Positions 1 through 64,000 of a stretch of 64,000 bases of DNA are shown here, piece by piece. The translations under genes and the position numbers were made by a program. The stretch is from Nitrospira japonica (GTDB lineage: Bacteria > Nitrospirota > Nitrospiria > Nitrospirales > Nitrospiraceae). The DNA is taken from NCBI RefSeq assembly GCF_900169565.1, contig NZ_LT828648.1, forward strand, positions 684,876 through 748,875, in the 5' to 3' direction. The notes below the pieces were generated by a model, which ran no database searches, was not told the DNA's origin, and saw only the letters and a program-made list of their open reading frames with translations. Numbering within the stretch: position 1 is the stretch's first letter; each line of letters begins with the position of its first letter.

Positions 1-4
1 ATGA

Positions 5-790
5 TCAGGGTTCGGTAGGAACAGCCATCCGCTTTCTGTTTCGCTGCCGCACGGCTTCGAACAGCACAACCGACACCGCAGCAGAGACATTCAACGATTC
101 GACCTTCCCCATCATGGGGATTCTCAGCAATTCGTCACATTCCTTCCGTACTCCGGGTCGGATGCCCTCTCCTTCGCCACCCACGACGATCGCAAGCGGA
201 CCCGTCAAATCGGTTTCTGTGTAAATCTTCTCCGCCGAGGGTTCCACCCCATATACCCAGATTCCGGCTTTCTTCAAGTCTTCAATGCACCGGGTGAGAT
301 TCGAAGCCCGTGAGACCGGCATATGATCAATCGCGCCGGCGGAGACCTTCGCCACGACGGACGTCAGGCCCACCGCCCGCCGCTCCGGTATGCATATCCC
401 GTGAACGCCGGCTGCCTCCGCCGTGCGCAGCACCGCACCGAGATTGTGGGGATCTTCGACTCCGTCAAGAAGGAGAAGGAACGGAGGCTCGTTGCGCGCG
501 CGGGCTGATTCGAGGATCTCGTCCAAAGCGACGTAAGCCTTCGCCGCGACAAACGCGATGACCCCTTGATGCTTTCCGCCCGGGACAAGACGATCGAATG
601 CGGCAGCCGGCCCAAGTTGAACCGGGATTCGCTTCTCCTTGGCCCGTTGGACCACGTCGCCAAACTGGCGATCCTGCCTTAAAACCAGAAGACGCTGGAT
701 CGGCCTGACACCGGCCCTGAGAGCCTCTCGAACCGCGTGCAATCCGTAGAGGAGCTCGGAGGGTTCATCGTTTCCATCGGCTGGTACCAT
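5..790 (-). CDS. rlmB: 23S rRNA 2'-O-methyltransferase RlmB (SpoU family)
   Basis: Predicted SAM-dependent 2'-O-ribose methyltransferase acting on a guanosine of 23S rRNA during large-subunit assembly. The three SpoU/TrmH motifs are visible: GVEDPHNLGAVLRTAEAAG, IVVGGEGEGIR, and IPMMGKVESLNVSAAVSVVL near the C-terminus. The N-terminal segment ELLYGLHAVREALRAG is the usual RlmB substrate-binding start. I chose the ATG at 790 (261 residues). A longer frame to 880 only adds residues with no family resemblance and would lie deeper inside cysS. The gene overlaps the 3' end of cysS by 26 bp, so the two are probably translated from one mRNA. The family is certain. The exact target base follows the RlmB subfamily and is inferred. 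Confidence 0.93.
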   Translation of the reverse strand: MVPADGNDEPSELLYGLHAVREALRAGVRPIQRLLVLRQDRQFGDVVQRAKEKRIPVQLGPAAAFDRLVPGGKHQGVIAFVAAKAYVALDEILESARARNEPPFLLLLDGVEDPHNLGAVLRTAEAAGVHGICIPERRAVGLTSVVAKVSAGAIDHMPVSRASNLTRCIEDLKKAGIWVYGVEPSAEKIYTETDLTGPLAIVVGGEGEGIRPGVRKECDELLRIPMMGKVESLNVSAAVSVVLFEAVRQRNRKRMAVPTEP

Positions 791-2198
791 CTGGTTTGTC
801 CTCGATAATAATACCCTGCGAACTGAGTTCGCTCCTGATTTGATCGGCACGCTTGAAATCTTTCTGTGCCTTAGCCGCACGTCGCTCTGCGAGCTTCATT
901 TCGATTTCTTCACCCGATAGCTGGTACTGTCCCTCGTCGGCTTTGAGGCTATATTCCCAGCGATCCAGCTGGAACAGTCCCAGCACCGTACCCAAAGAAC
1001 GAAATGCCTGCCTCGCTTTCAGCCGTCCGTCTGTGGAGAGGCCAGTCCCCAGCAGTTTATTTATATCGGCCCGAAGCTTCTGAAATTCAGCAATCGCAGC
1101 CGGGGTATTCAAATCGTTGTCCATAGCCGTTCGGAATCCTTCGATCGTCCGACGAATAGCAGGATCGAGTCCTATATCACCTGCTGCATTCCCTTCCTGT
1201 TCATGCAGTCGATTAAACAATCCGTAGAAGCCCTCCAAGGCTCTTTTTGCTTCCTGCAAGGCTTGGTCGGAAAAATCGAGTGGTCCATGGTAATGCGTCG
1301 ATAAAAGGAAGAATCTGAGGACTTCACCTGTGACATCCTGCGACCATTGTGACTTTTCGAAAACCTCTCTGATCGTGAAGAAGTTGCCCAATGACTTGGA
1401 CATCTTCTCTCGATTGAGCTGCACAAACCCATTGTGGATCCAGTAACGCGCAAACTCTTTTCCTGTCGTGCCGCAGGATTGAGCGATTTCGTTTTCATGA
1501 TGCGGGAATATCAGATCCATGCCTCCGCCATGAATATCGAATGTTTCCCCCAAGTACTTGATCGACATGGCCGAACATTCAATGTGCCAACCAGGTCGAC
1601 CCATGCCCCAAGGACTGGGCCACGAGGGTTCACCCGGCTTACTGTTCTTCCATAATGCAAAATCCATGGGGTGGCGCTTGCGTTCGTCCACTTCCACTCG
1701 TGCACCGGCCAGGAGGTCTTCGAGCTTTCGCTTGGAGAGCAGCCCATAGGCAGGATACTTGTTCACCTGGAAATACACATCTCCGCCGACCTGGTAGGCC
1801 AGGTCCTTCTTGACCAACTTTTCCGTCATCGCAACGATGTCCACGATGTGGGCCGTGGCCCTCGGCTCTTTCGTCGCGGGAAGAATCCCCAGCTTCCCCA
1901 TGTCCTGGTAATAGGCCTCGATAAATTCCGATGTGATGGCCTCGCAGGAGATTCCCCGCTCACGAGCCCGGTTGATGATCTTGTCGTCTACATCGGTGAA
2001 GTTCTTGACGAACTCGACCTCATACCCTGCATGCTCCAGATACCGCCGAAGCACGTCGAATACGAGCGCGCTGCGCGCGTGACCGATGTGGCAATAATCA
2101 TAGACAGTCACACCGCAGACATACATTCGAACCCTGTTCGGCTCCAGAGGCTTGAAGGGTTCCTGCTTGCCCGTAAGGGTATTGAACAGCGTTAGCAT
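765..2198 (-). CDS. cysS: Cysteinyl-tRNA synthetase
   Basis: Class I aminoacyl-tRNA synthetase that charges tRNA-Cys in the cytoplasm. The 477-residue product has the usual length. The HIGH signature is at about residue 31 in YDYCHIGHARSALVFD and the KMSKS loop in REKMSKSLGNFFTI. Zinc-site residues typical of CysS lie in CGVTVYD near the N-terminus and in WHIECSAMS and HHENEIAQS. The gene begins 3 bp after the DedA-family gene and runs into rlmB, so it sits in a compact minus-strand run. Nothing looks broken. Confidence 0.97.
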   Translation of the reverse strand: MLTLFNTLTGKQEPFKPLEPNRVRMYVCGVTVYDYCHIGHARSALVFDVLRRYLEHAGYEVEFVKNFTDVDDKIINRARERGISCEAITSEFIEAYYQDMGKLGILPATKEPRATAHIVDIVAMTEKLVKKDLAYQVGGDVYFQVNKYPAYGLLSKRKLEDLLAGARVEVDERKRHPMDFALWKNSKPGEPSWPSPWGMGRPGWHIECSAMSIKYLGETFDIHGGGMDLIFPHHENEIAQSCGTTGKEFARYWIHNGFVQLNREKMSKSLGNFFTIREVFEKSQWSQDVTGEVLRFFLLSTHYHGPLDFSDQALQEAKRALEGFYGLFNRLHEQEGNAAGDIGLDPAIRRTIEGFRTAMDNDLNTPAAIAEFQKLRADINKLLGTGLSTDGRLKARQAFRSLGTVLGLFQLDRWEYSLKADEGQYQLSGEEIEMKLAERRAAKAQKDFKRADQIRSELSSQGIIIEDKPDGTSRWKR

Positions 2199-2201
2199 GC
2201 T

Positions 2202-2840
2202 CTAGGAAGTGTGGTCGGATCCACGTCGTGGCCAATGCGACCAAAGAAAGTATCCGCCGGCCAGCACCAACAGCACTCCAATGACGATATCAAGCTGATG
2301 GAAATAGTCATGCAGCTGATCCCACTGCTCTCCCATTTTGACGCCGATATAGGCCAAGAGGTAGCACCAGGGCAACGCGCCGACGAACGTGAACAGCACG
2401 AAGCGGGGGAAATTCATCCCGGCGATCCCAGCCGGCAGCGAGATGAAGGTTCTGACGACAGGCAGCATGCGGCTGAATAATACGGCCGCATCACCGTATT
2501 TCTGAAACCAGCGATCGGCAAGATCAAGGTCTCTGCGGGAAACCAGCATATACGGACCATACCTCTCGACAAACGGGCGTCCGCCCCATACCCCGGCATA
2601 ATACGCGACGATCGACCCGGCGACGTTGCCGATGGCACCGGCCAAGGTGACCCCCATCAAACTGAATTGTCCCGTGGTGACGAGATACCCGGAAAACGGC
2701 ATGATGATCTCACTTGGCAATGGAATGCAGGCGCTCTCAATCGCCATCGTCAGAAAAATTCCGCTGTATCCGAAGGAACTGATCGTGTTCATCACGAAAC
2801 GACCCAGCACTGTAATGATCGCTTCGATCATCCCTCCCAT
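2202..2840 (-). CDS. DedA-family inner-membrane protein
   Basis: A 212-residue polytopic membrane protein of the DedA/SNARE-associated (VTT domain) family. Members have been linked to membrane homeostasis and, in several bacteria, to undecaprenyl-phosphate recycling. The family core is visible in ESACIPLPSEIIMPFSGYL near residue 35 and in the glycine-rich stretch GAIGNVAGSIVAYYAGVWGG. A further conserved block is FSRMLPVVRTFISLPAGIAG around residues 125-145. Hydrophobic helices follow to residue 200. The gene starts 5 bp after surE stops and ends 3 bp before cysS. The substrate cannot be read from the sequence. Confidence 0.88.
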   Translation of the reverse strand: MGGMIEAIITVLGRFVMNTISSFGYSGIFLTMAIESACIPLPSEIIMPFSGYLVTTGQFSLMGVTLAGAIGNVAGSIVAYYAGVWGGRPFVERYGPYMLVSRRDLDLADRWFQKYGDAAVLFSRMLPVVRTFISLPAGIAGMNFPRFVLFTFVGALPWCYLLAYIGVKMGEQWDQLHDYFHQLDIVIGVLLVLAGGYFLWSHWPRRGSDHTS

Positions 2841-2845
2841 GTGCG

Positions 2846-3640
2846 TTACGCTTTCCTTTTCATCCGAGGGCTCCGTGTCCGGCGATTACTGTGCTTAAGC
2901 AGAGACTCCCAAGCTCGGAAGCGGTCCATCGCGTCATAGTGCGTGCTGTCGAGGCGAATGGGGGTCATCGATACGGCCCCTTCCGCAATTGCCTCGTGAT
3001 CCGAATCCTTGTTTCTGCTCCACGATACGCGGGTGCCCGCGATCCAATAGTACGTTCGACCATGGGGGTCGACTTTCTCAATGATAGGATCATCGAATCG
3101 TCGCCGACTGAGGCATGTCACGCGCACGCCGGTGGTCCGTGCAAGCGGACGGTCCGGTATGTTGACATTGAGGAGCGTTTCCTCCGGCAGACCCTGCTCA
3201 AGAACCAGACGTGCGATGCGCATGGCGTGATGGGCACCCGCCGAGAAGCGGAAGGTGTCGCGCCCTTCTTGCGAAACCGCGATCGATGGTATTCCGAGAA
3301 TCGTTCCTTCGACCGCGGCCGACACGGTCCCCGAATACAGCACGTCGTCGCCAAGGTTCACACCTTTGTTGATTCCCGAAACCAGAAGCTGCGGAAGCCC
3401 CGGAAGGATGTTCTGGATCGCAAGATTGACGCAATCGACCGGTGTTCCATTGATGGCAAACGCACGCTTTGCTTGTCGATGAATTCTCAGGGGCTTATGC
3501 AGGGTGACGGCATGGCCGACCGCCGTCCGCTCGCGATCCGGCGCAACCACCCACACGTCGCCCAGCTTTCCCAATGCCTCGGCGAGCGCGGTCAGTCCCG
3601 CGGATGCCATCCCGTCGTCATTTGTCACCAAAATACGCAT
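2846..3640 (-). CDS. surE: 5'/3'-nucleotidase SurE
   Basis: Metal-dependent survival-protein phosphatase acting on nucleoside monophosphates. The start ATG at 3640 gives the canonical opening MRILVTNDDG, whose paired aspartates bind the metal. SGINKGVNLGDDVLYSGT follows around residue 80, another active-site block of the family. At 264 residues it is of normal length. Frame upstream of this ATG is open but carries no homology and crosses a terminator hairpin at 3656-3679, so I reject it. No good Shine-Dalgarno is visible before the ATG. The start lies only about 15 bp past the tRNA-Pro terminator T-run. Confidence 0.94.
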   Translation of the reverse strand: MRILVTNDDGMASAGLTALAEALGKLGDVWVVAPDRERTAVGHAVTLHKPLRIHRQAKRAFAINGTPVDCVNLAIQNILPGLPQLLVSGINKGVNLGDDVLYSGTVSAAVEGTILGIPSIAVSQEGRDTFRFSAGAHHAMRIARLVLEQGLPEETLLNVNIPDRPLARTTGVRVTCLSRRRFDDPIIEKVDPHGRTYYWIAGTRVSWSRNKDSDHEAIAEGAVSMTPIRLDSTHYDAMDRFRAWESLLKHSNRRTRSPRMKRKA

Positions 3641-3655
3641 ATGGACATCAGGCAC

Positions 3656-3679
3656 AAAAAAAGCTGCGCATCGGCAGCT
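3656..3679 (-). terminator. Intrinsic terminator after tRNA-Pro
   Basis: On the minus strand a six-base-pair stem AGCTGC/GCAGCT with a six-base loop is followed directly by seven T residues. It lies about 100 bp downstream of the tRNA-Pro gene and just before surE. Confidence 0.75.
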
Positions 3680-3778
3680 CAGTCGCACAGAGGTTCTGAT
3701 GTCCGGAGCGAGCCGCAGGCTCCTCCGGGTATACATGGACCGTCGATACTCAGCACTTCATACTGAACGTTGGTGATT

Positions 3779-3855
3779 TGGTCGGGGCGAGCCGATTTGA
3801 ACGGCCGACCACTCGCACCCCAAGCGAGTACGCTACCGGGCTGCGCCACGCCCCG
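3779..3855 (-). tRNA. tRNA-Pro (GGG anticodon)
   Basis: Read on the minus strand, CGGGGCG pairs with CGCCCCG as the acceptor stem, followed by discriminator A and a gene-encoded CCA. The anticodon arm is CTCGC-TTGGGGT-GCGAG, giving anticodon GGG for proline. The T arm carries GTTCAAATC. The total is 77 nt including CCA. It sits between a merR-type gene and surE, all co-directional. Confidence 0.95.
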
Positions 3856-3939
3856 ACAGAAAACAACGTTTTTGCATTCTCTCCTTTGAGGACCCCGGAT
3901 TGCAACTGCAACAGCCGGATACTTTGAGAGTGGATTTTC

Positions 3940-4284
3940 TCAATTGGATTCCAGGAGTTTCAAAATGGCTCGGAGACTTCCACGCAACTTCTGCGCCAAT
4001 TCTTTCGGCTTCACCCGCTGGGGGGAAATCCGCCCTCGTCTAGCCCAATACCGTTTCACTCCCTCAAGCGTGTGGCCTTCTTCATAGAGCATCCGCTTGA
4101 TTTCCAGAACAGTTTCAATATCGCGCCTCACGTAGAGCCGCTGATTTCCACGGCTTTTTTTGGGATTCAGAAAGGGAAACTGCGACTCCCAAAACCGCAG
4201 GACATATGCGGGCAGCTTCGTGACCTGACTGACTTCCCCTATTTTGTAGAAGACTTTGCTTCCCAGCCGGGGCTCATTCCCCAT
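3940..4284 (-). CDS. MerR-family transcriptional regulator
   Basis: A 114-residue DNA-binding protein with a MerR-type winged helix-turn-helix. KIGEVSQVTKLPAYVLRFWE (residues 14-33) is the recognition HTH and GNQRLYVRRDIETVLEIKRM the wing and following helix. There is no C-terminal effector domain beyond a short helix with no cysteine ligands, so it is not a classical metal sensor. It lies 40 bp downstream of ihfA. The ihfA-merR pair is a recurrent arrangement in several phyla, where the regulator's target is unknown. Confidence 0.85.
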   Translation of the reverse strand: MGNEPRLGSKVFYKIGEVSQVTKLPAYVLRFWESQFPFLNPKKSRGNQRLYVRRDIETVLEIKRMLYEEGHTLEGVKRYWARRGRISPQRVKPKELAQKLRGSLRAILKLLESN

Positions 4285-4324
4285 GACCGATCCTCGTGCC
4301 AGGATGCGCCGGTGAGTAAAGGAG

Positions 4325-4600
4325 CTATGAATTGACGTACTTCTTGAATACCTGACTGGGACGGAAGGTCACAACACGACGGGGCGTAATCCCGATTTCT
4401 TCGCCGGTTCGGGGATTTCGACCTTTTCGTGCGCCTTTGCTCCTGACGACAAAATTTCCAAAACCAGCGATCTTGACCGATTCCCCCTTCTGCAACACAG
4501 CCTTGAGCATGTTCAGCACGAGCTCGACAATGTCCGCTGCCTCATTCTTCGAAATTCCAACCTGCTTGTAAATTTCGTTCGCAATGTCTGCCTTCCTCAT
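4325..4600 (-). CDS. ihfA: Integration host factor alpha / HU-family DNA-bending protein
   Basis: A 91-residue HU/IHF fold protein that bends DNA in the nucleoid. MRKADIANEIYKQVGISKNE forms the N-terminal helices. GESVKIAGFGNF and RKGRNPRTGEEI form the beta arms, with the minor-groove-intercalating proline in GRNPRTG. Its place before a short MerR regulator supports the alpha subunit rather than HU. That is a context argument, since the fold alone does not separate them. The region upstream (4601-4703) would hold its promoter, but I see no convincing consensus there. Confidence 0.88.
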   Translation of the reverse strand: MRKADIANEIYKQVGISKNEAADIVELVLNMLKAVLQKGESVKIAGFGNFVVRSKGARKGRNPRTGEEIGITPRRVVTFRPSQVFKKYVNS

Positions 4601-4703
4601 GCTTCCCCCCTACGCAACTCCTCAGGCTGCTCGGTCATCTGTCGAGACAAAAGCAGGTTTCGCCATAAGTTACGTGAGGTTATGTAGGCTGTCAAGGACA
4701 AAT

Positions 4704-6371
4704 TCAGGGGGAAGACTGGTCGGAAGATCGATCTCTGGCGAGTAATTTATACTCAATGCTGTCAGCCAAGGCCTGCCAACTTGCCTCCATGATGTTCTCC
4801 GAGACCCCGACCGTCCCCCACTTGTCTTTATGATCTCCCGACTCGATGAGGACACGAACCTTGGATTCCGTGCCACGATTGGCGGAAAGAACTCTCACCT
4901 TGTAGTCGAGCAGCTTGACTTCACGGAGCTCCGGATAAAAACGTTCCAATGACTTCCGGAGGGCATGATCCAGCGCATTCACCGGCCCGGCGCCCGTTCC
5001 TTGGGCATGTGCGACGGTCTCATCCACCTTGACCGTAACCATGGCCTCGGAGCTCGAGGTTCCGTCATCTTGCTTTCTCTCGACCACCACGCGAAAGCCC
5101 AGCAACTGAAACGACGGAGTGTGGTTTCCCATAGCCTTCCGCATGAGCAACTCGAAGGAACCTTCCGCTCCTTCGAACTGATACCCCTGATTTTCCCGTT
5201 CCTTCAGGGTTTCCACGAGTTCTGCAACCTTGGAGTGATCCTTTGCAATCGTCAGTCCGTACGACTCAACCTTTTCCAGAATGCCGCTCCGACCGGCATA
5301 ATCGGACACGAGCATGCGTTGCCGATTGCCGACCATGGCAGGATCGATATGCTCGTACGTCGCCGGATTCTTGAGCACGGCGTGGATATGGACGCCGCCT
5401 TTATGCGCAAACGCCGCGTCCCCAACGTACGGCTGATGCTTATTGGGCATGAGGTTGGCGATTTCCGTCACGAAACCTGACACGTCCTTCAGACGGCCGA
5501 GTCGATCCCCCAATCCCGGCCGCTTCATCTTCAACTGCAGATTCGGAACGATGGACGTCAGGTTGGCATTCCCGCATCGCTCTCCGATCCCGTTGATTGT
5601 TCCCTGCACCTGGGTGACGCCCGTTTCAATCGCCATGAGGGAATTGGCGACCGCCATTTCACAGTCGTTGTGGGCATGGATTCCAAGAGGAATCGAGCAT
5701 TCCGCTTGCACGGCACGACAGATCTCGCCGACCTCCCACGGCATCGACCCGCCGTTCGTATCGCAGAGAATGATGCGCTCTGCACCGGCGGCCACCGCCG
5801 CGCGAATCGTTTTCAAGGCATAGTCGGGATCGGCCTTATATCCGTCGAAAAAATGCTCCGCGTCATAGAAGACCCGGCGTCCTTTGGACTTCAAATGCTC
5901 GATGGAATCCTTAATGAGCTCAAGGTTCTTGCCGAGGGCGATGCCCAGAGCGTCCGTGACCTGGAACGTCCAGCTTTTCCCGAACAGCGTGATGGTCTGG
6001 GTGTCGGCGGAAAGCAGCGCCTGAATCGTAGGGTCTTTGTCGACCGGATTGCTGGCCTTACGCGTGGAACCGAACGCCACCACGCTGGCATGCTGTAGCG
6101 GGATTGTCTTGATGATGCGAAAGAATTCGATGTCTTTAGGGTTGGCCCCGGGCCAACCGCCCTCGATAAAATGAACTCCCAGGTCATCCAGCTTCTGGGC
6201 GATGCGGATCTTGTCGTCAACGGAAAAACTGACGTCCTCGGCCTGCGCACCGTCACGCAATGTGGTGTCGTATATTTCAAGCGCCGGGGACTTCGGCAAC
6301 GACGCAAGCGATGCGTCGGAGCGATCGGCAGCCCGACGCTGAGGGTTGCGTGCTGGAGGGCGTGTCGGCAT
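4704..6371 (-). CDS. cimA: (R)-citramalate synthase
   Basis: Condenses pyruvate with acetyl-CoA to citramalate, the first step of the threonine-independent route to 2-oxobutyrate and isoleucine. The HMGL-like TIM barrel opens with LEIYDTTLRDGAQAEDVSFS, carrying the catalytic Arg-Asp pair. HAHNDCEMAVANSL supplies the metal-binding His-x-His and LCDTNGG is also present. The C-terminal LeuA-type regulatory domain occupies roughly residues 410-540. At about 555 residues it matches CimA (EC 2.3.3.21) better than 2-isopropylmalate synthase or homocitrate synthase. Start choice is uncertain: ATG at 6371, or GTG at 6392 for seven more residues, neither with a clear ribosome-binding site. It is last in the aspartate-family operon, 38-59 bp after lysC. 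Confidence 0.88.
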   Translation of the reverse strand: MPTRPPARNPQRRAADRSDASLASLPKSPALEIYDTTLRDGAQAEDVSFSVDDKIRIAQKLDDLGVHFIEGGWPGANPKDIEFFRIIKTIPLQHASVVAFGSTRKASNPVDKDPTIQALLSADTQTITLFGKSWTFQVTDALGIALGKNLELIKDSIEHLKSKGRRVFYDAEHFFDGYKADPDYALKTIRAAVAAGAERIILCDTNGGSMPWEVGEICRAVQAECSIPLGIHAHNDCEMAVANSLMAIETGVTQVQGTINGIGERCGNANLTSIVPNLQLKMKRPGLGDRLGRLKDVSGFVTEIANLMPNKHQPYVGDAAFAHKGGVHIHAVLKNPATYEHIDPAMVGNRQRMLVSDYAGRSGILEKVESYGLTIAKDHSKVAELVETLKERENQGYQFEGAEGSFELLMRKAMGNHTPSFQLLGFRVVVERKQDDGTSSSEAMVTVKVDETVAHAQGTGAGPVNALDHALRKSLERFYPELREVKLLDYKVRVLSANRGTESKVRVLIESGDHKDKWGTVGVSENIMEASWQALADSIEYKLLARDRSSDQSSP

Positions 6372-6430
6372 GACGAAGAGGGTACCAGGCACAGGCCGAT
6401 TCTGTCGAGACTCAAATCACCGCGCAGAAA

Positions 6431-7672
6431 CTACTTCGCCGCTCGGTCGTCGTTCCGAGGCTGGTCCAGGCCGAATGCCGAGTGCAGCGACCGCATGGCC
6501 AGTTCAAGATATTTTTCATCGATGACGCAGGAGATCTTGATTTCCGAGGTGCTGATCATGATGATGTTGACGCCCTCTTGCGACAGCACTTCGAACATCT
6601 TGGCGGCCACCCCCGAGTGCGAGCGCATCCCTACCCCGACCAGCGAGACTTTTGCGATCGCCTCGGTGACGGAGACGGACTTCGCCCCGATGGTCCTGGC
6701 CACGTCCTGGATGAGCGGGACGGCCTTGTTCACATCCACCCGAGGGATCGTAAAGGAAATGTCGGTCAAGGCGGCTTGACTCATGTTTTGGATGATCACG
6801 TCGACAAGGATGTTGGCCTTGGCCACCGGCCCGAAGAGACCGGCCGCTATGCCCGGCTTGTCCGGTACTCCGACGATGGTGACCTTGGCCTGATTCCGGT
6901 CGCCCGTGACTCCTGAAACCGCGACGGCCTCCATGTCTCTGTCTTCGCGTGTCACAAGCGTCCCCTTTCCTTCCTTGAAACTCGAATTGACCTCCAGCGG
7001 CACATTGAACTTCGCCGCAAATTCGACGGAGCGGCTCTGTAGGACTTTTGCTCCGAGACTGGCCATCTCCAACATTTCTTCATATGAGATCTTGTCGATC
7101 CGCCGCGCTGACGGCACGATATTGGGATCCGTAGTATACACGCCGTCCACGTCCGTGAAGATCACGCATCGATCGGCCTTGAGCGACGCCGCCAACGCGA
7201 CCGCCGTCAGGTCAGACCCCCCGCGTCCCAAGGTCGTGACATCCGATTGCTGGTTGATCCCCTGGAAGCCGGCCACAACTGGAATGACGCCCCTTGTCAG
7301 CGATTCGCGGATACGCTCCGCCGTCACCTTGGTGATGCGGGCCTTGGTATGCGCACTATCCGTCAGGATGCCGACCTGACGACCGGTGAACGACCGGGCA
7401 TCGAGATGACGGCTTCGCAGCGCCATCGCCAGAAGGGCGATGGTCACTCGTTCACCGGTAGAAAGCAGCATGTCGAGTTCTCGTTCATCCGGCAGAGGAG
7501 CCATTTCGTGCGCAAGACGCAACAAGCGATCCGTCTCCCCGCTCATTGCCGATAACACCACGACGACTTGATGCCCATCCTTACAGGCACGTTCGACGTT
7601 GTCGGCAACCCGATGAATCCGCTCGACCGTCCCCACGGAGGTTCCGCCGTATTTCTGAACGATCAGGGACAT
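6431..7672 (-). CDS. lysC: Aspartate kinase
   Basis: Phosphorylates aspartate to open the lysine, threonine and methionine pathways. The ATG at 7672 gives the diagnostic [14 protein letters not shown]. The kinase domain is followed by two ACT domains (about residues 265-413), consistent with feedback control by lysine and/or threonine. The 413-residue length fits the single-function enzymes with C-terminal ACT pairs. Residues before this methionine in the open frame have no homology and overlap the upstream gene. It starts 4 bp after the mutase-like gene, indicating cotranscription. Confidence 0.96.
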
Positions 7673-7676
7673 GGCA

Positions 7677-8918
7677 TCAGGAAGGCTTGGAGAACAGCCG
7701 TATGACGAATTTCGTGGCGTCCCGAGGCGAGAGTCCGGAGGCCTGAGCATCGACCTCCGTGAAGCGGCGCGTGGGGTTTGCAGCCTGCTGTATCGAGCTG
7801 TCTCGAAACGCATAAAACCATTGCCCGTCAGTCGGTTTTCCCTGTTGCACGCCGCCGGAGTCGCAGAGAACCATGAGACGGTACGGACCCAATTGGGCCA
7901 TTCCTTGGAGAAGCGGGCGGACCAATTCCCGGTCGATATCCTCGATGCCGGTCACCTTGGCCTTGACGTCGGTGCCATAGACGACGGTGTCCGGCAATTC
8001 GACGTGCACATAGGCAAACTCCCTTTTTCTCAGTTCTTCCAGCGCGACCGCGGCTCGCGTGGCCAAATCCGTTTCTGACAACCGCTCGGGATCCACCGCG
8101 TCAAGCCCCGCAAGGAGGCCAAGCCCTCGATGAACATCACTCGATGACACCACGGCCCCGGAGACGTGAAACCGCTCAATCAGGCTCGGCCAGGTCACGG
8201 CTCGTCCCTCTCCCCACAGCCAAAGGCAATTGGCCGGCGCGAGACCCGCCTCTCGGCGTTCGTCGTTCACGGGATGATCCCGTAGGATGGTCAAGGAGGC
8301 ATCCATGAGTTTTCGAAGCATGTCCGCTCCGTCCCCCGCGGGAAGCGCATCACCGATGGGCTTTCCAACCAGAGACTGGGGATCGGTACAAAGGGCCCTG
8401 GATTTCCCGTTGACCCATACCATCAGATGTCGATGTCCCGAACCCGGATAAAACTGAATGATCTCCGATCCCAGTTGCTCATTGACGGCATCGATCAACT
8501 CTCTCGCTTCTTCGCCGGTGATCAGGCCGGCCGTCGCGTCCTCCATCATGACGTGAGGGCCGAGCTTCTTGATCTCAGCAGCCCCTCCTTTGGCTCCGGG
8601 TTGCGGCTCGGCCTTGAGCGTGACCATCGTGCATCGGTAGACCACGTCATGCTCGCCGACGGTGACGCCGAGACTGGCCGCCTCCAGCGGGCCGGGGCCT
8701 TGATAATACTTTCGCGGCTCATAGCCGAGGATACAGGTACCGGCCAGTCCGCTGCCGTGTCGGCCGTTCTCCTGTGGGACGGTCAACACTCCAAATTCAC
8801 CACCTTGTGCGATGTCGTCGAGGTGGGAAATTGACGCGGCCTGAAGAGGAGTCTTGCCGCCCAGCTCCGTGCGTGGCTGGTCCGCTATTCCATCAACGTG
8901 CAAAATCACGTACTTCAT
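7677..8918 (-). CDS. ApgM-family phosphoglycerate mutase-like protein, candidate homoserine kinase
   Basis: A 413-residue member of the archaeal-type cofactor-independent phosphoglycerate mutase family (alkaline phosphatase superfamily). [13 protein letters not shown] at the start carries the first metal aspartate and [11 protein letters not shown] near residue 350 resembles the C-terminal metal block. Its place is telling: it lies between thrC and lysC in an operon with hom but no thrB. Members of this family near threonine genes have long been annotated as proposed homoserine kinases, and genetic evidence for that role exists in some bacteria. I infer the same job here. A glycolytic mutase is the alternative. 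The ATG at 8918 is preferred over GTG at 8930 because it opens directly on the conserved strand. Confidence 0.75.
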
Positions 8919-8971
8919 GACCGAAACCACACCCAGATTGTTGATGACATGCCGTCCCGTAACCTCATCGT

Positions 8972-10030
8972 CTAGACCTTGAGAAACCGCGCCACATCCT
9001 CCTTGGTCGCCTGAACGGTTTTCGGTTGAACCGACACGCTGATGGCGGTATCGGCATCCTTCAAACCGTGGCCGGTCAAGGTACAGACGACGGTATCCCC
9101 CTCGCGCAATGCGCCCTGTCGACTAAGCTTGATCACCCCAGCAACGGAAGCCGCCGATGCCGGCTCACAGAACACCCCTTCTGTTCCGGCGACCATGGTA
9201 TACGCCTGGAGGATCTCCTCGTCCAGCACCGAGTCAATGAATCCAGAGGAATCCCTGATCACATCCGATGCGGCTTGCCAACTCGCGGGATTCCCGATTC
9301 GGATGGCCGTTGCCACGGTCTGCGGGTTTTCAACGATATGGCCGAGCACCATCGGAGCCGCTCCGGCTGCCTGAAAACCCATCATGCGCGGAGACCGCGT
9401 CGTCTGATTAGCTGCGCGGTATTCCTGATATCCCTTCCAATATGCGGTGATATTTCCGGCGTTTCCAACCGGCAATACATGCAGGGTCGGCGCATCGCCC
9501 AACTGATCGCACACTTCCATGGCGGCCGTCTTTTGCCCTTCGATCCGATAGGGGTTCAGCGAGTTGACGAGCTCGATATGATGCAGCGCCGATACCTCTT
9601 TGACGATCGACAGCGCCTGATCAAAATTCCCGTCGATCTGAATCACCGTGGCCTGATGCATCATGGCTTGCGACAGCTTGCCCATCGCAATCTTCCCCGC
9701 CGGGATCAAGACATAGACCGCCAGCCCAGCGCGGGCGCCGTAGGCGGCCGCCGACGCGGACGTATTGCCGGTTGAGGCACAGATTACCGCCTGCGCGCCG
9801 CCTTCCAGCGCTTTGGAAATGGCCATGGTCATGCCACGATCCTTGAAGGATCCGGTCGGATTGGCCCCTTCGACTTTCAAGTAGAGATCGATCCCGGGCG
9901 CAATTTTCTTGGCGAGCTTGGCCGCCCGGATCAAAGGCGTATGACCTTCTCCCAGGGACACGACGGGTGTGTGTTCCGTCACGGGCAGAAACTTGCGGTA
10001 TTCTTCGATCAACCCACGCCAGGGCTTCAT
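8972..10030 (-). CDS. thrC: Threonine synthase
   Basis: PLP-dependent enzyme converting O-phosphohomoserine to threonine. The start at 10030 gives [17 protein letters not shown], the typical opening of the short (about 350-residue) class. The PLP-lysine motif is in [12 protein letters not shown] near residue 60. The phosphate-binding glycine loop is [11 protein letters not shown] and [12 protein letters not shown] is also present. The gene begins 4 bp after hom stops. The open frame extending further upstream into hom is not homologous and is rejected. It needs O-phosphohomoserine, so a homoserine kinase must exist; the neighbouring ApgM-like protein is the candidate. Confidence 0.95.
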
Positions 10031-10034
10031 GGCA

Positions 10035-11348
10035 TCACTCGTCCTTGCCCTCCACCCGCACCAGGGTGGCCGGCTCGGACATGAAGTCCATCCGGTTGAT
10101 CTCTCGCAACGCCATCTGAACGGATCGCTCCTGTGCCGTGTGCGTCTTGATGACGATCGGCACGGTTTGTCCCGCTCGACGCCCCTTTTGCAGCATCGAT
10201 GAAATGCTGATCCCAAAACGGCCGAGTTCGCCGGCTATCTGTGCCAGCACGCCGGGGCGGTCCAACACCATGAATCGCAAATAGTAGAGGGAACTGATCT
10301 CTTCCATCGGCCGCATGCGCAACGGACGCCGTTGGTCCTGCTGGAACGAGGCGGGCGGAACACGGCCGGCGCCGCCCTTCAGCAGATGGCGGGCGCTGGC
10401 AATGATGTCACTCACCACGGCGCTTCCGGCAGCCATGTCGCCGGCCCCCCGACCGACAAGCACGACATCCCCCACCGCATCGCCCACCAACTGAATCGCG
10501 TTGTAGACTCCTTCGATCTTGGCCAAGGGAGAATCAGCCGGAAGCATGGTGGGATGCACCCTTGCCTCCACTTCGCCGTCGACCAATTTTGCGATCCCCA
10601 GCAATTTGATCGTGAATCCGAACTCCCGGGCGTAGGCAATATCATGCGGCGTGATGTGCGTGATGCCCTCGGTATAGAGTTCCTTGAAGTTGATCGGTGA
10701 ACCGAAGGCCAAGTTCGCCAGAATCGCCAACTTGTGCGCCGAATCCGTCCCCGCCACGTCGAACGTCGGATCGGCTTCCGCATACCCCGCCCGCTGGGCT
10801 TCGGCCAAATTCTCCGCGAATCCCTGCCCTTCATTCGTCATCCGGGACAGAATATAGTTGGAGGTGCCGTTGATGATGCCATAGATCGACTGAATCGCAT
10901 TGGCGGCCAACCCTTCCGTCACGGCGCGGATGACCGGAATCCCACCGCCGACACTGGCTTCAAACCCGAGATCGACTCCCTTGCGTGCCGCAGCCGCAAA
11001 CAATTCTTCGCCGTGAAGGGCAAGCAACGCCTTGTTGGCGGTAACCACGTGCTTTCCGGATTCCATCGCGTCCAGGAGGATCCGCTTGGCGAAGTCACAG
11101 CCGCCGATCAGCTCGACGACGATGTCGACATGGGGATCGGCCACGACCTGTTTGACATCGTTGACAAGGACACCCGGCGCCAAATCGATCCCGCGACTGC
11201 GCGTCACGTCGAGATCGGCGATCCTGACGACCTCAAGCGGAACCCCCACCCGCCGACGGATGATCGCCGCATTGTTCTGCAAGATTCTGGCAACCCCGGA
11301 TCCGACCGTCCCGAACCCGATGATTCCTACGCCCACGCGCGATCTCAT
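10035..11348 (-). CDS. hom: Homoserine dehydrogenase
   Basis: NAD(P)H-dependent reduction of aspartate semialdehyde to homoserine. The Rossmann motif [16 protein letters not shown] lies at residues 8-23. The catalytic block [10 protein letters not shown] is near residue 103 and [20 protein letters not shown] near 190. A C-terminal ACT domain (residues 355-430, starting around [15 protein letters not shown]) suggests threonine feedback. At 437 residues it is the monofunctional ACT-bearing form. It overlaps the upstream aminotransferase gene by 4 bp and is followed within 4 bp by thrC, so all are in one operon. Confidence 0.96.
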
Positions 11349-12541
11349 TCTTCCGTTCCCTCGAGCTTCAAGGCCTTGCGAATCCCCCTCACCGCTTGCC
11401 TGGTTCGATGTTCGTTCTCAACCAAGGCAAACCGGATATATTCGTCGCCCCCCTCGCCGAAGCCAATTCCCGGGGAAACGGCGACTTTCGCCTCTCGCAA
11501 GAGCAGCTTGGAAAACTCCAACGACCCCATGTGACGGTACGGGAGTGGGATCCGGGCCCAAACGAACATCGTTGCCCGAGGCTTGGCCACGTTCCAGCCG
11601 ATGCGATTCAAGCCGCTCACCAGGACATCGCGCCGTTTCTGATAGCGCAACACCGTTTCCTTGACGCAATCCTGAGGCCCGTTCAGCGCAATCACGCTGG
11701 CAATCTGCAGCGGTTGAAAGATTCCGTAATCCAAGTAGCTTTTAATCTTGGCCAATGCCCCAACCACTTCGCGGTTGCCGACACAAAACCCGACCCGCCA
11801 TCCCGGCATGTTGTAGGCCTTGGACAGCGTATAGAACTCGACCCCGACATCCTTGGCGCCTTGGACCTGAAGAAAGCTGGGAGCCTTGTACCCGTCGAAC
11901 ACGAGGTCGGCGTACGCGAGATCATGAATGACGATGACGTTGTGTTCCTTGGCAAAGGCCACAATCTTTTTAAAGAACTCCAGATCGGCGACGGCCGTGG
12001 TGGGATTGTGGGGAAAATTGATGACGAGAATCCTCGGTCGAGGAAACGTCTGCCGGTAGACCCGCTGAAGGTCGTCGAAAAAGTCGCTGTCGGGCCGCAA
12101 TTCGATCCCGCGGACTTCTCCGCCCGCAATGATGAAACTGTACATGTGGATGGGATAGGTCGGAGTCGGGGTCAGTACCACGTCGCCCGGACCGATCATG
12201 GCGAGAGACAAATGCGCCAATCCCTCTTTCGAGCCGATCGTGACGATCGCTTCCGTTTCCGGATCCAAATCGACATCGTAATTGCGGCGATACCATCCGG
12301 CAATGGCATGGCGAAGCTTGGTGATGCCTCGGGATGCGGAGTAGCGATGATTCCGTCCTTTCCGTGCCGCCTCGATCATCTTGTCCACGATGTGCGGAGG
12401 CGTCGGCTGGTCCGGGTTGCCCATCCCGAAATCGATGATATCCTCCCCGCGGTGGCGGGCGTCCAGTTTCAGGCTCTGCACCTGAGCGAACACATAAGGA
12501 GGAAGCCGTTTCAACCGATAGAAGTGATCAGCCAATCCCAT
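11345..12541 (-). CDS. Class I/II aminotransferase (AlaC-like)
   Basis: PLP-dependent fold-type I aminotransferase of 398 residues. The PLP lysine is in [15 protein letters not shown] near residue 230. [20 protein letters not shown] opens the active site and [12 protein letters not shown] carries the conserved asparagine. Closest recognisable relatives are glutamate-pyruvate aminotransferases (AlaC) and LL-diaminopimelate-type enzymes. Being first in the hom-thrC-lysC operon points to aspartate-family or alanine metabolism, but substrate cannot be fixed by eye. The region upstream (12542-12827) is a divergent promoter region shared with pdxJ. Confidence 0.85.
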
Positions 12542-12827
12542 AACGCGAACGTCGTCGTATTCAGATGAGTGGATGCAGGCTCGCGCCCGACATGTCTTCG
12601 TCAGCCCGGCGAACGCGTATTCTAATTGTGGCAGGGCTGTGGAGTCAAATTGTCACGTGTTTCTGTGGGGTTCTGCAAACGAATCCTTTGAAGGTTTTAA
12701 GGTCCCGGACGCGTCCACCATTTATTGCCCCATTCCGGGGATTTCTGCTACAACAGCCGACGGCTCTCCCAACCCATTGCCCGACTTCGGCTCTTTTCGT
12801 CGATCTGACTTCAAGACGGAGGTGACA

Positions 12828-13541
12828 GTGCCTAGATTGGGTGTCAATGTTGATCACATCGCGACTCTTCGTCAGGCACGGGGCGGGTCCGATCCCGATC
12901 CAATCGCCGCCACGGTACTGGTGGAACTGGCGGGGGCGGACGGGATTGTCGTTCATCTTCGCGAGGATCGCCGCCACATTCAGGATCGCGACGTTCGGTT
13001 GCTTCGCGACATGATCCACACGAAACTCGACCTTGAAATCGCCGCCGATGAGGAAATGGCGAAGATCGCCCTGGGGATCAGGCCAGACATGGTCACGCTG
13101 GTTCCAGAACGGCGTCAGGAATTGACGACCGAGGGCGGGCTCGATGCGGTCGGACACAAGGACCGTCTCCATCAGATCGTGGACCTTCTGCACAACGGCG
13201 GCATCTCCGTCAGCCTGTTCATCGAACCCGACCTCTCCCAGGTCAAGGCAGCCCATAAACTCTCAGCAGATTTTATCGAACTTCACACCGGGCGCTATGC
13301 CAATGCACAACGGGCCAAGGAGGCCGATGCCGCGGTGGAAGCTATTACGCAGTCGGCAAAATTGGCTTATAAACTTGGCCTAGGCGTCAACGCCGGTCAT
13401 GGACTGAATTACCAGAACGTCAAACGCCTGACGCATGTGCCGGAGATCGTAGAATATAACATCGGCCATAGCATTATGGCCCGAGCGATGCTAGTCGGTC
13501 TTGATCGCGCCGTGAAGGAGATGAAAGCGCTCATCGGTTGA
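12828..13541 (+). CDS. pdxJ: Pyridoxine 5'-phosphate synthase
   Basis: Last step of DXP-dependent vitamin B6 synthesis, joining 1-deoxyxylulose 5-phosphate with aminoacetone phosphate derivative. The GTG at 12828 follows GGAGGTGA closely and yields the signature start PRLGVNVDHIATLRQARGG. Other family blocks are VHLREDRRHIQDRDV near residue 45 and the C-terminal GHGLNYQNVK and EYNIGHSIMARA. The product of 237 residues is of normal length. The frame is open for another 85 codons upstream, but that stretch has no family similarity and contains the intergenic region. Confidence 0.95.
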   Translation: MPRLGVNVDHIATLRQARGGSDPDPIAATVLVELAGADGIVVHLREDRRHIQDRDVRLLRDMIHTKLDLEIAADEEMAKIALGIRPDMVTLVPERRQELTTEGGLDAVGHKDRLHQIVDLLHNGGISVSLFIEPDLSQVKAAHKLSADFIELHTGRYANAQRAKEADAAVEAITQSAKLAYKLGLGVNAGHGLNYQNVKRLTHVPEIVEYNIGHSIMARAMLVGLDRAVKEMKALIG

Positions 13542-13589
13542 GATTCAGACTAAGCAGTTTCGTCGCGTCGCGATCCATCGAGGCCTCCT

Positions 13590-15140
13590 ATGAAGGTTGT
13601 CACCGCCGCCCAGATGCAGGCGTTGGACCGTCGGACAATTGTCGAAGGCCGTATCCCCGGTATCGTGTTAATGGAACGAGCTGGCCAGGGGGTGGTCAAA
13701 CATCTAGAGGCTCAATTCGGGTCTTCGCGCGGCAAAACAGTCACGGTCGTCTGCGGCAAAGGGAACAACGGAGGGGACGGACTGGTCGTCGCCCGGCTGC
13801 TCCACCGCAGTGGTGCCAAAATTCGCGCGCTTCTGCTTGAACCGGTTTCGGCACTTACCCGGGACGCCGCCGTCATGTACCGACGGTTCATGCGAGCAGC
13901 CGGCAAGTCTTCCATCATTCCTTTTCGCGTCGAGGACCGAATCCGAAGTCTCTTGGCTGCCAGCGATCTGGCGATCGACGCCATCCTGGGTACAGGTCTA
14001 TCCACGGACGTGACGGGGACCTACCGAGATGCCATCAACCTGATCAATCAATGCGGGCGGCCGGCGGTGGCCGTCGACATTCCCTCGGGCATCCATGCAG
14101 ATAGTGGTTCGGTACTTGGGACGGCCATAGACGCCTCTCTCACCGTCACCCTTGGCCTTCCCAAGGTCGGTTTATACGTCGGCCAGGGCATCGACCATGC
14201 CGGAATCGTCCAGGTCGTCGATATCGGGATCCCGCCATCCTTTGTTGCGGACGTCGACAGTCACGTAACCCTGCTCGACAAGGAAACCGTCCGCCACAGC
14301 CTGCCTCGCCGCCACGCCTCCGCGCATAAAGGTACGTTTGGTCATGCCGGCATCATTGCCGGCTCCGTAGGCAAGACCGGAGCCGCGGCGCTGGCCGCGC
14401 AGGCTGCGTTGCGAACGGGAACGGGGCTCGTGACGGTGGCCACCCCGGCCAGCGTGAACGACGTTCTGGAGGCCAAGCTCCTTGAAGTCATGACAGTACC
14501 GTGCCCGGAAACCGACGCGAGGACACTCAGCCGGGACAGTCTTGGACTACTCATCCCCTTCATGCAATCAAAGACCGCCGTGGCCGTCGGCCCGGGCATC
14601 TCAACTCACAGTGAGACCGTCGGGTTGATTCGGGCTCTCGTGGAGCATCTGGACCGCCCCTCGGTCATAGATGCAGACGCCCTGACCGCGTTGGCCGGTC
14701 AGACGTCCCTCCTGGCTGAGTGTACCGTCACTCCGATCCTCACGCCTCATCCTGGAGAAATGGCTCGGCTTGAGTCAGATGCGACTACTCAGTCGGTCAA
14801 TGCCGACCGGATCGGCATAGCCGGCCGATTCGCTCGCCGGGTCGGCGTCGTTCTGGTGTTGAAAGGCGCCCGCTCGGTGATTGCGAAACCGGATGGATCG
14901 GTCGCCATCTGCCCTACGGGAAATCCAGGAATGGCGACGGCGGGAACCGGCGACGTCCTGACCGGCATGACGGTCGGTCTTCTGGCACAAGGACTGCCAC
15001 CGTGGGAAGCCGCCTGTGCGGCCACCTATATTCATGGGATGGCAGGTGATCTGGCCGGGCAGCGTCTTGGAGAAGCCGGCCTGCTGGCCCGAGACGTGAT
15101 TGAGCAGATTCCCTATGCCCTCCAAATCTTCAGTCGCTAA
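13590..15140 (+). CDS. nnrD: Bifunctional NAD(P)H-hydrate epimerase/ADP-dependent dehydratase
   Basis: Repairs hydrated NAD(P)H. The N-terminal NnrE-type epimerase domain (residues 1-215) shows MKVVTAAQMQALDRRT and VCGKGNNGGDGLVVARLL. The C-terminal NnrD/YjeF-C kinase-like dehydratase domain (about 230-510) shows KGTFGHAGIIAGS, LTPHPGEMARL and GTGDVLTGMTVGLL. The fused 516-residue form matches the common bacterial arrangement. It starts 48 bp after pdxJ, and the downstream tsaE follows closely. This pairing of nnr with tsaE is frequent in bacteria. Confidence 0.95.
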   Translation: MKVVTAAQMQALDRRTIVEGRIPGIVLMERAGQGVVKHLEAQFGSSRGKTVTVVCGKGNNGGDGLVVARLLHRSGAKIRALLLEPVSALTRDAAVMYRRFMRAAGKSSIIPFRVEDRIRSLLAASDLAIDAILGTGLSTDVTGTYRDAINLINQCGRPAVAVDIPSGIHADSGSVLGTAIDASLTVTLGLPKVGLYVGQGIDHAGIVQVVDIGIPPSFVADVDSHVTLLDKETVRHSLPRRHASAHKGTFGHAGIIAGSVGKTGAAALAAQAALRTGTGLVTVATPASVNDVLEAKLLEVMTVPCPETDARTLSRDSLGLLIPFMQSKTAVAVGPGISTHSETVGLIRALVEHLDRPSVIDADALTALAGQTSLLAECTVTPILTPHPGEMARLESDATTQSVNADRIGIAGRFARRVGVVLVLKGARSVIAKPDGSVAICPTGNPGMATAGTGDVLTGMTVGLLAQGLPPWEAACAATYIHGMAGDLAGQRLGEAGLLARDVIEQIPYALQIFSR

Positions 15141-15213
15141 ACATAAGTCTGCAAAGGCATCTCGACCCGTCCGGCAACGTTCCGTCACCGGACGTTCCAA
15201 CCCGAGGTGGAAT

Positions 15214-15708
15214 ATGACGACCCGATCGGCAGGCGAAACGGACCGGCTCGGCCAAGCGTTGGGGCACACGCTGCGGGGCGGAGAATTTCTGGCCCTCCTC
15301 GGAACATTGGGAGCAGGGAAAACGACGCTGGTACGGGGAATTGCAAAGGGATTGGACGCAAGTCCGTCCTCCGTAAGCAGTCCTACCTTCGTCCTTGCTC
15401 ATGAGTACCGCGGGAGGCTGGTATTGATACACGCGGACTTGTACCGTATACGGTCGCCACATGAACCGGAATCGACAGGACTGACGGAGTATCTGTCAGG
15501 TGCTACCGTCGCAGCCGTCGAATGGGCCGATAAGGCGCCAGGCTGGTGGCCGGACGACCGGCTCGAAATTGAGTTGCGCCACCTGACCGTTGGGAGTAGA
15601 ACGATTCGACTGACTGCCCAAGGACCGCTTTCAACCGGACTGCTGGCGCGGGCACGGACGAAATTCTCCCAACTCGCAACGGCCCGCAGGAAGGTATCGC
15701 CGGCATGA
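15214..15708 (+). CDS. tsaE: tRNA threonylcarbamoyladenosine biosynthesis ATPase TsaE
   Basis: P-loop ATPase that works with TsaD and TsaB to make t6A37 in tRNAs reading ANN codons. The Walker A is GTLGAGKTTLVRG, followed by SSPTFVLAHEY and HADLYRI, and EWADKAP near residue 105 carries the conserved glutamate-tryptophan. I chose the ATG at 15214 (164 residues) because GAGG sits about 6 bases upstream and because the protein then begins directly at the TsaE domain. An in-frame ATG at 15115 would overlap nnr and add a basic non-homologous tail. It overlaps the next gene by 4 bp. Confidence 0.9.
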   Translation: MTTRSAGETDRLGQALGHTLRGGEFLALLGTLGAGKTTLVRGIAKGLDASPSSVSSPTFVLAHEYRGRLVLIHADLYRIRSPHEPESTGLTEYLSGATVAAVEWADKAPGWWPDDRLEIELRHLTVGSRTIRLTAQGPLSTGLLARARTKFSQLATARRKVSPA

Positions 15709-16052
15709 TTCGACTCATTCTCGTAGGCACGCTTCTCCTCTTGTGCCTGGCGTTTTTCCTGCAGAATCAGGAACAAGAAGTCACGCTTCGCTATTTCTTC
15801 GGACTCTTTTCCGCTTCCACGCCCATTTACAAGCCGATTCTGGCGGGATTTGCCGTCGGACTGCTGGTGTCTGGAATCCTGTTGTTCCCCCCCTGGGTCC
15901 GAGGCCGCATCGAGCTCCGCCGGAAGACCAAGGCGTTGCAGGAAGCAGAGGTCGATCTTGAACGGCTGCGGAAGTCCTTGGAGAAGTTGACGACAAAACC
16001 GTCGTCCACTGGGGTTGGAGACTCGTCACTTCGAGCACAAACCGATGAGTGA
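15705..16052 (+). CDS. LapA-domain (DUF1049) membrane protein
   Basis: A 115-residue protein with two transmembrane segments, residues 1-20 and about 42-63, then a soluble charged coiled-coil tail (RKTKALQEAEVDLERLRKSL). NQEQEVTLRYFFG between the helices matches the lipopolysaccharide assembly protein A domain. In E. coli the related LapA helps control LpxC turnover. Whether this one does so is inference, and no lapB is adjacent. Start and stop overlap tsaE by 4 bp and mutS by 8 bp, which implies translational coupling. Confidence 0.8.
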   Translation: MIRLILVGTLLLLCLAFFLQNQEQEVTLRYFFGLFSASTPIYKPILAGFAVGLLVSGILLFPPWVRGRIELRRKTKALQEAEVDLERLRKSLEKLTTKPSSTGVGDSSLRAQTDE

Positions 16053-18693
16053 CGCGGATGTCACGCCGCTCATGCGGCAATACCATGAAATCAAGCGCGG
16101 CTATCCCGAAGCGATCCTTTTTTTTCGCGTTGGCGACTTCTATGAAATGTTCGGCGAGGATGCCAAAGAAGCCTCCGGCCTGTTGAGCATTGCTCTCACC
16201 TCGCGCGATAAGAGCAGCGCAGCCCCGATCCCCCTCTGCGGAGTACCTCATCACGCAGCACAAACCTACATCGCCAAACTCCTAAAAGTCGGTCGCACGG
16301 TCGCCCTATGCGAACAGGTCGAGGATCCGCGATTGGCTAAAGGGCTCGTGCGCCGCGAAGTTGTGCGCCTGTATACCCCCGGCACCCTCGTCGATACTGA
16401 ATTTCTCCCAGCTGGTGAATCCAGCTTCCTGACGGCCGTCTCTTACGCTCAACAGGGCGGAGTCAAGAATGGACCGGTCATCGGCCTGGCCAATCTGGAT
16501 GTGTCGACAGGTGAATTTTGGGTCACGGAATTTCACGGTGATCAGGGAACTGTCGAATCCGCCTTGATCGACGAATTGGTGAGAATTGAACCGAAAGAAT
16601 TACTCTACGCTGAATCGGATCGGTCCCTCGCGCCGCTATTGGGCCGTCTCGATCAGACAAGGTTATGCGCCAAACCCCTCGCTGCATTTTCCGCGCAAGA
16701 GGCGACGGTGCTTTTGACGGACCACTTCGGCGTGCACTCGCTTGACGGATTCGGCTGCGCCGGTCTCACGGTCGGTCTCGCAGCTTCCGGCGCCGTATGG
16801 CGATATTTCCGTGAGACCCAGCCAACCGCTTCATTGAGTCATGTCAGGCGCTTACAGCGGCGATGGCACGAAGAGTCCATGCATCTGGACGAAACCACCA
16901 TTCGCAACCTTGAACTCATTCGTCCATTGACCGGAGGAGACGGACGGCTAGGCTCCCGCCATGCGACGGTGCTGTCGATGCTGGACCGGACGTCCACTTC
17001 CATGGGCAGCCGACTATTGAGGGAATGGCTGACTCGTCCGCTTCTCGATCGCAAGGCTATTCAAAGCCGGTTGGACGCGGTCGGTGAGTTGACGCAGTAC
17101 CTCTCTCAACGTGTTGCGCTCAGGTCCGTTCTGCGGACGGTCCAGGACCTGGCCCGTCTGAGCAGCCGAATTGCACTGGGCCTGGCTGGCCCTCAAGAAT
17201 GCCTTGCACTAAAAAACTCGCTTCGTGCCCTTCCCGAGCTGCGATCCAATTTGTCCGTATTCACCGCAACCCTGCTCGCCGACATCCGGAACAGCTGGGA
17301 CGATTGCCGGGACATTTATGAGACGATCGAGCGCGCGATCGCGACCGATGCGCCAATGTCGGTTCGAGACGGCAACGTCATCCGTGAAGGATTTCACCCG
17401 CAGGTCGACGCGCTTCGAAAGCGGAAACTCGAGGGCAAAGATTGGATCACCGCGCTGGAAAGCCAGGAACGTGCGCGGACCGGGATCGACTCTCTGAAGG
17501 TCCGGTTCAACCAGGTATTCGGTTATTACATTGAAGTAACCAAGGCCAACCTTTCGAAGGTACCCGCCGACTTTATCCGAAAGCAGACTCTGGCCAATGC
17601 GGAACGATATATGACGCCTGGGTTGAAAGACCTGGAGGAGCAGGTCACCGGAGCGGAATCACAATTGTACGCACTGGAGGAGGAGCTGTTTATTCAAGTT
17701 CGTGAACGGGTCGCCAAAGACCTACCGCGTTTACAATCGATGGCTCAAGCTCTCTCTCACCTCGACGTGCTTGCCGGATTGTCGGAAACAGCCGCGTTGC
17801 ACCGGTACGTCCAACCGACCATCGATGAGGCGGATGAAATCAGGATCGTGGAAGGCCGCCATCCGGTCGTTGAACAATTGAGCACGGATGCGCCGTTTGT
17901 TCCGAATGATACCTTTCTTGACGGCGAATCACATCGGGTCATTCTTCTTACAGGACCCAATATGGCCGGGAAAAGTACGTACTTGCGCCAGGTCGCTCTA
18001 ATCGTCCTACTCGCGCAGATCGGCAGTTTCGTACCGGCTGCAGAAGCTCATATCGGATTGGTCGACCGTATTTTTACCCGTGTCGGGGCCTCGGACAACC
18101 TCGCTGCGGGCCAGAGTACGTTCATGGTCGAAATGATCGAGAGCGCGCAGATTCTCAATTCCGCCACTCAAAAGAGTTTAATCCTGCTCGACGAGATCGG
18201 TCGGGGTACCAGCACATATGACGGGCTGAGTATTGCCTGGGCTATTGCAGAATATATTCATGACCGTCGGTTCTTAGGTGCTCGAACCCTCTTCGCCACC
18301 CATTACCATGAAATGACGCAGATGGAGACCTTGCGCGACGGCATCCGTAATTATCGAGTCGCTGTGCAAGAGCGGAACGGGGATGTCCTCTTTCTTCGAA
18401 AAATCCAGCCGGGTGGAGCTGACAAAAGTTATGGCATCCATGTCGCCAAGTTGGCCGGCCTTCCCGACTCTGTCATTATCCGTGCACAGGAAGTGTTGGC
18501 GAAATTGGAAGAACCCGGATCTCGTACAGAGGGAGTCCACATACGTGAGGGCCGATCCGATACCGCCCGATCCGATCCCCAACCACATCCGCTCATCGAA
18601 GAGGTGAGACAGATCGACCTCTTCTCCTTAACCCCGCTCGATGCATTGAATCGTCTCGCTGATCTCCAAAAGCGCGCAACCGATTCCCAGTAA
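16045..18693 (+). CDS. mutS: DNA mismatch repair protein MutS
   Basis: ATPase that recognises mismatches and recruits MutL. The mismatch-wedge motif Phe-x-Glu is visible in FRVGDFYEMFGEDA near residue 30. The Walker A is TGPNMAGKSTYLRQ near 640, Walker B LILLDEIGRGTSTYDG, and ATHYHEM follows. At 882 residues it is full length. I prefer the ATG at 16045 (MSDADVTPLMRQYHEIK), overlapping the lapA-like stop, over a TTG 30 bp upstream. A strong hairpin terminator at 18710-18748 ends the unit. Confidence 0.97.
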   Translation: MSDADVTPLMRQYHEIKRGYPEAILFFRVGDFYEMFGEDAKEASGLLSIALTSRDKSSAAPIPLCGVPHHAAQTYIAKLLKVGRTVALCEQVEDPRLAKGLVRREVVRLYTPGTLVDTEFLPAGESSFLTAVSYAQQGGVKNGPVIGLANLDVSTGEFWVTEFHGDQGTVESALIDELVRIEPKELLYAESDRSLAPLLGRLDQTRLCAKPLAAFSAQEATVLLTDHFGVHSLDGFGCAGLTVGLAASGAVWRYFRETQPTASLSHVRRLQRRWHEESMHLDETTIRNLELIRPLTGGDGRLGSRHATVLSMLDRTSTSMGSRLLREWLTRPLLDRKAIQSRLDAVGELTQYLSQRVALRSVLRTVQDLARLSSRIALGLAGPQECLALKNSLRALPELRSNLSVFTATLLADIRNSWDDCRDIYETIERAIATDAPMSVRDGNVIREGFHPQVDALRKRKLEGKDWITALESQERARTGIDSLKVRFNQVFGYYIEVTKANLSKVPADFIRKQTLANAERYMTPGLKDLEEQVTGAESQLYALEEELFIQVRERVAKDLPRLQSMAQALSHLDVLAGLSETAALHRYVQPTIDEADEIRIVEGRHPVVEQLSTDAPFVPNDTFLDGESHRVILLTGPNMAGKSTYLRQVALIVLLAQIGSFVPAAEAHIGLVDRIFTRVGASDNLAAGQSTFMVEMIESAQILNSATQKSLILLDEIGRGTSTYDGLSIAWAIAEYIHDRRFLGARTLFATHYHEMTQMETLRDGIRNYRVAVQERNGDVLFLRKIQPGGADKSYGIHVAKLAGLPDSVIIRAQEVLAKLEEPGSRTEGVHIREGRSDTARSDPQPHPLIEEVRQIDLFSLTPLDALNRLADLQKRATDSQ

Positions 18694-18709
18694 CATTCTC
18701 ACAAAAAGT

Positions 18710-18748
18710 AAGAGGGCGGCAGTTCCACGAAAGAACTGTCGCCCTCTT
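18710..18748. terminator. Bidirectional hairpin terminator between mutS and a convergent gene
   Basis: A 16-bp stem (AAGAGGGCGGCAGTTC with its complement, one G-T pair) and a 7-base loop. T-rich sequence flanks it on the plus strand and the complement of AAAAAG flanks it on the minus strand. It separates mutS from the convergent secreted-protein gene ending at 18770. Confidence 0.85.
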
Positions 18749-18769
18749 TAGTCGATCAGACCCAATCGC

Positions 18770-19453
18770 TTAGTGCGCGCTGCCTCCTCCGCTGCCAGGC
18801 AGATTGTATTTGGCCGTCCATGGAATCAAACCACCCACCGGCTTGCCACCGGGCAGCAATACATCGTATTGCATGGGCAACGTGGCCCCATCCGGGGTCT
18901 TCGGCGAGGTATTCAATCCCTGTTTGGCCGCATAGCAAGACGCGTCCATTTCGTTCTTTCCCACGCAATCCTTCAAGCGCAATGCCGAAATACTGACCGG
19001 CTTCCCCGGTGCGCCGGCCGTTTCCTGGAGCTTCTTGACGGCGGAAATCACGCGATGATTCTGTTCTGTTTCAGTAACCGTGAATTCGATCAGGTCGGTC
19101 GTGCTGCCAGGCGGTACTTCCTTGGCAGCAGCAGGACCAGCATGAGGCCTGCCCATCTTCTTAAGTTCCTCCCAGGCGCCCTTGTCCGCGTAAAACTTCA
19201 GATTCTTGCCCGGATGAATCTTTTGCCAGAACAGGCCGCTTTCGGCATTGCCTCCGAACACGGCAATATTGATCCAGACCGCTTCATCATAGGGGTCGAG
19301 GATAATCACTCGCCCTTGAAGCGTGGTGGGCTTACTCATATCTCCCCATTCGAACCGCTCCTGGAAGGACTCAATAGCCAAGGCGGCTGAGGCCATTGAG
19401 ACCACCGATGCAACTGCAGCCGCGGCGGCCCAGCCTTTCGTATGAAACTTCAT
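18770..19453 (-). CDS. Secreted protein of unknown function
   Basis: A 227-residue protein I do not recognise. It has a clear signal peptide (MKFHTKGWAAAAAVASVVSM, cleavage likely after ASAALA). The mature part has LQGRVIILDPYDEAVWINI near residue 48, a Lys-rich middle and a cysteine pair (KDCVGKNEMDASC) near 165-175. It ends in a glycine/histidine tail (GSGGGSAH). The ATG at 19453 is preceded by AGGAGGA at good spacing, suggesting strong translation. It lies 77 bp after another secreted gene. Both carry an LxGRV segment at a similar distance after the signal peptide, which may mean a common fold. Confidence 0.7.
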   Translation of the reverse strand: MKFHTKGWAAAAAVASVVSMASAALAIESFQERFEWGDMSKPTTLQGRVIILDPYDEAVWINIAVFGGNAESGLFWQKIHPGKNLKFYADKGAWEELKKMGRPHAGPAAAKEVPPGSTTDLIEFTVTETEQNHRVISAVKKLQETAGAPGKPVSISALRLKDCVGKNEMDASCYAAKQGLNTSPKTPDGATLPMQYDVLLPGGKPVGGLIPWTAKYNLPGSGGGSAH

Positions 19454-19530
19454 AATCGCGTCCTCCTTCAACAGTATGAAAGAATGAAGTCTTGTCGAAG
19501 TCGACTATTCAACAAATGATCCAACGGCCG

Positions 19531-20049
19531 TTAGTCACCCTTGATGACTTTGAAGCCGGTGATCGTCCGACCATCGAGGCTCACTTCCATGGCGACCAAT
19601 TCTTGGGAAGCCTTGATGATCTGATCCATCAGCGCCTTGTCTTTGACCGCCAAGCGAACGGTCGTGGCCGCGTGATACCAGCCGGAATAGGGATTATTGC
19701 GATCCGCTCCACCAACAAAACCCCACGAGCAGCAGGTGAACAATGGGTCCGGCGGCTTGACATCGAGATCCGTTGACGAACGACCTGCGGGCGTACCGGA
19801 AGCCGGTTCGCCGGTATTCCAGTACTGAATGCCGAACAACAATTCTCCATCGGGATTATCTGCCCACTGCGACCATACCCGACCCTTGAGAGTCTTCGTC
19901 GCTTCCCCTTTCATGGGCTTCCCCCCGACAATGTTGTCGGTCGGGCCAGTCGGCCCGCCAGCAGCATCGGCGGCGACAGCAAACTCAGCCGTCAGCAAGC
20001 CGAGCACTGACCACACTGCAACTGCGGCTAGAAGTACGACCCTTTTCAT
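19531..20049 (-). CDS. Secreted protein of unknown function
   Basis: A 172-residue exported protein without a family I can name. The signal peptide is MKRVVLLAAVAVWSVLGLLT, with cleavage after about AEFAVAA. The mature part includes LKGRVWSQWADNPDGELLFG, an adjacent cysteine pair (FTCCSWGF near residue 100) and a C-terminal AMEVSLDGRTITGFKVIK strand-rich region. GGAGGG lies 7-8 bases before the ATG at 20049. The open frame continues upstream to 20169, but its first codons overlap an isolated GGAGG and have no signal-like character. It is probably cotranscribed with the next secreted gene. Confidence 0.7.
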   Translation of the reverse strand: MKRVVLLAAVAVWSVLGLLTAEFAVAADAAGGPTGPTDNIVGGKPMKGEATKTLKGRVWSQWADNPDGELLFGIQYWNTGEPASGTPAGRSSTDLDVKPPDPLFTCCSWGFVGGADRNNPYSGWYHAATTVRLAVKDKALMDQIIKASQELVAMEVSLDGRTITGFKVIKGD

Positions 20050-20232
20050 ACCCAGTCCCTCCTTCATAAAAGTACAACCACAAGACTGATGAACGCTCGA
20101 TTTAAAGTACGATAATAATAGAACCGAAATTGAGAACCGCGCCCTCACGAGAGCAGGATCGAGAGCCACCTCCTTTGCTTTCCCTCGTGGTGCATTACTT
20201 CAATTTATAGATAGCATTATTAAGAGGGGCTC

Positions 20233-20406
20233 ATGGTACTGAAAACACGGAAGGGAGTCAAGGAAATGTTATTCGCTGAAGATGACAGGAGGTATATGCA
20301 AAAAAGTACTTTCACAACAAATACTTACATGAGTAATTCGGCGTCGATCAAACAGTCATTTTCACGGAAGAAACCGGCGTCTATTAGAGAATTCTCATCC
20401 GAATGA
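20233..20406 (+). CDS. Possible small basic protein (57 residues)
   Basis: An open frame in the AT-rich gap between a secreted gene and the M16 peptidase. It starts MVLKTRKGVKEMLF after GAGGGG and ends SIREFSSE, overlapping the 3' end of the antisense peptidase by 12 bp. An in-frame TAA immediately upstream fixes the earliest start. A second in-frame ATG at 20296 is preceded by AGGAGG but only three bases away. The protein is hydrophilic and Ser/Lys-rich, with no motif I recognise. It may be spurious; no clear promoter is seen. Confidence 0.3.
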   Translation: MVLKTRKGVKEMLFAEDDRRYMQKSTFTTNTYMSNSASIKQSFSRKKPASIREFSSE

Positions 20407-21654
20407 TTGAAGCGCGCGCTGGGAAATAGGACCGAGGCCGGTGATCGACAACCGGTCCAATCCGAAGAGTTCCCGTCCGACTCTGTCGATCTGCTCTGGC
20501 TTGATCCGATCTATCTGACGCAAAATTTCTTCAAGCGAAACGCGTGAGCCGTGGATCAACTCGTCCTTCGCCAATTTGCTCATACGGCTATGAGAACTCT
20601 CCAAACTCAGCATCAGACTGCCCTTCATCTGATTCTTGGCTCGTTCCAGTTCGCGCTTCTCAACACCCGTGTTTCTCAGACGTCTGATTTCACGGCAAAT
20701 CAAATCAACGACACGGGCCGCCTCCTTGGCTCTTGTACCGGCGTATACGGTGATCGTGCCGCCATCGGAATAGCCGGAGAGAAACGAATAGATCGAATAG
20801 GCCAAACCCCGCTTCTCTCTCACTTCTTGAAAGAGTCTGGAGCTCACGCTCCCTCCCAAAATACTGTTAAGAGCATATGCGGCGTACCGATCTTGATGTC
20901 CCGCTGCCACACCTCTTAATCCCAAGCAAAGATGAACCTGCTCCAGTGCTTTCTGCCTGACGAGCAGGCCTCCCTTCACTTCCGGCGGCCGGCGAACAGG
21001 AGACGACGACGACGAGGATTCACCTGTGCGCGCAAATCGGAAATAACGCGACACCAGTTTCTCGAGGGAATGCTGCTCGAAATTCCCGGCGATCGCGATG
21101 ACGATCCGAGCAGGATCATACCGAGCTTTGATGTAGGCCAGGATGTTCTCCCGTTTGAGTCCTCGGATGGTTTTTTCCTGACCCAGAATCGACTGCCCTA
21201 ACGGATGGTGCCCCAGAATCTGCATCATGTGCAATTCTTGAACGTAATCCTCGGGATCATCCTGGACCATGCGGATCTCCTCGAGAACGACCTGCTTTTC
21301 CTTCTCCAGCTCTTTGGCGTTAAACTGCGAGCGGTAAAACAAGTCGGAGAGGAGTTCGAGTGCGCGCTCCAGTTGTTGATCCAGAACCTTGACGTAGAAG
21401 GTCGTCGTCTCTCGGGTCGTGAACGCGTTCATTTCGCCGCCCAGACCGTCAATCTCACGCGAGATCTCGGCGGCGGAACGCGAACGCGTTCCTTTGAAGA
21501 ACATGTGTTCGATGAAGTGAGAATAACCGGCTTGCGAGGGCTGCTCGTCGCGGGATCCGGTGTTGACCCAGATCCCGACCGTGACCGATTTGAGCGTCGG
21601 GATCCGCTCGGTCACCACCCGTATCCCGTTGTCGAGAACCAGCTTGCGGTACAA
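20395..21654 (-). CDS. M16-family zinc peptidase (processing-peptidase-like)
   Basis: A 419-residue inverzincin. The inverted zinc motif HxxEH is in SHFIEHMFFKGT near residue 46, with the downstream glutamate in the usual helix about 75 residues later (LEEIRMVQDDP region). The C-terminal half carries GLRGVAAGHQDRYAAYALN and the R/Y substrate loop REKRGLAYSIYSF. It lacks a signal peptide. It begins 4 bp after pnp, as commonly seen in Nitrospirota and deltaproteobacterial genomes. Its substrate is unknown; peptide clearance is a guess. Confidence 0.9.
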   Translation of the reverse strand: MYRKLVLDNGIRVVTERIPTLKSVTVGIWVNTGSRDEQPSQAGYSHFIEHMFFKGTRSRSAAEISREIDGLGGEMNAFTTRETTTFYVKVLDQQLERALELLSDLFYRSQFNAKELEKEKQVVLEEIRMVQDDPEDYVQELHMMQILGHHPLGQSILGQEKTIRGLKRENILAYIKARYDPARIVIAIAGNFEQHSLEKLVSRYFRFARTGESSSSSSPVRRPPEVKGGLLVRQKALEQVHLCLGLRGVAAGHQDRYAAYALNSILGGSVSSRLFQEVREKRGLAYSIYSFLSGYSDGGTITVYAGTRAKEAARVVDLICREIRRLRNTGVEKRELERAKNQMKGSLMLSLESSHSRMSKLAKDELIHGSRVSLEEILRQIDRIKPEQIDRVGRELFGLDRLSITGLGPISQRALQSFG

Positions 21655-21658
21655 CGCG

Positions 21659-23779
21659 CTACCCGTCGGACTGGTCCTTCGTACCAGCTCCGGTCGGAGC
21701 CGGCATGGTGTCCTTGCGACTGAGGCGAATCTTACCTTGGCGATCGACCTCTAGAACCTTGACGAGAATTTGATCGCCTTCGGCCACCTCATCGGCTACG
21801 GATTTCACCCGGTGATGCGCGAGTTGTGAGATATGCACCAAGCCGTCCGTCCCGGGAAGCACCTCGACAAACGCGCCGAAGTCCATGATCTTTCGAACCG
21901 TTCCCAAGTAGGTCTTGCCGACCTCCACTTCTTCGACGATCCGACCGATCATCTCCTTTGCTTTCTCGAGCGACGCCTCGTCGACAGACGCGATGGTGAC
22001 TATGCCGGTATCCTCGATATTGATCTTGACTCCGCAATCGGCCTGGATCCCGCGGATGGTTTTCCCGCCCGGCCCGATGACTTCCCGAATCTTGTCCTGC
22101 TTGACCTTTATCGTGAAGATGCGTGGGGCAAATGCAGACATATTTTGGCGCGGAGATCCGATGGCCTTCAGCATACAGTTCAGGATATGCAATCGTCCCG
22201 CCTTGGCCTGCTCCAGTGCTTGATGCATCAAGGCCGGGGTAATGCCTCCAATCTTGATGTCCATTTGAAGCGCAGTTACTCCGTGCCTTGTCCCGCACAC
22301 CTTGAAATCCATGTCGCCCAAGTGATCTTCCAACCCGAGAATGTCGGATAGGATCATCACTCGATCGTCTTCCTTGATGAGTCCCATGGCGATACCGGCC
22401 ACCGGTTCTTTGATCGGTACCCCGGCATCCATCATGCCGAGCGTCCCGCCGCATACCGTCGCCATAGAGGAAGAGCCGTTTGATTCAAGAATGTCGGAAA
22501 CAATTCGCAGCGTATAGGGAAACACATCCTTGCCAGGAATGACCGGCTTAAGGGCTCTCTCGGCCAGAGCTCCGTGCCCCACCTCCCGCCTACCTGGGGA
22601 TCGCAACGGCCTCGCTTCCCCGACGCTAAACGGCGGGAAATTGTAATGAAGCATGAACGTCCTGGTATATTCGCCTTCCAGTGCGTCAATCCGCTGCTCA
22701 TCGTCCGTCGTACCCAACGTGATGACGGCCAAACTTTGCGTCTCTCCCCTGGTAAACAACGCCGATCCGTGAGTCCTGGGCAGAACTCCCACTTCACAGG
22801 TGATCGGGCGGATATCGCCGGGGCCGCGGCCATCGGCTCGTGATCCCTTTTCGAGGATCATGTTCCGCACTTCCGTATACTCCAGCCCATGGAACACGAT
22901 CTTCACATGTCGTTCGCGATGGGGGTCATCCGGACTTTTCAGCTTCTCAACCGCGTCCTTCAAGATCAAATCCAACCGCTCCTGCCGCGCCGTCTTGTTC
23001 GGAATCATGATCGCGTCTCGAATCCCTTGCGCGACCAATGTCTTGACTTGTCCGGCAAGACCCGGATCGATTGTCTCCGCCACCACCGGCCGCTTGGGCT
23101 TGTCGCCAGACAGCCTTCGAAGCTCATTGATCTTCGCCACGATTTTTTTTATCTCGGCATGAGCCAATTCGATTGCGGCGAGCATCGTCGTTTCCGGCAA
23201 TTCGTTGGCACCGGCCTCAACCATCATCACCGCATCGGCCGTGCCTGCCACTACCAGATGCAGCTCGCTTTGCTCCAGTGTTTCCAAATCGGGATTGACC
23301 ACAAATTGCCCGTTGACGCGGCCGATCTTGACGCCGGCGATCGGACCCAGGAAGGGGATGTTAGACACGGCCAATGCGGCAGAAGCAGCCGTAATGCCAA
23401 TGACGTCGGATGAGCCGGTCTTGTCCGCCGACAACACGGAGGCAATCACCTGTGTCTCAAAATAATATCCTTCCGGAAACAGCGGACGCAGTGGCCGATC
23501 GATTAATCGACTTGTGAGCACTTCCTTCTCCGACGGCCGCCCTTCCCGTTTGAAGTACCCTCCCGGGATCTTTCCGGCCGCATAAGCCTTCTCCTGATAG
23601 TCGACGGTGAGGGGAAGAAAATCCACACCCGGCTTCGCATTCTGCGAAGCGACCGCCGTCGCCAAGACTACGGTATCTCCGTACGAGGCCCAGATCGAGC
23701 CATCAGCCTGCTTGGCGACCCGTCCGGTCTCGAGCCGCAACGTCCGGCCGGCAATATCGAGTTCAACTGCGTGTACCAT
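21659..23779 (-). CDS. pnp: Polyribonucleotide nucleotidyltransferase (PNPase)
   Basis: Phosphorolytic 3'-5' exoribonuclease and degradosome component. The 706 residues cover two RNase PH domains, then a KH domain ([16 protein letters not shown] near 565) and an S1 domain ([20 protein letters not shown] near 625). The second PH core carries the phosphate-binding [19 protein letters not shown] lies about 8 bases before the ATG at 23779. The 190 bp leader between rpsO and pnp contains an inverted repeat (see separate entry). The order rpsO-pnp matches many bacteria. Confidence 0.97.
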
Positions 23780-23853
23780 CTATGGTCTCCTTCTGGTTGT
23801 GCCCCACAGATGCCCACAGAGATGGGCTCCGAATCGATGCGGGTTGTTCGAAG

Positions 23854-23896
23854 GCGCAACATCGACGTGAGCAGTGGTCACTACCCTCCGTTGCGC
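23854..23896 (-). promoter_or_regulatory. Inverted repeat in the rpsO-pnp intergenic region
   Basis: GCGCAAC at 23854-23860 pairs with GTTGCGC at 23890-23896, with a short AGTG/CACT hairpin inside. In E. coli the rpsO-pnp spacer holds an RNase III-cut stem used for pnp autoregulation. An equivalent role here is inference only; the stem is much shorter. Confidence 0.35.
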
Positions 23897-23971
23897 GCAG
23901 CATCTTGAACACCGCCCGACCCGAGCCCATGTCAGTGTTCACCTGTGCGACTGGTCTGAAGCTGGTGCCGA

Positions 23972-24241
23972 CTACTTCCTGATGCCCAGCCGGTCGATGA
24001 CGGCCCGGTACCGGGCTTCATCCACATCCCTGAGATAGTCCAACAGCCGGCGACGGCGCCCGACGAGCTGGAGCAGGCCGCGCCGAGAATGATGGTCCTT
24101 CTTGTGCAGCTTGAAATGCTCAGTTAGGTAGCTGATCCGATTCGTCAGCACGGCAATTTGCACCTCCGGCGAGCCCGAATCTCCGTCATGTTGACGGTAT
24201 TGTTTGATCAACTCGGTCTTGGCTTCCTTCAACAATGCCAT
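23972..24241 (-). CDS. rpsO: 30S ribosomal protein S15
   Basis: An 89-residue 16S rRNA-binding protein of the small-subunit platform. The conserved core is [20 protein letters not shown] followed by [20 protein letters not shown], containing the helix-loop region that contacts rRNA. The C-terminus [13 protein letters not shown] is typical. It follows truB by 29 bp on the same strand and precedes pnp, the standard order. Confidence 0.97.
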
Positions 24242-24270
24242 GGATAATTCTCCTCTCTCCTTCGTCTGCT

Positions 24271-25221
24271 TCAGCGTGGCTCAACCAATAATTTTTCGAC
24301 CGCCAATACCATCTCGTTCGAAACGCGATACTTCCCGATCGCCAGAAGTCGCCCTTCCCCGTCATGAACGCGAACCGGTTGATCGGATTCCGCAACTGCG
24401 TGCCGATCCTCGGGGATATCCCGAACGTGGCTCATCTGAACCGGAGCGCCGTGACGTATCCGTTCGGTCGCAAGGTCGTCCACGACGACGACCGGAAATG
24501 CTTTGAGCGCCTGGTCAAGCGAAATGACGGCTGTTCCGAGATCGCCGATGGCATAACGCGCGACCACTTCATCCACGGTCGATGCCTGATCCAGCATGAG
24601 CGGCCCGACGCGACTGCGCTCCAGTGACAGCAGATGACCGCCGACGCCCAATGCCGCGCCGAGGTCCGCGCACAATGTTCTGACGTACGTGCCCTTGGAA
24701 CACACGACACGAAGGGTCACATTCTGTCCGTCAATCTCGAGAATGTCGAGCGAGTGAACCGTGACGGTTCTTGCCTGCCTCGCGACTGTCTTTCCCGCCC
24801 GAGCGGACTTGTATAAAGGTACTCCTGCGACTTTGACGGCCGAATACATCGGAGGGACCTGCTCAATAGCGCCTTGAAATCGACTGGCGACCTCTCGGAT
24901 CGCTGCCGGCGTTATGTGACCCGTGAACTGCCGATCAACCAAAGTCCCGGTCGCATCCTGCGTATCGGTGGTTTCACCGAGGCGAAGCACCGCGCGATAT
25001 TCCTTGTCCCACTCGACGAGATACTCGGCGATACGCGTTCCCCGTCCGATCAGGACGGGCAACACGCCGGTCGCTGCGGGATCCAGTGTCCCCGCATGTC
25101 CAACCTTGGCTCCTCCGAGGACGTGCCGGATCTTGGCCACCACGTCATGCGACGTCCACCCGACTTCCTTGCACACCGTCAGGACACCGTCCAAGGTACT
25201 CTGCGCCACGTTCGTCATCAT
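24271..25221 (-). CDS. truB: tRNA pseudouridine-55 synthase
   Basis: Makes pseudouridine 55 in the T loop of tRNAs. The catalytic aspartate is in [17 protein letters not shown] near residue 45. [20 protein letters not shown] and the [17 protein letters not shown] block are also present. A C-terminal PUA domain covers about 245-316. The start codons ATG-ATG at 25221 directly adjoin the stop of rbfA with no spacer, so translation is likely coupled. Confidence 0.96.
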
Positions 25222-25620
25222 CTAGGAATTGCCCGTCGTCGGGGAATCGTGTTCCAGCTGAGTGCCCCCGTGCAATTCGTCAAGCAACCGCAATACACGA
25301 TCGCCGCGGGGTCCGCTCACATCTTTCACAAAAATGATCTCCGGGAGATATCGCAACGTCAGCCTGCGCCCCAATTCGCCCCGTACAAAACCGGCTACTC
25401 TGGCCAGGCCCGTGAAGACCTCAGTGGTCTCTTCCTCGGACCCAAGCACCGTCACGAACACCCGGGCGATGCGGAGATCACTCGTGAGTTCGGCATCAGT
25501 CACCGTCACGGACTTCACGCGCGGATCTTTGATCTTCCGCATGAGAATGTCGGCCACCTCCATGCGAATCTGGTCAGCTACACGATTAGCCCGGCTGTAT
25601 TCGGTCTTGGACCTCGTCAT
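25222..25620 (-). CDS. rbfA: Ribosome-binding factor A
   Basis: A 132-residue KH-like protein needed for late 30S maturation and cold adaptation. SRANRVADQIRMEVADILMR at the N-terminus and VTVTDAELTSDLRIARVFVT are the family's conserved helix and strand. RYLPEIIFVKD follows near residue 95. It lies between the DUF503 gene (16 bp upstream) and truB (0 bp), the classical order. Confidence 0.95.
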   Translation of the reverse strand: MTRSKTEYSRANRVADQIRMEVADILMRKIKDPRVKSVTVTDAELTSDLRIARVFVTVLGSEEETTEVFTGLARVAGFVRGELGRRLTLRYLPEIIFVKDVSGPRGDRVLRLLDELHGGTQLEHDSPTTGNS

Positions 25621-25635
25621 CTATTTCCAGCGTCC

Positions 25636-25917
25636 CTACAGCAATTCCATCTTGACCTGGATGAGTTCCACCGTCGGATCGCTTCGAATCAGATTCAGCG
25701 CTTGATCCAAGACCTGATTGGCATGCCGTCCCTCGTTCGAGACACAGGCAAGGCCCAAGACCGCCTTCTGCCAGAGATCCTGTCCGTCGACCTCCGCCAC
25801 GGACAGGTTAAACTGTCCGTGCAGCCGATCTTTTAGGCGGAGAAGCACCCGGCGCTTGTCTTTCAAGGACCGGGAATCTGAAAGGAGCAACTCAACCGTG
25901 CAGACACCGACGATCAT
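25636..25917 (-). CDS. DUF503 / YlxP-like protein
   Basis: A 93-residue member of the YlxP family, frequently found between infB and rbfA. Conserved segments are VELLLSDSRSLKDKRRVLLR and SVAEVDGQDLWQKAVLG. The biochemical role is not established. Location in the operon suggests a part in ribosome maturation. It starts 22 bp after infB. Confidence 0.85.
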   Translation of the reverse strand: MIVGVCTVELLLSDSRSLKDKRRVLLRLKDRLHGQFNLSVAEVDGQDLWQKAVLGLACVSNEGRHANQVLDQALNLIRSDPTVELIQVKMELL

Positions 25918-25939
25918 TGCGGCGGCGACAGCCTACGCA

Positions 25940-28453
25940 TCACAGCTTGACCGCGATCTTATCGATCGCATAGGCCTCGATAATGTCTCCGGCCTTGATA
26001 TCGTTGAAATTCTCGACTCCGATGCCGCACTCATACCCCTGCTGCACTTCACGCACATCGTCCTTGAACCGACGGAGCGATCCCAGCTTACCCTGGTACA
26101 CCACCACATTGTCACGAATGACCCGCACGCCGGCGCTGGCCCGCGTGATCGCGCCGTCCAGCACGTACGATCCGCCGATCGTGCCGGCTTTGGAAACCGA
26201 GAAGACCTGCCGCACTTCGGCACGACCCAGAACACGCTCTTTGAGCGTCGGCTCCAATAGACCTTCCATCGCCGCCTTGATGTCGGCCAATGCCTCGTAA
26301 ATGATGGTGTAGAGCCGGACGTCGACACCTTCCTTTTCGGCCAACGCGGACGCCTTGGTTTCCGGCCTGATGTTGAATCCGATGATGATGGCGTTTGAGG
26401 CCGCTGCCAATAGAACGTCAGACTCGGTGACGCCGCCGACACCGTTGTGGATGACACGCAGCTTCACGAGTTCAGTGGGAAGTTTTTCGATCGCCGCAGC
26501 CAGCGCTTCGGACGACCCTTGGACGTCCGCCTTGATGACCAGGGCCAATTCTTTGACCGATCCTTCTTGAATCTTCGCAAAGAGATCGGTTAGCGATACC
26601 TTCCCCGAACCAGCCAATTCAGCGGCTCGTTGCTTACGCGCTCGGTCCTCGGCGATCTCCCGCGCCGCCCGCTCATCCTTGACGGCTTGAAAGACATCGC
26701 CGGCGGAGGGAACCCCGGGCAAGCCGATCACCTCGACCGGAATGGACGGACCTGCCTTCTCGACCTTGACACCGGTATGGCTGATGAGCGCCCGGACCTT
26801 GCCGCTAAAGGACCCTACGACGAAGACATCTCCGACATGCAGCGTGCCGCTCTGTATCAACACGGTGGCAACCGGCCCGCGACCCCGCTCGAGCTTTGCT
26901 TCGACCACGGCGCCTTTGGCTAAGACGTGCGGATCCGCCTTTAGCTCCAGAATTTCGGCCTGCAGTAGAATCATTTCGAGCAACTGATCGAGGCCCGTCT
27001 TTTGTTTGGCGGACACCTCCACCATAATGGTGTCTCCACCCCACGCTTCGGAGATCAGACCGTGCTCCGACAGCGCATTTCTGACACGATCGGGATTGGC
27101 AGTCGGCTTGTCGATCTTGTTCATGGCCACGATAAGCGGGACGCCCGCCGCCTTGGCATGGTGGATGGCCTCGATGGTCTGCGGCATCACCCCGTCGTCG
27201 GCTGCCACGACGAGAATGACAATGTCAGTGACTTTAGCGCCGCGTGCTCGCATGGCGGTAAACGCTTCGTGGCCCGGCGTATCCAGAAACGTGACCTGCT
27301 TCCCGCGGACGGTCACGGTGTAGGCCCCGATATGCTGCGTGATGCCGCCGGCTTCACCTTCCGCTACCTTGGTTTCACGAATCGCATCCAGCAGCGAGGT
27401 CTTTCCATGATCCACGTGGCCCATGATGGTCACCACGGGGGGCCTCGGCTCCGGACGGCCCTCTCCTTCGGTTGAAACGAGATCTTCCAGCAATTCTTCT
27501 CCCGCCTTTTCGACCGAAATATCCACTCTGATGCCGCTTTCCTCGGCGATCATAAGCGCGACCTCGGTATTCATCGGCTGATTGAAGGTCAACATCTGAC
27601 CCATGTCCATGAGCTTGCGCACGATGTCCGCCGGTCGTTGCCCGATCAGTTCGGCGAACTCCTTGACCGTGGTCCCCGGCGAGAGCTTCACGCCCTTCTT
27701 GCGAGGCTTCGTAATTTCCCCCGGCGTGCTATGGTGAACATGCCGAGCCCGATCCTCACGCCGCTGAACGGGAATGGCGCGGAGATCCTGCCACCGTGCA
27801 GCATCCTCCCGTACCCGTGCGTCGTCTTCTTCTCGCGAGCGCCCGGGCTTCCGCGCTTTCTTCAACTTCTCCTTCAGGCCTTCGGCCTGGAGTTCCTCCA
27901 AGGTCTTCTTCTTGCCGGCAGCCGCATCGCCACCTGGAATCGGAGGTTTGACCGGAGGGGTCTGCGTCTGAACCGATACCGGTGGAGGCGCCGACGGAGT
28001 TGCTCCGCTCAAGGATTGCGGTTCTGGAAAGGGTGCAACAACACTTTCCGAATGGGAAGGCGCAGCGGGCGACGGGGCCGTCAACTCGGGTGCGGTCCCG
28101 GAAGAAGGACCGGCAATGACCGGTGCGACCGCTTCCTCGGCCGGACTTTCATCGGCTTTTTTTCGCTTGATGAGGATGCGGCGTTTATCCGGTTTGGCGG
28201 CTTCTTCGACGGACGCAGCGACGGTCTTCCCGACCGCCGGTTGATGATCGGCGTCGCGATGGCCGCCACGGCCTCCATCCGCTTCCTTCGTGGAGAGTTT
28301 GTGTTTGGGACCCAGTTTCTCCAGTGCCTTGTTGACAGCGTCCTCTTCCAGCGCGCTGCTGTGCGAAGCCACCGCAATACCCATTCGCTTGAGTTCGGGA
28401 ATCAGGTCTCGATTCTCCATCCCAAGCTGTTTCGCCAATTCATAGACGCGCAT
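25940..28453 (-). CDS. infB: Translation initiation factor IF-2
   Basis: GTPase that delivers initiator tRNA to the 30S subunit. An N-terminal IF2-N domain ([20 protein letters not shown]) is followed by a low-complexity Pro/Ala-rich linker (about residues 80-200). The G domain then shows G1 [15 protein letters not shown]3 DTPGHEAF and G4 NKIDKP. Domains II-IV follow to residue 837. It begins 33 bp after nusA. Some infB genes have internal starts for shorter forms, and I did not resolve any here. Confidence 0.97.
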
Positions 28454-28486
28454 AACAATCTTGTACCCAGCCCGATTCGACGGGCT

Positions 28487-29638
28487 CTATTCTCCTGCCT
28501 CGGCCTGGGCTTTCTCCTGTTGTCGAGCTTCTTCCTGCTGCCGCTGCGCTTCGGCCTCTTCGGCCAGCGCGGCCTTGATTTCCCGATCCCGTTCCGCCTT
28601 TTCTTTTTCGTACTCCGTGGCGCTGATGATATCGATTTTCCACCCAGTCAATCGGGCGGCCAGCCGAACGTTCTGCCCGTTCTTGCCGATTGCCAGAGAC
28701 AATTGAGAATCGGCCACGACGACCAGGGCGGATTTCTTCTCCTCATCCACACCCACCTTTTCGATAGTGGCCGGATTCAGTGCCTCGGCGATGAACACCC
28801 GCGGATCCGTGGTCCAGGTAATGATGTCGATTTTCTCGCCCCTCAATTCCCTCACCACGGCTTGGACCCGCGAGCCTTTGATGCCGACACAGGCCCCGAC
28901 CGGATCGACGGCTTTCTCCCGCGAGGTTACGGCGATTTTGGTCCGGTCGCCCGGCTCGCGCACCACCGCCTTGATCTCCACGATCTTTTCCATGACCTCG
29001 GGCACTTCCAATTCAAACAGCTTCGAGACGAACTGCGGGTGGCTTCGAGTGAGGATGACTTGAACGTCTTTCGGGGTCCGCCGCACTTCCAGCAACATGG
29101 CTTTGACCCGGTCGCCCCGGCGATAGGTCTCCCGGGGAATCTGCTCCTGAATAGGAAGGACCGCCTCGGTCTTACCGAGATCGACCAGATAGTTGCGGCG
29201 CTCCATTCCCAGGATGATGCCGTTGACCAGATCACCCTGCCGGGTCGAGTATTCTTTTTGGACCGCCTCCCACTCCGCTTCACGGACCTTCTGGAAGATG
29301 ACCTGCTTCGCAGTCTGCGCGGCAATGCGTCCCAATTCGTCCATCTCGATCAACGAACCGATTTCGTCTCCGACCTCCGCTTCGCTGTCGTATTGCCTAG
29401 CTTCCTTCAGCGAAATTTCGGCTTTGGGATTCGTCACTGCATCGACGATGATCTTCTTGGAGACAACCGAGATTTCGCCGGTCTTGGCATCGATCTCAAC
29501 TTGAATATTCTCGGCCTGCCCGAAACGCTTTTTGGCGGCCGTCTGCAATGCGGCCTCAATGGCGCCGATGACTTTCGTCTTGTCGATGCCCTTCTGACGC
29601 CCGATCTCGTCGATCACCGAAATGAGTTCTCGATTCAT
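28487..29638 (-). CDS. nusA: Transcription termination/antitermination factor NusA
   Basis: RNA polymerase-binding elongation factor. In order: an N-terminal RNAP-binding domain opening MNRELISVIDEIGRQKGIDK, an S1 domain (residues 135-200), and two KH domains. GVKGSR-type and AIGKNGQNVRLAARLTGWK motifs mark the KH region near 295-340. At 383 residues it lacks the acidic C-terminal repeats of the E. coli protein, which is usual outside gammaproteobacteria. The final 40 residues are a Glu/Gln/Ala-rich helix. It is 31 bp downstream of rimP. Confidence 0.96.
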   Translation of the reverse strand: MNRELISVIDEIGRQKGIDKTKVIGAIEAALQTAAKKRFGQAENIQVEIDAKTGEISVVSKKIIVDAVTNPKAEISLKEARQYDSEAEVGDEIGSLIEMDELGRIAAQTAKQVIFQKVREAEWEAVQKEYSTRQGDLVNGIILGMERRNYLVDLGKTEAVLPIQEQIPRETYRRGDRVKAMLLEVRRTPKDVQVILTRSHPQFVSKLFELEVPEVMEKIVEIKAVVREPGDRTKIAVTSREKAVDPVGACVGIKGSRVQAVVRELRGEKIDIITWTTDPRVFIAEALNPATIEKVGVDEEKKSALVVVADSQLSLAIGKNGQNVRLAARLTGWKIDIISATEYEKEKAERDREIKAALAEEAEAQRQQEEARQQEKAQAEAGE

Positions 29639-29669
29639 CGCTCGCTCTCCCCGCTGTGTCCGCCGACGC

Positions 29670-30146
29670 TCACCATGTGACTACGAGCCTGGCCTCTGCA
29701 ATTGATTCGAAATCAAGGTTCATGACCCGCTCAGGAGACGGATCGGCGACCGCAATCGTCACCGCCTGTTCGGTCACATCGTTCAGCCGGCCGACGATGC
29801 GCCACTGCCCGGCACGAGGCTCCTTGAGTTTGAGGCTAATCCGCTTCCCGATAGCTCGCCGATAATCCTGAATCCGCTTGAACGGTCTGTCCAGGCCCGG
29901 AGAGGACACCTCGAGCGTGTAGGCATGAGGGAACGGATCTGCGACATCAAGCGCCGGTCCCAGGGCAACATGGGCCCGCTCGCAGTCGTCCAGGGTCACG
30001 CCCCCCGGCTTATCGATAAACACCCGGATCACCGACCGCGACCCCTGTCCCACACATAGGACATCGACGAGTTCGAGTCCTAACGTCCAGAGGATGGGAG
30101 AGATCGCTTCCGTGATGCGTTCGACGACAGGTCGGGACTCTTTCAC
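29670..30146 (-). CDS. rimP: Ribosome maturation factor RimP
   Basis: A 30S assembly factor. LGLELVDV opens the N-terminal domain and VIRVFIDKPGGVTLDDCERA continues it. TLEVSSPGLDRPF is the family hallmark before the C-terminal SH3-like barrel. Start choice is uncertain. The GTG at 30146 gives 158 residues, a normal length, but its AAGGAG is only three bases away. The frame stays open to a TTG at 30194, which sits against a terminator hairpin. It is first gene of the rimP-nusA-infB operon. Confidence 0.9.
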   Translation of the reverse strand: MKESRPVVERITEAISPILWTLGLELVDVLCVGQGSRSVIRVFIDKPGGVTLDDCERAHVALGPALDVADPFPHAYTLEVSSPGLDRPFKRIQDYRRAIGKRISLKLKEPRAGQWRIVGRLNDVTEQAVTIAVADPSPERVMNLDFESIAEARLVVTW

Positions 30147-30190
30147 CGACTCCTTCAGCCCCGTTCTCTCGCTGGTTATTACCTGATCAA

Positions 30191-30217
30191 ACAAAAAAGT
30201 GGGCCTGAGCCCACTTT
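30191..30217 (-). terminator. Intrinsic terminator upstream of rimP
   Basis: On the minus strand AAAGTGGGC and GCCCACTTT form a 9-bp stem with a four-base loop, followed by a T-run. It terminates transcription coming from the class IV aminotransferase gene and lies about 50 bp before the likely rimP start. Confidence 0.85.
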
Positions 30218-30264
30218 ACGCGGCAGCACCATACCATGCCACCCCTGCCAAAGCAAGGGGACCG

Positions 30265-31104
30265 TCAGACGGTTTGCGCTGAAAACCACTCGGCAATTCG
30301 GTTGGTCAAACGGCCCGGCTGGCCGGAGCCAACGGTTTTGCCGTCGATCTCAACGACTCCCAGAACCTCCACTGTCGTACCGGTCAGAAAGACTTCTTCC
30401 GCAGCGAATAGGTCCCCTTGCGAGGGATAGCGCTCATGGACGGCCACACCATGGTCGCGCGCAAGTCGCAGCACCACGGCCCGGGTTACCCCCGAAAGGA
30501 TCCTTGGCCCTTCCGGAGCCGTGATCAGCGATCCGTCTCGAACGACAACGACGTTACTGACGGATCCTTCTGTTACGCTGCCGTCCTTGACCAGAATCGT
30601 TTCGTACACACCGGTCTGCTTGGCCTGCTGGCGCGCGAGCACGTTGGCCAGAAGGTTGATGCTCTTCACATCACAGCGCCCCCACCGAATGTCTTCCGTC
30701 GTCATGGCCGCCACGCCGCGACTCTTTACTGCAGCGGCAATCGGCTGCAACTCACGAACAGTCATCACCACTGTCGGAACGAGGTCGGCGGCGTAGCTGT
30801 GGTCACGGGGAGCAGCCCCTCGTGTGACCTGAAGATAGATCTTGCTTTCCGGATAGGCTGCTCGTTCGATCCCCTCCAGAATCAGTTGTGACCATCTGGC
30901 CTCGGGATAGGGCTGATGCAACTGGATCGCTCGCGCGCTCCGATCAAGGCGCGCGAGATGCGCCGCGACTTCGAAGGGCCGGCCGCGGTAGGTGCGAATG
31001 ACTTCGTACACTCCGTCGCCGAACTGAAATCCTCGGTCCTCGATTGAGACCGTTGCGTCGGCTAGCGGGAGAAATCGTCCGTTAAGGAAGGCCACTTCCG
31101 GCAC
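30265..31104 (-). CDS. Class IV PLP aminotransferase (D-amino acid/branched-chain type)
   Basis: A 279-residue fold-type IV aminotransferase. VSIEDRGFQFGDGVYEVIRT near residue 20 is the N-terminal family block and SVKSINLLANVLARQQAK-like sequence near 155 holds the PLP lysine. SNVVVVRDGSLITAP and ILSGVTRAVVLRLA follow. The size and opening fit D-alanine/D-amino acid aminotransferase or 4-amino-4-deoxychorismate lyase-like proteins. Substrate is unresolved. The GTG at 31104 is preceded by GGGAGG and lies one base after the stop of the chagasin-like gene. A longer frame upstream is rejected. Confidence 0.82.
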   Translation of the reverse strand: MPEVAFLNGRFLPLADATVSIEDRGFQFGDGVYEVIRTYRGRPFEVAAHLARLDRSARAIQLHQPYPEARWSQLILEGIERAAYPESKIYLQVTRGAAPRDHSYAADLVPTVVMTVRELQPIAAAVKSRGVAAMTTEDIRWGRCDVKSINLLANVLARQQAKQTGVYETILVKDGSVTEGSVSNVVVVRDGSLITAPEGPRILSGVTRAVVLRLARDHGVAVHERYPSQGDLFAAEEVFLTGTTVEVLGVVEIDGKTVGSGQPGRLTNRIAEWFSAQTV

Positions 31105-31105
31105 G

Positions 31106-31456
31106 TCAGAGACCTCCCTGTAAGCCGGAACCGGAAACCGAGATGGAGAATACGCGCCGGTCCTCGGCCGTAAATTTCCACCCCATGCGCTTCTCAAAGA
31201 TGATGTGGACGTTGCCCGGCTTGATCGGCTGAAACTCGAACGTTCTTGTGCCATTGTCCACTGCGTTGTTGCCGGCGACGCGGAGATACTCATCTCCGAG
31301 CAACGCGAGCGACGCGGCATCATAGCTCGGAACCCACTGCTCTCCTCGCGTCCGATCCTCCCATAAATGTATGGTGATCGGCCGGCCGACGACGGCCTGA
31401 ATGGCCTTGACATCCGCATTCGACGAGTGGCTCCCTTCATCCGGGCTGGTCGTCAT
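31106..31456 (-). CDS. Chagasin-like (I42) protease-inhibitor-fold protein
   Basis: A 116-residue protein resembling chagasin-type cysteine-protease inhibitors. The three inhibitory loops can be traced. EDRTRGEQW matches the T-x-G-x-x-W pattern of NPTTGxxW. VAGNNAVDNGTRTFEF sits at the glycine loop. EKRMGWKF sits at the RPW loop, with the arginine and tryptophan kept. FEFQPIKPGNVHIIFEKR is the typical strand pair. There is no signal peptide, so it should be cytoplasmic. No papain-like protease is nearby. It is translationally adjacent to the aminotransferase gene. Family assignment is by eye. Confidence 0.6.
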   Translation of the reverse strand: MTTSPDEGSHSSNADVKAIQAVVGRPITIHLWEDRTRGEQWVPSYDAASLALLGDEYLRVAGNNAVDNGTRTFEFQPIKPGNVHIIFEKRMGWKFTAEDRRVFSISVSGSGLQGGL

Positions 31457-31496
31457 GGGTGGTCCTGCCTTCTACCGGTGGCCTCTACCGCGCCGG

Positions 31497-31814
31497 TCAT
31501 GTTTTGCGACGCGGGCCGACGAAAATCTCCCCGTCCAACACTCGGACTTCATAGCTTCCGACACAATAGCCACCCCCGTCAGTTCCCCGTCCATTTCGAA
31601 TGTCGAAAGCCAGGTCGTGCCAAGGACAGGAGACAACGAATCCTTTCAAACGCCCCTCATTCAATGGCCCGCCCTCATGAGGACAAATGTTATAGATGGC
31701 AAAGTACTGGCCTTCGATATTGAACAGAACGATCGCACGATTGTTGATAGTCACGACCTTGGACTGTCCCGGCGGAATATCCTCGACGGAACCGACCAAT
31801 TGAAACCCTTCCAT
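31497..31814 (-). CDS. Small Rieske [2Fe-2S] ferredoxin
   Basis: A 105-residue stand-alone Rieske protein. CPHEGGPLNEG and CPWHDLAFD supply the Cys-x-His and Cys-x-x-His cluster ligands, 18-20 residues apart. It resembles NirD-like and dioxygenase ferredoxin subunits that carry electrons in the cytoplasm. I chose the ATG at 31814 (MEGFQLVGSVEDIPPGQ), as residues upstream in the open frame are not Rieske-like and overlap the DUF192 gene. No partner oxygenase is adjacent; a Rieske oxygenase lies 24 kb away at 55166. Confidence 0.88.
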   Translation of the reverse strand: MEGFQLVGSVEDIPPGQSKVVTINNRAIVLFNIEGQYFAIYNICPHEGGPLNEGRLKGFVVSCPWHDLAFDIRNGRGTDGGGYCVGSYEVRVLDGEIFVGPRRKT

Positions 31815-31900
31815 TGTCACCACGTATTCTCCCCGGCGGTTGAACGGGTGCGCTGAAGGCCATCGCAACCTTCTCTGCCCGCCCATTCTGTACGCTGACA

Positions 31901-32395
31901 TTACATTCGCAGCGTGTACTTCAATTCGTCGCCGACCCCGACGCCCTTCTCTTTGATGAAACCGGCCGCGGCTTCGATCAAATAGCGGACCGCCACGGGC
32001 GGAGGGCCGTACCACGGGCACGGATCCTTTCGACAGGGCTCGACCTTCTCCAGCAGCTGAACAACCTGGTGCTGTTCGTCAATCCAGATCAAGTCCACCG
32101 CAAATCGGTATTCCTTGGTGGTAACCCGGTGAGCCCCAGCCTGCTCAAAGATATAGATCATTCCTCCGTTCGGGGGCAATGCCTCTTGGAAGGCCAAGCC
32201 GAAGAGCAGCTTTTCCGGCGTGTCCGCCACTTCCGCCTCCAATTCCGTTCCCGTGGGAAACGTCACGATGATCGTCTTCGCGTCTTCCCGTTGCACCAGA
32301 AATGTCGAGAGACTCATGAGCAAGATCGCCAGAAGCACAAGCGTGATGATCCGTGATTTCCGTTGCTGTCGATCGATGGGCTGGGGTGTGGACAT
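31901..32395 (-). CDS. DUF192-family exported or membrane-anchored protein
   Basis: A 164-residue protein with one N-terminal hydrophobic helix (IITLVLLAILLMSLSTFLV, residues 16-34) and a DUF192 domain. Conserved elements include ELEAEVADTPEKLLFGLAF, MIYIFEQAG, FAVDLIWIDEQHQVV and the C-terminal AAAGFIKEKGVGVGD. The cysteine pair in EPCRKDPCPWYG is common in the family. Function is unknown. It should lie in the periplasm facing out from the inner membrane. Confidence 0.85.
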   Translation of the reverse strand: MSTPQPIDRQQRKSRIITLVLLAILLMSLSTFLVQREDAKTIIVTFPTGTELEAEVADTPEKLLFGLAFQEALPPNGGMIYIFEQAGAHRVTTKEYRFAVDLIWIDEQHQVVQLLEKVEPCRKDPCPWYGPPPVAVRYLIEAAAGFIKEKGVGVGDELKYTLRM

Positions 32396-32499
32396 AGTAA
32401 TGCGTTATACCGTCTCCCTGCATCGGCCTTTGAGAAGCCGCTGGGCCCAAAGGCCCAACAATATCAGGGCATCTAGGCCTTCTGACCGACTCCGTTCTG

Positions 32500-32529
32500 T
32501 TGACTTGGAAAAGAGCGGCAGAATAGAAT
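32500..32529 (+). promoter_or_regulatory. Sigma-70-type promoter for the ferredoxin gene
   Basis: TTGACT (-35) and TAGAAT (-10) are separated by 18 bases, each with five of six consensus positions. The predicted transcript has a leader of roughly 90 nt before the ferredoxin ATG at 32623. Confidence 0.55.
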
Positions 32530-32622
32530 GCGCACAGCTGTCGCGCCACTATGTCGTGCTGTGGCGGGCTTGTCAATTGTGTTTGTTTGCTGTTTCACCG
32601 AGGCGAGAAGGAGGCGAGGGTC

Positions 32623-32970
32623 ATGGCACTGTTGATTACCGATGAATGTATCTCCTGTGGAGCCTGCCTTCCTGAATGTCCGAACGAGGCAATCTTCGAA
32701 ACCCGTAGCGATGCGGAAACGAAGGGAAACCATGTAGGAGACGGCCAGGGAGTCGGCGACAATATTTACGTGATCACCCACGACCGATGCACAGAATGTG
32801 TCGGACACTTCGATGAACCTCAATGTGCTGCCGTCTGTCCGGTCGACAATTGCTGTATCTCCGACCCCGCCTATCCCGAAACGACGGACGTATTGCTCGA
32901 AAAGGCGAAGTCTCTAAATCCGGATAAGACCATTGATCCCGCAAAAATCTGGAGCGGAGTCCGCAACTGA
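32623..32970 (+). CDS. YfhL-type 2[4Fe-4S] ferredoxin
   Basis: A 115-residue bacterial ferredoxin. The first cluster motif is CISCGACLPECP. The second is the expanded CTECVGHFDEPQCAAVCPVD, with eight residues between its second and third cysteines, characteristic of the YfhL/Alvin ferredoxins of very low potential. An insert of about 25 residues separates them. GGAGG precedes the ATG at 32623. It is monocistronic, with its own promoter at 32500-32529 and a terminator at 33022-33055. Confidence 0.93.
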   Translation: MALLITDECISCGACLPECPNEAIFETRSDAETKGNHVGDGQGVGDNIYVITHDRCTECVGHFDEPQCAAVCPVDNCCISDPAYPETTDVLLEKAKSLNPDKTIDPAKIWSGVRN

Positions 32971-33021
32971 CGGCTGGAACCTCAAGTTTATTTTATTCCG
33001 TCATTTGAATTTTGATTCAGA

Positions 33022-33055
33022 AGGCCCCGTCGCCTGCATCAGGGCGACGGGGCCT
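33022..33055 (+). terminator. Intrinsic terminator after the ferredoxin gene
   Basis: A perfect 13-bp stem AGGCCCCGTCGCC with its complement, loop TGCATCAG-like, followed by CCTTGTC. The downstream T-run is weak but the stem is very stable. Confidence 0.75.
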
Positions 33056-33178
33056 CCTTGTCTAGCCCTCGTCTGGCCCATTGTCTCGCGTGACTTGATA
33101 GACTTCAGACCACCTCGGCAGTAGAATTCCAGGTAGGATATATCGTTCCCGCCTTTACCGCTGCCATGGAGGTTCCTT

Positions 33179-33529
33179 ATGGCAAACCGATGGGCCTTTC
33201 CTGTGCTGCTCAGTGCGGTTGCGTTGTTGTTCGAACCTCATTTTCCGCCTATCCCTTCATCGGCTGTCGCCAGTGACGTGGGAACGATCATTGAGCAATT
33301 TGTCACGCAACGGTTTCCGGAAGCCGCTACGCACTACTGGATTATCAATGAAACGCAATGGGACGGCGACGAGATCATCATCGATGTCCATACAATAGTA
33401 CAGGACCGTCGAGATCCCGAACCGACGCTGAACCGATTTCTACTGTTGATCGTGGCGGGGGAACTCAAGGGATCGCAAAATATTCCCTTGGAGCCAGGCG
33501 CGGAATGCCGGCCGGAACAGTCTGCCTGA
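33179..33529 (+). CDS. Secreted small protein of unknown function
   Basis: A 116-residue protein with a signal peptide (WAFPVLLSAVALLF region, cleavage probably near residues 29-32). The mature domain reads as an alpha-beta protein: TIIEQFVTQRFPEAATHYWI, then WDGDEIIIDVHTIVQ. I do not recognise it. GGAGG lies six bases before the ATG. A terminator follows at 33553-33587, so it looks like a single-gene unit. Confidence 0.65.
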   Translation: MANRWAFPVLLSAVALLFEPHFPPIPSSAVASDVGTIIEQFVTQRFPEAATHYWIINETQWDGDEIIIDVHTIVQDRRDPEPTLNRFLLLIVAGELKGSQNIPLEPGAECRPEQSA

Positions 33530-33552
33530 AGGGAAGAACAGGTATAAAACGT

Positions 33553-33587
33553 AACGCCCCCCGCCGCGTCATGCGACGGGGGGCGTT
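33553..33587. terminator. Hairpin terminator between convergent genes
   Basis: A 15-bp stem with one mismatch (AACGCCCCCCGCCGC against GCGACGGGGGGCGTT) between the secreted-protein gene and the convergent cupredoxin gene. Both flanks are moderately T/A-rich, so it may serve both strands. Confidence 0.7.
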
Positions 33588-33616
33588 GTCGTCATCACCA
33601 AATCTCGGTCAAACGA

Positions 33617-34099
33617 CTACTTGATCATTACCAACTTACCACCGACGTGAGCCGGATGGAGGTGGCAGCGATAGTTGAGAGTATTTCCCATCGTCGCGTA
33701 GAACAGATCGCTGGTAGGAATACCCACGTATTTCGTTTCACCGGGCTTGAGGACCAACTTGGCATTCACTGCGGTCGGAGCCGCCTGAGTCGTCGCGTCG
33801 GTCAGTTGGAATCCATGTTCGGTTGTGCCGTTATTGGTGACCTTCAGAAGAACTGGACGTCCGGGACGGACTTTGAAGTCAATTACCGTCGTGGGAGGAT
33901 ACCAGGTCTTCATGTTCCCGATCTCGACCGAATAGAGCTCTGCGTCCACATCCAATTCTTTGAATGGCTGGCCGACCACAGAACCGGTTTCCCAGTCACC
34001 GACTTCGACTCCGCCAGCCTGGTGCGCCAACACCGCCGATGCCCCAGCAATGACCATCACGAGGCCGAAGAAGACTCCCAACATCGTCGTCTTGCCCAT
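33617..34099 (-). CDS. Secreted cupredoxin (type 1 copper protein)
   Basis: A 160-residue exported blue-copper-like protein. The signal peptide covers about residues 1-25 (MLGVFFGLVMVIAGASAVLA). Copper ligands are visible: His in TTEHGFQL, then Cys, His and a following Met in YRCHLHPAHVGGKLVM at the C-terminus. IDFKVRPGRPVLLKVTNNG is the typical cupredoxin strand pair. It resembles the cytochrome c oxidase subunit II-like/plastocyanin group common in Nitrospira, where periplasmic cupredoxins are thought to carry electrons. AAGGAGG precedes the start. It has no close operon partner. Confidence 0.88.
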   Translation of the reverse strand: MGKTTMLGVFFGLVMVIAGASAVLAHQAGGVEVGDWETGSVVGQPFKELDVDAELYSVEIGNMKTWYPPTTVIDFKVRPGRPVLLKVTNNGTTEHGFQLTDATTQAAPTAVNAKLVLKPGETKYVGIPTSDLFYATMGNTLNYRCHLHPAHVGGKLVMIK

Positions 34100-34368
34100 G
34101 ACCTACCTCCTTAAAAAGAAGAAGAGATGTGATTAGATTGGTAAATAACTACCGCTCGGACCAGGTAGCCTTGACCGCTCCGACGACCACTCAACTGCGT
34201 ACTTTGATTGAATCTTATTGTCATATCGCTCTCAAGGAGGGCTCCTTATATCATAGCGGGGAAAACGGAAGCAAGAACGTTAATCAAGCCGTCTGACAGA
34301 ACCACTCCTTGCTAGGTTGAGCGATTTCCAACAGAACAATGCTATAGATTCAATATCTTATTAGCTGT
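34100..34368 (-). other. Intergenic leader of the cupredoxin gene
   Basis: About 270 bp between the fused spermidine synthase-like gene and the cupredoxin gene, AT-richer than its surroundings. It contains a short palindrome AAGGAGCCCTCCTT near 34223-34236 on the minus strand and the presumed cupredoxin promoter. I see no convincing -35/-10 pair and no gene. Confidence 0.4.
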
Positions 34369-35922
34369 CTACTCAGAGCGACTTTCTCGAACATTCGAAC
34401 CGATTAGAAGGTCATACGGTGCATAATCGTCAGTGAGTATTTCTCCCGGCTTCCAGGGTTCGGTCCGGCGGGTACTCAGTAGGGCGATCGATTCCGGAGG
34501 AAGGCGTTGGTGTTCGACCATGGCTGTGACTTTGATCGCCAAATCTTCCGGAGGCTGACTCTCAATTGCCAGACCGGCAAAAAAAATCAGATTCTCAGCC
34601 TTCTTCAGTGATGGCCATGGACCTTTGACCGCATAAGTCTGGATAGTCGAAAAGGACTCTTTCATAGTCTGCACCACCGCGCTGGCCCTGAGAAGATCCC
34701 CACCCTCTCCTGAGGAGGCCAGATTTACTGCCAATACTCCGTCTGGTTTCAGGTGTGCGCGCAGCTCCGAGAAAAATTCCTTGGTGGTCAGGTGGAAGGG
34801 GATCATGTGGCGAGCGAACGCATCCACCCATATCAGATCGTAGGACTCCTTCGTACCGTTCAGAAACACCCGAGCGTCGCGGGCATAGACATGATGGTGA
34901 GACGGCGCCTGATACGAGAAAAACTCCTCGGCTATCCTCACCACAACGGGGTCGAACTCCACCACATCCAGTTCTAATTCGGGCCATCGATGAGCCAGCC
35001 ATTTGGCGAAGGACCCGCCGCCATGGCCGAAAATCAAGCCTCGCTTTGGTTCGGGCACCCAGGCCAAGGAGGATACCATCAACTGACTATACGGAAGGAA
35101 CAGCGTGATCGGCTCAGCCTTCCACATGACCGCGTGAAACGTCCGATCGAGTATCAGGTAGCGGAAGAGCTCGTCGTCCCGAATGCGGACCTGTTGGTAG
35201 GGGCTGTCTTCCTGGTAGACCGGGGCCTTGAGCATTTCGACAGGATTGATCGCGCCGACTCCCAGTCCGCTCATACCCAGCACTAACGCCGCGACAACGA
35301 GCGCCCTCGGAGCCGTGCCCTTCAACAACCACCAGAATCCAAGGCCGACCTGAATGGCGCCCAGCCACCCGACAAGCGCATGACTCCCGATCCAGGACAG
35401 GAAAAAAAAGGCGGTTCCCCAAGTTCCCGCCAAACTTCCTACGGTCGACAACGCGATCATGCGGCCCGTGTGACGACCAAGATGGTTGAGATCGGACACC
35501 GCCAATCGCAACATTGCCGGCAGCACCCCACTGAGGCCGAACGCAGGGGGCGCAAGCAGCAGTCCTGCTGCAGCACAGGGTCCCCAGCGGGGATCCTCAA
35601 TCGCTGCGGCCACCCTGAACAACACTGGCTGGCTCAGCCAGGCGATCAGAAAGGTCCATGAACCGGAAAACAACAGCAGGCAGGCCAGCACTCTAGCGCC
35701 GGGGTATCGGTCGGACATCCAGCCTCCGAAAGCATATCCGCTGCTCATGGCGGCCAGAATAACTCCAATCAGCGCTCCCCAGACGAACAGCGAATTGCCG
35801 AACACCGGTGCCAGCAAACGGCTGCCGAGTATTTCCAGCGCCATAACGACAGCACCGGTGATGAAGGCAGTGACTAATAGATACCAGCGAGGGGTGTGAG
35901 AGGAGTTACGCGACGAGTTCAT
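34369..35922 (-). CDS. Membrane-fused spermidine synthase-like protein
   Basis: A 517-residue two-part protein. About seven transmembrane helices fill residues 12-230 (for example VTAFITGAVVMALEILGSRL). A class I methyltransferase-fold spermidine synthase domain follows from about 270 to 480. GLIFGHGGGSFAKWLAHRWP is the nucleotide-binding loop, LDVVEFDPVVVRIAEEFF the acidic strand, and YDLIWVDAFARHMIPFHLT the active-site strand. Such fused forms are widespread, but whether they make polyamines is unclear. Missing canonical aspartates would argue against it. It is preceded by a 210 bp gap with no visible gene. Confidence 0.85.
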   Translation of the reverse strand: MNSSRNSSHTPRWYLLVTAFITGAVVMALEILGSRLLAPVFGNSLFVWGALIGVILAAMSSGYAFGGWMSDRYPGARVLACLLLFSGSWTFLIAWLSQPVLFRVAAAIEDPRWGPCAAAGLLLAPPAFGLSGVLPAMLRLAVSDLNHLGRHTGRMIALSTVGSLAGTWGTAFFFLSWIGSHALVGWLGAIQVGLGFWWLLKGTAPRALVVAALVLGMSGLGVGAINPVEMLKAPVYQEDSPYQQVRIRDDELFRYLILDRTFHAVMWKAEPITLFLPYSQLMVSSLAWVPEPKRGLIFGHGGGSFAKWLAHRWPELELDVVEFDPVVVRIAEEFFSYQAPSHHHVYARDARVFLNGTKESYDLIWVDAFARHMIPFHLTTKEFFSELRAHLKPDGVLAVNLASSGEGGDLLRASAVVQTMKESFSTIQTYAVKGPWPSLKKAENLIFFAGLAIESQPPEDLAIKVTAMVEHQRLPPESIALLSTRRTEPWKPGEILTDDYAPYDLLIGSNVRESRSE

Positions 35923-36132
35923 GCCAGATATTCAACGGACGACAGGAGAATGACATCGATCTTCTAGGCCTTTCGAATGGAGGGCGCTCATAGTACGCAG
36001 AGCCGCCCAAAGCTGTCAATGAATCGCCTGCCTACCGACGGGCAGCTGACTTTCCGGCATCCGTTGCCCGCTCGCAGGAAGTAAAGATATACTCTGCCTC
36101 GTCGTCGAATCACCGCTGAAGGAGGAGAGAAG

Positions 36133-37467
36133 ATGCAGATTAGCGTGATCGGAACAGGATACGTCGGATTGGTGAGCGGAGCGTGCTTCGCCGAATTCGG
36201 CGTCAATGTCCTGTGCATGGACACGGACGCGAAACGCATCGCTCGGCTTGAGAAGGGCGACGTACCGTTCTATGAGCCTGGCATCACCGAACTCGTCGCC
36301 AAGGGAATCAGCCAGAGCCGATTGAGTTTTACCACCGATCTGACGCGCGCCGTCGACCACGGGCAGGTCATCTTTATCGCCGTGGGCACTCCTCCGAAAA
36401 AGGACGGGTCGGCTGATCTGTCGTATGTCGAAGAGGTCGGCCGAGGCATCGCGCGAACGATGACGTCATATAAAGTCATCGTGACGAAATCGACCGTCCC
36501 CGTCGGTACCGGAGAGTTGCTCAAGAAGGTCATCAGCGCCAACCAGCCCAAGAAGGTCTTGTTCGACGTCGCCTCCAACCCTGAATTCCTCCGCGAAGGT
36601 TCAGCGATCGAAGATTTCATGCGCCCCAATCGGGTCGTCATCGGCTCCGAAAGCGAGCAAGCCGCGAGCATCATGAAGGATCTCTATCGGCCCCTCTATC
36701 TGCTCGAGACCCCGTTCGTCGTTACCGATGTACCGACTGCGGAAATGATCAAATATGCTTCGAACGCCTTTCTGGCGACAAAAATTTCGTTCATCAATGA
36801 AATCGCCACGCTGTGCGAGCGGGTCGGAGCCGACGTTCAGATGGTGTCGAAAGGAATGGGGTTGGATCACCGCATCGGTTCAAAGTTCCTGCACGCCGGC
36901 CCGGGATTCGGAGGATCTTGTTTTCCCAAAGACCTGGCCGCGCTGGTGCAGATGGGAGACCGAGCCGGCTATCCGATGCAAATCGCCCAAGCCGCCGCGA
37001 CAGTCAATTCACAGCAGCGCGACCGCATGATCGACAAAATCTCCGCGGTATTGGGCACAATCAAGGGTTCGACCATCGCCATGCTCGGGCTTTCCTTCAA
37101 GCCGAATACCAACGACCTGCGTGAGGCTCCGGCGCTGGCGATCGCACAGGCCCTGATGCAGTCCGGAGCCGGTCTTCGCGGCTATGACCCGGCCGCCCTT
37201 GAAGAAGCGGCGCAAATCCTTCCGGGCATGATTGCCTGCAAGGATCCTTACGATGCGGCGACCGGAGCAGATGCGTTGGTCTTGATGACCGAATGGAATG
37301 AGTTCAGAAATCTCGACTTCGCGAAGCTCAAGACCATCATGCGGAAACCGGTGCTCGTCGACCTCCGCAATGTCTATGAATCGAGCCGGGTCACGAGCCT
37401 CGGGTTTCACCACGTCTCGGTCGGACGGGCGCCCCAGGACCCTGTCGTCCGGGCAAAGAACGGCTAG
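36133..37467 (+). CDS. ugd: UDP-glucose 6-dehydrogenase
   Basis: Oxidises UDP-glucose to UDP-glucuronate with two NAD+. The Rossmann motif GTGYVGLVSGACFAEFG is at residues 7-23. The catalytic cysteine lies in GFGGSCFPKDLAAL near 260. KSTVPVGTGE and SNPEFLREGSAI are also present. The 444-residue length is standard. AAGGAGGAGAGAAG precedes the ATG. The product would feed the UDP-glucuronate 4-epimerase at 60589 in surface polysaccharide synthesis. Its TAG stop shares the palindrome CTAG with the convergent HEAT gene's stop. Confidence 0.96.
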   Translation: MQISVIGTGYVGLVSGACFAEFGVNVLCMDTDAKRIARLEKGDVPFYEPGITELVAKGISQSRLSFTTDLTRAVDHGQVIFIAVGTPPKKDGSADLSYVEEVGRGIARTMTSYKVIVTKSTVPVGTGELLKKVISANQPKKVLFDVASNPEFLREGSAIEDFMRPNRVVIGSESEQAASIMKDLYRPLYLLETPFVVTDVPTAEMIKYASNAFLATKISFINEIATLCERVGADVQMVSKGMGLDHRIGSKFLHAGPGFGGSCFPKDLAALVQMGDRAGYPMQIAQAAATVNSQQRDRMIDKISAVLGTIKGSTIAMLGLSFKPNTNDLREAPALAIAQALMQSGAGLRGYDPAALEEAAQILPGMIACKDPYDAATGADALVLMTEWNEFRNLDFAKLKTIMRKPVLVDLRNVYESSRVTSLGFHHVSVGRAPQDPVVRAKNG

Positions 37468-38171
37468 GTGAGGCGGGGCACCTCAGCCTTCTCTTCGTCT
37501 TTCGCCTTCGGCTTGTAGCCCATTCGATCCAATACTTTCAGAATGCGCGTTTTCAACCGATCGTCGGCTTCTGCCAATGCGGTGGCCAGCGGCTCAACCG
37601 CCGGTTTGCCGATTTTGCGGATGATCTCCGTCACGGACTGGCGCAGTTCATCTTCCTCGGAGACCAGCAGCGGCACGAGCGAAGATACCGCTGCCCCCCC
37701 GATCTTGATCAGCGAATCATAAGCGCGCTGCCGGACATCCCCGACCTCGTCGGTCAACGCTTCCACCAGAGGCTTGACCGCCCGGCCTTCCTTCAACTCT
37801 CCCAAGATCTCCGCCGCATACTTTCTGTTAAGCCAATGGGTATCCTTCAAATCGAGCAGCATGGCGTCGGCGCGGGCCGCCGTGGGATCCTTCGGACGGA
37901 TACGAAAGCTCTTCGCAACGCGTCGGCCGCCTTCTTCGATGACGCGGATCGTCGCGCCGTCGCCGACCTTGAGCTGTTTGAGTTCCTCGAGCGCTTCTTC
38001 GTCGACGTCCAGGAGCACGGTCTTGCCGTCATAGGCCAAGAGCTCCACTTCGACCTGCTTGGCCTCGGGATTGACCGCCACGACCCGTTCCGTGACGAGA
38101 TTGAACCCGTCCTTCTTGGCCCCGCCTTTGGGACCGATCTGAATCAATTTCGCCGGAGCTTCATCCGCCAT
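37464..38171 (-). CDS. HEAT-repeat protein with N-terminal beta domain
   Basis: A 235-residue cytoplasmic protein, last of five neighbouring HEAT genes. Residues about 20-95 form a beta-rich domain (RVVAVNPEAKQVEVELLAYD, then VGDGATIRVIEEGGRRVAKS) I cannot name. Then come about four HEAT-like repeats (LNRKYAAEILGELKEGRAVK, then DVRQRAYDSLIKIGG). It ends with VLDRMGYKPK, a form of the C-terminal cap shared by its neighbours. The start at 38171 (MADEAPAKLIQIG) is preferred over 38180. No catalytic motif is visible, which suggests a scaffold or binding role. Confidence 0.75.
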   Translation of the reverse strand: MADEAPAKLIQIGPKGGAKKDGFNLVTERVVAVNPEAKQVEVELLAYDGKTVLLDVDEEALEELKQLKVGDGATIRVIEEGGRRVAKSFRIRPKDPTAARADAMLLDLKDTHWLNRKYAAEILGELKEGRAVKPLVEALTDEVGDVRQRAYDSLIKIGGAAVSSLVPLLVSEEDELRQSVTEIIRKIGKPAVEPLATALAEADDRLKTRILKVLDRMGYKPKAKDEEKAEVPRLT

Positions 38172-38251
38172 GATGTACATCCTTCTTTACTCGGGAGTGG
38201 AGGTTCACAAATTGTCCCGCACATCTGCGCCGTACAAGAGGCCCGGCACGG

Positions 38252-39016
38252 CTAGGGTGCCGATTTCCACCCCAAGCTCGCCAGCACCCCTTCGACGGTT
38301 TCTTGCACCATCGTGTTTTCGTCTTCGAGCAGAGGGAGCAACGGATCGATCGCCTGTTTCGCCCCCAGCCGCGCCAGTGATTCCGCCGCGTTCCTCCGCA
38401 CGAGCCAATCTTCATCCTTCAGTGATTCGATCAAGGGGCCGACTCCGCGATGATCACCGATTTTCCCCAGTGCTTCGGCCGCATGACGCCGCACCATCCA
38501 ATTGTTGCCGAGCAATCCCTCGATGAGCGCGTCCACCGCACGCGAATCGCCGATCTTCTTCAGGACACGCGCGACGTCTTCCCGCAACGTACTGTCGGTG
38601 AGCGCATCCACGAGGCCCGGAACGGCGCGCGAATCGCCAATACGCTCAAGCGCCCAGACCGCGGCCGTTCGGACCGCACCGTCTTTGTCCTTTAGCGCCT
38701 TTACCAGCGGCTCGACGCCGCGAGGATCTTTCAGCTTGCCCAACCCCGAAGCCGCCTGCTCTCGAATTGCCCATTCGTCGTCCTCTACCGCATCGATCAA
38801 TCGATCGACGGCGGCAGGCCCGATTCGGACCACGGCAGTCGTGGCGGCCTCCCGAATCAATACGTCTTCGTCGGCCATGAGGCCGATCAACGGACCGATC
38901 GCTTCTTCTCCCACCTGGCTCAAACTTGCGATCGCATGGTCCCTCAGCGCTTCGTTGTCATCGCGCAACGCGCTGATCAACTGGTCGATCCGATCCGGCA
39001 TTTCCCCGTCACTCAT
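38252..39016 (-). CDS. HEAT-repeat protein (about 8 repeats)
   Basis: A 254-residue protein built almost wholly of 31-residue PBS-lyase-type HEAT repeats. A representative unit is WMVRRHAAEALGKIGDHRGV, near residue 165. The conserved D-W-x-V-R and A-L-x-x-I-G-D-x-R positions recur. It ends VLASLGWKSAP. No signal peptide, membrane segment or catalytic residue is seen. Although phycobilin lyases share these repeats, no phycobilisome gene is present, so the lyase label would be misleading. Its start overlaps the preceding HEAT gene by 8 bp. Confidence 0.85.
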   Translation of the reverse strand: MSDGEMPDRIDQLISALRDDNEALRDHAIASLSQVGEEAIGPLIGLMADEDVLIREAATTAVVRIGPAAVDRLIDAVEDDEWAIREQAASGLGKLKDPRGVEPLVKALKDKDGAVRTAAVWALERIGDSRAVPGLVDALTDSTLREDVARVLKKIGDSRAVDALIEGLLGNNWMVRRHAAEALGKIGDHRGVGPLIESLKDEDWLVRRNAAESLARLGAKQAIDPLLPLLEDENTMVQETVEGVLASLGWKSAP

Positions 39017-40118
39017 GACTCTGTCCTTCCTGGTCTCCTATCTGATCTCCGGCAGGTTCTGCGGTCAATGCCTCGAGCTTGTCGGCAATCAACCCGGCAT
39101 TGTAGGCTACCAATCCGTCACGATCCGTCCGCAGGCGGTCGAAGAGCTCCTTGTGAGGCCGCAAGACTTCGACGTCTTTGATTTTTGCCAGCGCTTCCAT
39201 CGCATAGACGCGGAGAGGTCGGATCGGAATGGCCTCCAAATACAGGGCCGTAGGACGGGCGTCACCGATAAGTCCGAGCGCCTTGATGGCCAGCTCCTTC
39301 ACCCCGGTATCCTTGTCGTGTTGAAGCCGCCGCATGAGTGGCTCAACCGCCCGCACGTCCGCGATCTTCCCGAGTAAGTCCGCCGCGGCTTCACGTACGA
39401 GCCAATCCTCGTCTTCCAGGTATTCGATCAAGATTTCCACCGCTGGACGGCCGATCCCGAGCAGATCCACCACCGTCGCCATTCGAGCCTCCTCGCGCTC
39501 GCTGGCGCCTTCGACGTCGCGCAATGCGTCGAAGGTGCCGTCGATCCGCTCTCGGATGGCGCCAAGTTTTCTCAGCGTGCCGACCGCGATGTCCCGTACG
39601 GCGGGCTGGCCCATTGCGTCGATGAACGCATCGACGGATCGAGGATCCAACAATTGATCCAACATCAGCGCGGCAGTCACCTGCGCGTCGGGATCCGGAT
39701 GCTTCATCATCTGACACAGAGGCACGACGGCGGTAGGAATTGCTCCGACCAGATGCGTGACGAGCCGCTTGGTTTCACCTTCCTCGGTCTTCGGGAGCAA
39801 TGCAACCAACGCAGCCGCGGTTTCCGTATCGAGCACACCGGCCATTTGTTCCAATGCGGTGGCACCGGACTTTCGCACGGCCGCTTCTCCGTCTTCCAGC
39901 AATCCGACCAAGGCCACACCGGCATGCGGGTCTTTGATTCGAGCCAACATGGCCGCCGCTTCCTGTTTCAGCACGGGCGGTCCCGAATGCATGGCGTCGA
40001 TCAAGGCCTGTACCGCCTTGGGGCCTCCGGCCAAGCAGGCCGCTGTGGCTCTCATGCGTCGCCAATCTTCCTCGTGGACCAGCTCGGCGACGAGCGTTTC
40101 AATACTTTCCTTCGACAT
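39009..40118 (-). CDS. HEAT-repeat protein (369 residues)
   Basis: An all-helical repeat protein with roughly ten HEAT units, such as WLVREAAADLLGKIADVRAV near residue 255. Repeats in the N-terminal half are more degenerate (AAALVALLPKTEEGETKRLV region). The C-terminus departs from its neighbours: a Glu/Gln/Gly-rich tail after residue 340 and no LGW cap. It begins MSKESIETLVAELVHEEDWR, without a signal peptide. It lies 47 bp after the next HEAT gene upstream and overlaps the following one by 8 bp, so it is part of a polycistron. Confidence 0.85.
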   Translation of the reverse strand: MSKESIETLVAELVHEEDWRRMRATAACLAGGPKAVQALIDAMHSGPPVLKQEAAAMLARIKDPHAGVALVGLLEDGEAAVRKSGATALEQMAGVLDTETAAALVALLPKTEEGETKRLVTHLVGAIPTAVVPLCQMMKHPDPDAQVTAALMLDQLLDPRSVDAFIDAMGQPAVRDIAVGTLRKLGAIRERIDGTFDALRDVEGASEREEARMATVVDLLGIGRPAVEILIEYLEDEDWLVREAAADLLGKIADVRAVEPLMRRLQHDKDTGVKELAIKALGLIGDARPTALYLEAIPIRPLRVYAMEALAKIKDVEVLRPHKELFDRLRTDRDGLVAYNAGLIADKLEALTAEPAGDQIGDQEGQSHE

Positions 40119-40165
40119 AGCACAACATGGCGAATGACGGCCAGCGTGGAGCCGTGCGGGGCGCG

Positions 40166-41248
40166 CTACACTCGACCCGGGCGCCAGCCGACCTTGGTCA
40201 GCGTTTCATTCACGTGAAACCGGAGATTCTCGTCCGTCTCCTGCGACAACATCGTCAGCAACGGAGCGATGACCTTGCTTCCGAAGTACGCCAATGAACC
40301 GGCGGCATCGGCCCTCGTAATCGTATGGCGCAAGGCCCTGATCAAAGAAGGAATCGCCGCCTCATCTCCGAGAGCTCCGAGGGCCCGCGCCGCAGCCGCC
40401 ATCGTCACCATTTCCTCGCTCCAATTGTCTCCGCAGCCGGCGATGACGCGTGAGTCCGGCGGCTGATCCGATCCTTCCAGAACCTTGATCAGTACCGGCA
40501 CCGCGCGCTGATCACCGATCTGACCCAGGGCTTCCACGGCCAGCAGGCGCAAACCCGGCTCCTTCATGGCCAGCATCAGGAATTCGACGGCCCGGCCGTC
40601 TCCGATCTGGCCGAGGGCCCGCACGATATCCTCCCGAACAGCGGCATCACGATCGTTGAACAGCGCCGATAATAACGGCTCGACCGCGGCCGACGACTTC
40701 ATTTTCCCCAGCGCTTCCACCGCATGGAGGCGGACGAGCCAATCGGCATCGGCCAGTGCCGTTAGCAGTGAGGGAATGGCCGCGTCCCCGATGGCGACCA
40801 GCGCTGCCGTCGTTTCCTCGCGAACCGCCTTCACCTTGTCCTGCAACAATGGAATCAAGGGTTCGACGGCTTCAGAATTCTTGATGCGGCCCAAGGCTTT
40901 GGCCGCGTGCATCCGGACGATCCAATCTTTGTTACCGAGCGCGGCCAGGAGCTGGGCCAGCACCCGTTCATCGGCGATGCAGGCCAGCACCGCGGAGGCA
41001 GCTTCCTGGACCGCTAGATGGGAATCTGAGAGACACAGCCCGAGAGCCGGAACCGAGGGAGCTCCGATGGCCGTCAACGATCCGATCGCCGCCTCGCGCA
41101 CCGCGCGGTCCGAATCCTGCAGCATCAAAACCAGCGGCGCCACGGCGCGCGGGTCTCGTAATGTCCCCAGCATGGCGGCGGCCTCCTCGCGGATAGCCCA
41201 ATCTTCGTCTTTGAGCGCTGCAATTTGCTCCGCGACGGCATCGGCCAT
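40166..41248 (-). CDS. HEAT-repeat protein (360 residues)
   Basis: Start at 41248 (MADAVAEQIAALKDEDWAIR), since residues further upstream look non-coding. About eleven HEAT repeats follow, such as WIVRMHAAKALGRIKNSEAV. Around residue 270 a non-repeat insertion, EGSDQPPDSRVIAGCGDNW, interrupts the stack. A comparable cysteine-containing insertion occurs in the 455-residue neighbour (GTPTPGCIVSEDAF). The C-terminus VNETLTKVGWRPGRV carries the shared cap. The insertions may form a loop for partner binding, which is inference. Confidence 0.85.
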   Translation of the reverse strand: MADAVAEQIAALKDEDWAIREEAAAMLGTLRDPRAVAPLVLMLQDSDRAVREAAIGSLTAIGAPSVPALGLCLSDSHLAVQEAASAVLACIADERVLAQLLAALGNKDWIVRMHAAKALGRIKNSEAVEPLIPLLQDKVKAVREETTAALVAIGDAAIPSLLTALADADWLVRLHAVEALGKMKSSAAVEPLLSALFNDRDAAVREDIVRALGQIGDGRAVEFLMLAMKEPGLRLLAVEALGQIGDQRAVPVLIKVLEGSDQPPDSRVIAGCGDNWSEEMVTMAAAARALGALGDEAAIPSLIRALRHTITRADAAGSLAYFGSKVIAPLLTMLSQETDENLRFHVNETLTKVGWRPGRV

Positions 41249-41320
41249 GGTCGTTCCTATTGCGAATTCGTGAGCGTAACACAGCCATTTTCGCAGGGTC
41301 AACGGAACGTGGCTGAACAA

Positions 41321-41461
41321 TTACGCCGTCGCGGGAAGCATAGTCGCCAGGACAAAGGCAGCGACGATCATCAACGTGACCGACGGGAAAGAACCGACTG
41401 ACGCCTTGATCACCGTGAGGCGATAGACGTGCATGGCTTCGCGGAGAACCGGGAGGGCCAT
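41321..41461 (-). CDS. Possible small membrane protein between two HEAT genes
   Basis: In the 319 bp gap between HEAT genes (41249-41567) a 46-residue frame starts MALPVLREAMHVYRLTVIK and ends in a hydrophobic segment VTLMIVAAFVLATMLPATA. One transmembrane helix is predicted. No good Shine-Dalgarno precedes the ATG at 41461, and the frame is open well upstream, so this could be chance. Nothing else is visible in the gap. Confidence 0.25.
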   Translation of the reverse strand: MALPVLREAMHVYRLTVIKASVGSFPSVTLMIVAAFVLATMLPATA

Positions 41462-41567
41462 GCCGCCGGATGACGACGGAAATCCAAAGCGGAAGAACCC
41501 CGCGTGACTTGGGCGAACCCGACATGCCTTTGTCGGCCAGATCGCGAAGCGCCGCTGAGAGGAAACT

Positions 41568-42935
41568 TCAGCTGCTGCCTTTGGCAAAATCTCCGGACGG
41601 CCCGAATCGACCGCCGGCGCCGAGGGGAAGATCGACCCGAGCATTGTCCACGTTGCTGGAATCAACCGTTGAATCCTCCTGGGGCAGGATCCATCCGAGC
41701 TTCTCAAGCGTCTCCATTACCAGTTGCCGCAGCGCATCCTTGGCGCTCAGGCGGACAGAGGCGTACGAAAGGACCCGTTCGCCCTCCGAAGCGACTTCGG
41801 AAGCCTTTGGATCGTATAAGAACGCGATCAAGGGTTCGATGGCCGTGTCGCCGATCGCCGCCAACGCCGCGCTGGCTTTCTCGCGCAGCACACCGTCTTT
41901 CAGCAGCATGATCAAATCAGGAATGACCCGGGGGTCGCGGAACTGACCCAACGCCGTGGCCGCCGCTTCCTTGATGAAGGCATCCTCGCTGACGATGCAC
42001 CCGGGAGTCGGCGTGCCGTCTTGCCGGATGCCCTTTCCTTTCAAGGCATCGAGCACGGGCGGGAGCGCCCTCGGATCCCCGATCATGCCGAGTGAAGCGA
42101 TCGCATGCCGTTTGACCGCTCCGTCCTTCATCGCCTCGATCAACGCGTCGATGGCGCGAGCATCGCCGATCATACCGAGCGCGATCGTCGCATCCTCACG
42201 CACGGCGCGGTCGGGATCCTTGAGCGCGGCGACGAGGGCGTCGACGACCTTGGGCTCCCGGACCCAGGTCCTTCCGATTTGATAGTCGGTCGTCATGCCG
42301 CCCAACGCGCGGGCCGCATGACATCGGACGACAAAATCCTTATCGGCGAAACAGGAGATGAGTGGATCGACGGACGGCGGCCCGATATACACGAGCGCTG
42401 TTCCCGCCGTCTCCCGGACGATCTTGGAGGTATCGCGGAACAGTTTGATCAGGACCGGAACGGCTTTGGGATCGCCGATTTTTCCCAAAGCCTCCGCTGC
42501 CGCGCTCTTCACGGCTCCGTCGCGGTCACGGCAGGCAACCACCAAGGCATCGACAACTCTTGGGTCCCGGATCTCGCCGCAGGTCTTGGCTGCATGCTCG
42601 CGCACCCGCCACCGCTGGTCCTTTAACCCCGCAAGCATCCGGTCCAGTACGGCCGCGCCGATGCGGGCGGCAGATTCCACCGCTTGGTTGCGCACTTCCA
42701 TGATGGGATCGTCGAAGAGCTCTACGAGCGCCTCGACGGCCTTTTGACCGCCGATCTTCGCGATCCCCGAGGCGGCGTGGGCGCGCACGGACCAGTATTC
42801 GTCGCTGCACGCGCTGATCAGCGCCTCAAGGCCTTTGGGATCGGCCAACTCCGCCAACGCCTTCGCCGCTTCCTCGCGCGTGGCATCGTCGACGTCCTCG
42901 AGTGCATCCAAGAGCCGTTCTAATGTCTGGGCCAT
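41568..42935 (-). CDS. HEAT-repeat protein (455 residues, largest of the array)
   Basis: The first HEAT gene of the array in transcription order. It has about 13 repeats, such as WSVRAHAASGIAKIGGQKAV near residue 45. Two insertions break the stack: TTDYQIGRTWVREPKVV near 225 and GIRQDGTPTPGCIVSEDAF near 315. Following the LEKLGW cap is a disordered 40-residue tail rich in Asp, Asn and Gly. GAGG precedes the ATG at 42935. No catalytic motif or export signal appears. It lies 117 bp downstream of the secreted-protein gene. Confidence 0.85.
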   Translation of the reverse strand: MAQTLERLLDALEDVDDATREEAAKALAELADPKGLEALISACSDEYWSVRAHAASGIAKIGGQKAVEALVELFDDPIMEVRNQAVESAARIGAAVLDRMLAGLKDQRWRVREHAAKTCGEIRDPRVVDALVVACRDRDGAVKSAAAEALGKIGDPKAVPVLIKLFRDTSKIVRETAGTALVYIGPPSVDPLISCFADKDFVVRCHAARALGGMTTDYQIGRTWVREPKVVDALVAALKDPDRAVREDATIALGMIGDARAIDALIEAMKDGAVKRHAIASLGMIGDPRALPPVLDALKGKGIRQDGTPTPGCIVSEDAFIKEAAATALGQFRDPRVIPDLIMLLKDGVLREKASAALAAIGDTAIEPLIAFLYDPKASEVASEGERVLSYASVRLSAKDALRQLVMETLEKLGWILPQEDSTVDSSNVDNARVDLPLGAGGRFGPSGDFAKGSS

Positions 42936-43052
42936 GACGATTTCCTCTGTTCGACAGGAACGGGGCACGGTCCGTTTCGCATGAAACTTCCCGGCCGTCG
43001 CACGATCATGATGGACGACGCCGTCTCATGCCAGATAATTTCCGCACCCACC

Positions 43053-43508
43053 TCAGTACTTGTAATCGGGCTCGCCGCCGTAGGGATAGGTCCGCTTGCA
43101 GCGCACGAGCAACGTCTGCGTGCCACGGCCGCCCACACACTGATCCAAAGACGACGCAAACTCGACCTTCCCTTCCAGATTGACGGAGAAAGGAAAGTCG
43201 AAGGTGAAGCTGACGAACTTGTACTTTCCGGGACGGAGCGCCAAGGTCTGTTTGTCGGTCGTCTTGTATGCATCCATCGACTCCGGATCCGAATTATAGA
43301 TGGACGGTGTGACGCCGGGAACCTGCCACCAGGATGGAGGATCCAACACGGTTGCATCGATCGTGATCGGATGCTCGGTGGTATAGGCCGCCGGCGGTCC
43401 GGCTTCGGCAGAGGCGTAGCATAACAGCACGCTCCCCAGCAGTAGACACAACAGCAGCAGATTGAACCCGCACTTTGCGCCGATACTCTTGGGACACATC
43501 ATCGTCAT
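43053..43508 (-). CDS. Secreted protein of unknown function next to the HEAT array
   Basis: A 151-residue protein starting MTMMCPKSIGAKCGFNLLLL, with a signal peptide that cleaves near YASAEA. The mature part is strand-rich, with LRPGKYKFVSFTFDFPFSVN near the middle, and ends TYPYGGEPDYKY. Two cysteines (DQCVGG and VRCKRT) may form a disulfide. The start codon overlaps the stop of the upstream phosphatase-like gene by one base (TGATG), so the two are translationally coupled. I do not recognise the family. Confidence 0.65.
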   Translation of the reverse strand: MTMMCPKSIGAKCGFNLLLLCLLLGSVLLCYASAEAGPPAAYTTEHPITIDATVLDPPSWWQVPGVTPSIYNSDPESMDAYKTTDKQTLALRPGKYKFVSFTFDFPFSVNLEGKVEFASSLDQCVGGRGTQTLLVRCKRTYPYGGEPDYKY

Positions 43509-44521
43509 CACTGGGGTATGGTCGAATTCGGCTCGGCCGGGACAAAGGCGGACTGAAAAATTTCCTCGACTGAACGGCTTTCCCACTCCGTGTGAGTCTC
43601 GAGTCCCAGGCTGCGCATTACCGTCGCTCCGGTGTCGATGATCGACACCGGTTGATGGATGGCATGCCCCTGCTTGATGCCCACTCCGGACGCGATCCAG
43701 GGAACGACCGGGGTCACGCCGTCCGCTTCCTTCTGATTCGCATCCCTGCCCTCTTCACTCAAAGAGGTCACGAATATGGTCGTACGCTTCAAGAGCCCCT
43801 CTTCCTTGTACAGATCGAGGACGGAAGTCATGGCCTTGTCGACCACCCGCAGCGCTTCCCGATATTCCTTCGATTCCCAGCCGCGTGCGGCGCCGACCCG
43901 GCCGGCTTCGGGAAGGTGCACAACGAGGAAATGCGGCAGCGAGAGGATGGCATGGCCGTATCCGTGGCCGCTGGTCGCCTTCTTAAAATATTGTCTGATG
44001 TAGGACACCACTCGATCCGGATTACATTCCGGCTTGAGAGGTCCGCACATCTGATAGTCGGTATAGGGCTCCGGCCTGGCAAGCTGGTAAAGCGCCTCGT
44101 CCATAAAGAAGATCGCGCTGTCGCGGCCGCCGCTCAAATCGAGATAGTCGAAGACGCTGGGAGCGCGCGGATAGCCCCGGCTGAACTCAAACACATTCCA
44201 CGTAATGCCGTGCTTTTCGACCGGCATGCCGGTGATCAACGACGCCATGGTCGGCAAACGCAACGCCGGCTTTACCGAGGTGGCGGACCACGTCACCGAG
44301 CCTTCCTTGACCAGTCGGCTGAGGGTCGGCATCGTGCCGCCGGCGAGGGACCGGTGACTGAATCCTTCCAGCACGAACAGGATCACGTGCTCGGTGAGAG
44401 GAGCGGACGGCGGGGTCACGGGCACCGGTGACGTCCTTGAGGACTTGGACGTCGCGGAGGCAGTTTCGAGAACGAACAGTGCCAGAGCGACGCCGATCAA
44501 GACGATTCGCGAGTACCACAT
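43508..44521 (-). CDS. Alkaline-phosphatase-superfamily protein, probably catalytically dead
   Basis: A 337-residue exported protein (signal MWYSRIVLIGVALALFVLET). The fold of type I phosphodiesterase/nucleotide pyrophosphatases is readable: HVILFVLEGFSHRSL, then LPTMASLITGMPVEKHGITW, and the C-terminal TPVVPWIASGVGIKQG with IIDTGATVMRSLGL. Aligned by eye, active-site residues are replaced. The first metal Asp is Glu (VLEGF). The Thr nucleophile nine residues before the TG is Arg. The DHG metal motif reads LSEEG. This suggests a pseudoenzyme that binds rather than cleaves. GGAGG lies 13 bases before the ATG. It is coupled to the next secreted gene. Confidence 0.75.
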   Translation of the reverse strand: MWYSRIVLIGVALALFVLETASATSKSSRTSPVPVTPPSAPLTEHVILFVLEGFSHRSLAGGTMPTLSRLVKEGSVTWSATSVKPALRLPTMASLITGMPVEKHGITWNVFEFSRGYPRAPSVFDYLDLSGGRDSAIFFMDEALYQLARPEPYTDYQMCGPLKPECNPDRVVSYIRQYFKKATSGHGYGHAILSLPHFLVVHLPEAGRVGAARGWESKEYREALRVVDKAMTSVLDLYKEEGLLKRTTIFVTSLSEEGRDANQKEADGVTPVVPWIASGVGIKQGHAIHQPVSIIDTGATVMRSLGLETHTEWESRSVEEIFQSAFVPAEPNSTIPQ

Positions 44522-44734
44522 AGTGCGAGTTTCGCCTCCAAAATTCAAAAAGAAATGGTACCTTAGCACGCGAATTTTCAGGAAGGCAAGCCGCCGATTC
44601 TGACGCCGTGATGCCGGCGGCTCGGCTTTCTTCACGGCCTCCTCGGTGTTATGCTCAAGTTCATTCGGGTGAAGCGGAGGTTTGCCTCTTCGCTTCCTCG
44701 AAGCATCGTCCCGCGTGATCGAGGTAACGCCGTG

Positions 44735-45301
44735 ATGGCTCGCCCCATGCGTTGGTCTCCCCGTCCGGGCTCCGCGCACCTGGTCGGGATCGTAAGCCTC
44801 GCGTTCTTCAGCATCATATGGTCGGAAAAACCCCCTGAAGCCGCCGCGCCCGATCAAGATGATGTCCGATCCCATGCCGAGCAATCTTTTAGCCGTCTCC
44901 CGCCGGCGACCGGGGCGGCACCGTCACACCGCGATCAGGGAGCGGCCTACCCGCCGGACCAATACCTGATCGGCACCGGTCAAGGCGATATGGCCAAGGG
45001 AACCAGCGTATGCCGACGCGTTTCGGAACTGTCGGCACGGACCGAGATCGCCAAGCAGATCCGTATCCTGGTCAAGGAACACATGGTGGACCGCGTGCGG
45101 GAACGGAACGGCCGCGAAACCGATCAAGACATCGAGCTCACTCGCGAGGAAATCGTACAGGAATATCTTCAAGGCGTGATGATCGTCGACCGACAGGTCG
45201 ACGAAGCCGCCCACACGTGCTCGGCAACCGCCGTCATGTCGAAGAAGTATCTGCAGGTTTCTCCGACCCAGCCCGACTCCTCACCGGCCCTCGTGCGCTG
45301 A
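44735..45301 (+). CDS. LPP20-like exported protein
   Basis: A 188-residue protein with an uncleaved or signal-type hydrophobic segment (LVGIVSLAFFSIIW). A domain resembling the LPP20 lipoprotein family starts at DQYLIGTGQGDMAKG. It continues RRVSELSARTEIAKQIRILV and VIVDRQVDEAAHTC-like strands. Members of that family are envelope proteins of unclear function. The ATG at 44735 is preceded by GAGG about ten bases upstream. The frame is open to 44651, and an internal ATG at 44747 is also possible. It diverges from the phosphatase-like gene. Confidence 0.55.
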   Translation: MARPMRWSPRPGSAHLVGIVSLAFFSIIWSEKPPEAAAPDQDDVRSHAEQSFSRLPPATGAAPSHRDQGAAYPPDQYLIGTGQGDMAKGTSVCRRVSELSARTEIAKQIRILVKEHMVDRVRERNGRETDQDIELTREEIVQEYLQGVMIVDRQVDEAAHTCSATAVMSKKYLQVSPTQPDSSPALVR

Positions 45302-45357
45302 CGCTTCGACCTCCGACACGTTGCACTCGAGTCGCTTCTTCGGGTAGATAGCTGCTC

Positions 45358-46629
45358 ATGCCCGTCGAAAACAATTTCCAGCACGACGAACTCTCCCGTA
45401 AGAGCCCCGGGGACAGGTTGGGGACCGCCGAGTTGACGACCGGCCCGATGCCCGACTCTCCGGCCTGGGCGGAGGCGATGGCCGAACACGGTACACGGCT
45501 GGCCCGGGCGGGAGTGAGGACCGTTCTCTTCCTGCACGGCTCGATGCACGGGACTGACCTTTTCGGCATGCAGCGACTCGACCAGGTCGGCGGCCTCAAG
45601 CGCGGGTATTCTCGCGGCGTTTCCGGGCTCGATGCGCTGCTTGCCGCCATGCGCCAGGACAGCAACGGCATCCCGCCCCTCCCGGGGGGCCTCACTCCTC
45701 CATTCTACGACGACGTGCCGACCCGTCAGGCACTCGACCATCAGCTCAAAGACGCCGGTAATTTCACAGAGGCCGACGTCACTCTTTACGCGAAGGCCGT
45801 CAACCGGTCGATTGCCGACCCTATCTCGTGCCGGCGCCTTGTATGGGCCTCGGAACACCATCATTTGGGCCGCGCCGTCGCCACGATCCGGTTGCTCGAT
45901 TCCTTGCGAGCGTTCGCGCTGCAAGAGCACTGGACCTCCGGACAGCGCGTATTGATCCAGGCGCATGGGCAGGCCGGATTGGTCCTCGCACTCGCGTCGA
46001 ACTTCCTCTGTCCGAGCCCCGTCACAGGACGAGCCGCACTGCTTGGCATTCTCTCCTCCTATGCCGCCCAGGCACAGCTGGAGGATCTTGCTTCGACGCT
46101 TGCCCGACTCGCACCTCACATTGAGTCGGGCTCCTTGCTGAATGGCGCGGCCCTGGACGTCGTCACCTTCGGAACCCCTGTCCGGTACGGATGGGATCCG
46201 TCGGGCCTTGGCGCGCTTCTGCACATCGTGAATCATCGCAACCTTCGGACCGACGGGAAGAGCTGGCTTTCAAAAATGGAACTGCCCCAGATCACCATGG
46301 AAATGCCGATTGCGTGGGGTGGTGATTATGTGCAGGAGCTCGCCGTCGCAGGCAGCGATGCCTTGCCGTCCTCCGAATTGGCGACCGCCGCCAACAAGGC
46401 GATTTGGGAAATGGTCGAACCGTACGACGGCTTCGAGCGGTGGCTTGAATGCGCGCGCCGGGCGGTGCGCTTTCCTACAGAAGGGCGATGCTTGTCGGTG
46501 GACTACAAAGATTCCACAGGCTCGACCAATCCGCGGGATCACTACTACGGACACGCCGTCTATACGCGCCGCGAGGCGATGCTCTTCAACACTGCTCAAA
46601 TTGTCAAGTTGCTCTACGGTCCCGGCTAG
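45358..46629 (+). CDS. Alpha/beta-hydrolase-like protein lacking the serine nucleophile
   Basis: A 423-residue protein with no signal peptide. Segment TVLFLHGSMHGTDLF near residue 60 resembles the oxyanion-hole strand of alpha/beta hydrolases. VLIQAHGQAGLVLALAS near 200 occupies the nucleophile-elbow position, where G-x-S-x-G would be expected; here the Ser place is Gly. LDVVTFGTPVRYGWDP near 270 fits a following strand. A late His (GHAVYTRREAMLF) is present. The fold assignment is inference and the function is unknown. It may be a lipase-like binding protein. It follows the LPP20-like gene by 56 bp on the same strand. Confidence 0.5.
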   Translation: MPVENNFQHDELSRKSPGDRLGTAELTTGPMPDSPAWAEAMAEHGTRLARAGVRTVLFLHGSMHGTDLFGMQRLDQVGGLKRGYSRGVSGLDALLAAMRQDSNGIPPLPGGLTPPFYDDVPTRQALDHQLKDAGNFTEADVTLYAKAVNRSIADPISCRRLVWASEHHHLGRAVATIRLLDSLRAFALQEHWTSGQRVLIQAHGQAGLVLALASNFLCPSPVTGRAALLGILSSYAAQAQLEDLASTLARLAPHIESGSLLNGAALDVVTFGTPVRYGWDPSGLGALLHIVNHRNLRTDGKSWLSKMELPQITMEMPIAWGGDYVQELAVAGSDALPSSELATAANKAIWEMVEPYDGFERWLECARRAVRFPTEGRCLSVDYKDSTGSTNPRDHYYGHAVYTRREAMLFNTAQIVKLLYGPG

Positions 46630-46986
46630 CTCAGTCAGCCGGGCGACGCTCAGGCCGCTTCTGCGCCGTTCTCGAAATCATCTCCGGGCCTCCTGACTGT
46701 GATCTCTCCGAACATTTTCGGGCCAGATGTGTCATTTTTCGAAACCTCCTGAGACCGGTCCCCAATAAGCCAGCCCGAAGGTCTCCCGCAACCCATTGAA
46801 TTTATTTTTAACCCTACGGGGCGCTACTGATTGTCCCCGGCCCGAAGTTTGCTCCTCTCCCGTCCGACTTTTTGCAGATGCGAAAGGAGGGGACATGGCC
46901 GGATAGTGAGAATCAGCTGATGGAACTCGCCGGACGTTCTTTCACGTGTTCTGAATCACTTATTTTTTTCCAATGGAGGACAGGGA
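46630..46986. other. Intergenic region with a weak hairpin and one possible tiny frame
   Basis: A 357 bp gap. The 3' end of the preceding gene carries CCCGGCT/AGCCGGG (46621-46643) without a T-run. On the minus strand a 34-codon frame (46631-46735) has AGGAGG nine bases upstream, but its residues look like chance. The plus strand toward 46986 is T-rich and probably holds the promoter of the next gene, whose GGAGG is at about 46975. I see no RNA gene. Confidence 0.4.
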
Positions 46987-47400
46987 ATGCGCAGTGTGAA
47001 GACTGTTTCACGGTTCATCGGATCAGCGATCACGTTGACGCTCTTGGTGACATTGACCATTCCGGCGGCGCACGCAGCGCCGGCGCGGGTGGCGAAAGAC
47101 GGCGGCGAACGCAGTAAAGCGGTGGCCATGGCGGCCCGCTATCTGCAGGGACCCGGTTTCGCCGACCCGATGCTGGCCGCGGAAACCGCGCCGGATGCAT
47201 CTTTGAGCGTCGAAGTGGATCACAAGGGTTGGGCCAGGATGGATCGGGAACAGAGGATGGATTTTCTCGATCGGATGAATGGCGGCGTGCTCCGAGCCAA
47301 CGGCGGCGTCTCGGTCGACATTCACGTGTCGATGAACGGAAGCAAAGTCGCCACCTCGACGTTCTCCTCGGGTCAACAAGTCATGCGGTTGGTCGACTGA
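46987..47400 (+). CDS. Secreted small protein of unknown function
   Basis: A 137-residue exported protein with a long signal peptide (ITLTLLVTLTIPAAHA, cleavage after AHA around residue 30). The mature region is rich in Asp and Gly: VDHKGWARMDREQRMDFLDR then NGGVSVDIHVSMNGSKVATS. I do not recognise the family. GGAGG lies about eight bases before the ATG. It is followed by a strong hairpin at 47421-47454. Confidence 0.6.
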   Translation: MRSVKTVSRFIGSAITLTLLVTLTIPAAHAAPARVAKDGGERSKAVAMAARYLQGPGFADPMLAAETAPDASLSVEVDHKGWARMDREQRMDFLDRMNGGVLRANGGVSVDIHVSMNGSKVATSTFSSGQQVMRLVD

Positions 47401-47420
47401 CACTGCGTCCACGTGCAGCC

Positions 47421-47454
47421 TGCGCGGAGCGGGGCCCGATGCCCCCTCCGCGCA
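47421..47454. terminator. GC-rich hairpin between convergent genes
   Basis: TGCGCGGAG-C-GGGGC pairs with GCCCC-CTCCGCGCA (one bulged C, five-base loop). It lies between the secreted-protein gene ending at 47400 and the convergent DUF4177-like gene. The plus-strand T-run is weak. Confidence 0.55.
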
Positions 47455-47482
47455 CGGGCCATGCCTCTTTCTCTGCCGGTCG

Positions 47483-47740
47483 CTACTTCTTGAAGATCAG
47501 CTTCGGAGACGTAAGATTCCCGGCGCTCACCGCGACCAATTCCCAACCTCCTGCGCCGTACTCGTTCAACGCTTGCTGCATGGAATCCGTGTCGTGCAGC
47601 ACTTCGACGATGCGATATTGAAACCGCTTGGTCTCCTGGGCTTTTGCCAGGAAGGGCTGCGCGACGATCAGCGTCATGGCGGACACGATCACGCTGGCTA
47701 CGAGGGACATGACGACTAGTGAGATAGGTCCTCGATTCAT
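47483..47740 (-). CDS. Exported DUF4177-like protein
   Basis: An 85-residue protein with an N-terminal hydrophobic helix (LVVMSLVASVIVSAMTLIVA). A short domain follows: FQYRIVEVLHDTDSMQQALN then YGAGGWELVAVSAGN. The Y-x-x-x-x-x-G-x-x-G-W-E-L-V arrangement is that of DUF4177 proteins, function unknown. GGAGGAAGTC precedes the ATG at 47740. It lies 97 bp after polA on the same strand. Confidence 0.65.
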   Translation of the reverse strand: MNRGPISLVVMSLVASVIVSAMTLIVAQPFLAKAQETKRFQYRIVEVLHDTDSMQQALNEYGAGGWELVAVSAGNLTSPKLIFKK

Positions 47741-47836
47741 GACTTCCTCCTGTTCTTGCCGATTTGTCCGGTCGATCTCAATCGAGCGTCCGGATGCGTC
47801 CAAGTCCGCCGTGAAATCTTTCACGCATCCTGGCGA

Positions 47837-50488
47837 TCAAGGATGAGCCACCCGCCAATTCTTGCCCACTCCCATATCGACTTTCAGCGGCACCGATAGG
47901 CCGAGCTGCGATCCCACTCCCTCCATTTCCCCTTTGACCAGGGCCTGTGCCTCAGCCATCTCCTTCTCGGGGACCTCAAAGATCAATTCATCGTGAACCT
48001 GCAGGATCATCTTGGTGTGCGGGAGATCCTTGTGAAGCCGCCGGTGGACGTTGATCATGGCGATTTTGATCAGATCGGCGGCGGATCCTTGAATGGGGCT
48101 GTTCACCGCCATGCGTTCACCGACCCCTCTCTGCACGGGATCACCGCTTCGCAGTTCGGGGATCGGCCGGCGCCGGCCCAGGATCGTCGTCGTGTAGCCT
48201 TTGTCTTTGCCTTCGGCGATGTTTCGATCCATGAGCGCCCGTACGGCGGCAAATTTTTCAAAGAATGTCTCGATGTACTTCCTCGCCTCGGCCTGCGGCA
48301 CACCGATGTTCTGCGAAAGCCCGAACGGACTGATGCCGTAGACGATCCCGAAGACTACGGTCTTGGCGGCCCGGCGCATGTCCCGCGTAATTTGTCCGGA
48401 AGGAAGCCCGAAGATCTCCATCGCGGTGGCCATGTGGATATCCTCGCCTTTGGCGAACACCTCTATCAAGCGAGGATCCTGGGAAAGATGCGCCAAGATG
48501 CGCGGCTCGATCTGACTGTAGTCGGCGCAGAGCAGCTCGTGCCCCTTGGACGCGATGAAGGCTTCGCGGATCCGGATCCCGTAGTTTCCCTTGACCGGAA
48601 TATTCTGGAGATTCGGATCGGTCGACGACAACCGGCCGGTGGCGGCGACCGTTTGATTGAGCGAGGTATGCAGACGTTTGGTTTCCGGACTGATCAACGC
48701 CGGCAGCGCGTCGACGTAGGTCGATTTGAGTTTGCTGACGCTGCGATAGTTCAGGATCTGCTCCGGCAAGCTGTGCTGGGCGGCCAACTGGGTCAAGGTC
48801 TCTTCATCCGTCGAATAGCCCGTCTTGGTTTTACGGAGGGGCTTCAAACCCAGCCGCTCGAACAAGACGGCGGCCAACTGCTTCGGGGAATTGATATTGA
48901 ACTCGCCTCCTGCCAATGCCGTGATGGTTTCCATCATGCGGTCCAGCTCGCGCTCCATCTCCTTGCCGAGTTCGTGCAATTCCTGGACGTCCAGCAAGAA
49001 TCCGTTCCGTTCGATTTCAGTCAGCACGGGCACGAGCGGCATTTCGACGTCGCGAAAAAGCATCACGCTCCCCTGCCCCGCCAGCCGCTCGGTCAATGCG
49101 GGACCGAGAAGCGCCAGAACCGAGGCGGCTTCAACCGTTTCCGAGCGCGATCCGACATCCGCATCGAACAGAGACCGGGGCGCGGCCGCCTGCCCGGAAC
49201 CGGGTCGCCGGCCCAGGACCTCGAATGCCACTGTGTCCAGCTGATGGTCGCGTCGGTTGGGGTTGAGGAGATAGTCCGCCACCATGACGTCCATATAAGG
49301 CCCGGCCAATGTGATGCCCATGCGATGAAAGGCCAGCAGCGTCGTTTTCAGGTCATGGACGATCTTGGGTCGCGTGCCGTCGTTCAACAGCGACGTAATC
49401 GGCCTCATGTAGGTTTGTACGTCGAGCGGAAAGAACGCCGTCTTGTCTCCCGATGACAACGCCATGCCCTGCATCGAGGCAAGCACCCCACTGCCTCCCG
49501 CCAGAAGACAACGAACGCCGATCACCCCGCCTTCGGGCAGTTGCTCGACGAAGCGCCGCGCGGTCTCCTCGTCGGACACCACGTCGAACGCCGCCGCGAC
49601 CGGTTGGACCGGCTCGGGCGCCGGCTGAAGGGATTTCAGCAAGGTCGTGAATTCCAACTCCCTGAACAACTCCGCGAGGCGATCGGGCTGTGGAATCCGG
49701 GCCGCATACCGAGAAGGATCAAACTGCACGGGAGCATCGAGGACGATGGTGGCGAGCCGTCGGCTCAGCTTTGCGCTCTCACCCTGTTCGGCCAGCAAGG
49801 CCCGCACGCGAGGCGGCGTCACCTCATCGACGCGACGCAGCAATTCCTCGATCGTTCCAAATTGCGACAGGAGCTTGACCGCGGTCTTTTCGCCGATTCC
49901 TTTTACGCCGGGAATGTTGTCCGTGCTGTCTCCCATCAAGCCCATCACCTCGACGACACGAGACGGCTCGACGCCGAACCGTTCCAGGCACTCCGCTTCC
50001 CCCGACCACTTGTTCTTGACCGGATCGAAGATCCGGATATGCGGAGTCAACAATTGAAACATGTCTTTGTCGCCCGTCACGATAACGACGTCGTAGCCCG
50101 CGGCTTCCGCTTGGCGCGCCAAGGTTCCGATCAGGTCGTCTGCTTCGTAGCCGACGTGCCTGACCACGGGTATCGAGAAGGCTTCGACGAGGCGATGGAT
50201 GTACGGCACCTGCGCTTGCATCCCTTCCGGCATCGGCGGGCGTTGGGCCTTGTATTCCTTGAATTCCTCATGCCGGAGCGTGGGACCCCTTTCGTCGAAG
50301 GCCACGGCGAGGCAATCCGGGCCGTGCTCGCGGACGATCTTCATCAACGTCGTGGTAAAACCGTACACGGCATTGGTTTGAAGCCCTTTCGACGTGATCA
50401 ACGGAGGCAGGGCGAAGAACGCGCGATAGACATACGCGCTCCCGTCAATCAGATAGAGCGTGCGTGGTTGTGCGTCAGTGGGAGTCAT
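47837..50488 (-). CDS. polA: DNA polymerase I
   Basis: Replication/repair polymerase, 883 residues. The 5'-nuclease domain (1-290) keeps YLIDGSAYVYRAFFALP, DERGPTLRHEEFKEYKA and GVKGIGEKTAVKLLSQFG. The polymerase domain has motif A ADYSQIEPRILAHLS, motif B RRAAKTVVFGIVYG and motif C QVHDELIFEVPE. In the middle exonuclease-like domain the Asp-x-Glu of ExoI and the Asp of ExoII are absent (GVIGVRCLLAGG; HDLKTTLLAF). Proofreading is therefore probably missing, as in Taq and Bst enzymes. It is transcribed with the DUF4177-like gene downstream. Confidence 0.97.
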   Translation of the reverse strand: MTPTDAQPRTLYLIDGSAYVYRAFFALPPLITSKGLQTNAVYGFTTTLMKIVREHGPDCLAVAFDERGPTLRHEEFKEYKAQRPPMPEGMQAQVPYIHRLVEAFSIPVVRHVGYEADDLIGTLARQAEAAGYDVVIVTGDKDMFQLLTPHIRIFDPVKNKWSGEAECLERFGVEPSRVVEVMGLMGDSTDNIPGVKGIGEKTAVKLLSQFGTIEELLRRVDEVTPPRVRALLAEQGESAKLSRRLATIVLDAPVQFDPSRYAARIPQPDRLAELFRELEFTTLLKSLQPAPEPVQPVAAAFDVVSDEETARRFVEQLPEGGVIGVRCLLAGGSGVLASMQGMALSSGDKTAFFPLDVQTYMRPITSLLNDGTRPKIVHDLKTTLLAFHRMGITLAGPYMDVMVADYLLNPNRRDHQLDTVAFEVLGRRPGSGQAAAPRSLFDADVGSRSETVEAASVLALLGPALTERLAGQGSVMLFRDVEMPLVPVLTEIERNGFLLDVQELHELGKEMERELDRMMETITALAGGEFNINSPKQLAAVLFERLGLKPLRKTKTGYSTDEETLTQLAAQHSLPEQILNYRSVSKLKSTYVDALPALISPETKRLHTSLNQTVAATGRLSSTDPNLQNIPVKGNYGIRIREAFIASKGHELLCADYSQIEPRILAHLSQDPRLIEVFAKGEDIHMATAMEIFGLPSGQITRDMRRAAKTVVFGIVYGISPFGLSQNIGVPQAEARKYIETFFEKFAAVRALMDRNIAEGKDKGYTTTILGRRRPIPELRSGDPVQRGVGERMAVNSPIQGSAADLIKIAMINVHRRLHKDLPHTKMILQVHDELIFEVPEKEMAEAQALVKGEMEGVGSQLGLSVPLKVDMGVGKNWRVAHP

Positions 50489-50571
50489 AGCCGGCCAAAC
50501 TTCGCGTTCATTCGTGTGACAGCCGCTCGTTCCATCCGCCCGGATGGTGGCGACCGTCGAGAAGGCTCACA

Positions 50572-51003
50572 TTACAAATCCGGTGCGAGGACAAGCGGAG
50601 GCTTTTGAAACTTCCGGCGCATCGCGTTGACGGCCCCGAGGACGGTCGGTTGACCGATCATCTTGGCTTCGACCCTGCGTTTGCCGGGAAAGTCGAGCAT
50701 CGAGATGCCGATCAGCATCGTGAGGATGCCCTGCCCCGGCAGGAACAGCATCAGGAACCCCACGAAGACGAACACGGCACCCAAGATGTTCTTGACGAGA
50801 TGGCCCGCCATACGAAGCACGGGGTGATGATTTTCCATCCATGGCCGCGGCACCCGGACGTCAAAATAGTCCGCAGGAAGCCGCACCAAGATGAAGGGGA
50901 TGGCGATAAGCGTGCCGACGAAGAATATCAGCGAGAGGACCGTCAACGCGATCAAGGTATCGGTCGAGACGACCTGCTCCACCGTCGAAAGGAGCCAATC
51001 CAT
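50572..51003 (-). CDS. Small integral membrane protein (PGPGW-like)
   Basis: A 143-residue inner-membrane protein with about three hydrophobic helices: LIALTVLSLIFFVGTLIAIP (residues 18-38) and VKNILGAVFVFVGFLMLFLP (70-90), followed by PGQGILTMLIGISML. The P-G-x-G-x-L-T-x-L-I-G segment recalls the PGPGW transmembrane family. No catalytic features are visible. It diverges from a secreted gene at 51102 and lies 83 bp upstream of polA on the same strand. Confidence 0.7.
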   Translation of the reverse strand: MDWLLSTVEQVVSTDTLIALTVLSLIFFVGTLIAIPFILVRLPADYFDVRVPRPWMENHHPVLRMAGHLVKNILGAVFVFVGFLMLFLPGQGILTMLIGISMLDFPGKRRVEAKMIGQPTVLGAVNAMRRKFQKPPLVLAPDL

Positions 51004-51066
51004 GGGGTCGGCATCCTAACACGCGACCTACAGGCACTCAAGCCGAGAACCTCGCGGGCACCCGTG

Positions 51067-51095
51067 TTTACTGCGTGACACATGAACGCTATAAT
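51067..51095 (+). promoter_or_regulatory. Sigma-70-type promoter directly abutting a start codon
   Basis: TTTACT (-35) and a perfect TATAAT (-10) are spaced 17 bases apart. The ATG at 51102 begins seven bases after the -10 box, which is where transcription would start. The mRNA may therefore be leaderless. Confidence 0.55.
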
Positions 51096-51101
51096 TCGTG
51101 C

Positions 51102-51458
51102 ATGTCGATCTTCGCGCGCACTCAGAGCCGGCCGTGGTCCTTCCCGGCGCTGCTGCTGGCTCTTCTGACCGTCTTTCTTGCGCCCATGCCGGCGCTCGCC
51201 GGATCCGATGACCTCCGAATCGAAATCACGAAGAAAGGCCTCGGCAAGGAAGTCGTCATCACCCAGGGAACTCGCGAGTGGTACATGCTGGTCGAGGTCA
51301 CGCCGGAAAACACCGTGGTGGTTAGACAGGAAAAGGAGCAGGACCGGTATCTGGTGGATGAAAGCGAAACACACGACCGCCCCCTCGCTCCGATCGAGGT
51401 CGACGGCGCGATCACCGATTACATCAACAGCGTGAAGACGCGGGTGCACAAGAGGTAG
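51102..51458 (+). CDS. Secreted small protein, possibly from a leaderless mRNA
   Basis: A 118-residue protein with a signal peptide (WSFPALLLALLTVFLAPMPA, cleavage after ALA). The mature part is short and beta-like: DLRIEITKKGLGKEVVITQG, EWYMLVEVTPENTVVVRQ, and a final basic helix. I do not recognise it. The start at 51102 fits the promoter at 51067-51095. A longer frame from 51075 would include the -10 box and lacks a ribosome-binding site. Confidence 0.6.
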   Translation: MSIFARTQSRPWSFPALLLALLTVFLAPMPALAGSDDLRIEITKKGLGKEVVITQGTREWYMLVEVTPENTVVVRQEKEQDRYLVDESETHDRPLAPIEVDGAITDYINSVKTRVHKR

Positions 51459-51503
51459 CCCCGCCTGCAACAGGCGTTGTGGCCGGAGATAAAGCCATCC
51501 GGC

Positions 51504-52163
51504 TCAGCGGCTCTTGGTCACTCCCGTCCGATCACAATAATCAGTCAACTTGCATCGGCTGCAAAAAGGCGACATCGGTTGGCAGAGATTCTGTCCGTAG
51601 GGAACCAGCAAGTCGTTGAGCGTAATCCAATACGGCTTCGGCAGCTTGTGGCGCAGCGCCTGCTCGGTCTCCTCGGGCGTGCGCGTCTTCACATAGCCCC
51701 AGCGATTGGCAATGCGATGGACATGGATGTCCACGCAAATCCCCGGCTTTCGATATCCCACCGTCACCACGAGATTGGCCGTCTTGCGTCCCACGCCGGA
51801 CAGCGTCAGCAGTTCGTCGATGGAATCGGGAACGGTTCCCCCGTAGACGTCGATGAGACGGCGGCAGATGAGACGAATCGATTTGGCCTTCGTACGATAG
51901 AATCCCACCGGGTAAATGGCCTGTTGGATCTTCGCCAGTGGAAGGGACAGCATGGCGGCAGGAGTATGGGCAAGGGCGAACAAGCGTCCGCTAGCCTCGC
52001 CGGTGGTCTTGTCCTTGGTACGCAGGCTCAGGAGACAGGAGATTAAAATGCGGAAAGGGTCACGGTCCGATTCGCGCGCTACCACGCCCACGACCGGCTC
52101 CTGCCATTGGCGCACTTCGCGCCTGACAAGGGCGATCGCCTCATGGATTTGGTCCTGGCGCAT
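51504..52163 (-). CDS. nth: Endonuclease III (DNA glycosylase/AP lyase)
   Basis: Removes oxidised pyrimidines. The helix-hairpin-helix LTLSGVGRKTANLVVTVG near residue 115 carries the catalytic lysine and the next segment CVDIHVHRIANRWGY carries the catalytic aspartate. The iron-sulfur cluster cysteines follow the C-x6-C-x2-C-x5-C pattern in CQPMSPFCSRCKLTDYC. Length is normal at 219 residues. A short gap separates it from rpsU upstream. Confidence 0.95.
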   Translation of the reverse strand: MRQDQIHEAIALVRREVRQWQEPVVGVVARESDRDPFRILISCLLSLRTKDKTTGEASGRLFALAHTPAAMLSLPLAKIQQAIYPVGFYRTKAKSIRLICRRLIDVYGGTVPDSIDELLTLSGVGRKTANLVVTVGYRKPGICVDIHVHRIANRWGYVKTRTPEETEQALRHKLPKPYWITLNDLLVPYGQNLCQPMSPFCSRCKLTDYCDRTGVTKSR

Positions 52164-52219
52164 CCGAAACAGGAAGGAACGGGACGGCAGACCTGATCAG
52201 GACATGAAGGAAGAAGTGT

Positions 52220-52414
52220 CTATTCCGGCTTCCGCTTCGACAACCACTTTTGCCGGCGCCGTTGCGCTTCGCGTTGCTTGGCTTTCTTCCTGACGCTCGG
52301 CTTCTCGTAGTAACGCCGCCGCTTCAGTTCCCGGAAAAGCCCTTCACCTGCGAGCTTCTTCTTGGCGACCTTGAGGGCCTTTTCAACGTTGTTATTGAAG
52401 ACCTTGATTTCCAT
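52220..52414 (-). CDS. rpsU: 30S ribosomal protein S21
   Basis: A 64-residue basic ribosomal protein. MEIKVFNNNVEKALKVAKKK and LFRELKRRRYYEKPSVRKKA are the classic S21 sequence. Its first 91 bases lie inside the 3' end of the formiminotransferase gene in another frame, so its ribosome-binding site must sit in that coding sequence. The signal there is weak. Confidence 0.96.
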   Translation of the reverse strand: MEIKVFNNNVEKALKVAKKKLAGEGLFRELKRRRYYEKPSVRKKAKQREAQRRRQKWLSKRKPE

Positions 52415-53997
52415 TCGCGTCGCTTCTGTGCTTTCTCAGGCCGTGCCTGTGCTGATTTTTCCTTAATGACAGACCGATCAGGCGGCGGAGTGTAGCACAG
52501 CCTCCTCAGTTCCTCAAGGCAGATTGCAGTCCGGCGCATTGCAGCCTCAATTTGCCCTATAAACATCCGATTTATTTGATGTTTAATGTTCTCTCCCGCA
52601 ATATGAAGACTGGCTTCTGCCGCAGCGAGACAAAGGATAATCCCGACGGTCGAATCGGCTTGCACCCTCTGCTTGACGTGTTGCCGGCCGATGTAAAGCC
52701 ATTTCCCAGCCCGTCCCGTCAGCTCGGCAATCTGCAAGGGAATCTGCGTTGCACGATGCAGCGCCTGAGCCAGTCGAGCGGGGCGTCGCGAGTCGGATGC
52801 CGGAAGTCTTGAAGCCTCAAGATACTCCCCATAGGCAACCCCGTCCGCCTGCGCCAATCTTCCAAGCCGTTCGGCAATGGAAGCGAGGCGCGCCGTCTCG
52901 CCGCGCCGACGGCTCAAGCGCGCGCCCATGATTCCCAGCGAGACGGCACAGGAGGCGACCAGAGCCGATACCGAAGCCCCGGCCGGGCTGGGTGTCGCGG
53001 CCGCAATCGCGTCCAAGAGTTGGCCGACGGAGAGGGCACGCAGGTCCCTCGCCGGCTGATGGCGTGCGATCGTGACCGAGCCCTGGGAGGCTTCCAAGGC
53101 CGATTCGATTTTCTTTTCCAGGATGAGCGAACGATCAAACGATTCGAGGCGAAGGGCATCGGCAGCCGCATCGACCAGCGCCGCCTGGGGGACCAACCCT
53201 ACGATCTCACTGTCAGCGACGGCCACCCCGTGTAAGGAGGCCAAGGCCTGCACGGCTTCGAACACGGCGTGGACGGGTGTCACGCGATAGTCGGTCAGAT
53301 TCATGGCCACCTGCACCATGCCGCGGCTGGACAGTTCGACCCCGATCGCCTTCACATGCGACATGCCTCCGTTCGATTCGCGGATCGTCCGGGCAATCGA
53401 CCGGGAGACTTCGAGATCCCCCGACTGCAGATTGACGTTGAAGGCGATCAACGGAGGCCTGGCCCCGATCACCACCGCTCCCGCGGTCCGATGCAGCGTG
53501 GCGGGGCCGAAATCAGGACGCCACCGGCGATCGGACCGCATCCGACGCGCCAACCCTTCCAAGCCCCCGCGCCGCACGGATTCCAGCGGCGCACGGTCCG
53601 GTCCGGCGGCCGCTTGCTCATAGAGAAATACCGGGATCTCCAACTGTCTTCCCACGCGTTCCCCGAGACGCCGGGCCAGCCGCACACAATCATGGGCCGT
53701 GACACCCTTGGCCGGCACAAAGGGCACGACGTCCGTGGCGCCGATTCGGGGATGCACTCCGCGATGCTTCCGGATATCGATCAGTCTGGTCGCCACCCGA
53801 ATGGCACGAAACGCCGCGTCGGCCGCTGCATCCGGTTCGCCCACGAACGTGAGAACGGACCGGTGATGATCCGGATCCATCGTCCAGTCCAACAACATCA
53901 CGCCTGGCACCGATTGCACGGCCCGGATCAAGGCGTGGACGGTCGTCCGGTTCCGTCCCTCGCTGAAGTTCGGCACGCAGGTGACCAGATGGTCCAC
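52324..53997 (-). CDS. Glutamate formiminotransferase/cyclodeaminase-like fusion
   Basis: An approximately 557-residue protein. The N-terminal formiminotransferase (1-290) is well conserved: CVPNFSEGRN, DPDHHRSVLTFVG (catalytic His) and RGVHPRIGATDVVPFVP. The C-terminal cyclodeaminase part (about 325-500) is helical but diverged: TPSPAGASVSALVASCAV stands where PAPGGGS is usual. The last 30 residues are rpsU read in another frame. The start is uncertain. GTG at 53997 has AAAGGA at good spacing, while TTG at 54015 abuts a terminator. The folate-dependent histidine breakdown role is known for the family, but no hut genes are nearby. Confidence 0.82.
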   Translation of the reverse strand: MDHLVTCVPNFSEGRNRTTVHALIRAVQSVPGVMLLDWTMDPDHHRSVLTFVGEPDAAADAAFRAIRVATRLIDIRKHRGVHPRIGATDVVPFVPAKGVTAHDCVRLARRLGERVGRQLEIPVFLYEQAAAGPDRAPLESVRRGGLEGLARRMRSDRRWRPDFGPATLHRTAGAVVIGARPPLIAFNVNLQSGDLEVSRSIARTIRESNGGMSHVKAIGVELSSRGMVQVAMNLTDYRVTPVHAVFEAVQALASLHGVAVADSEIVGLVPQAALVDAAADALRLESFDRSLILEKKIESALEASQGSVTIARHQPARDLRALSVGQLLDAIAAATPSPAGASVSALVASCAVSLGIMGARLSRRRGETARLASIAERLGRLAQADGVAYGEYLEASRLPASDSRRPARLAQALHRATQIPLQIAELTGRAGKWLYIGRQHVKQRVQADSTVGIILCLAAAEASLHIAGENIKHQINRMFIGQIEAAMRRTAICLEELRRLCYTPPPDRSVIKEKSAQARPEKAQKRREWKSRSSITTLKRPSRSPRRSSQVKGFSGN

Positions 53998-54016
53998 AGC
54001 CTGTCCTTTGTCCAAT

Positions 54017-54052
54017 AAAAAAGCCGGAGGATGAGGATCATGCCTCCGGCTT
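54017..54052 (-). terminator. Intrinsic terminator between tusA-like and formiminotransferase genes
   Basis: On the minus strand AAGCCGGAGG and CCTCCGGCTT form a 10-bp stem with a 12-base loop, followed by a run of six T. It ends the dsrE-tusA transcript, immediately before the start of the formiminotransferase gene. Confidence 0.85.
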
Positions 54053-54073
54053 CATATGCCCGTGGTGGAGGTG

Positions 54074-54319
54074 TTACTTGGTCTTCTTCACAAATGCTTT
54101 GTAGATGCGCCCGGACTGGGCCTGTTCCTCTTCGAGCCCCAGCATCTGATGTCCCGTCGTATCGCACCAGGCCGGCATGTCTTTTTTGATACCCTCATCG
54201 TCGGAGACGACCTCGAGGACTTGTCCCAGAGCCAATTCCTTGATTTTTTTCGACGTCATAATGATCGGCATGGGACAAAAATACCCCAGCGTATCGAGCG
54301 TCACATCAGCGGTGATCAT
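54074..54319 (-). CDS. TusA-family sulfur carrier protein
   Basis: An 81-residue TusA/SirA-like protein. The persulfide-carrying cysteine is in TLGYFCPMPIIMTSKKIKEL (the Cys-Pro-x-Pro motif). LALGQVLEVVSDDEGIKKDM is the typical second half. The ATG at 54319 follows GACGGGGG. The frame is open to a TTG at 54361 that overlaps the dsrE stop. It is cotranscribed with the DsrE-like gene. TusA-DsrE2 pairs relay sulfur in thiosulfate and sulfur oxidisers; no rhodanese is present here. Confidence 0.88.
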   Translation of the reverse strand: MITADVTLDTLGYFCPMPIIMTSKKIKELALGQVLEVVSDDEGIKKDMPAWCDTTGHQMLGLEEEQAQSGRIYKAFVKKTK

Positions 54320-54357
54320 GGTACCCCCGTCACGCATGACGGCGTGAATATCGCCCG

Positions 54358-54888
54358 TCAAATGAAGAGATTGACGCTACCGTGCTTCGCCTCGGCCAAA
54401 TACGTCGTGACACCCGCGAATTGGTCTACGCCGTCGATCAGGGTATCCTTCGTGATACCCATGAGTCCCATCGTGGTCGTGCATGCGATGAACCGGACTC
54501 CGAGGTCCATCGCCGTGGCCATCAATTCAGGCACACCCGGCATCCGGCTCTGCTTCATCACCCTGTGCATCATTCCTGTTCCGATTCCTCCGAAATGGAA
54601 GCGGGACAGCGGAAGGGTCTCGGCGCCGCCTTTGTTCAACAATCCGAACATGCGTCGAAGCCAGTCCTTGGCGGAACTCGTCGCACCTTTCCGGCGGATG
54701 GCGTTCAATCCCCAGAAGGTGAAGAATATCGTGACCTGCATTCCCATTGCCGCCGCCCCGGTTGCGATGATGAACGCCGCCATTGCGCGGTCGAGATCGC
54801 CGCTCAACAGCACGATCGTCACGCGGTCAGGCTTCGAAGCCTGCAGATCGGACAAGTTGACCGCGGGGTCCAGTTGCGTCGTCGTCAT
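54358..54888 (-). CDS. DsrE/DsrF-like (DsrE2-type) protein
   Basis: A 176-residue protein with RVTIVLLSGDLDRAMAAFII opening the fold, a membrane-like helix GAAAMGMQVTIFFTFWGL (the DsrE2 type), and FIACTTTMGLMGITKDTLID with the conserved active cysteine near residue 140. DsrE2 proteins are sulfurtransferase partners of TusA. It has its own strong promoter at 54939-54968 and runs directly into the tusA-like gene, giving a two-gene operon. Confidence 0.88.
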   Translation of the reverse strand: MTTTQLDPAVNLSDLQASKPDRVTIVLLSGDLDRAMAAFIIATGAAAMGMQVTIFFTFWGLNAIRRKGATSSAKDWLRRMFGLLNKGGAETLPLSRFHFGGIGTGMMHRVMKQSRMPGVPELMATAMDLGVRFIACTTTMGLMGITKDTLIDGVDQFAGVTTYLAEAKHGSVNLFI

Positions 54889-54938
54889 GGAGTTTCGTCG
54901 TTACGTCCAGAAAATGCCAAATTTACGAAGGATTTTTG

Positions 54939-54968
54939 ACTATAGTCTCCGCGACTTTTTCTTGTCAA
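54939..54968 (-). promoter_or_regulatory. Sigma-70 promoter of the dsrE-tusA operon
   Basis: On the minus strand a perfect TTGACA (54963-54968) and TATAGT (54939-54944) are separated by 18 bases, about 50 bp before the dsrE-like start. It is one of the best promoter matches in the window. Confidence 0.65.
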
Positions 54969-55077
54969 GAAACGGGGGCCCTTACGAGCACAGCGGCGTA
55001 TGGCGGCGCGGAGTGGCATCGTGCCGCATGAGTGATGCGTACGAAGCGCCGCGAGCCGAGCGCCCTTGCGGCATTGC

Positions 55078-55106
55078 TTGACCTTCGGAAACTCGCTCGT
55101 TATAGT
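55078..55106 (+). promoter_or_regulatory. Sigma-70 promoter of the Rieske oxygenase gene
   Basis: TTGACC and TATAGT at 17-base spacing, each with five of six consensus positions. The transcript would start about 53 bases before the ATG at 55166. Confidence 0.6.
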
Positions 55107-55165
55107 CCTATGCAGGTCGCACGCGGCTCCCGGCGTGGCATTAGCGCCCATCCTCCCCACTCATA

Positions 55166-56251
55166 ATGAACTCAGACTCGATCGTACAACCAAGACCAGC
55201 CAAGAGTGCGCCGCTTTTCGGATTTTGGTATCCCGCCTGCCGCAGTTCCGAACTCGGACCCGGCATGCTGAAAGGTACCATTCTACTCGGCCTGCCCATC
55301 GTCGTATGCAAAACGGATCACGGTGTCGTGGCCGCCATGCGCGATATTTGCCCCCACCGGGGCATGCCGTTGTCGTTCGGGCGGATGCGGGGCGATTGCG
55401 TGGAGTGCGCCTACCACGGATGGCAGTTCGACCCGAAGGGTCGATGTCGGACGATTCCTGCGCTGGTCCAGGATTCCCCCGTTCAAACGGACAAGATCGG
55501 TGTCACGAACTACCCGTGCCGGGAACGGGACGGATATGTCTGGGTCTTCATCCCCGACTCTCAACGCCCGGATCAACCAATTCCTGATGTTCCGCCGCTG
55601 CCCTTGCCCTCTACGTCCTATCGGATGATCCAACTTTCCACATTGCTCGACTGTGCGATCGACGACGGCATCGTCGGCCTGATAGATCCGGCTCACGGCC
55701 CATTCGTCCATCAAAGTTCCTGGTGGCGCACCGCAGCCGAGATGCGTGAGAAGGCGAAGACCTTTGAACCGATTCCCTACGGATTCCGCATGGTGCCCCA
55801 CGCCGCCTCCATGAACAGCGCATACAAGCTGCTCAATCGGTTGTATCCCGGACCGCTCATGACGACCATCGACTTTGTATTGCCCAATCAGAGATTTGAG
55901 TTCGTCCAAATCGGAAACACCTTCATGTCGAATCGAACGACCGTGACGCCGATCTCTGATCAGCAATGCCGAATCGACTTCTGCGCAGCCTGGAACACCC
56001 TGAAATGGCTCCCTTTCGCCAAAACTCTTTTTCGCTACTTCGGCAATATGTTCTTGTCGCAGGATAAGTTGGCGATGGAACGCCAAGCGGTGGGCCTCAG
56101 ATACAAGCCGGCCATGATGCTGATCGACGACGCGGACACGCCGGCGAAGTGGTATTACAAGCTCAAGGCCGCCCACCTCGACTCTCTGCAAACCGGATTG
56201 CCGCTCGACCATCCGCTGAAAGGCCGTGTGACGCTTCGCTGGAGAAGTTGA
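55166..56251 (+). CDS. Rieske non-heme iron oxygenase
   Basis: A 361-residue oxygenase. The Rieske cluster ligands are in CPHRGMPLSFG and CAYHGWQFDPKG near residues 55-80. The mononuclear iron site is seen in LIDPAHGPFVHQS near 175, giving Asp-x2-His-x4-His. Homologous enzymes hydroxylate or demethylate rings, and the substrate is unknown. No reductase or ferredoxin is adjacent; the small Rieske protein at 31497 or another carrier could donate electrons. Its stop is 2 bp before a secreted Lon-like gene, so both are likely cotranscribed. Confidence 0.85.
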   Translation: MNSDSIVQPRPAKSAPLFGFWYPACRSSELGPGMLKGTILLGLPIVVCKTDHGVVAAMRDICPHRGMPLSFGRMRGDCVECAYHGWQFDPKGRCRTIPALVQDSPVQTDKIGVTNYPCRERDGYVWVFIPDSQRPDQPIPDVPPLPLPSTSYRMIQLSTLLDCAIDDGIVGLIDPAHGPFVHQSSWWRTAAEMREKAKTFEPIPYGFRMVPHAASMNSAYKLLNRLYPGPLMTTIDFVLPNQRFEFVQIGNTFMSNRTTVTPISDQQCRIDFCAAWNTLKWLPFAKTLFRYFGNMFLSQDKLAMERQAVGLRYKPAMMLIDDADTPAKWYYKLKAAHLDSLQTGLPLDHPLKGRVTLRWRS

Positions 56252-56253
56252 GG

Positions 56254-56916
56254 ATGTCGAGCGGTTTCCGACGCCCGAACCCGTTCCTCATGGCGTGCCT
56301 GCTCGCGCTCCTCCCTTTTTCACCGGCCCCCGCATTCGACAATCTCCACGTCGCATCCGTGCCCGCCTTGGCCGTTCTCAGCGATGGACGGACGGGAGCC
56401 GTCCACTACATCGCCCTTCAGATCTCTTCCGACCCCGGAGCGGACGGACCGGTGATTCAATTCAGCGAGATCAATTTGGGAGGCGGTTCGCTGGTCGGGG
56501 ACGACTGGAAGGCCGGCGTCCGGCAGGCCGTGCTGACCGCCTTGCGCCATCTCGGAATGGACGGACGTGATTGGGTGGTCACCGTCAAGAATCGATCCCA
56601 CAATGCCATGACCGACGGCATGAGCGCGAGCGGCGCGGTCGCAGTCGGCATCATGGCGGCCTGGCGTGGCGACGCCATACGACCCGGCGTGGCCATGACC
56701 GGCCAAATCGCGCCCAACGGCGACATTCTCGGCGTCGGCAGCGTTCCTCAGAAAGTCGAAGCGGCCGCAAGAGAGCAGTTCAACACGGTGCTCGTGCCGC
56801 GCGGACAATCCAATATGGGAGACGGGAACTTCGGCAGTCAGGCTCGGCGAGTGGCCGTCATCGAAGTGGGCACGTTGGATGAAGCCTATCACGCGATGGC
56901 CGGCCCGCGGTACTGA
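56254..56916 (+). CDS. Secreted stand-alone Lon-type (S16) protease domain
   Basis: A 220-residue exported protein with a signal peptide (FLMACLLALLPFSPAPAFD). Its main domain matches the proteolytic domain of Lon: MTDGMSASGAVAVGIMAAW holds the Ser of GPSAG. VAMTGQIAPNGDILGVG and VPQKVEAAAREQF hold the Lys. The spacing Ser to Lys is 43 residues, exactly as Ser679-Lys722 of E. coli Lon. No AAA+ domain or membrane helix is attached, so it would act outside the cytoplasm without ATP. GGAG lies about 9 bases before the ATG. Confidence 0.8.
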   Translation: MSSGFRRPNPFLMACLLALLPFSPAPAFDNLHVASVPALAVLSDGRTGAVHYIALQISSDPGADGPVIQFSEINLGGGSLVGDDWKAGVRQAVLTALRHLGMDGRDWVVTVKNRSHNAMTDGMSASGAVAVGIMAAWRGDAIRPGVAMTGQIAPNGDILGVGSVPQKVEAAAREQFNTVLVPRGQSNMGDGNFGSQARRVAVIEVGTLDEAYHAMAGPRY

Positions 56917-56921
56917 CGCGG

Positions 56922-58928
56922 CTACTCCTGCGATAACTCAACCAGAAGACTCATCGCGCGCCTGATCTGCTCGCGCGACCCCAGTAGCACCACAATATCG
57001 CCGGCCTTGAGTTTGGTCTTCATCGACGGATTGGATTGGGTGACGCCGGCTCTCGTCCATGCGATCACGGACGCTCCCGTGCGGGGACGGATGGCCAATT
57101 CATCCAGAGTTTTTCCCACGGAGGGCGCCTCCTGCTCGATCCGGCAGGTTTCAACCTCCGCATCGGTAAGCGTGCCACCCCTCAGGTGATGGGCCAGCTC
57201 GGGCAACTCGCTGCGCCGCAACAGGGCATAACCCTCCCGCCTGATCTGCTCGGCCTTTCGAGTCACGAACTCCTGCGGCATGTCATAGGTGCGCAGAACG
57301 AGCGCAAAGATCTCGATGGATGTTTCGAATTCCTCCGGCACGACGTCGTCGGCTCCCAGCTGATGGAGTTCCTCGAGCTCCCGCAAGTAGCGCGTGCGGA
57401 CGACCACGTGCAGTTTGGGATTGAGCCCCTTGGCCACTTGAACGGTCCGCCGGGTGACAAACGGATCCGAGATGGCGACGACCAGCACTTTGGCGTCTTC
57501 GATCTTCATGTGACGCAAGACATTCGCGTTCGTAGCGTCGCCGTAGTACACCGGGACGCCATGTTGTGCCTCCCGTCTGACCGTGTCGCCGTCCAGATCC
57601 AACGCGACGTGTGGAATCTCCGTTTCACTCAGAACGCGCGCCAGATTCCGCCCGTTGAGCCCGTACCCGACGATAATGACGTGGTCTTTGATTCGGATGT
57701 GCTTGCCTTCCGTTTGCAGCGCATGCGCCGTGGTGCGAGTGGGAAACCAATGCCGCAGCCGTTGCATCGCCTCGACGCGCCGCGCCATCGACGGAGACCA
57801 CTCCATTAAGAAGGGCGTGATGATCATGGACAGCACCGAGACCGCCAGGAACACCTGGTAGGGATCTCCCCGCAACAATCCGCTCTCCTGTCCCTGTTGG
57901 GCCAGCAAAAAGCTGAACTCCCCCACCTGCGCCAACGCCACCCCGACCATCAGCGCCGAACGGGGTGGCGCCTGCACCGCCAGCGCGGCGAGCGCTCCGG
58001 TCATGAACTTCACCACCAGGATGGCCGCCAGCAGTCCGGCCACCACCAAGGGATGTTCGATCAACACGCGCCAGTTCATGAGGATGCCGATGGAGACGAA
58101 AAACAGGCTGTTGAAACTATCGCGGAACGGGAGCACCTCCGCCATGGCCTGATGACTGTACTCGGACTCCGAGATGACGAGGCCGGCGATGAAGGCGCCG
58201 AGGGCCAGGGAAAGGCCGCCCAAGGAGGTCAGCCAAGCGATGCCCAGGCAGAGCACGATGACCGTGAGCAGGAACAACTCCCGACTCCGGCTCCTGACGA
58301 TATGCTCCAACAGTTTCGGGACGGCATACCAGGCGGCGGCCACGACCAAACCGACCACGACCGCGGACTTCCCCAGCGTCGTGAGAATCGTGAGTCCGGC
58401 TCCCTCGGCATGGCTGGCGAGGATGGGCGTCAACAGCATCATCGGCACGACCGCGAGGTCCTGAAAAATCAGAATGCCGATCGTGGCGCGCCCATGGATC
58501 GAATCGCTGTCGCCGCGATTTGCCAGGGTCTTCAGGACGATAGCCGTGCTGCTCAGGGAGATCATGAAACCCCAGAAAACCCCCTCCTGCCATCCGAGGC
58601 CGGTCGGCAGGATGGCCAGACACGCCACGACCAACACCCCGCCGACTTGAATGGGCGCCGCCACCAGCAGCAGCCGTTTCAAGGACGCGAGCTGCACCAA
58701 TGAGAACTCGATCCCGATGGTGAAGAGAAGCAGAACGACGCCGATCTCGGCCAGAACCTGGACCGTGCCCACGTCCGAGATGAGGTTCAACCCGTGAGGC
58801 CCGATCAGCGCCCCTGCGACGAGGAATCCGGCGATCGACGGAAGCCTGAATTGATGAAACACGAACACGACGGCGATCGAGACCGAAAAAATGACCAGCA
58901 GATTGCCCAGCACTCCATAATCTGTCAT
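56922..58928 (-). CDS. CPA2-type cation/proton antiporter with TrkA domains (KefB/C-like)
   Basis: A 668-residue membrane protein. Residues about 5-385 form a 12-13 helix Na+/H+ exchanger core (LLVIFSVSIAVVFVFHQFRL; EIGVVLLLFTIGIEFSL). A TrkA-N domain follows (IVGYGLNGRNLARVLSE; near 420) with NAD-type binding loop, then a TrkA-C domain (IRPRTGASVIAW; LKAGDIVVLLG). It is typical of potassium efflux proteins regulated by glutathione or nucleotides. The ATG at 58928 is preferred over 58970, whose extra residues are not membrane-like. Confidence 0.9.
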   Translation of the reverse strand: MTDYGVLGNLLVIFSVSIAVVFVFHQFRLPSIAGFLVAGALIGPHGLNLISDVGTVQVLAEIGVVLLLFTIGIEFSLVQLASLKRLLLVAAPIQVGGVLVVACLAILPTGLGWQEGVFWGFMISLSSTAIVLKTLANRGDSDSIHGRATIGILIFQDLAVVPMMLLTPILASHAEGAGLTILTTLGKSAVVVGLVVAAAWYAVPKLLEHIVRSRSRELFLLTVIVLCLGIAWLTSLGGLSLALGAFIAGLVISESEYSHQAMAEVLPFRDSFNSLFFVSIGILMNWRVLIEHPLVVAGLLAAILVVKFMTGALAALAVQAPPRSALMVGVALAQVGEFSFLLAQQGQESGLLRGDPYQVFLAVSVLSMIITPFLMEWSPSMARRVEAMQRLRHWFPTRTTAHALQTEGKHIRIKDHVIIVGYGLNGRNLARVLSETEIPHVALDLDGDTVRREAQHGVPVYYGDATNANVLRHMKIEDAKVLVVAISDPFVTRRTVQVAKGLNPKLHVVVRTRYLRELEELHQLGADDVVPEEFETSIEIFALVLRTYDMPQEFVTRKAEQIRREGYALLRRSELPELAHHLRGGTLTDAEVETCRIEQEAPSVGKTLDELAIRPRTGASVIAWTRAGVTQSNPSMKTKLKAGDIVVLLGSREQIRRAMSLLVELSQE

Positions 58929-58992
58929 ATGGACTCCGAACCAATAATGACGCGGAGGATACCGCAGCATGGCCCCAGGGACAAGGCAAAGC

Positions 58993-59022
58993 TTGTTCCG
59001 GCTGCAGCCGTTTTTGTAGAGT
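58993..59022 (+). promoter_or_regulatory. Weak promoter abutting the HAD gene start
   Basis: TTGTTC and TAGAGT at 18-base spacing. The GTG start at 59029 lies seven bases after the -10 box, again suggesting a leaderless mRNA. The hexamers are poor matches. Confidence 0.35.
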
Positions 59023-59028
59023 GCCCGG

Positions 59029-59733
59029 GTGACACCGGACGCGCGTCAGGCGATCGGCGCCATCATTTTCGACTTCAACGGGGTGCTCGCGGACGACGAG
59101 ACGCCTCACGTCCTATGCTTTCAGCAGGCATTGGCGGAGTTCGGCCTGTCGTTGACGGTGGAGGACTATTACGGCACGTACCTCGGCATGGACGAGCGGA
59201 CCTGCACCGCAACGCTGCTGCGGGCCAGCGGCGACGCCGGCGACCGACGCCTGCTCGACCGTATCATCGCCAGGAAGGCCCAACTCTTCGCGCTCCGAAC
59301 CGCCGACGATCAGCTTCCGCTGTTCCCCGGAGCGGCCGACTTCGTGAAGGCGGCCCGATCCGGATACCGGCTGGCCGTCGCGTCGGGGGGCCGGCGTCAC
59401 CAGATCGACCGAGCCATCCACGGAACCGCGATCGAGGAAATCTTCGACGTCATCGTCGCGGCGGACGACTGTCCGATCGGAAAGCCCGATCCCGCCATTT
59501 ATCGCATGACGCTCGCTCGCCTCAACGACGGAGCACGGACGCCTTCCCTGTCCGCCTCGAACTGTCTGGTGATCGAAGATTCCCTTGCCGGAATCCGATC
59601 GGCCCGACAAGCCGGCATGAAGGTTCTCGCCGTGGCGTCGACCTATCCCGCAGAAAGGCTACGAGAAGCCGATGGAGTCCTGGCCGGCTTCGTGGGTCTG
59701 ACTCCGGAAGAAGCGGTCCGCATGGTCGCCTAA
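59029..59733 (+). CDS. HAD-superfamily phosphatase (beta-phosphoglucomutase-like)
   Basis: A 234-residue HAD hydrolase. Motif I is IIFDFNGVLADDE (nucleophile Asp; the second acid is Asn). Motif II appears as RLAVASGGRR and motif III/IV as GKPDPAIY with IEDSLAGIRSARQAGM. A helical cap sits between I and II. The family includes sugar-phosphate phosphatases and phosphoglucomutases; substrate cannot be told. The start GTG at 59029 has no ribosome-binding site but fits a leaderless promoter. Confidence 0.82.
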   Translation: MTPDARQAIGAIIFDFNGVLADDETPHVLCFQQALAEFGLSLTVEDYYGTYLGMDERTCTATLLRASGDAGDRRLLDRIIARKAQLFALRTADDQLPLFPGAADFVKAARSGYRLAVASGGRRHQIDRAIHGTAIEEIFDVIVAADDCPIGKPDPAIYRMTLARLNDGARTPSLSASNCLVIEDSLAGIRSARQAGMKVLAVASTYPAERLREADGVLAGFVGLTPEEAVRMVA

Positions 59734-59913
59734 ATCGGTCGGCACGGCCTTGCACGTCCGTCCCAATCGCACGGCTCCGCCACGACCCCCTCGAAAGGTG
59801 AATAGACGCTGCGCGCACGGGTGGAATAGCTTGTCGGCACGATGATGGATCGTGTGAATCGACGATCCGTACAGGCCACGCTGATAATCTTTACAAATTC
59901 AGGGAGGTGCTTT

Positions 59914-60495
59914 ATGAGGCCACGCGATGTGTACCGGGTCGTGGCGACCTTGGCAATGATTTGGACGGCGATGCCCGCGCTGTCGAATGCCTCTGAACAG
60001 GCCGACGTCGATCTCGGCACCATGTGGAGTTGTCCGCTCCCGGATGGAACGGTCCTCTACACCAACAAGGACAGGAAGAACAAGGACGGTTGCACGCCGA
60101 TGTCATTGAAGCCCCTCTCGGTCGTCCCGTCTCTGGACGCGATGCCGACCTATCGTCCCCCGGTCGCCTCCGCCCCTCAATATGACATTCCCGCGATCGA
60201 TCGGGGCGCCGGCCCGTCGGGATCCGCGGCTGCGCCTGATTGGGCCAAGGACTGGCACGCCAGCGTGACCTCATCCGGATCGGTGCAGGCGGAAGTCTGC
60301 TCCATATATAGCGAATGGCTTCAACTGAATCAGAAGTCGCGCGGAGGATTTTATTTCGGCTCCGATCCGTCCTACGGCGGGGATGTCTCAGCCCAAAACC
60401 AGCGGGGACCGAGCTACTCGTTCTACGACAATGCTCGTTATCATACCCTGGCCCGGATCTTCGGCACGGGATTCGTTCCGGTCGGCTGCCTCTAA
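59914..60495 (+). CDS. Secreted protein of unknown function
   Basis: A 193-residue exported protein. The signal peptide covers MRPRDVYRVVATLAMIWTAM, cleaved near NASE. An N-terminal module (WSCPLPDGTVLYTNKDRK, then GCTPMSLKPLSVVP) resembles the short cysteine module seen in DUF4124-like proteins. A Pro-rich linker and a C-terminal domain with SGSVQAEVCSIYSEWLQLNQ follow. GGGAGG precedes the ATG at 59914. Family otherwise unrecognised. Confidence 0.6.
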   Translation: MRPRDVYRVVATLAMIWTAMPALSNASEQADVDLGTMWSCPLPDGTVLYTNKDRKNKDGCTPMSLKPLSVVPSLDAMPTYRPPVASAPQYDIPAIDRGAGPSGSAAAPDWAKDWHASVTSSGSVQAEVCSIYSEWLQLNQKSRGGFYFGSDPSYGGDVSAQNQRGPSYSFYDNARYHTLARIFGTGFVPVGCL

Positions 60496-60588
60496 CGATT
60501 CTATTGAAGTAGCCGGCTCAATTGCCTGATCGTCGCCGGCTCGGAATGCGTCTGAAACGCCCGGGCCGGCCCCTGAATTCCCTACCCG

Positions 60589-61611
60589 TCAGACCTTGTA
60601 AAACTCCCGATACCATTGTACGAAACGTGGCACGCCGACTTCGATCGGAGTCGCAGGCTTGAAGCCGACGTCTCGAGCGAGGTCGTCAATGTCCGCATAC
60701 GTCGCCGGAACATCACCCGGCTGCAGCGGCAGCAGCCGCTTCTCGGCCTTCTTCCCCACGGCTTCTTCGAGCACTTCGATGAACCGCAGCAGCTCCACCG
60801 GTTGATGATTGCCGATGTTGTAAACCCGCGCCGGAGCAGAACTGGTTCCGGGGTCCGGAGTGTCGCCTGACCATTGGGGATTCGACTCCGCCGGGCGATC
60901 GAGCGTCCGCACCACCCCTTCGACGATGTCGTCGACGTAGGTGAAGTCGCGGCGCATCTTTCCCTGATTGAAGACGTCGATCGGTTGCCCTTCCAGGATG
61001 GCTTTCGTGAAAATGAACAGCGCCATGTCGGGTCGTCCCCAGGGTCCATAGACGGTGAAAAACCGAAGCCCGGTACAGGGCATGCCATACAGATGCGCGT
61101 AGGAATGGGCCATCAATTCGTTGGCCTTTTTGCTGACCGCGTAGAGCGAGACCGGGTGGTCGACATTGTCGTGGATGGAAAAGGGCATGTGGGTATTGCC
61201 GCCGTAGACGGAGCTCGACGAGGCATAGACGAGGTGTTCGACCTTGGCATGCCGGCAGCCTTCGAGCACGTTGAGGAACCCTTCGATGTTGCTGTCGGTA
61301 TAGGCATGGGGATTGATCAGGGAGTATCGGACGCCGGCCTGCGCCGCAAGATGAACGACCCGCTTGATCGGGTGCTCGGCGAACAACTCCTTCATGCCCA
61401 ATCGATTAGCCAAATCGAGCTTGACGAACTGGAACCCCTCCAACGGGGTCAACTGGGCCAAGCGGGCCTGCTTGAGCCGAACATCATAGTAATCGTTGAC
61501 GTTGTCGAGGCCGATCACGGAATCGCCCCGTGCGATCAACCGCTTGACGACGTGAAACCCGATGAATCCGGCGGCTCCCGTCACGAGAATCGCTCTGTTC
61601 GAGTCACCCAT
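60589..61611 (-). CDS. UDP-glucuronate 4-epimerase (NAD-dependent SDR)
   Basis: A 340-residue extended SDR epimerase. The Rossmann loop is [17 protein letters not shown] and the catalytic Ser/Tyr-Lys are in [16 protein letters not shown] and [40 protein letters not shown] is characteristic of the UDP-glucuronate epimerase group. With ugd it would give UDP-galacturonate for polysaccharide or LPS. The start at 61611 ([15 protein letters not shown]) is clear. Its upstream neighbour overlaps slightly. Confidence 0.9.
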
Positions 61612-61645
61612 GCGCCATCCTCTCCCCGGCTGTCGACTCCGGCCG

Positions 61646-63274
61646 CTACGTCCGCCGTCCCGTCTTCGCAAAAGACGGTTCTCCGAACACCGCCGTATAT
61701 AGGGCCATCGGCTCGAGGCTTGATCCGGTCGACTGGACGTCGATCGTTCCGTCCTGCGTCAGACGATACCGGTCGAATGCCTGGGCGTAATGATATCCGC
61801 AACCCAGAGGAGAGAGAAATTCTTTCAGATTTTGCGGAGGCTCCCAATGTGCCGTGAGCAGCGCCGTTCTCGCGGGATTTCTCCGGCTGAACATGAAGGA
61901 CAGATGATCGGGGTACCAGTCGGCGCCTCCCGTGGCGTAGGAGATGAAGGTCTTCGCCCGCGCCGCTTCGCAGATCGCGGCCAGATAGGCATTGGTCAGG
62001 TAGCCGTTCTCGCCCACTTCGAGCCACTGACCCGGATGGGACAGGGCCGCGTGCGCGGCATGGCTCCGAAGCTCGAGCAGTTGCTGCTGCGACGCGAACA
62101 CGAGCGGAATCGGTCCGTACTGGTCCACCAGACGAGCGAGGACATTTTCGTTCAGTGCGGAACGTCCGTCGTTGGTCGGGCCGCTGTCGGCGTGCACCAG
62201 GACGTTGTAGCCTCGGTCGCTGATCAAATAACAGTTGCGCGGCATCCCGAGGTCGCACGGATCTTCTCCGTAAAACGGAACGGAAACGACGGCCCCTCCT
62301 TCGAACGACCAGGCCTCGCCGTGGGCCAACTCGACGACGTGAGCGAACCCCAACTCCCGAAGCAACGATTGGTAGTCATAGAAAAACCGTTTGCGGTTGC
62401 GCCGGCTCGGCACGATGATGGGCGTTTCCTTTGGAACGTGCAGGAGCGTGCGAGGGTCCACATGGTCGTCATGGTCGTGAGTCAGAAACACGGCGGCGGG
62501 CTTGGGCAGCAGCGCACCCCACGGAGACGGCACGGACGATTCCGCATACCAAGGCAACAGCCACGGGTCGAAGAGGAGGACCTGTTCCTGTTGCCGATAC
62601 AATAAGGCGGCATGGCCGAGGTGGACCGTGTCCTGATCCTGCACGGCGTCGAACCACCGCTGTCGCACCACGGACTGGGGCGAACTGGCAAGACATTCGT
62701 ATTGATGCAACGCCTCCATCAATCGAATGAGCACGACCTGCGCCTCCCGCGGTGAGGTCGTGACCACCGTCTTGACTTCCTCCACTTGTCGCGTACCGTC
62801 CAGCATGCCCAGGACCTTTCCGATCACGGGACCGAGTGGACGCTGGTCGAAGCCGATCGGAATGGCCTGGCGCTTCACGGAATGAAAGATCCGCAGCCCC
62901 CCGTTGGTCACCGTGGAGGACCGGGCCGGATCGTTCGGGAAATCCCAGTGAAAGCTCCCGTCGGGCTTGCGCCCGCAGGCGATATGCCGCTGCAGGTACG
63001 GCCGCGCGGCGACGAGTTCCGCATAGGCGTCCTCCAATCGCCGGCGACGAGCCGGATCGTCCAGGGGGGCCCGTTTGGAGAATACGTCGCTGATGGCGGT
63101 ATCGATGGAGCTGGCCAGCAGGCCATGGGCTTCGTGAAGGCTCGCAATGACGTCGGGGGCCGCGCCGCCGACGAAGGGAAAAGGACCGGGTGCTTCGCCG
63201 CTTTCCAATTGAACCCACACCCACGGCACCAGGCGAAGATATTGCTGCCTTGGATAATGGTCCCAGATCTTCAT
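61646..63274 (-). CDS. MBL-fold metallo-hydrolase with N-terminal extension
   Basis: A 542-residue protein. The first 230 residues include a helical region with no family I recognise ([20 protein letters not shown]). The remainder is a UlaG-like metallo-beta-lactamase domain. The metal motif is HxHxDH in [19 protein letters not shown] near residue 285. HADSGPTND and a later His in the C-terminal half may finish the site. Function is unknown. The downstream epimerase gene begins 34 bp after its stop. ATG at 63283 is an alternative start. Confidence 0.7.
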
Positions 63275-63337
63275 GGATGCCATGTGCGGAGCGGCAGGGA
63301 TACAGACGAACCGACCTGCCTCGGCAGGCCGCTTCCG

Positions 63338-63775
63338 TCAGTCATGGCTGACCCATCGCAGCCTGCTGATGGTCGGCTCGTACAGCGCTTGGATGACGTT
63401 GCCGTCGGGATCGGAGAAGTAAAATGAGTAGCTGCCGTCCCGGTGCTGCTTCGGCTCCTTGGCGATGGCTCCCCCCAATGACACGATCTTCGGCGCCACC
63501 GCGGCATACATGCGATCGACCGCTTGGGGACTCTCCACGATCACGCCCAGATGATCCAACAGCTGCCGGGTCGCCGCGGCATAGGCCTGGAGCTCCCCCG
63601 GACTGATTTGATGCAATGCCAAGTTGTCCGCCCCCGAACTGAAATACACGTTGTCGGCATCCGGCTCCCACACCACGCTCATCCCCAACACTTGTTCATA
63701 AAACGCCCGGGAGCGTTTCAAGTTGGTGACGCGGAGCGCCACATGCCGTAAGCCACGATGCGCGGGAACATCCAT
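63338..63775 (-). CDS. VOC-family (glyoxalase/bleomycin resistance fold) protein
   Basis: A 145-residue protein with the vicinal oxygen chelate fold. GLRHVALRVTNLKRSRAFYE and VLGMSVVWEPDADNVYF form the first beta-alpha-beta unit, and FYFSDPDGNVIQALYEP the second. His and Glu ligands are partly visible. The family ranges from glyoxalase I to dioxygenases, and the substrate is unknown. The start at 63775 is an ATG within a longer open frame. Confidence 0.82.
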   Translation of the reverse strand: MDVPAHRGLRHVALRVTNLKRSRAFYEQVLGMSVVWEPDADNVYFSSGADNLALHQISPGELQAYAAATRQLLDHLGVIVESPQAVDRMYAAVAPKIVSLGGAIAKEPKQHRDGSYSFYFSDPDGNVIQALYEPTISRLRWVSHD

Positions 63776-63919
63776 ACCGGTCTCGCTGCCCGTTATACTA
63801 GGTAACACCCGCTCCGCCGTCAATTCGATTTTCGCGTTTGCTGATCCGCTGCGAACGGCCGGATGGCTGTGCTACGATGCGTGCATCAGTCATCCCAATT
63901 CATGAAGGAGAATTGCATA

Positions 63920-64000
63920 ATGTGGGGCTCGCTTTCGCTGCTGATCGCCGCCATCGTCTTGGGTCTGCCTCCCGCAATCCGTGCCGCCGACGCAGTGCCG
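63920..64000 (+). CDS. Exported protein, partial at window end
   Basis: The last 81 bases encode 27 residues of a signal peptide (MWGSLSLLIAAIVLGLPPAI, then RAADAVP), running off the window. GGAG lies about 9 bases before the ATG. The function cannot be judged from this part. Confidence 0.6.
   Translation, partial: MWGSLSLLIAAIVLGLPPAIRAADAVP

Follow-up and report, generated by a model that had tools for sequence, protein, structure and literature searches.

In textbooks, Lon figures as the cytoplasmic protease that is driven by ATP. Members of this group that dispense with ATP or with the ATPase are also on record: MtaLonC is an ATP-independent Lon-like protease that, in the absence of ATP, breaks down unfolded substrates but leaves folded ones intact (PMC3391209); SepM is a cell-surface protease with a Lon domain, a Ser-Lys dyad and no ATPase (PMC11197336). 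In an early survey, proteins containing only the Lon_C domain already accounted for 39 of the 117 S16 proteins (PMC2605481). The preliminary description of the locus presented here, which called a secreted, ATP-free Lon domain next to an oxidase an unfamiliar pair, was therefore too strongly worded, MtaLonC and SepM being known. Lon_C-only proteins are likewise not novel, and what appears to be new, judging from sequence, is a form that is at the same time bare and exported. Under the terms that we tried, no match was found in the literature for a stand-alone Lon domain bearing a signal peptide, and the paper that combines Nitrospira, Rieske and Lon protease is concerned, in the portion available, with archaea and not with an oxygenase-Lon pair.

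The window analysed here is a stretch of 64,000 nucleotides from Nitrospira japonica, part of a complete 4.08-Mb genome. Two of its plus-strand genes, coding for a Rieske-type oxygenase and a putatively exported Lon proteolytic domain (Table 1), are separated by only 2 bp (TGA GG ATG, from the oxygenase stop to the Lon-domain start), as first reported. The sigma-70-like promoter ahead of them carries 10 of the 12 consensus bases and is the sole plus-strand site in the scanned region, in which two sites were found against 0.6 expected from shuffles. The same element (TTGAC[CG]-17/18-TATA[GT]T) stands just 5' of the oxygenase start in about 25–28 related loci from several genera, that is, in most relatives, and is retained ahead of oxygenase remnants at three loci (L052, L117, and L121). 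We infer that both genes would be read as one transcription unit from this promoter, in line with the shared promoter originally proposed. At three loci with Lon and no oxygenase (L136, L139, and L140), another promoter-like sequence was seen by eye just upstream (TTGCCA or TTGCGG, a spacing of 16–17, and TATGCT or TACGCT).

Table 1. Features of the oxygenase-Lon locus, in window coordinates.
Feature	Position	Strand	Basis
tusA-dsrE2 sulfur-carrier pair, divergent from the oxygenase	54074-54888	-	own promoter-like site
Divergent promoter-like site TTGACA-18-TATAGT, towards dsrE2/tusA	54968-54939	-	11 of 12 consensus bases
Sigma-70-like promoter TTGACC-17-TATAGT before the oxygenase and Lon genes	55078-55106	+	promoter scan and conservation in relatives
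Rieske-type oxygenase gene, 361 aa, no signal peptide	55166-56251	+	ORF and Pfam
Rieske [2Fe-2S] ligands C62-x-H64 ... C81-x2-H84	55349-55417	+	sequence; invariant in 12 orthologues
Mononuclear iron motif D174-x2-H177-x4-H182	55685-55711	+	sequence; invariant in 12 orthologues
GGAG motif, likely serving the Lon-domain gene as ribosome-binding site	56241-56244	+	direct reading; 9 bases 5' of the ATG, within the oxygenase 3' end
Putatively exported stand-alone Lon (S16) proteolytic-domain gene, 220 aa	56254-56916	+	ORF, Pfam and model
Sec signal peptide (predicted), residues 1 to about 27 (...SPAPA|F)	56254-56334	+	direct reading and hydrophobic N-termini of homologues; model of low confidence here
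Ser124 codon, catalytic serine by alignment	56623-56625	+	alignment with homologues and solved Lon structures
Lys167 codon, catalytic lysine by alignment	56752-56754	+	alignment with homologues and solved Lon structures

The second product matches Pfam Lon_C (PF05362) at 41.8 bits against a cut-off of 21.1, with nothing else above cut-off; Pfam found no AAA+ ATPase domain in the chain and, besides Lon_C, gave a weak match to ChlI. In NCBIfam it is matched best by LonB models (52.0 and 50.6 bits), and among proteins of solved structure its sequence comes closest to archaeal Lon proteolytic domains. The AlphaFold model has a mean pLDDT of 78, with values below 50 only in residues 1–9 and 17–28 and two later stretches of moderate confidence. 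Residues 32–219 of this model match the proteolytic domain of E. coli LonA (1rr9; Z 25.4, rmsd 2.1 Å over 175 residues), with a Foldseek probability of 1.00 for the Lon proteolytic-domain fold, so that the predicted mature protein consists solely of a whole Lon proteolytic domain, to which all of its 192 or so residues belong. A spacing of 43 residues, that of E. coli Lon, separates Ser124 from Lys167; the two align with the dyad of the solved Lon structures, within one ungapped stretch that also contains the Lon motifs DGMSAS ... MTG ... VPQKVEAA. Both are invariant in 27 aligned homologues with identities to the window protein down to 29%, where they represent two of the 18 invariant columns. 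A Sec-type hydrophobic N-terminus was present in 42 of the 43 Lon homologues tested and no conserved lipobox was found in the N-termini of these 43, so that Sec export is likely. The features initially described for this protein have thus held, namely a predicted signal peptide followed by a Lon-type domain, the Ser and Lys with their Lon-like spacing, and the missing ATPase part, and alignment puts the two residues in the structural site.

The first product contains a Rieske domain (PF00355, 82.4 bits), and its C-terminal domain gave only a weak match to VanA_C (20 bits, below the 23.5 cut-off). The structural model falls below a pLDDT of 50 from residue 146 on, which makes the catalytic half unreliable. 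A role in sterol or hopanoid metabolism was rejected, the match to SdmA being too weak (76.9 bits against a cut-off of 600). In three genera (g3, g4, and g8), an oxygenase orthologue is found at another location, followed by a ferredoxin-thioredoxin reductase catalytic subunit, a neighbour that hints at a ferredoxin-linked electron supply; in two genomes (G008 and G009) an M28 peptidase also follows these two genes. Coordinates for these neighbourhoods are L185:3906-5597, L182:2328-4030, and L186:6267-6680, and in L185 and L182 the M28 peptidase after the oxygenase has a hydrophobic N-terminus. A further paralogue of the Rieske oxygenase, with an identity of about 35%, occurs widely in genus g5 (L190, L191, and L195–L203); a selenocysteine reading of the paralogue was discarded, the flagged TGA lying outside the coding frame and none being found inside on re-reading. 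At one locus (L116 of G053, 5288-7014), the oxygenase is 59% identical to that of the window and resembles the genus g5 oxygenase, the KefC-like protein groups with genus g9, and the Lon is as close to the window's as the g9 Lons are. The oxygenase allele there seems to have been replaced in place.

We consider it probable that the locus encodes a periplasmic peptidase that needs no ATP and, on the same transcript, a cytoplasmic oxygenase unrelated to it, their adjacency being historical. The first product would be a cytoplasmic Rieske-type monooxygenase, similar to VanA or pheophorbide oxygenase, working separately. The second would be exported by Sec and lose its signal peptide, leaving in the periplasm a Lon proteolytic domain with Ser124 as the nucleophile and Lys167 as the base. 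Having no ATPase, this domain would be limited to cleaving peptides and polypeptides that are unfolded or flexible. Lon proteolytic domains in isolation are weak peptidases, so this one might need a partner. Periplasmic cleavage without ATP is proposed by analogy with MtaLonC (PMC3391209) and SepM (PMC11197336), and we infer likewise the single transcript, the export, the activity, the substrates and the order of events (see below).

Within the family Nitrospiraceae, 144 of 147 genomes match the Lon-domain query, a tally that includes ordinary Lon genes. At an E-value of 1e-9, matches were obtained in 89 of the 296 genomes of the phylum, all of those among the matches listed falling into three families of the order Nitrospirales, with none in other Nitrospirota orders among the genomes listed. 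Many of these matches come from small ORFs of full length and thus represent putatively exported Lon-only paralogues, and the genome of the window itself has two such genes, the one described here and another at G000:C1:2340778-2341422. A tighter profile scan of genome contigs, insensitive outside the phylum, returned Nitrospira and other Nitrospirota records only. A viral origin was rejected, as no relative was found in viral contigs, and so were plasmid relatives, for which we obtained only weak partial matches, several of them to ordinary Lon genes. A second exported Lon-only paralogue, about 30–35% identical, occupies another locus (L051:4776-5474 and the syntenic L056–L060), and in L057–L060 it is found near genes resembling scpA/scpB. 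Another exported paralogue with no adjacent oxygenase (L147:1434-2126) has Asn at the position of the catalytic Ser (GGPNASAA) and is possibly inactive.

Several diverged exported Lon-only paralogues per Nitrospirales genome suggest separate substrates, which would suit a peptidase with a specific processing task, such as SepM performs on a pheromone, better than a general scavenger of unfolded proteins. SepM, an extracellular ATP-free Lon-domain protease, is a precedent (PMC11197336). However, the window protein has no PDZ or other recognition domain and no candidate substrate gene is adjacent to it, which leaves us doubtful of a dedicated processing role. A tentative extension of our preferred reading, namely a periplasmic peptidase beside an unrelated oxygenase, would give the Nitrospirales a family of periplasmic, ATP-independent, bare Lon peptidases, often more than one per genome and with separate substrates, of which that of the window would be co-expressed with the oxygenase, both responding to the same condition.

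A Lon orthologue (identity of at least 42%) was found in 49 of the 147 Nitrospiraceae genomes, and in 35 of these 49 the gene is immediately preceded, on its own strand, by sequence derived from the oxygenase. Of these adjacent oxygenases, 32 are intact, and the other three, in G005, G084, and G127, are eroded; remnants occur in G059 and G134 too. An intact oxygenase directly upstream of Lon, at one conserved locus, is therefore a feature of 32 of the 147 genomes, and the pair sought in relatives after the preliminary description is present there; in one of the 32 (G111, L152), the Lon gene looks frameshifted. Gaps between the two genes are short and the pairs are spread over several genera. 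The syntenic order is nth, FTCD, tusA, dsrE2, (oxygenase), (Lon), a KefC-like antiporter gene, and HAD.

The INDEPENDENCE of the oxygenase and Lon genes was examined on a KefC-like protein tree that covers 45 locus copies. Lon stands without the oxygenase in G356, a genome of the sister family, and in basal genera. Most of the locus copies with the oxygenase belong to a supported clade of 34 or to a pair (g22) separate from it. Both G356 and three g4 genomes do have the oxygenase, but on a contig other than that of Lon. Oxygenase without Lon is common, with at least six forced label changes on the tree, and eroded oxygenase beside intact Lon requires at least three (L119, where the contig ends just before Lon, is uninformative on the oxygenase). 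In G005, G059, and G084, oxygenase deletions have left the old promoter ahead of an intact Lon, at 470, 252, and 466 bases, respectively, from its ATG. Lon dN/dS values are 0.17–0.26 in pairs where one or both genomes lost the oxygenase, so Lon is under purifying selection without the oxygenase too. Given the repeated loss of each gene without the other, the two look like neighbours that share a promoter and not like partners in one machine. From the tree, Lon would be the older resident of the locus, between dsrE2 and the KefC-like gene, and the oxygenase, bringing its own promoter, would later have become its upstream neighbour, Lon then being expressed from that promoter; open basal forks leave the root and the direction of oxygenase gain not firmly fixed. 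Each gene would be retained for its own function.

The functional coupling put forward initially fares worse. It would place the oxygenase and the exported Lon in one process; for example, the oxygenase might produce or alter a compound, and Lon might handle its consequences on the envelope side, such as damaged or modified proteins. The 32 intact pairs with their short gaps in several genera, the conserved common promoter, and the location elsewhere of the oxygenase next to another putative exported peptidase (M28) and the ferredoxin-thioredoxin reductase subunit are in its favour. Nevertheless, time and again one gene occurs alone or disappears while the other stays, and purifying selection on Lon persists without the oxygenase. 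Furthermore, no signal peptide is present on the oxygenase, which should place the two products in different compartments, and the whole locus is syntenic, unrelated genes included, so that adjacency is cheap to keep. We therefore regard coupling as improbable; gene order in the 32 genomes could reflect a mild benefit of co-expression. Least credible of all is a Lon-domain protein devoid of protease activity, with a structural or binding role, which the Asn-bearing paralogue would favour and the invariance of Ser124 and Lys167 in the 27 homologues speaks against.

A Lon domain that is bare, exported and maintained by selection throughout an order of nitrifiers of environmental importance (the Nitrospirales, in which Nitrospira is nitrite-oxidising) would mean that this domain has a use by itself beyond the cytoplasm. 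It would also offer a very small system for the study of ATP-free Lon catalysis. The history of the locus would also illustrate that a conserved operon with a 2-bp gap need not imply a common function.

Compared with known systems, the oxygenase resembles VanA and pheophorbide a oxygenase in its Rieske [2Fe-2S] domain and its D-x2-H-x4-H iron motif, although its C-terminal domain is only weakly matched by that of VanA. The Lon-domain protein shares with the LonA and LonB proteolytic domains (PF05362, MEROPS S16) the whole fold and the Ser-Lys dyad with its 43-residue spacing, but it lacks the AAA+ module and any N-terminal or membrane-insertion domain, and carries instead a predicted signal peptide for export. 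With MtaLonC it has in common the Lon protease domain and, as predicted for the window protein, ATP-free working; LonC, however, keeps a large degenerate AAA-like N-terminal part, whereas the window protein is just a signal peptide and a protease domain. SepM, from Streptococcus, includes a PDZ domain and a transmembrane segment; the window protein gave no PDZ match and only 12.1 bits with the SepM model NF041438 (cut-off 200). Like SepM, the window protein would be an extracytoplasmic Lon-domain Ser-Lys protease without an ATPase.
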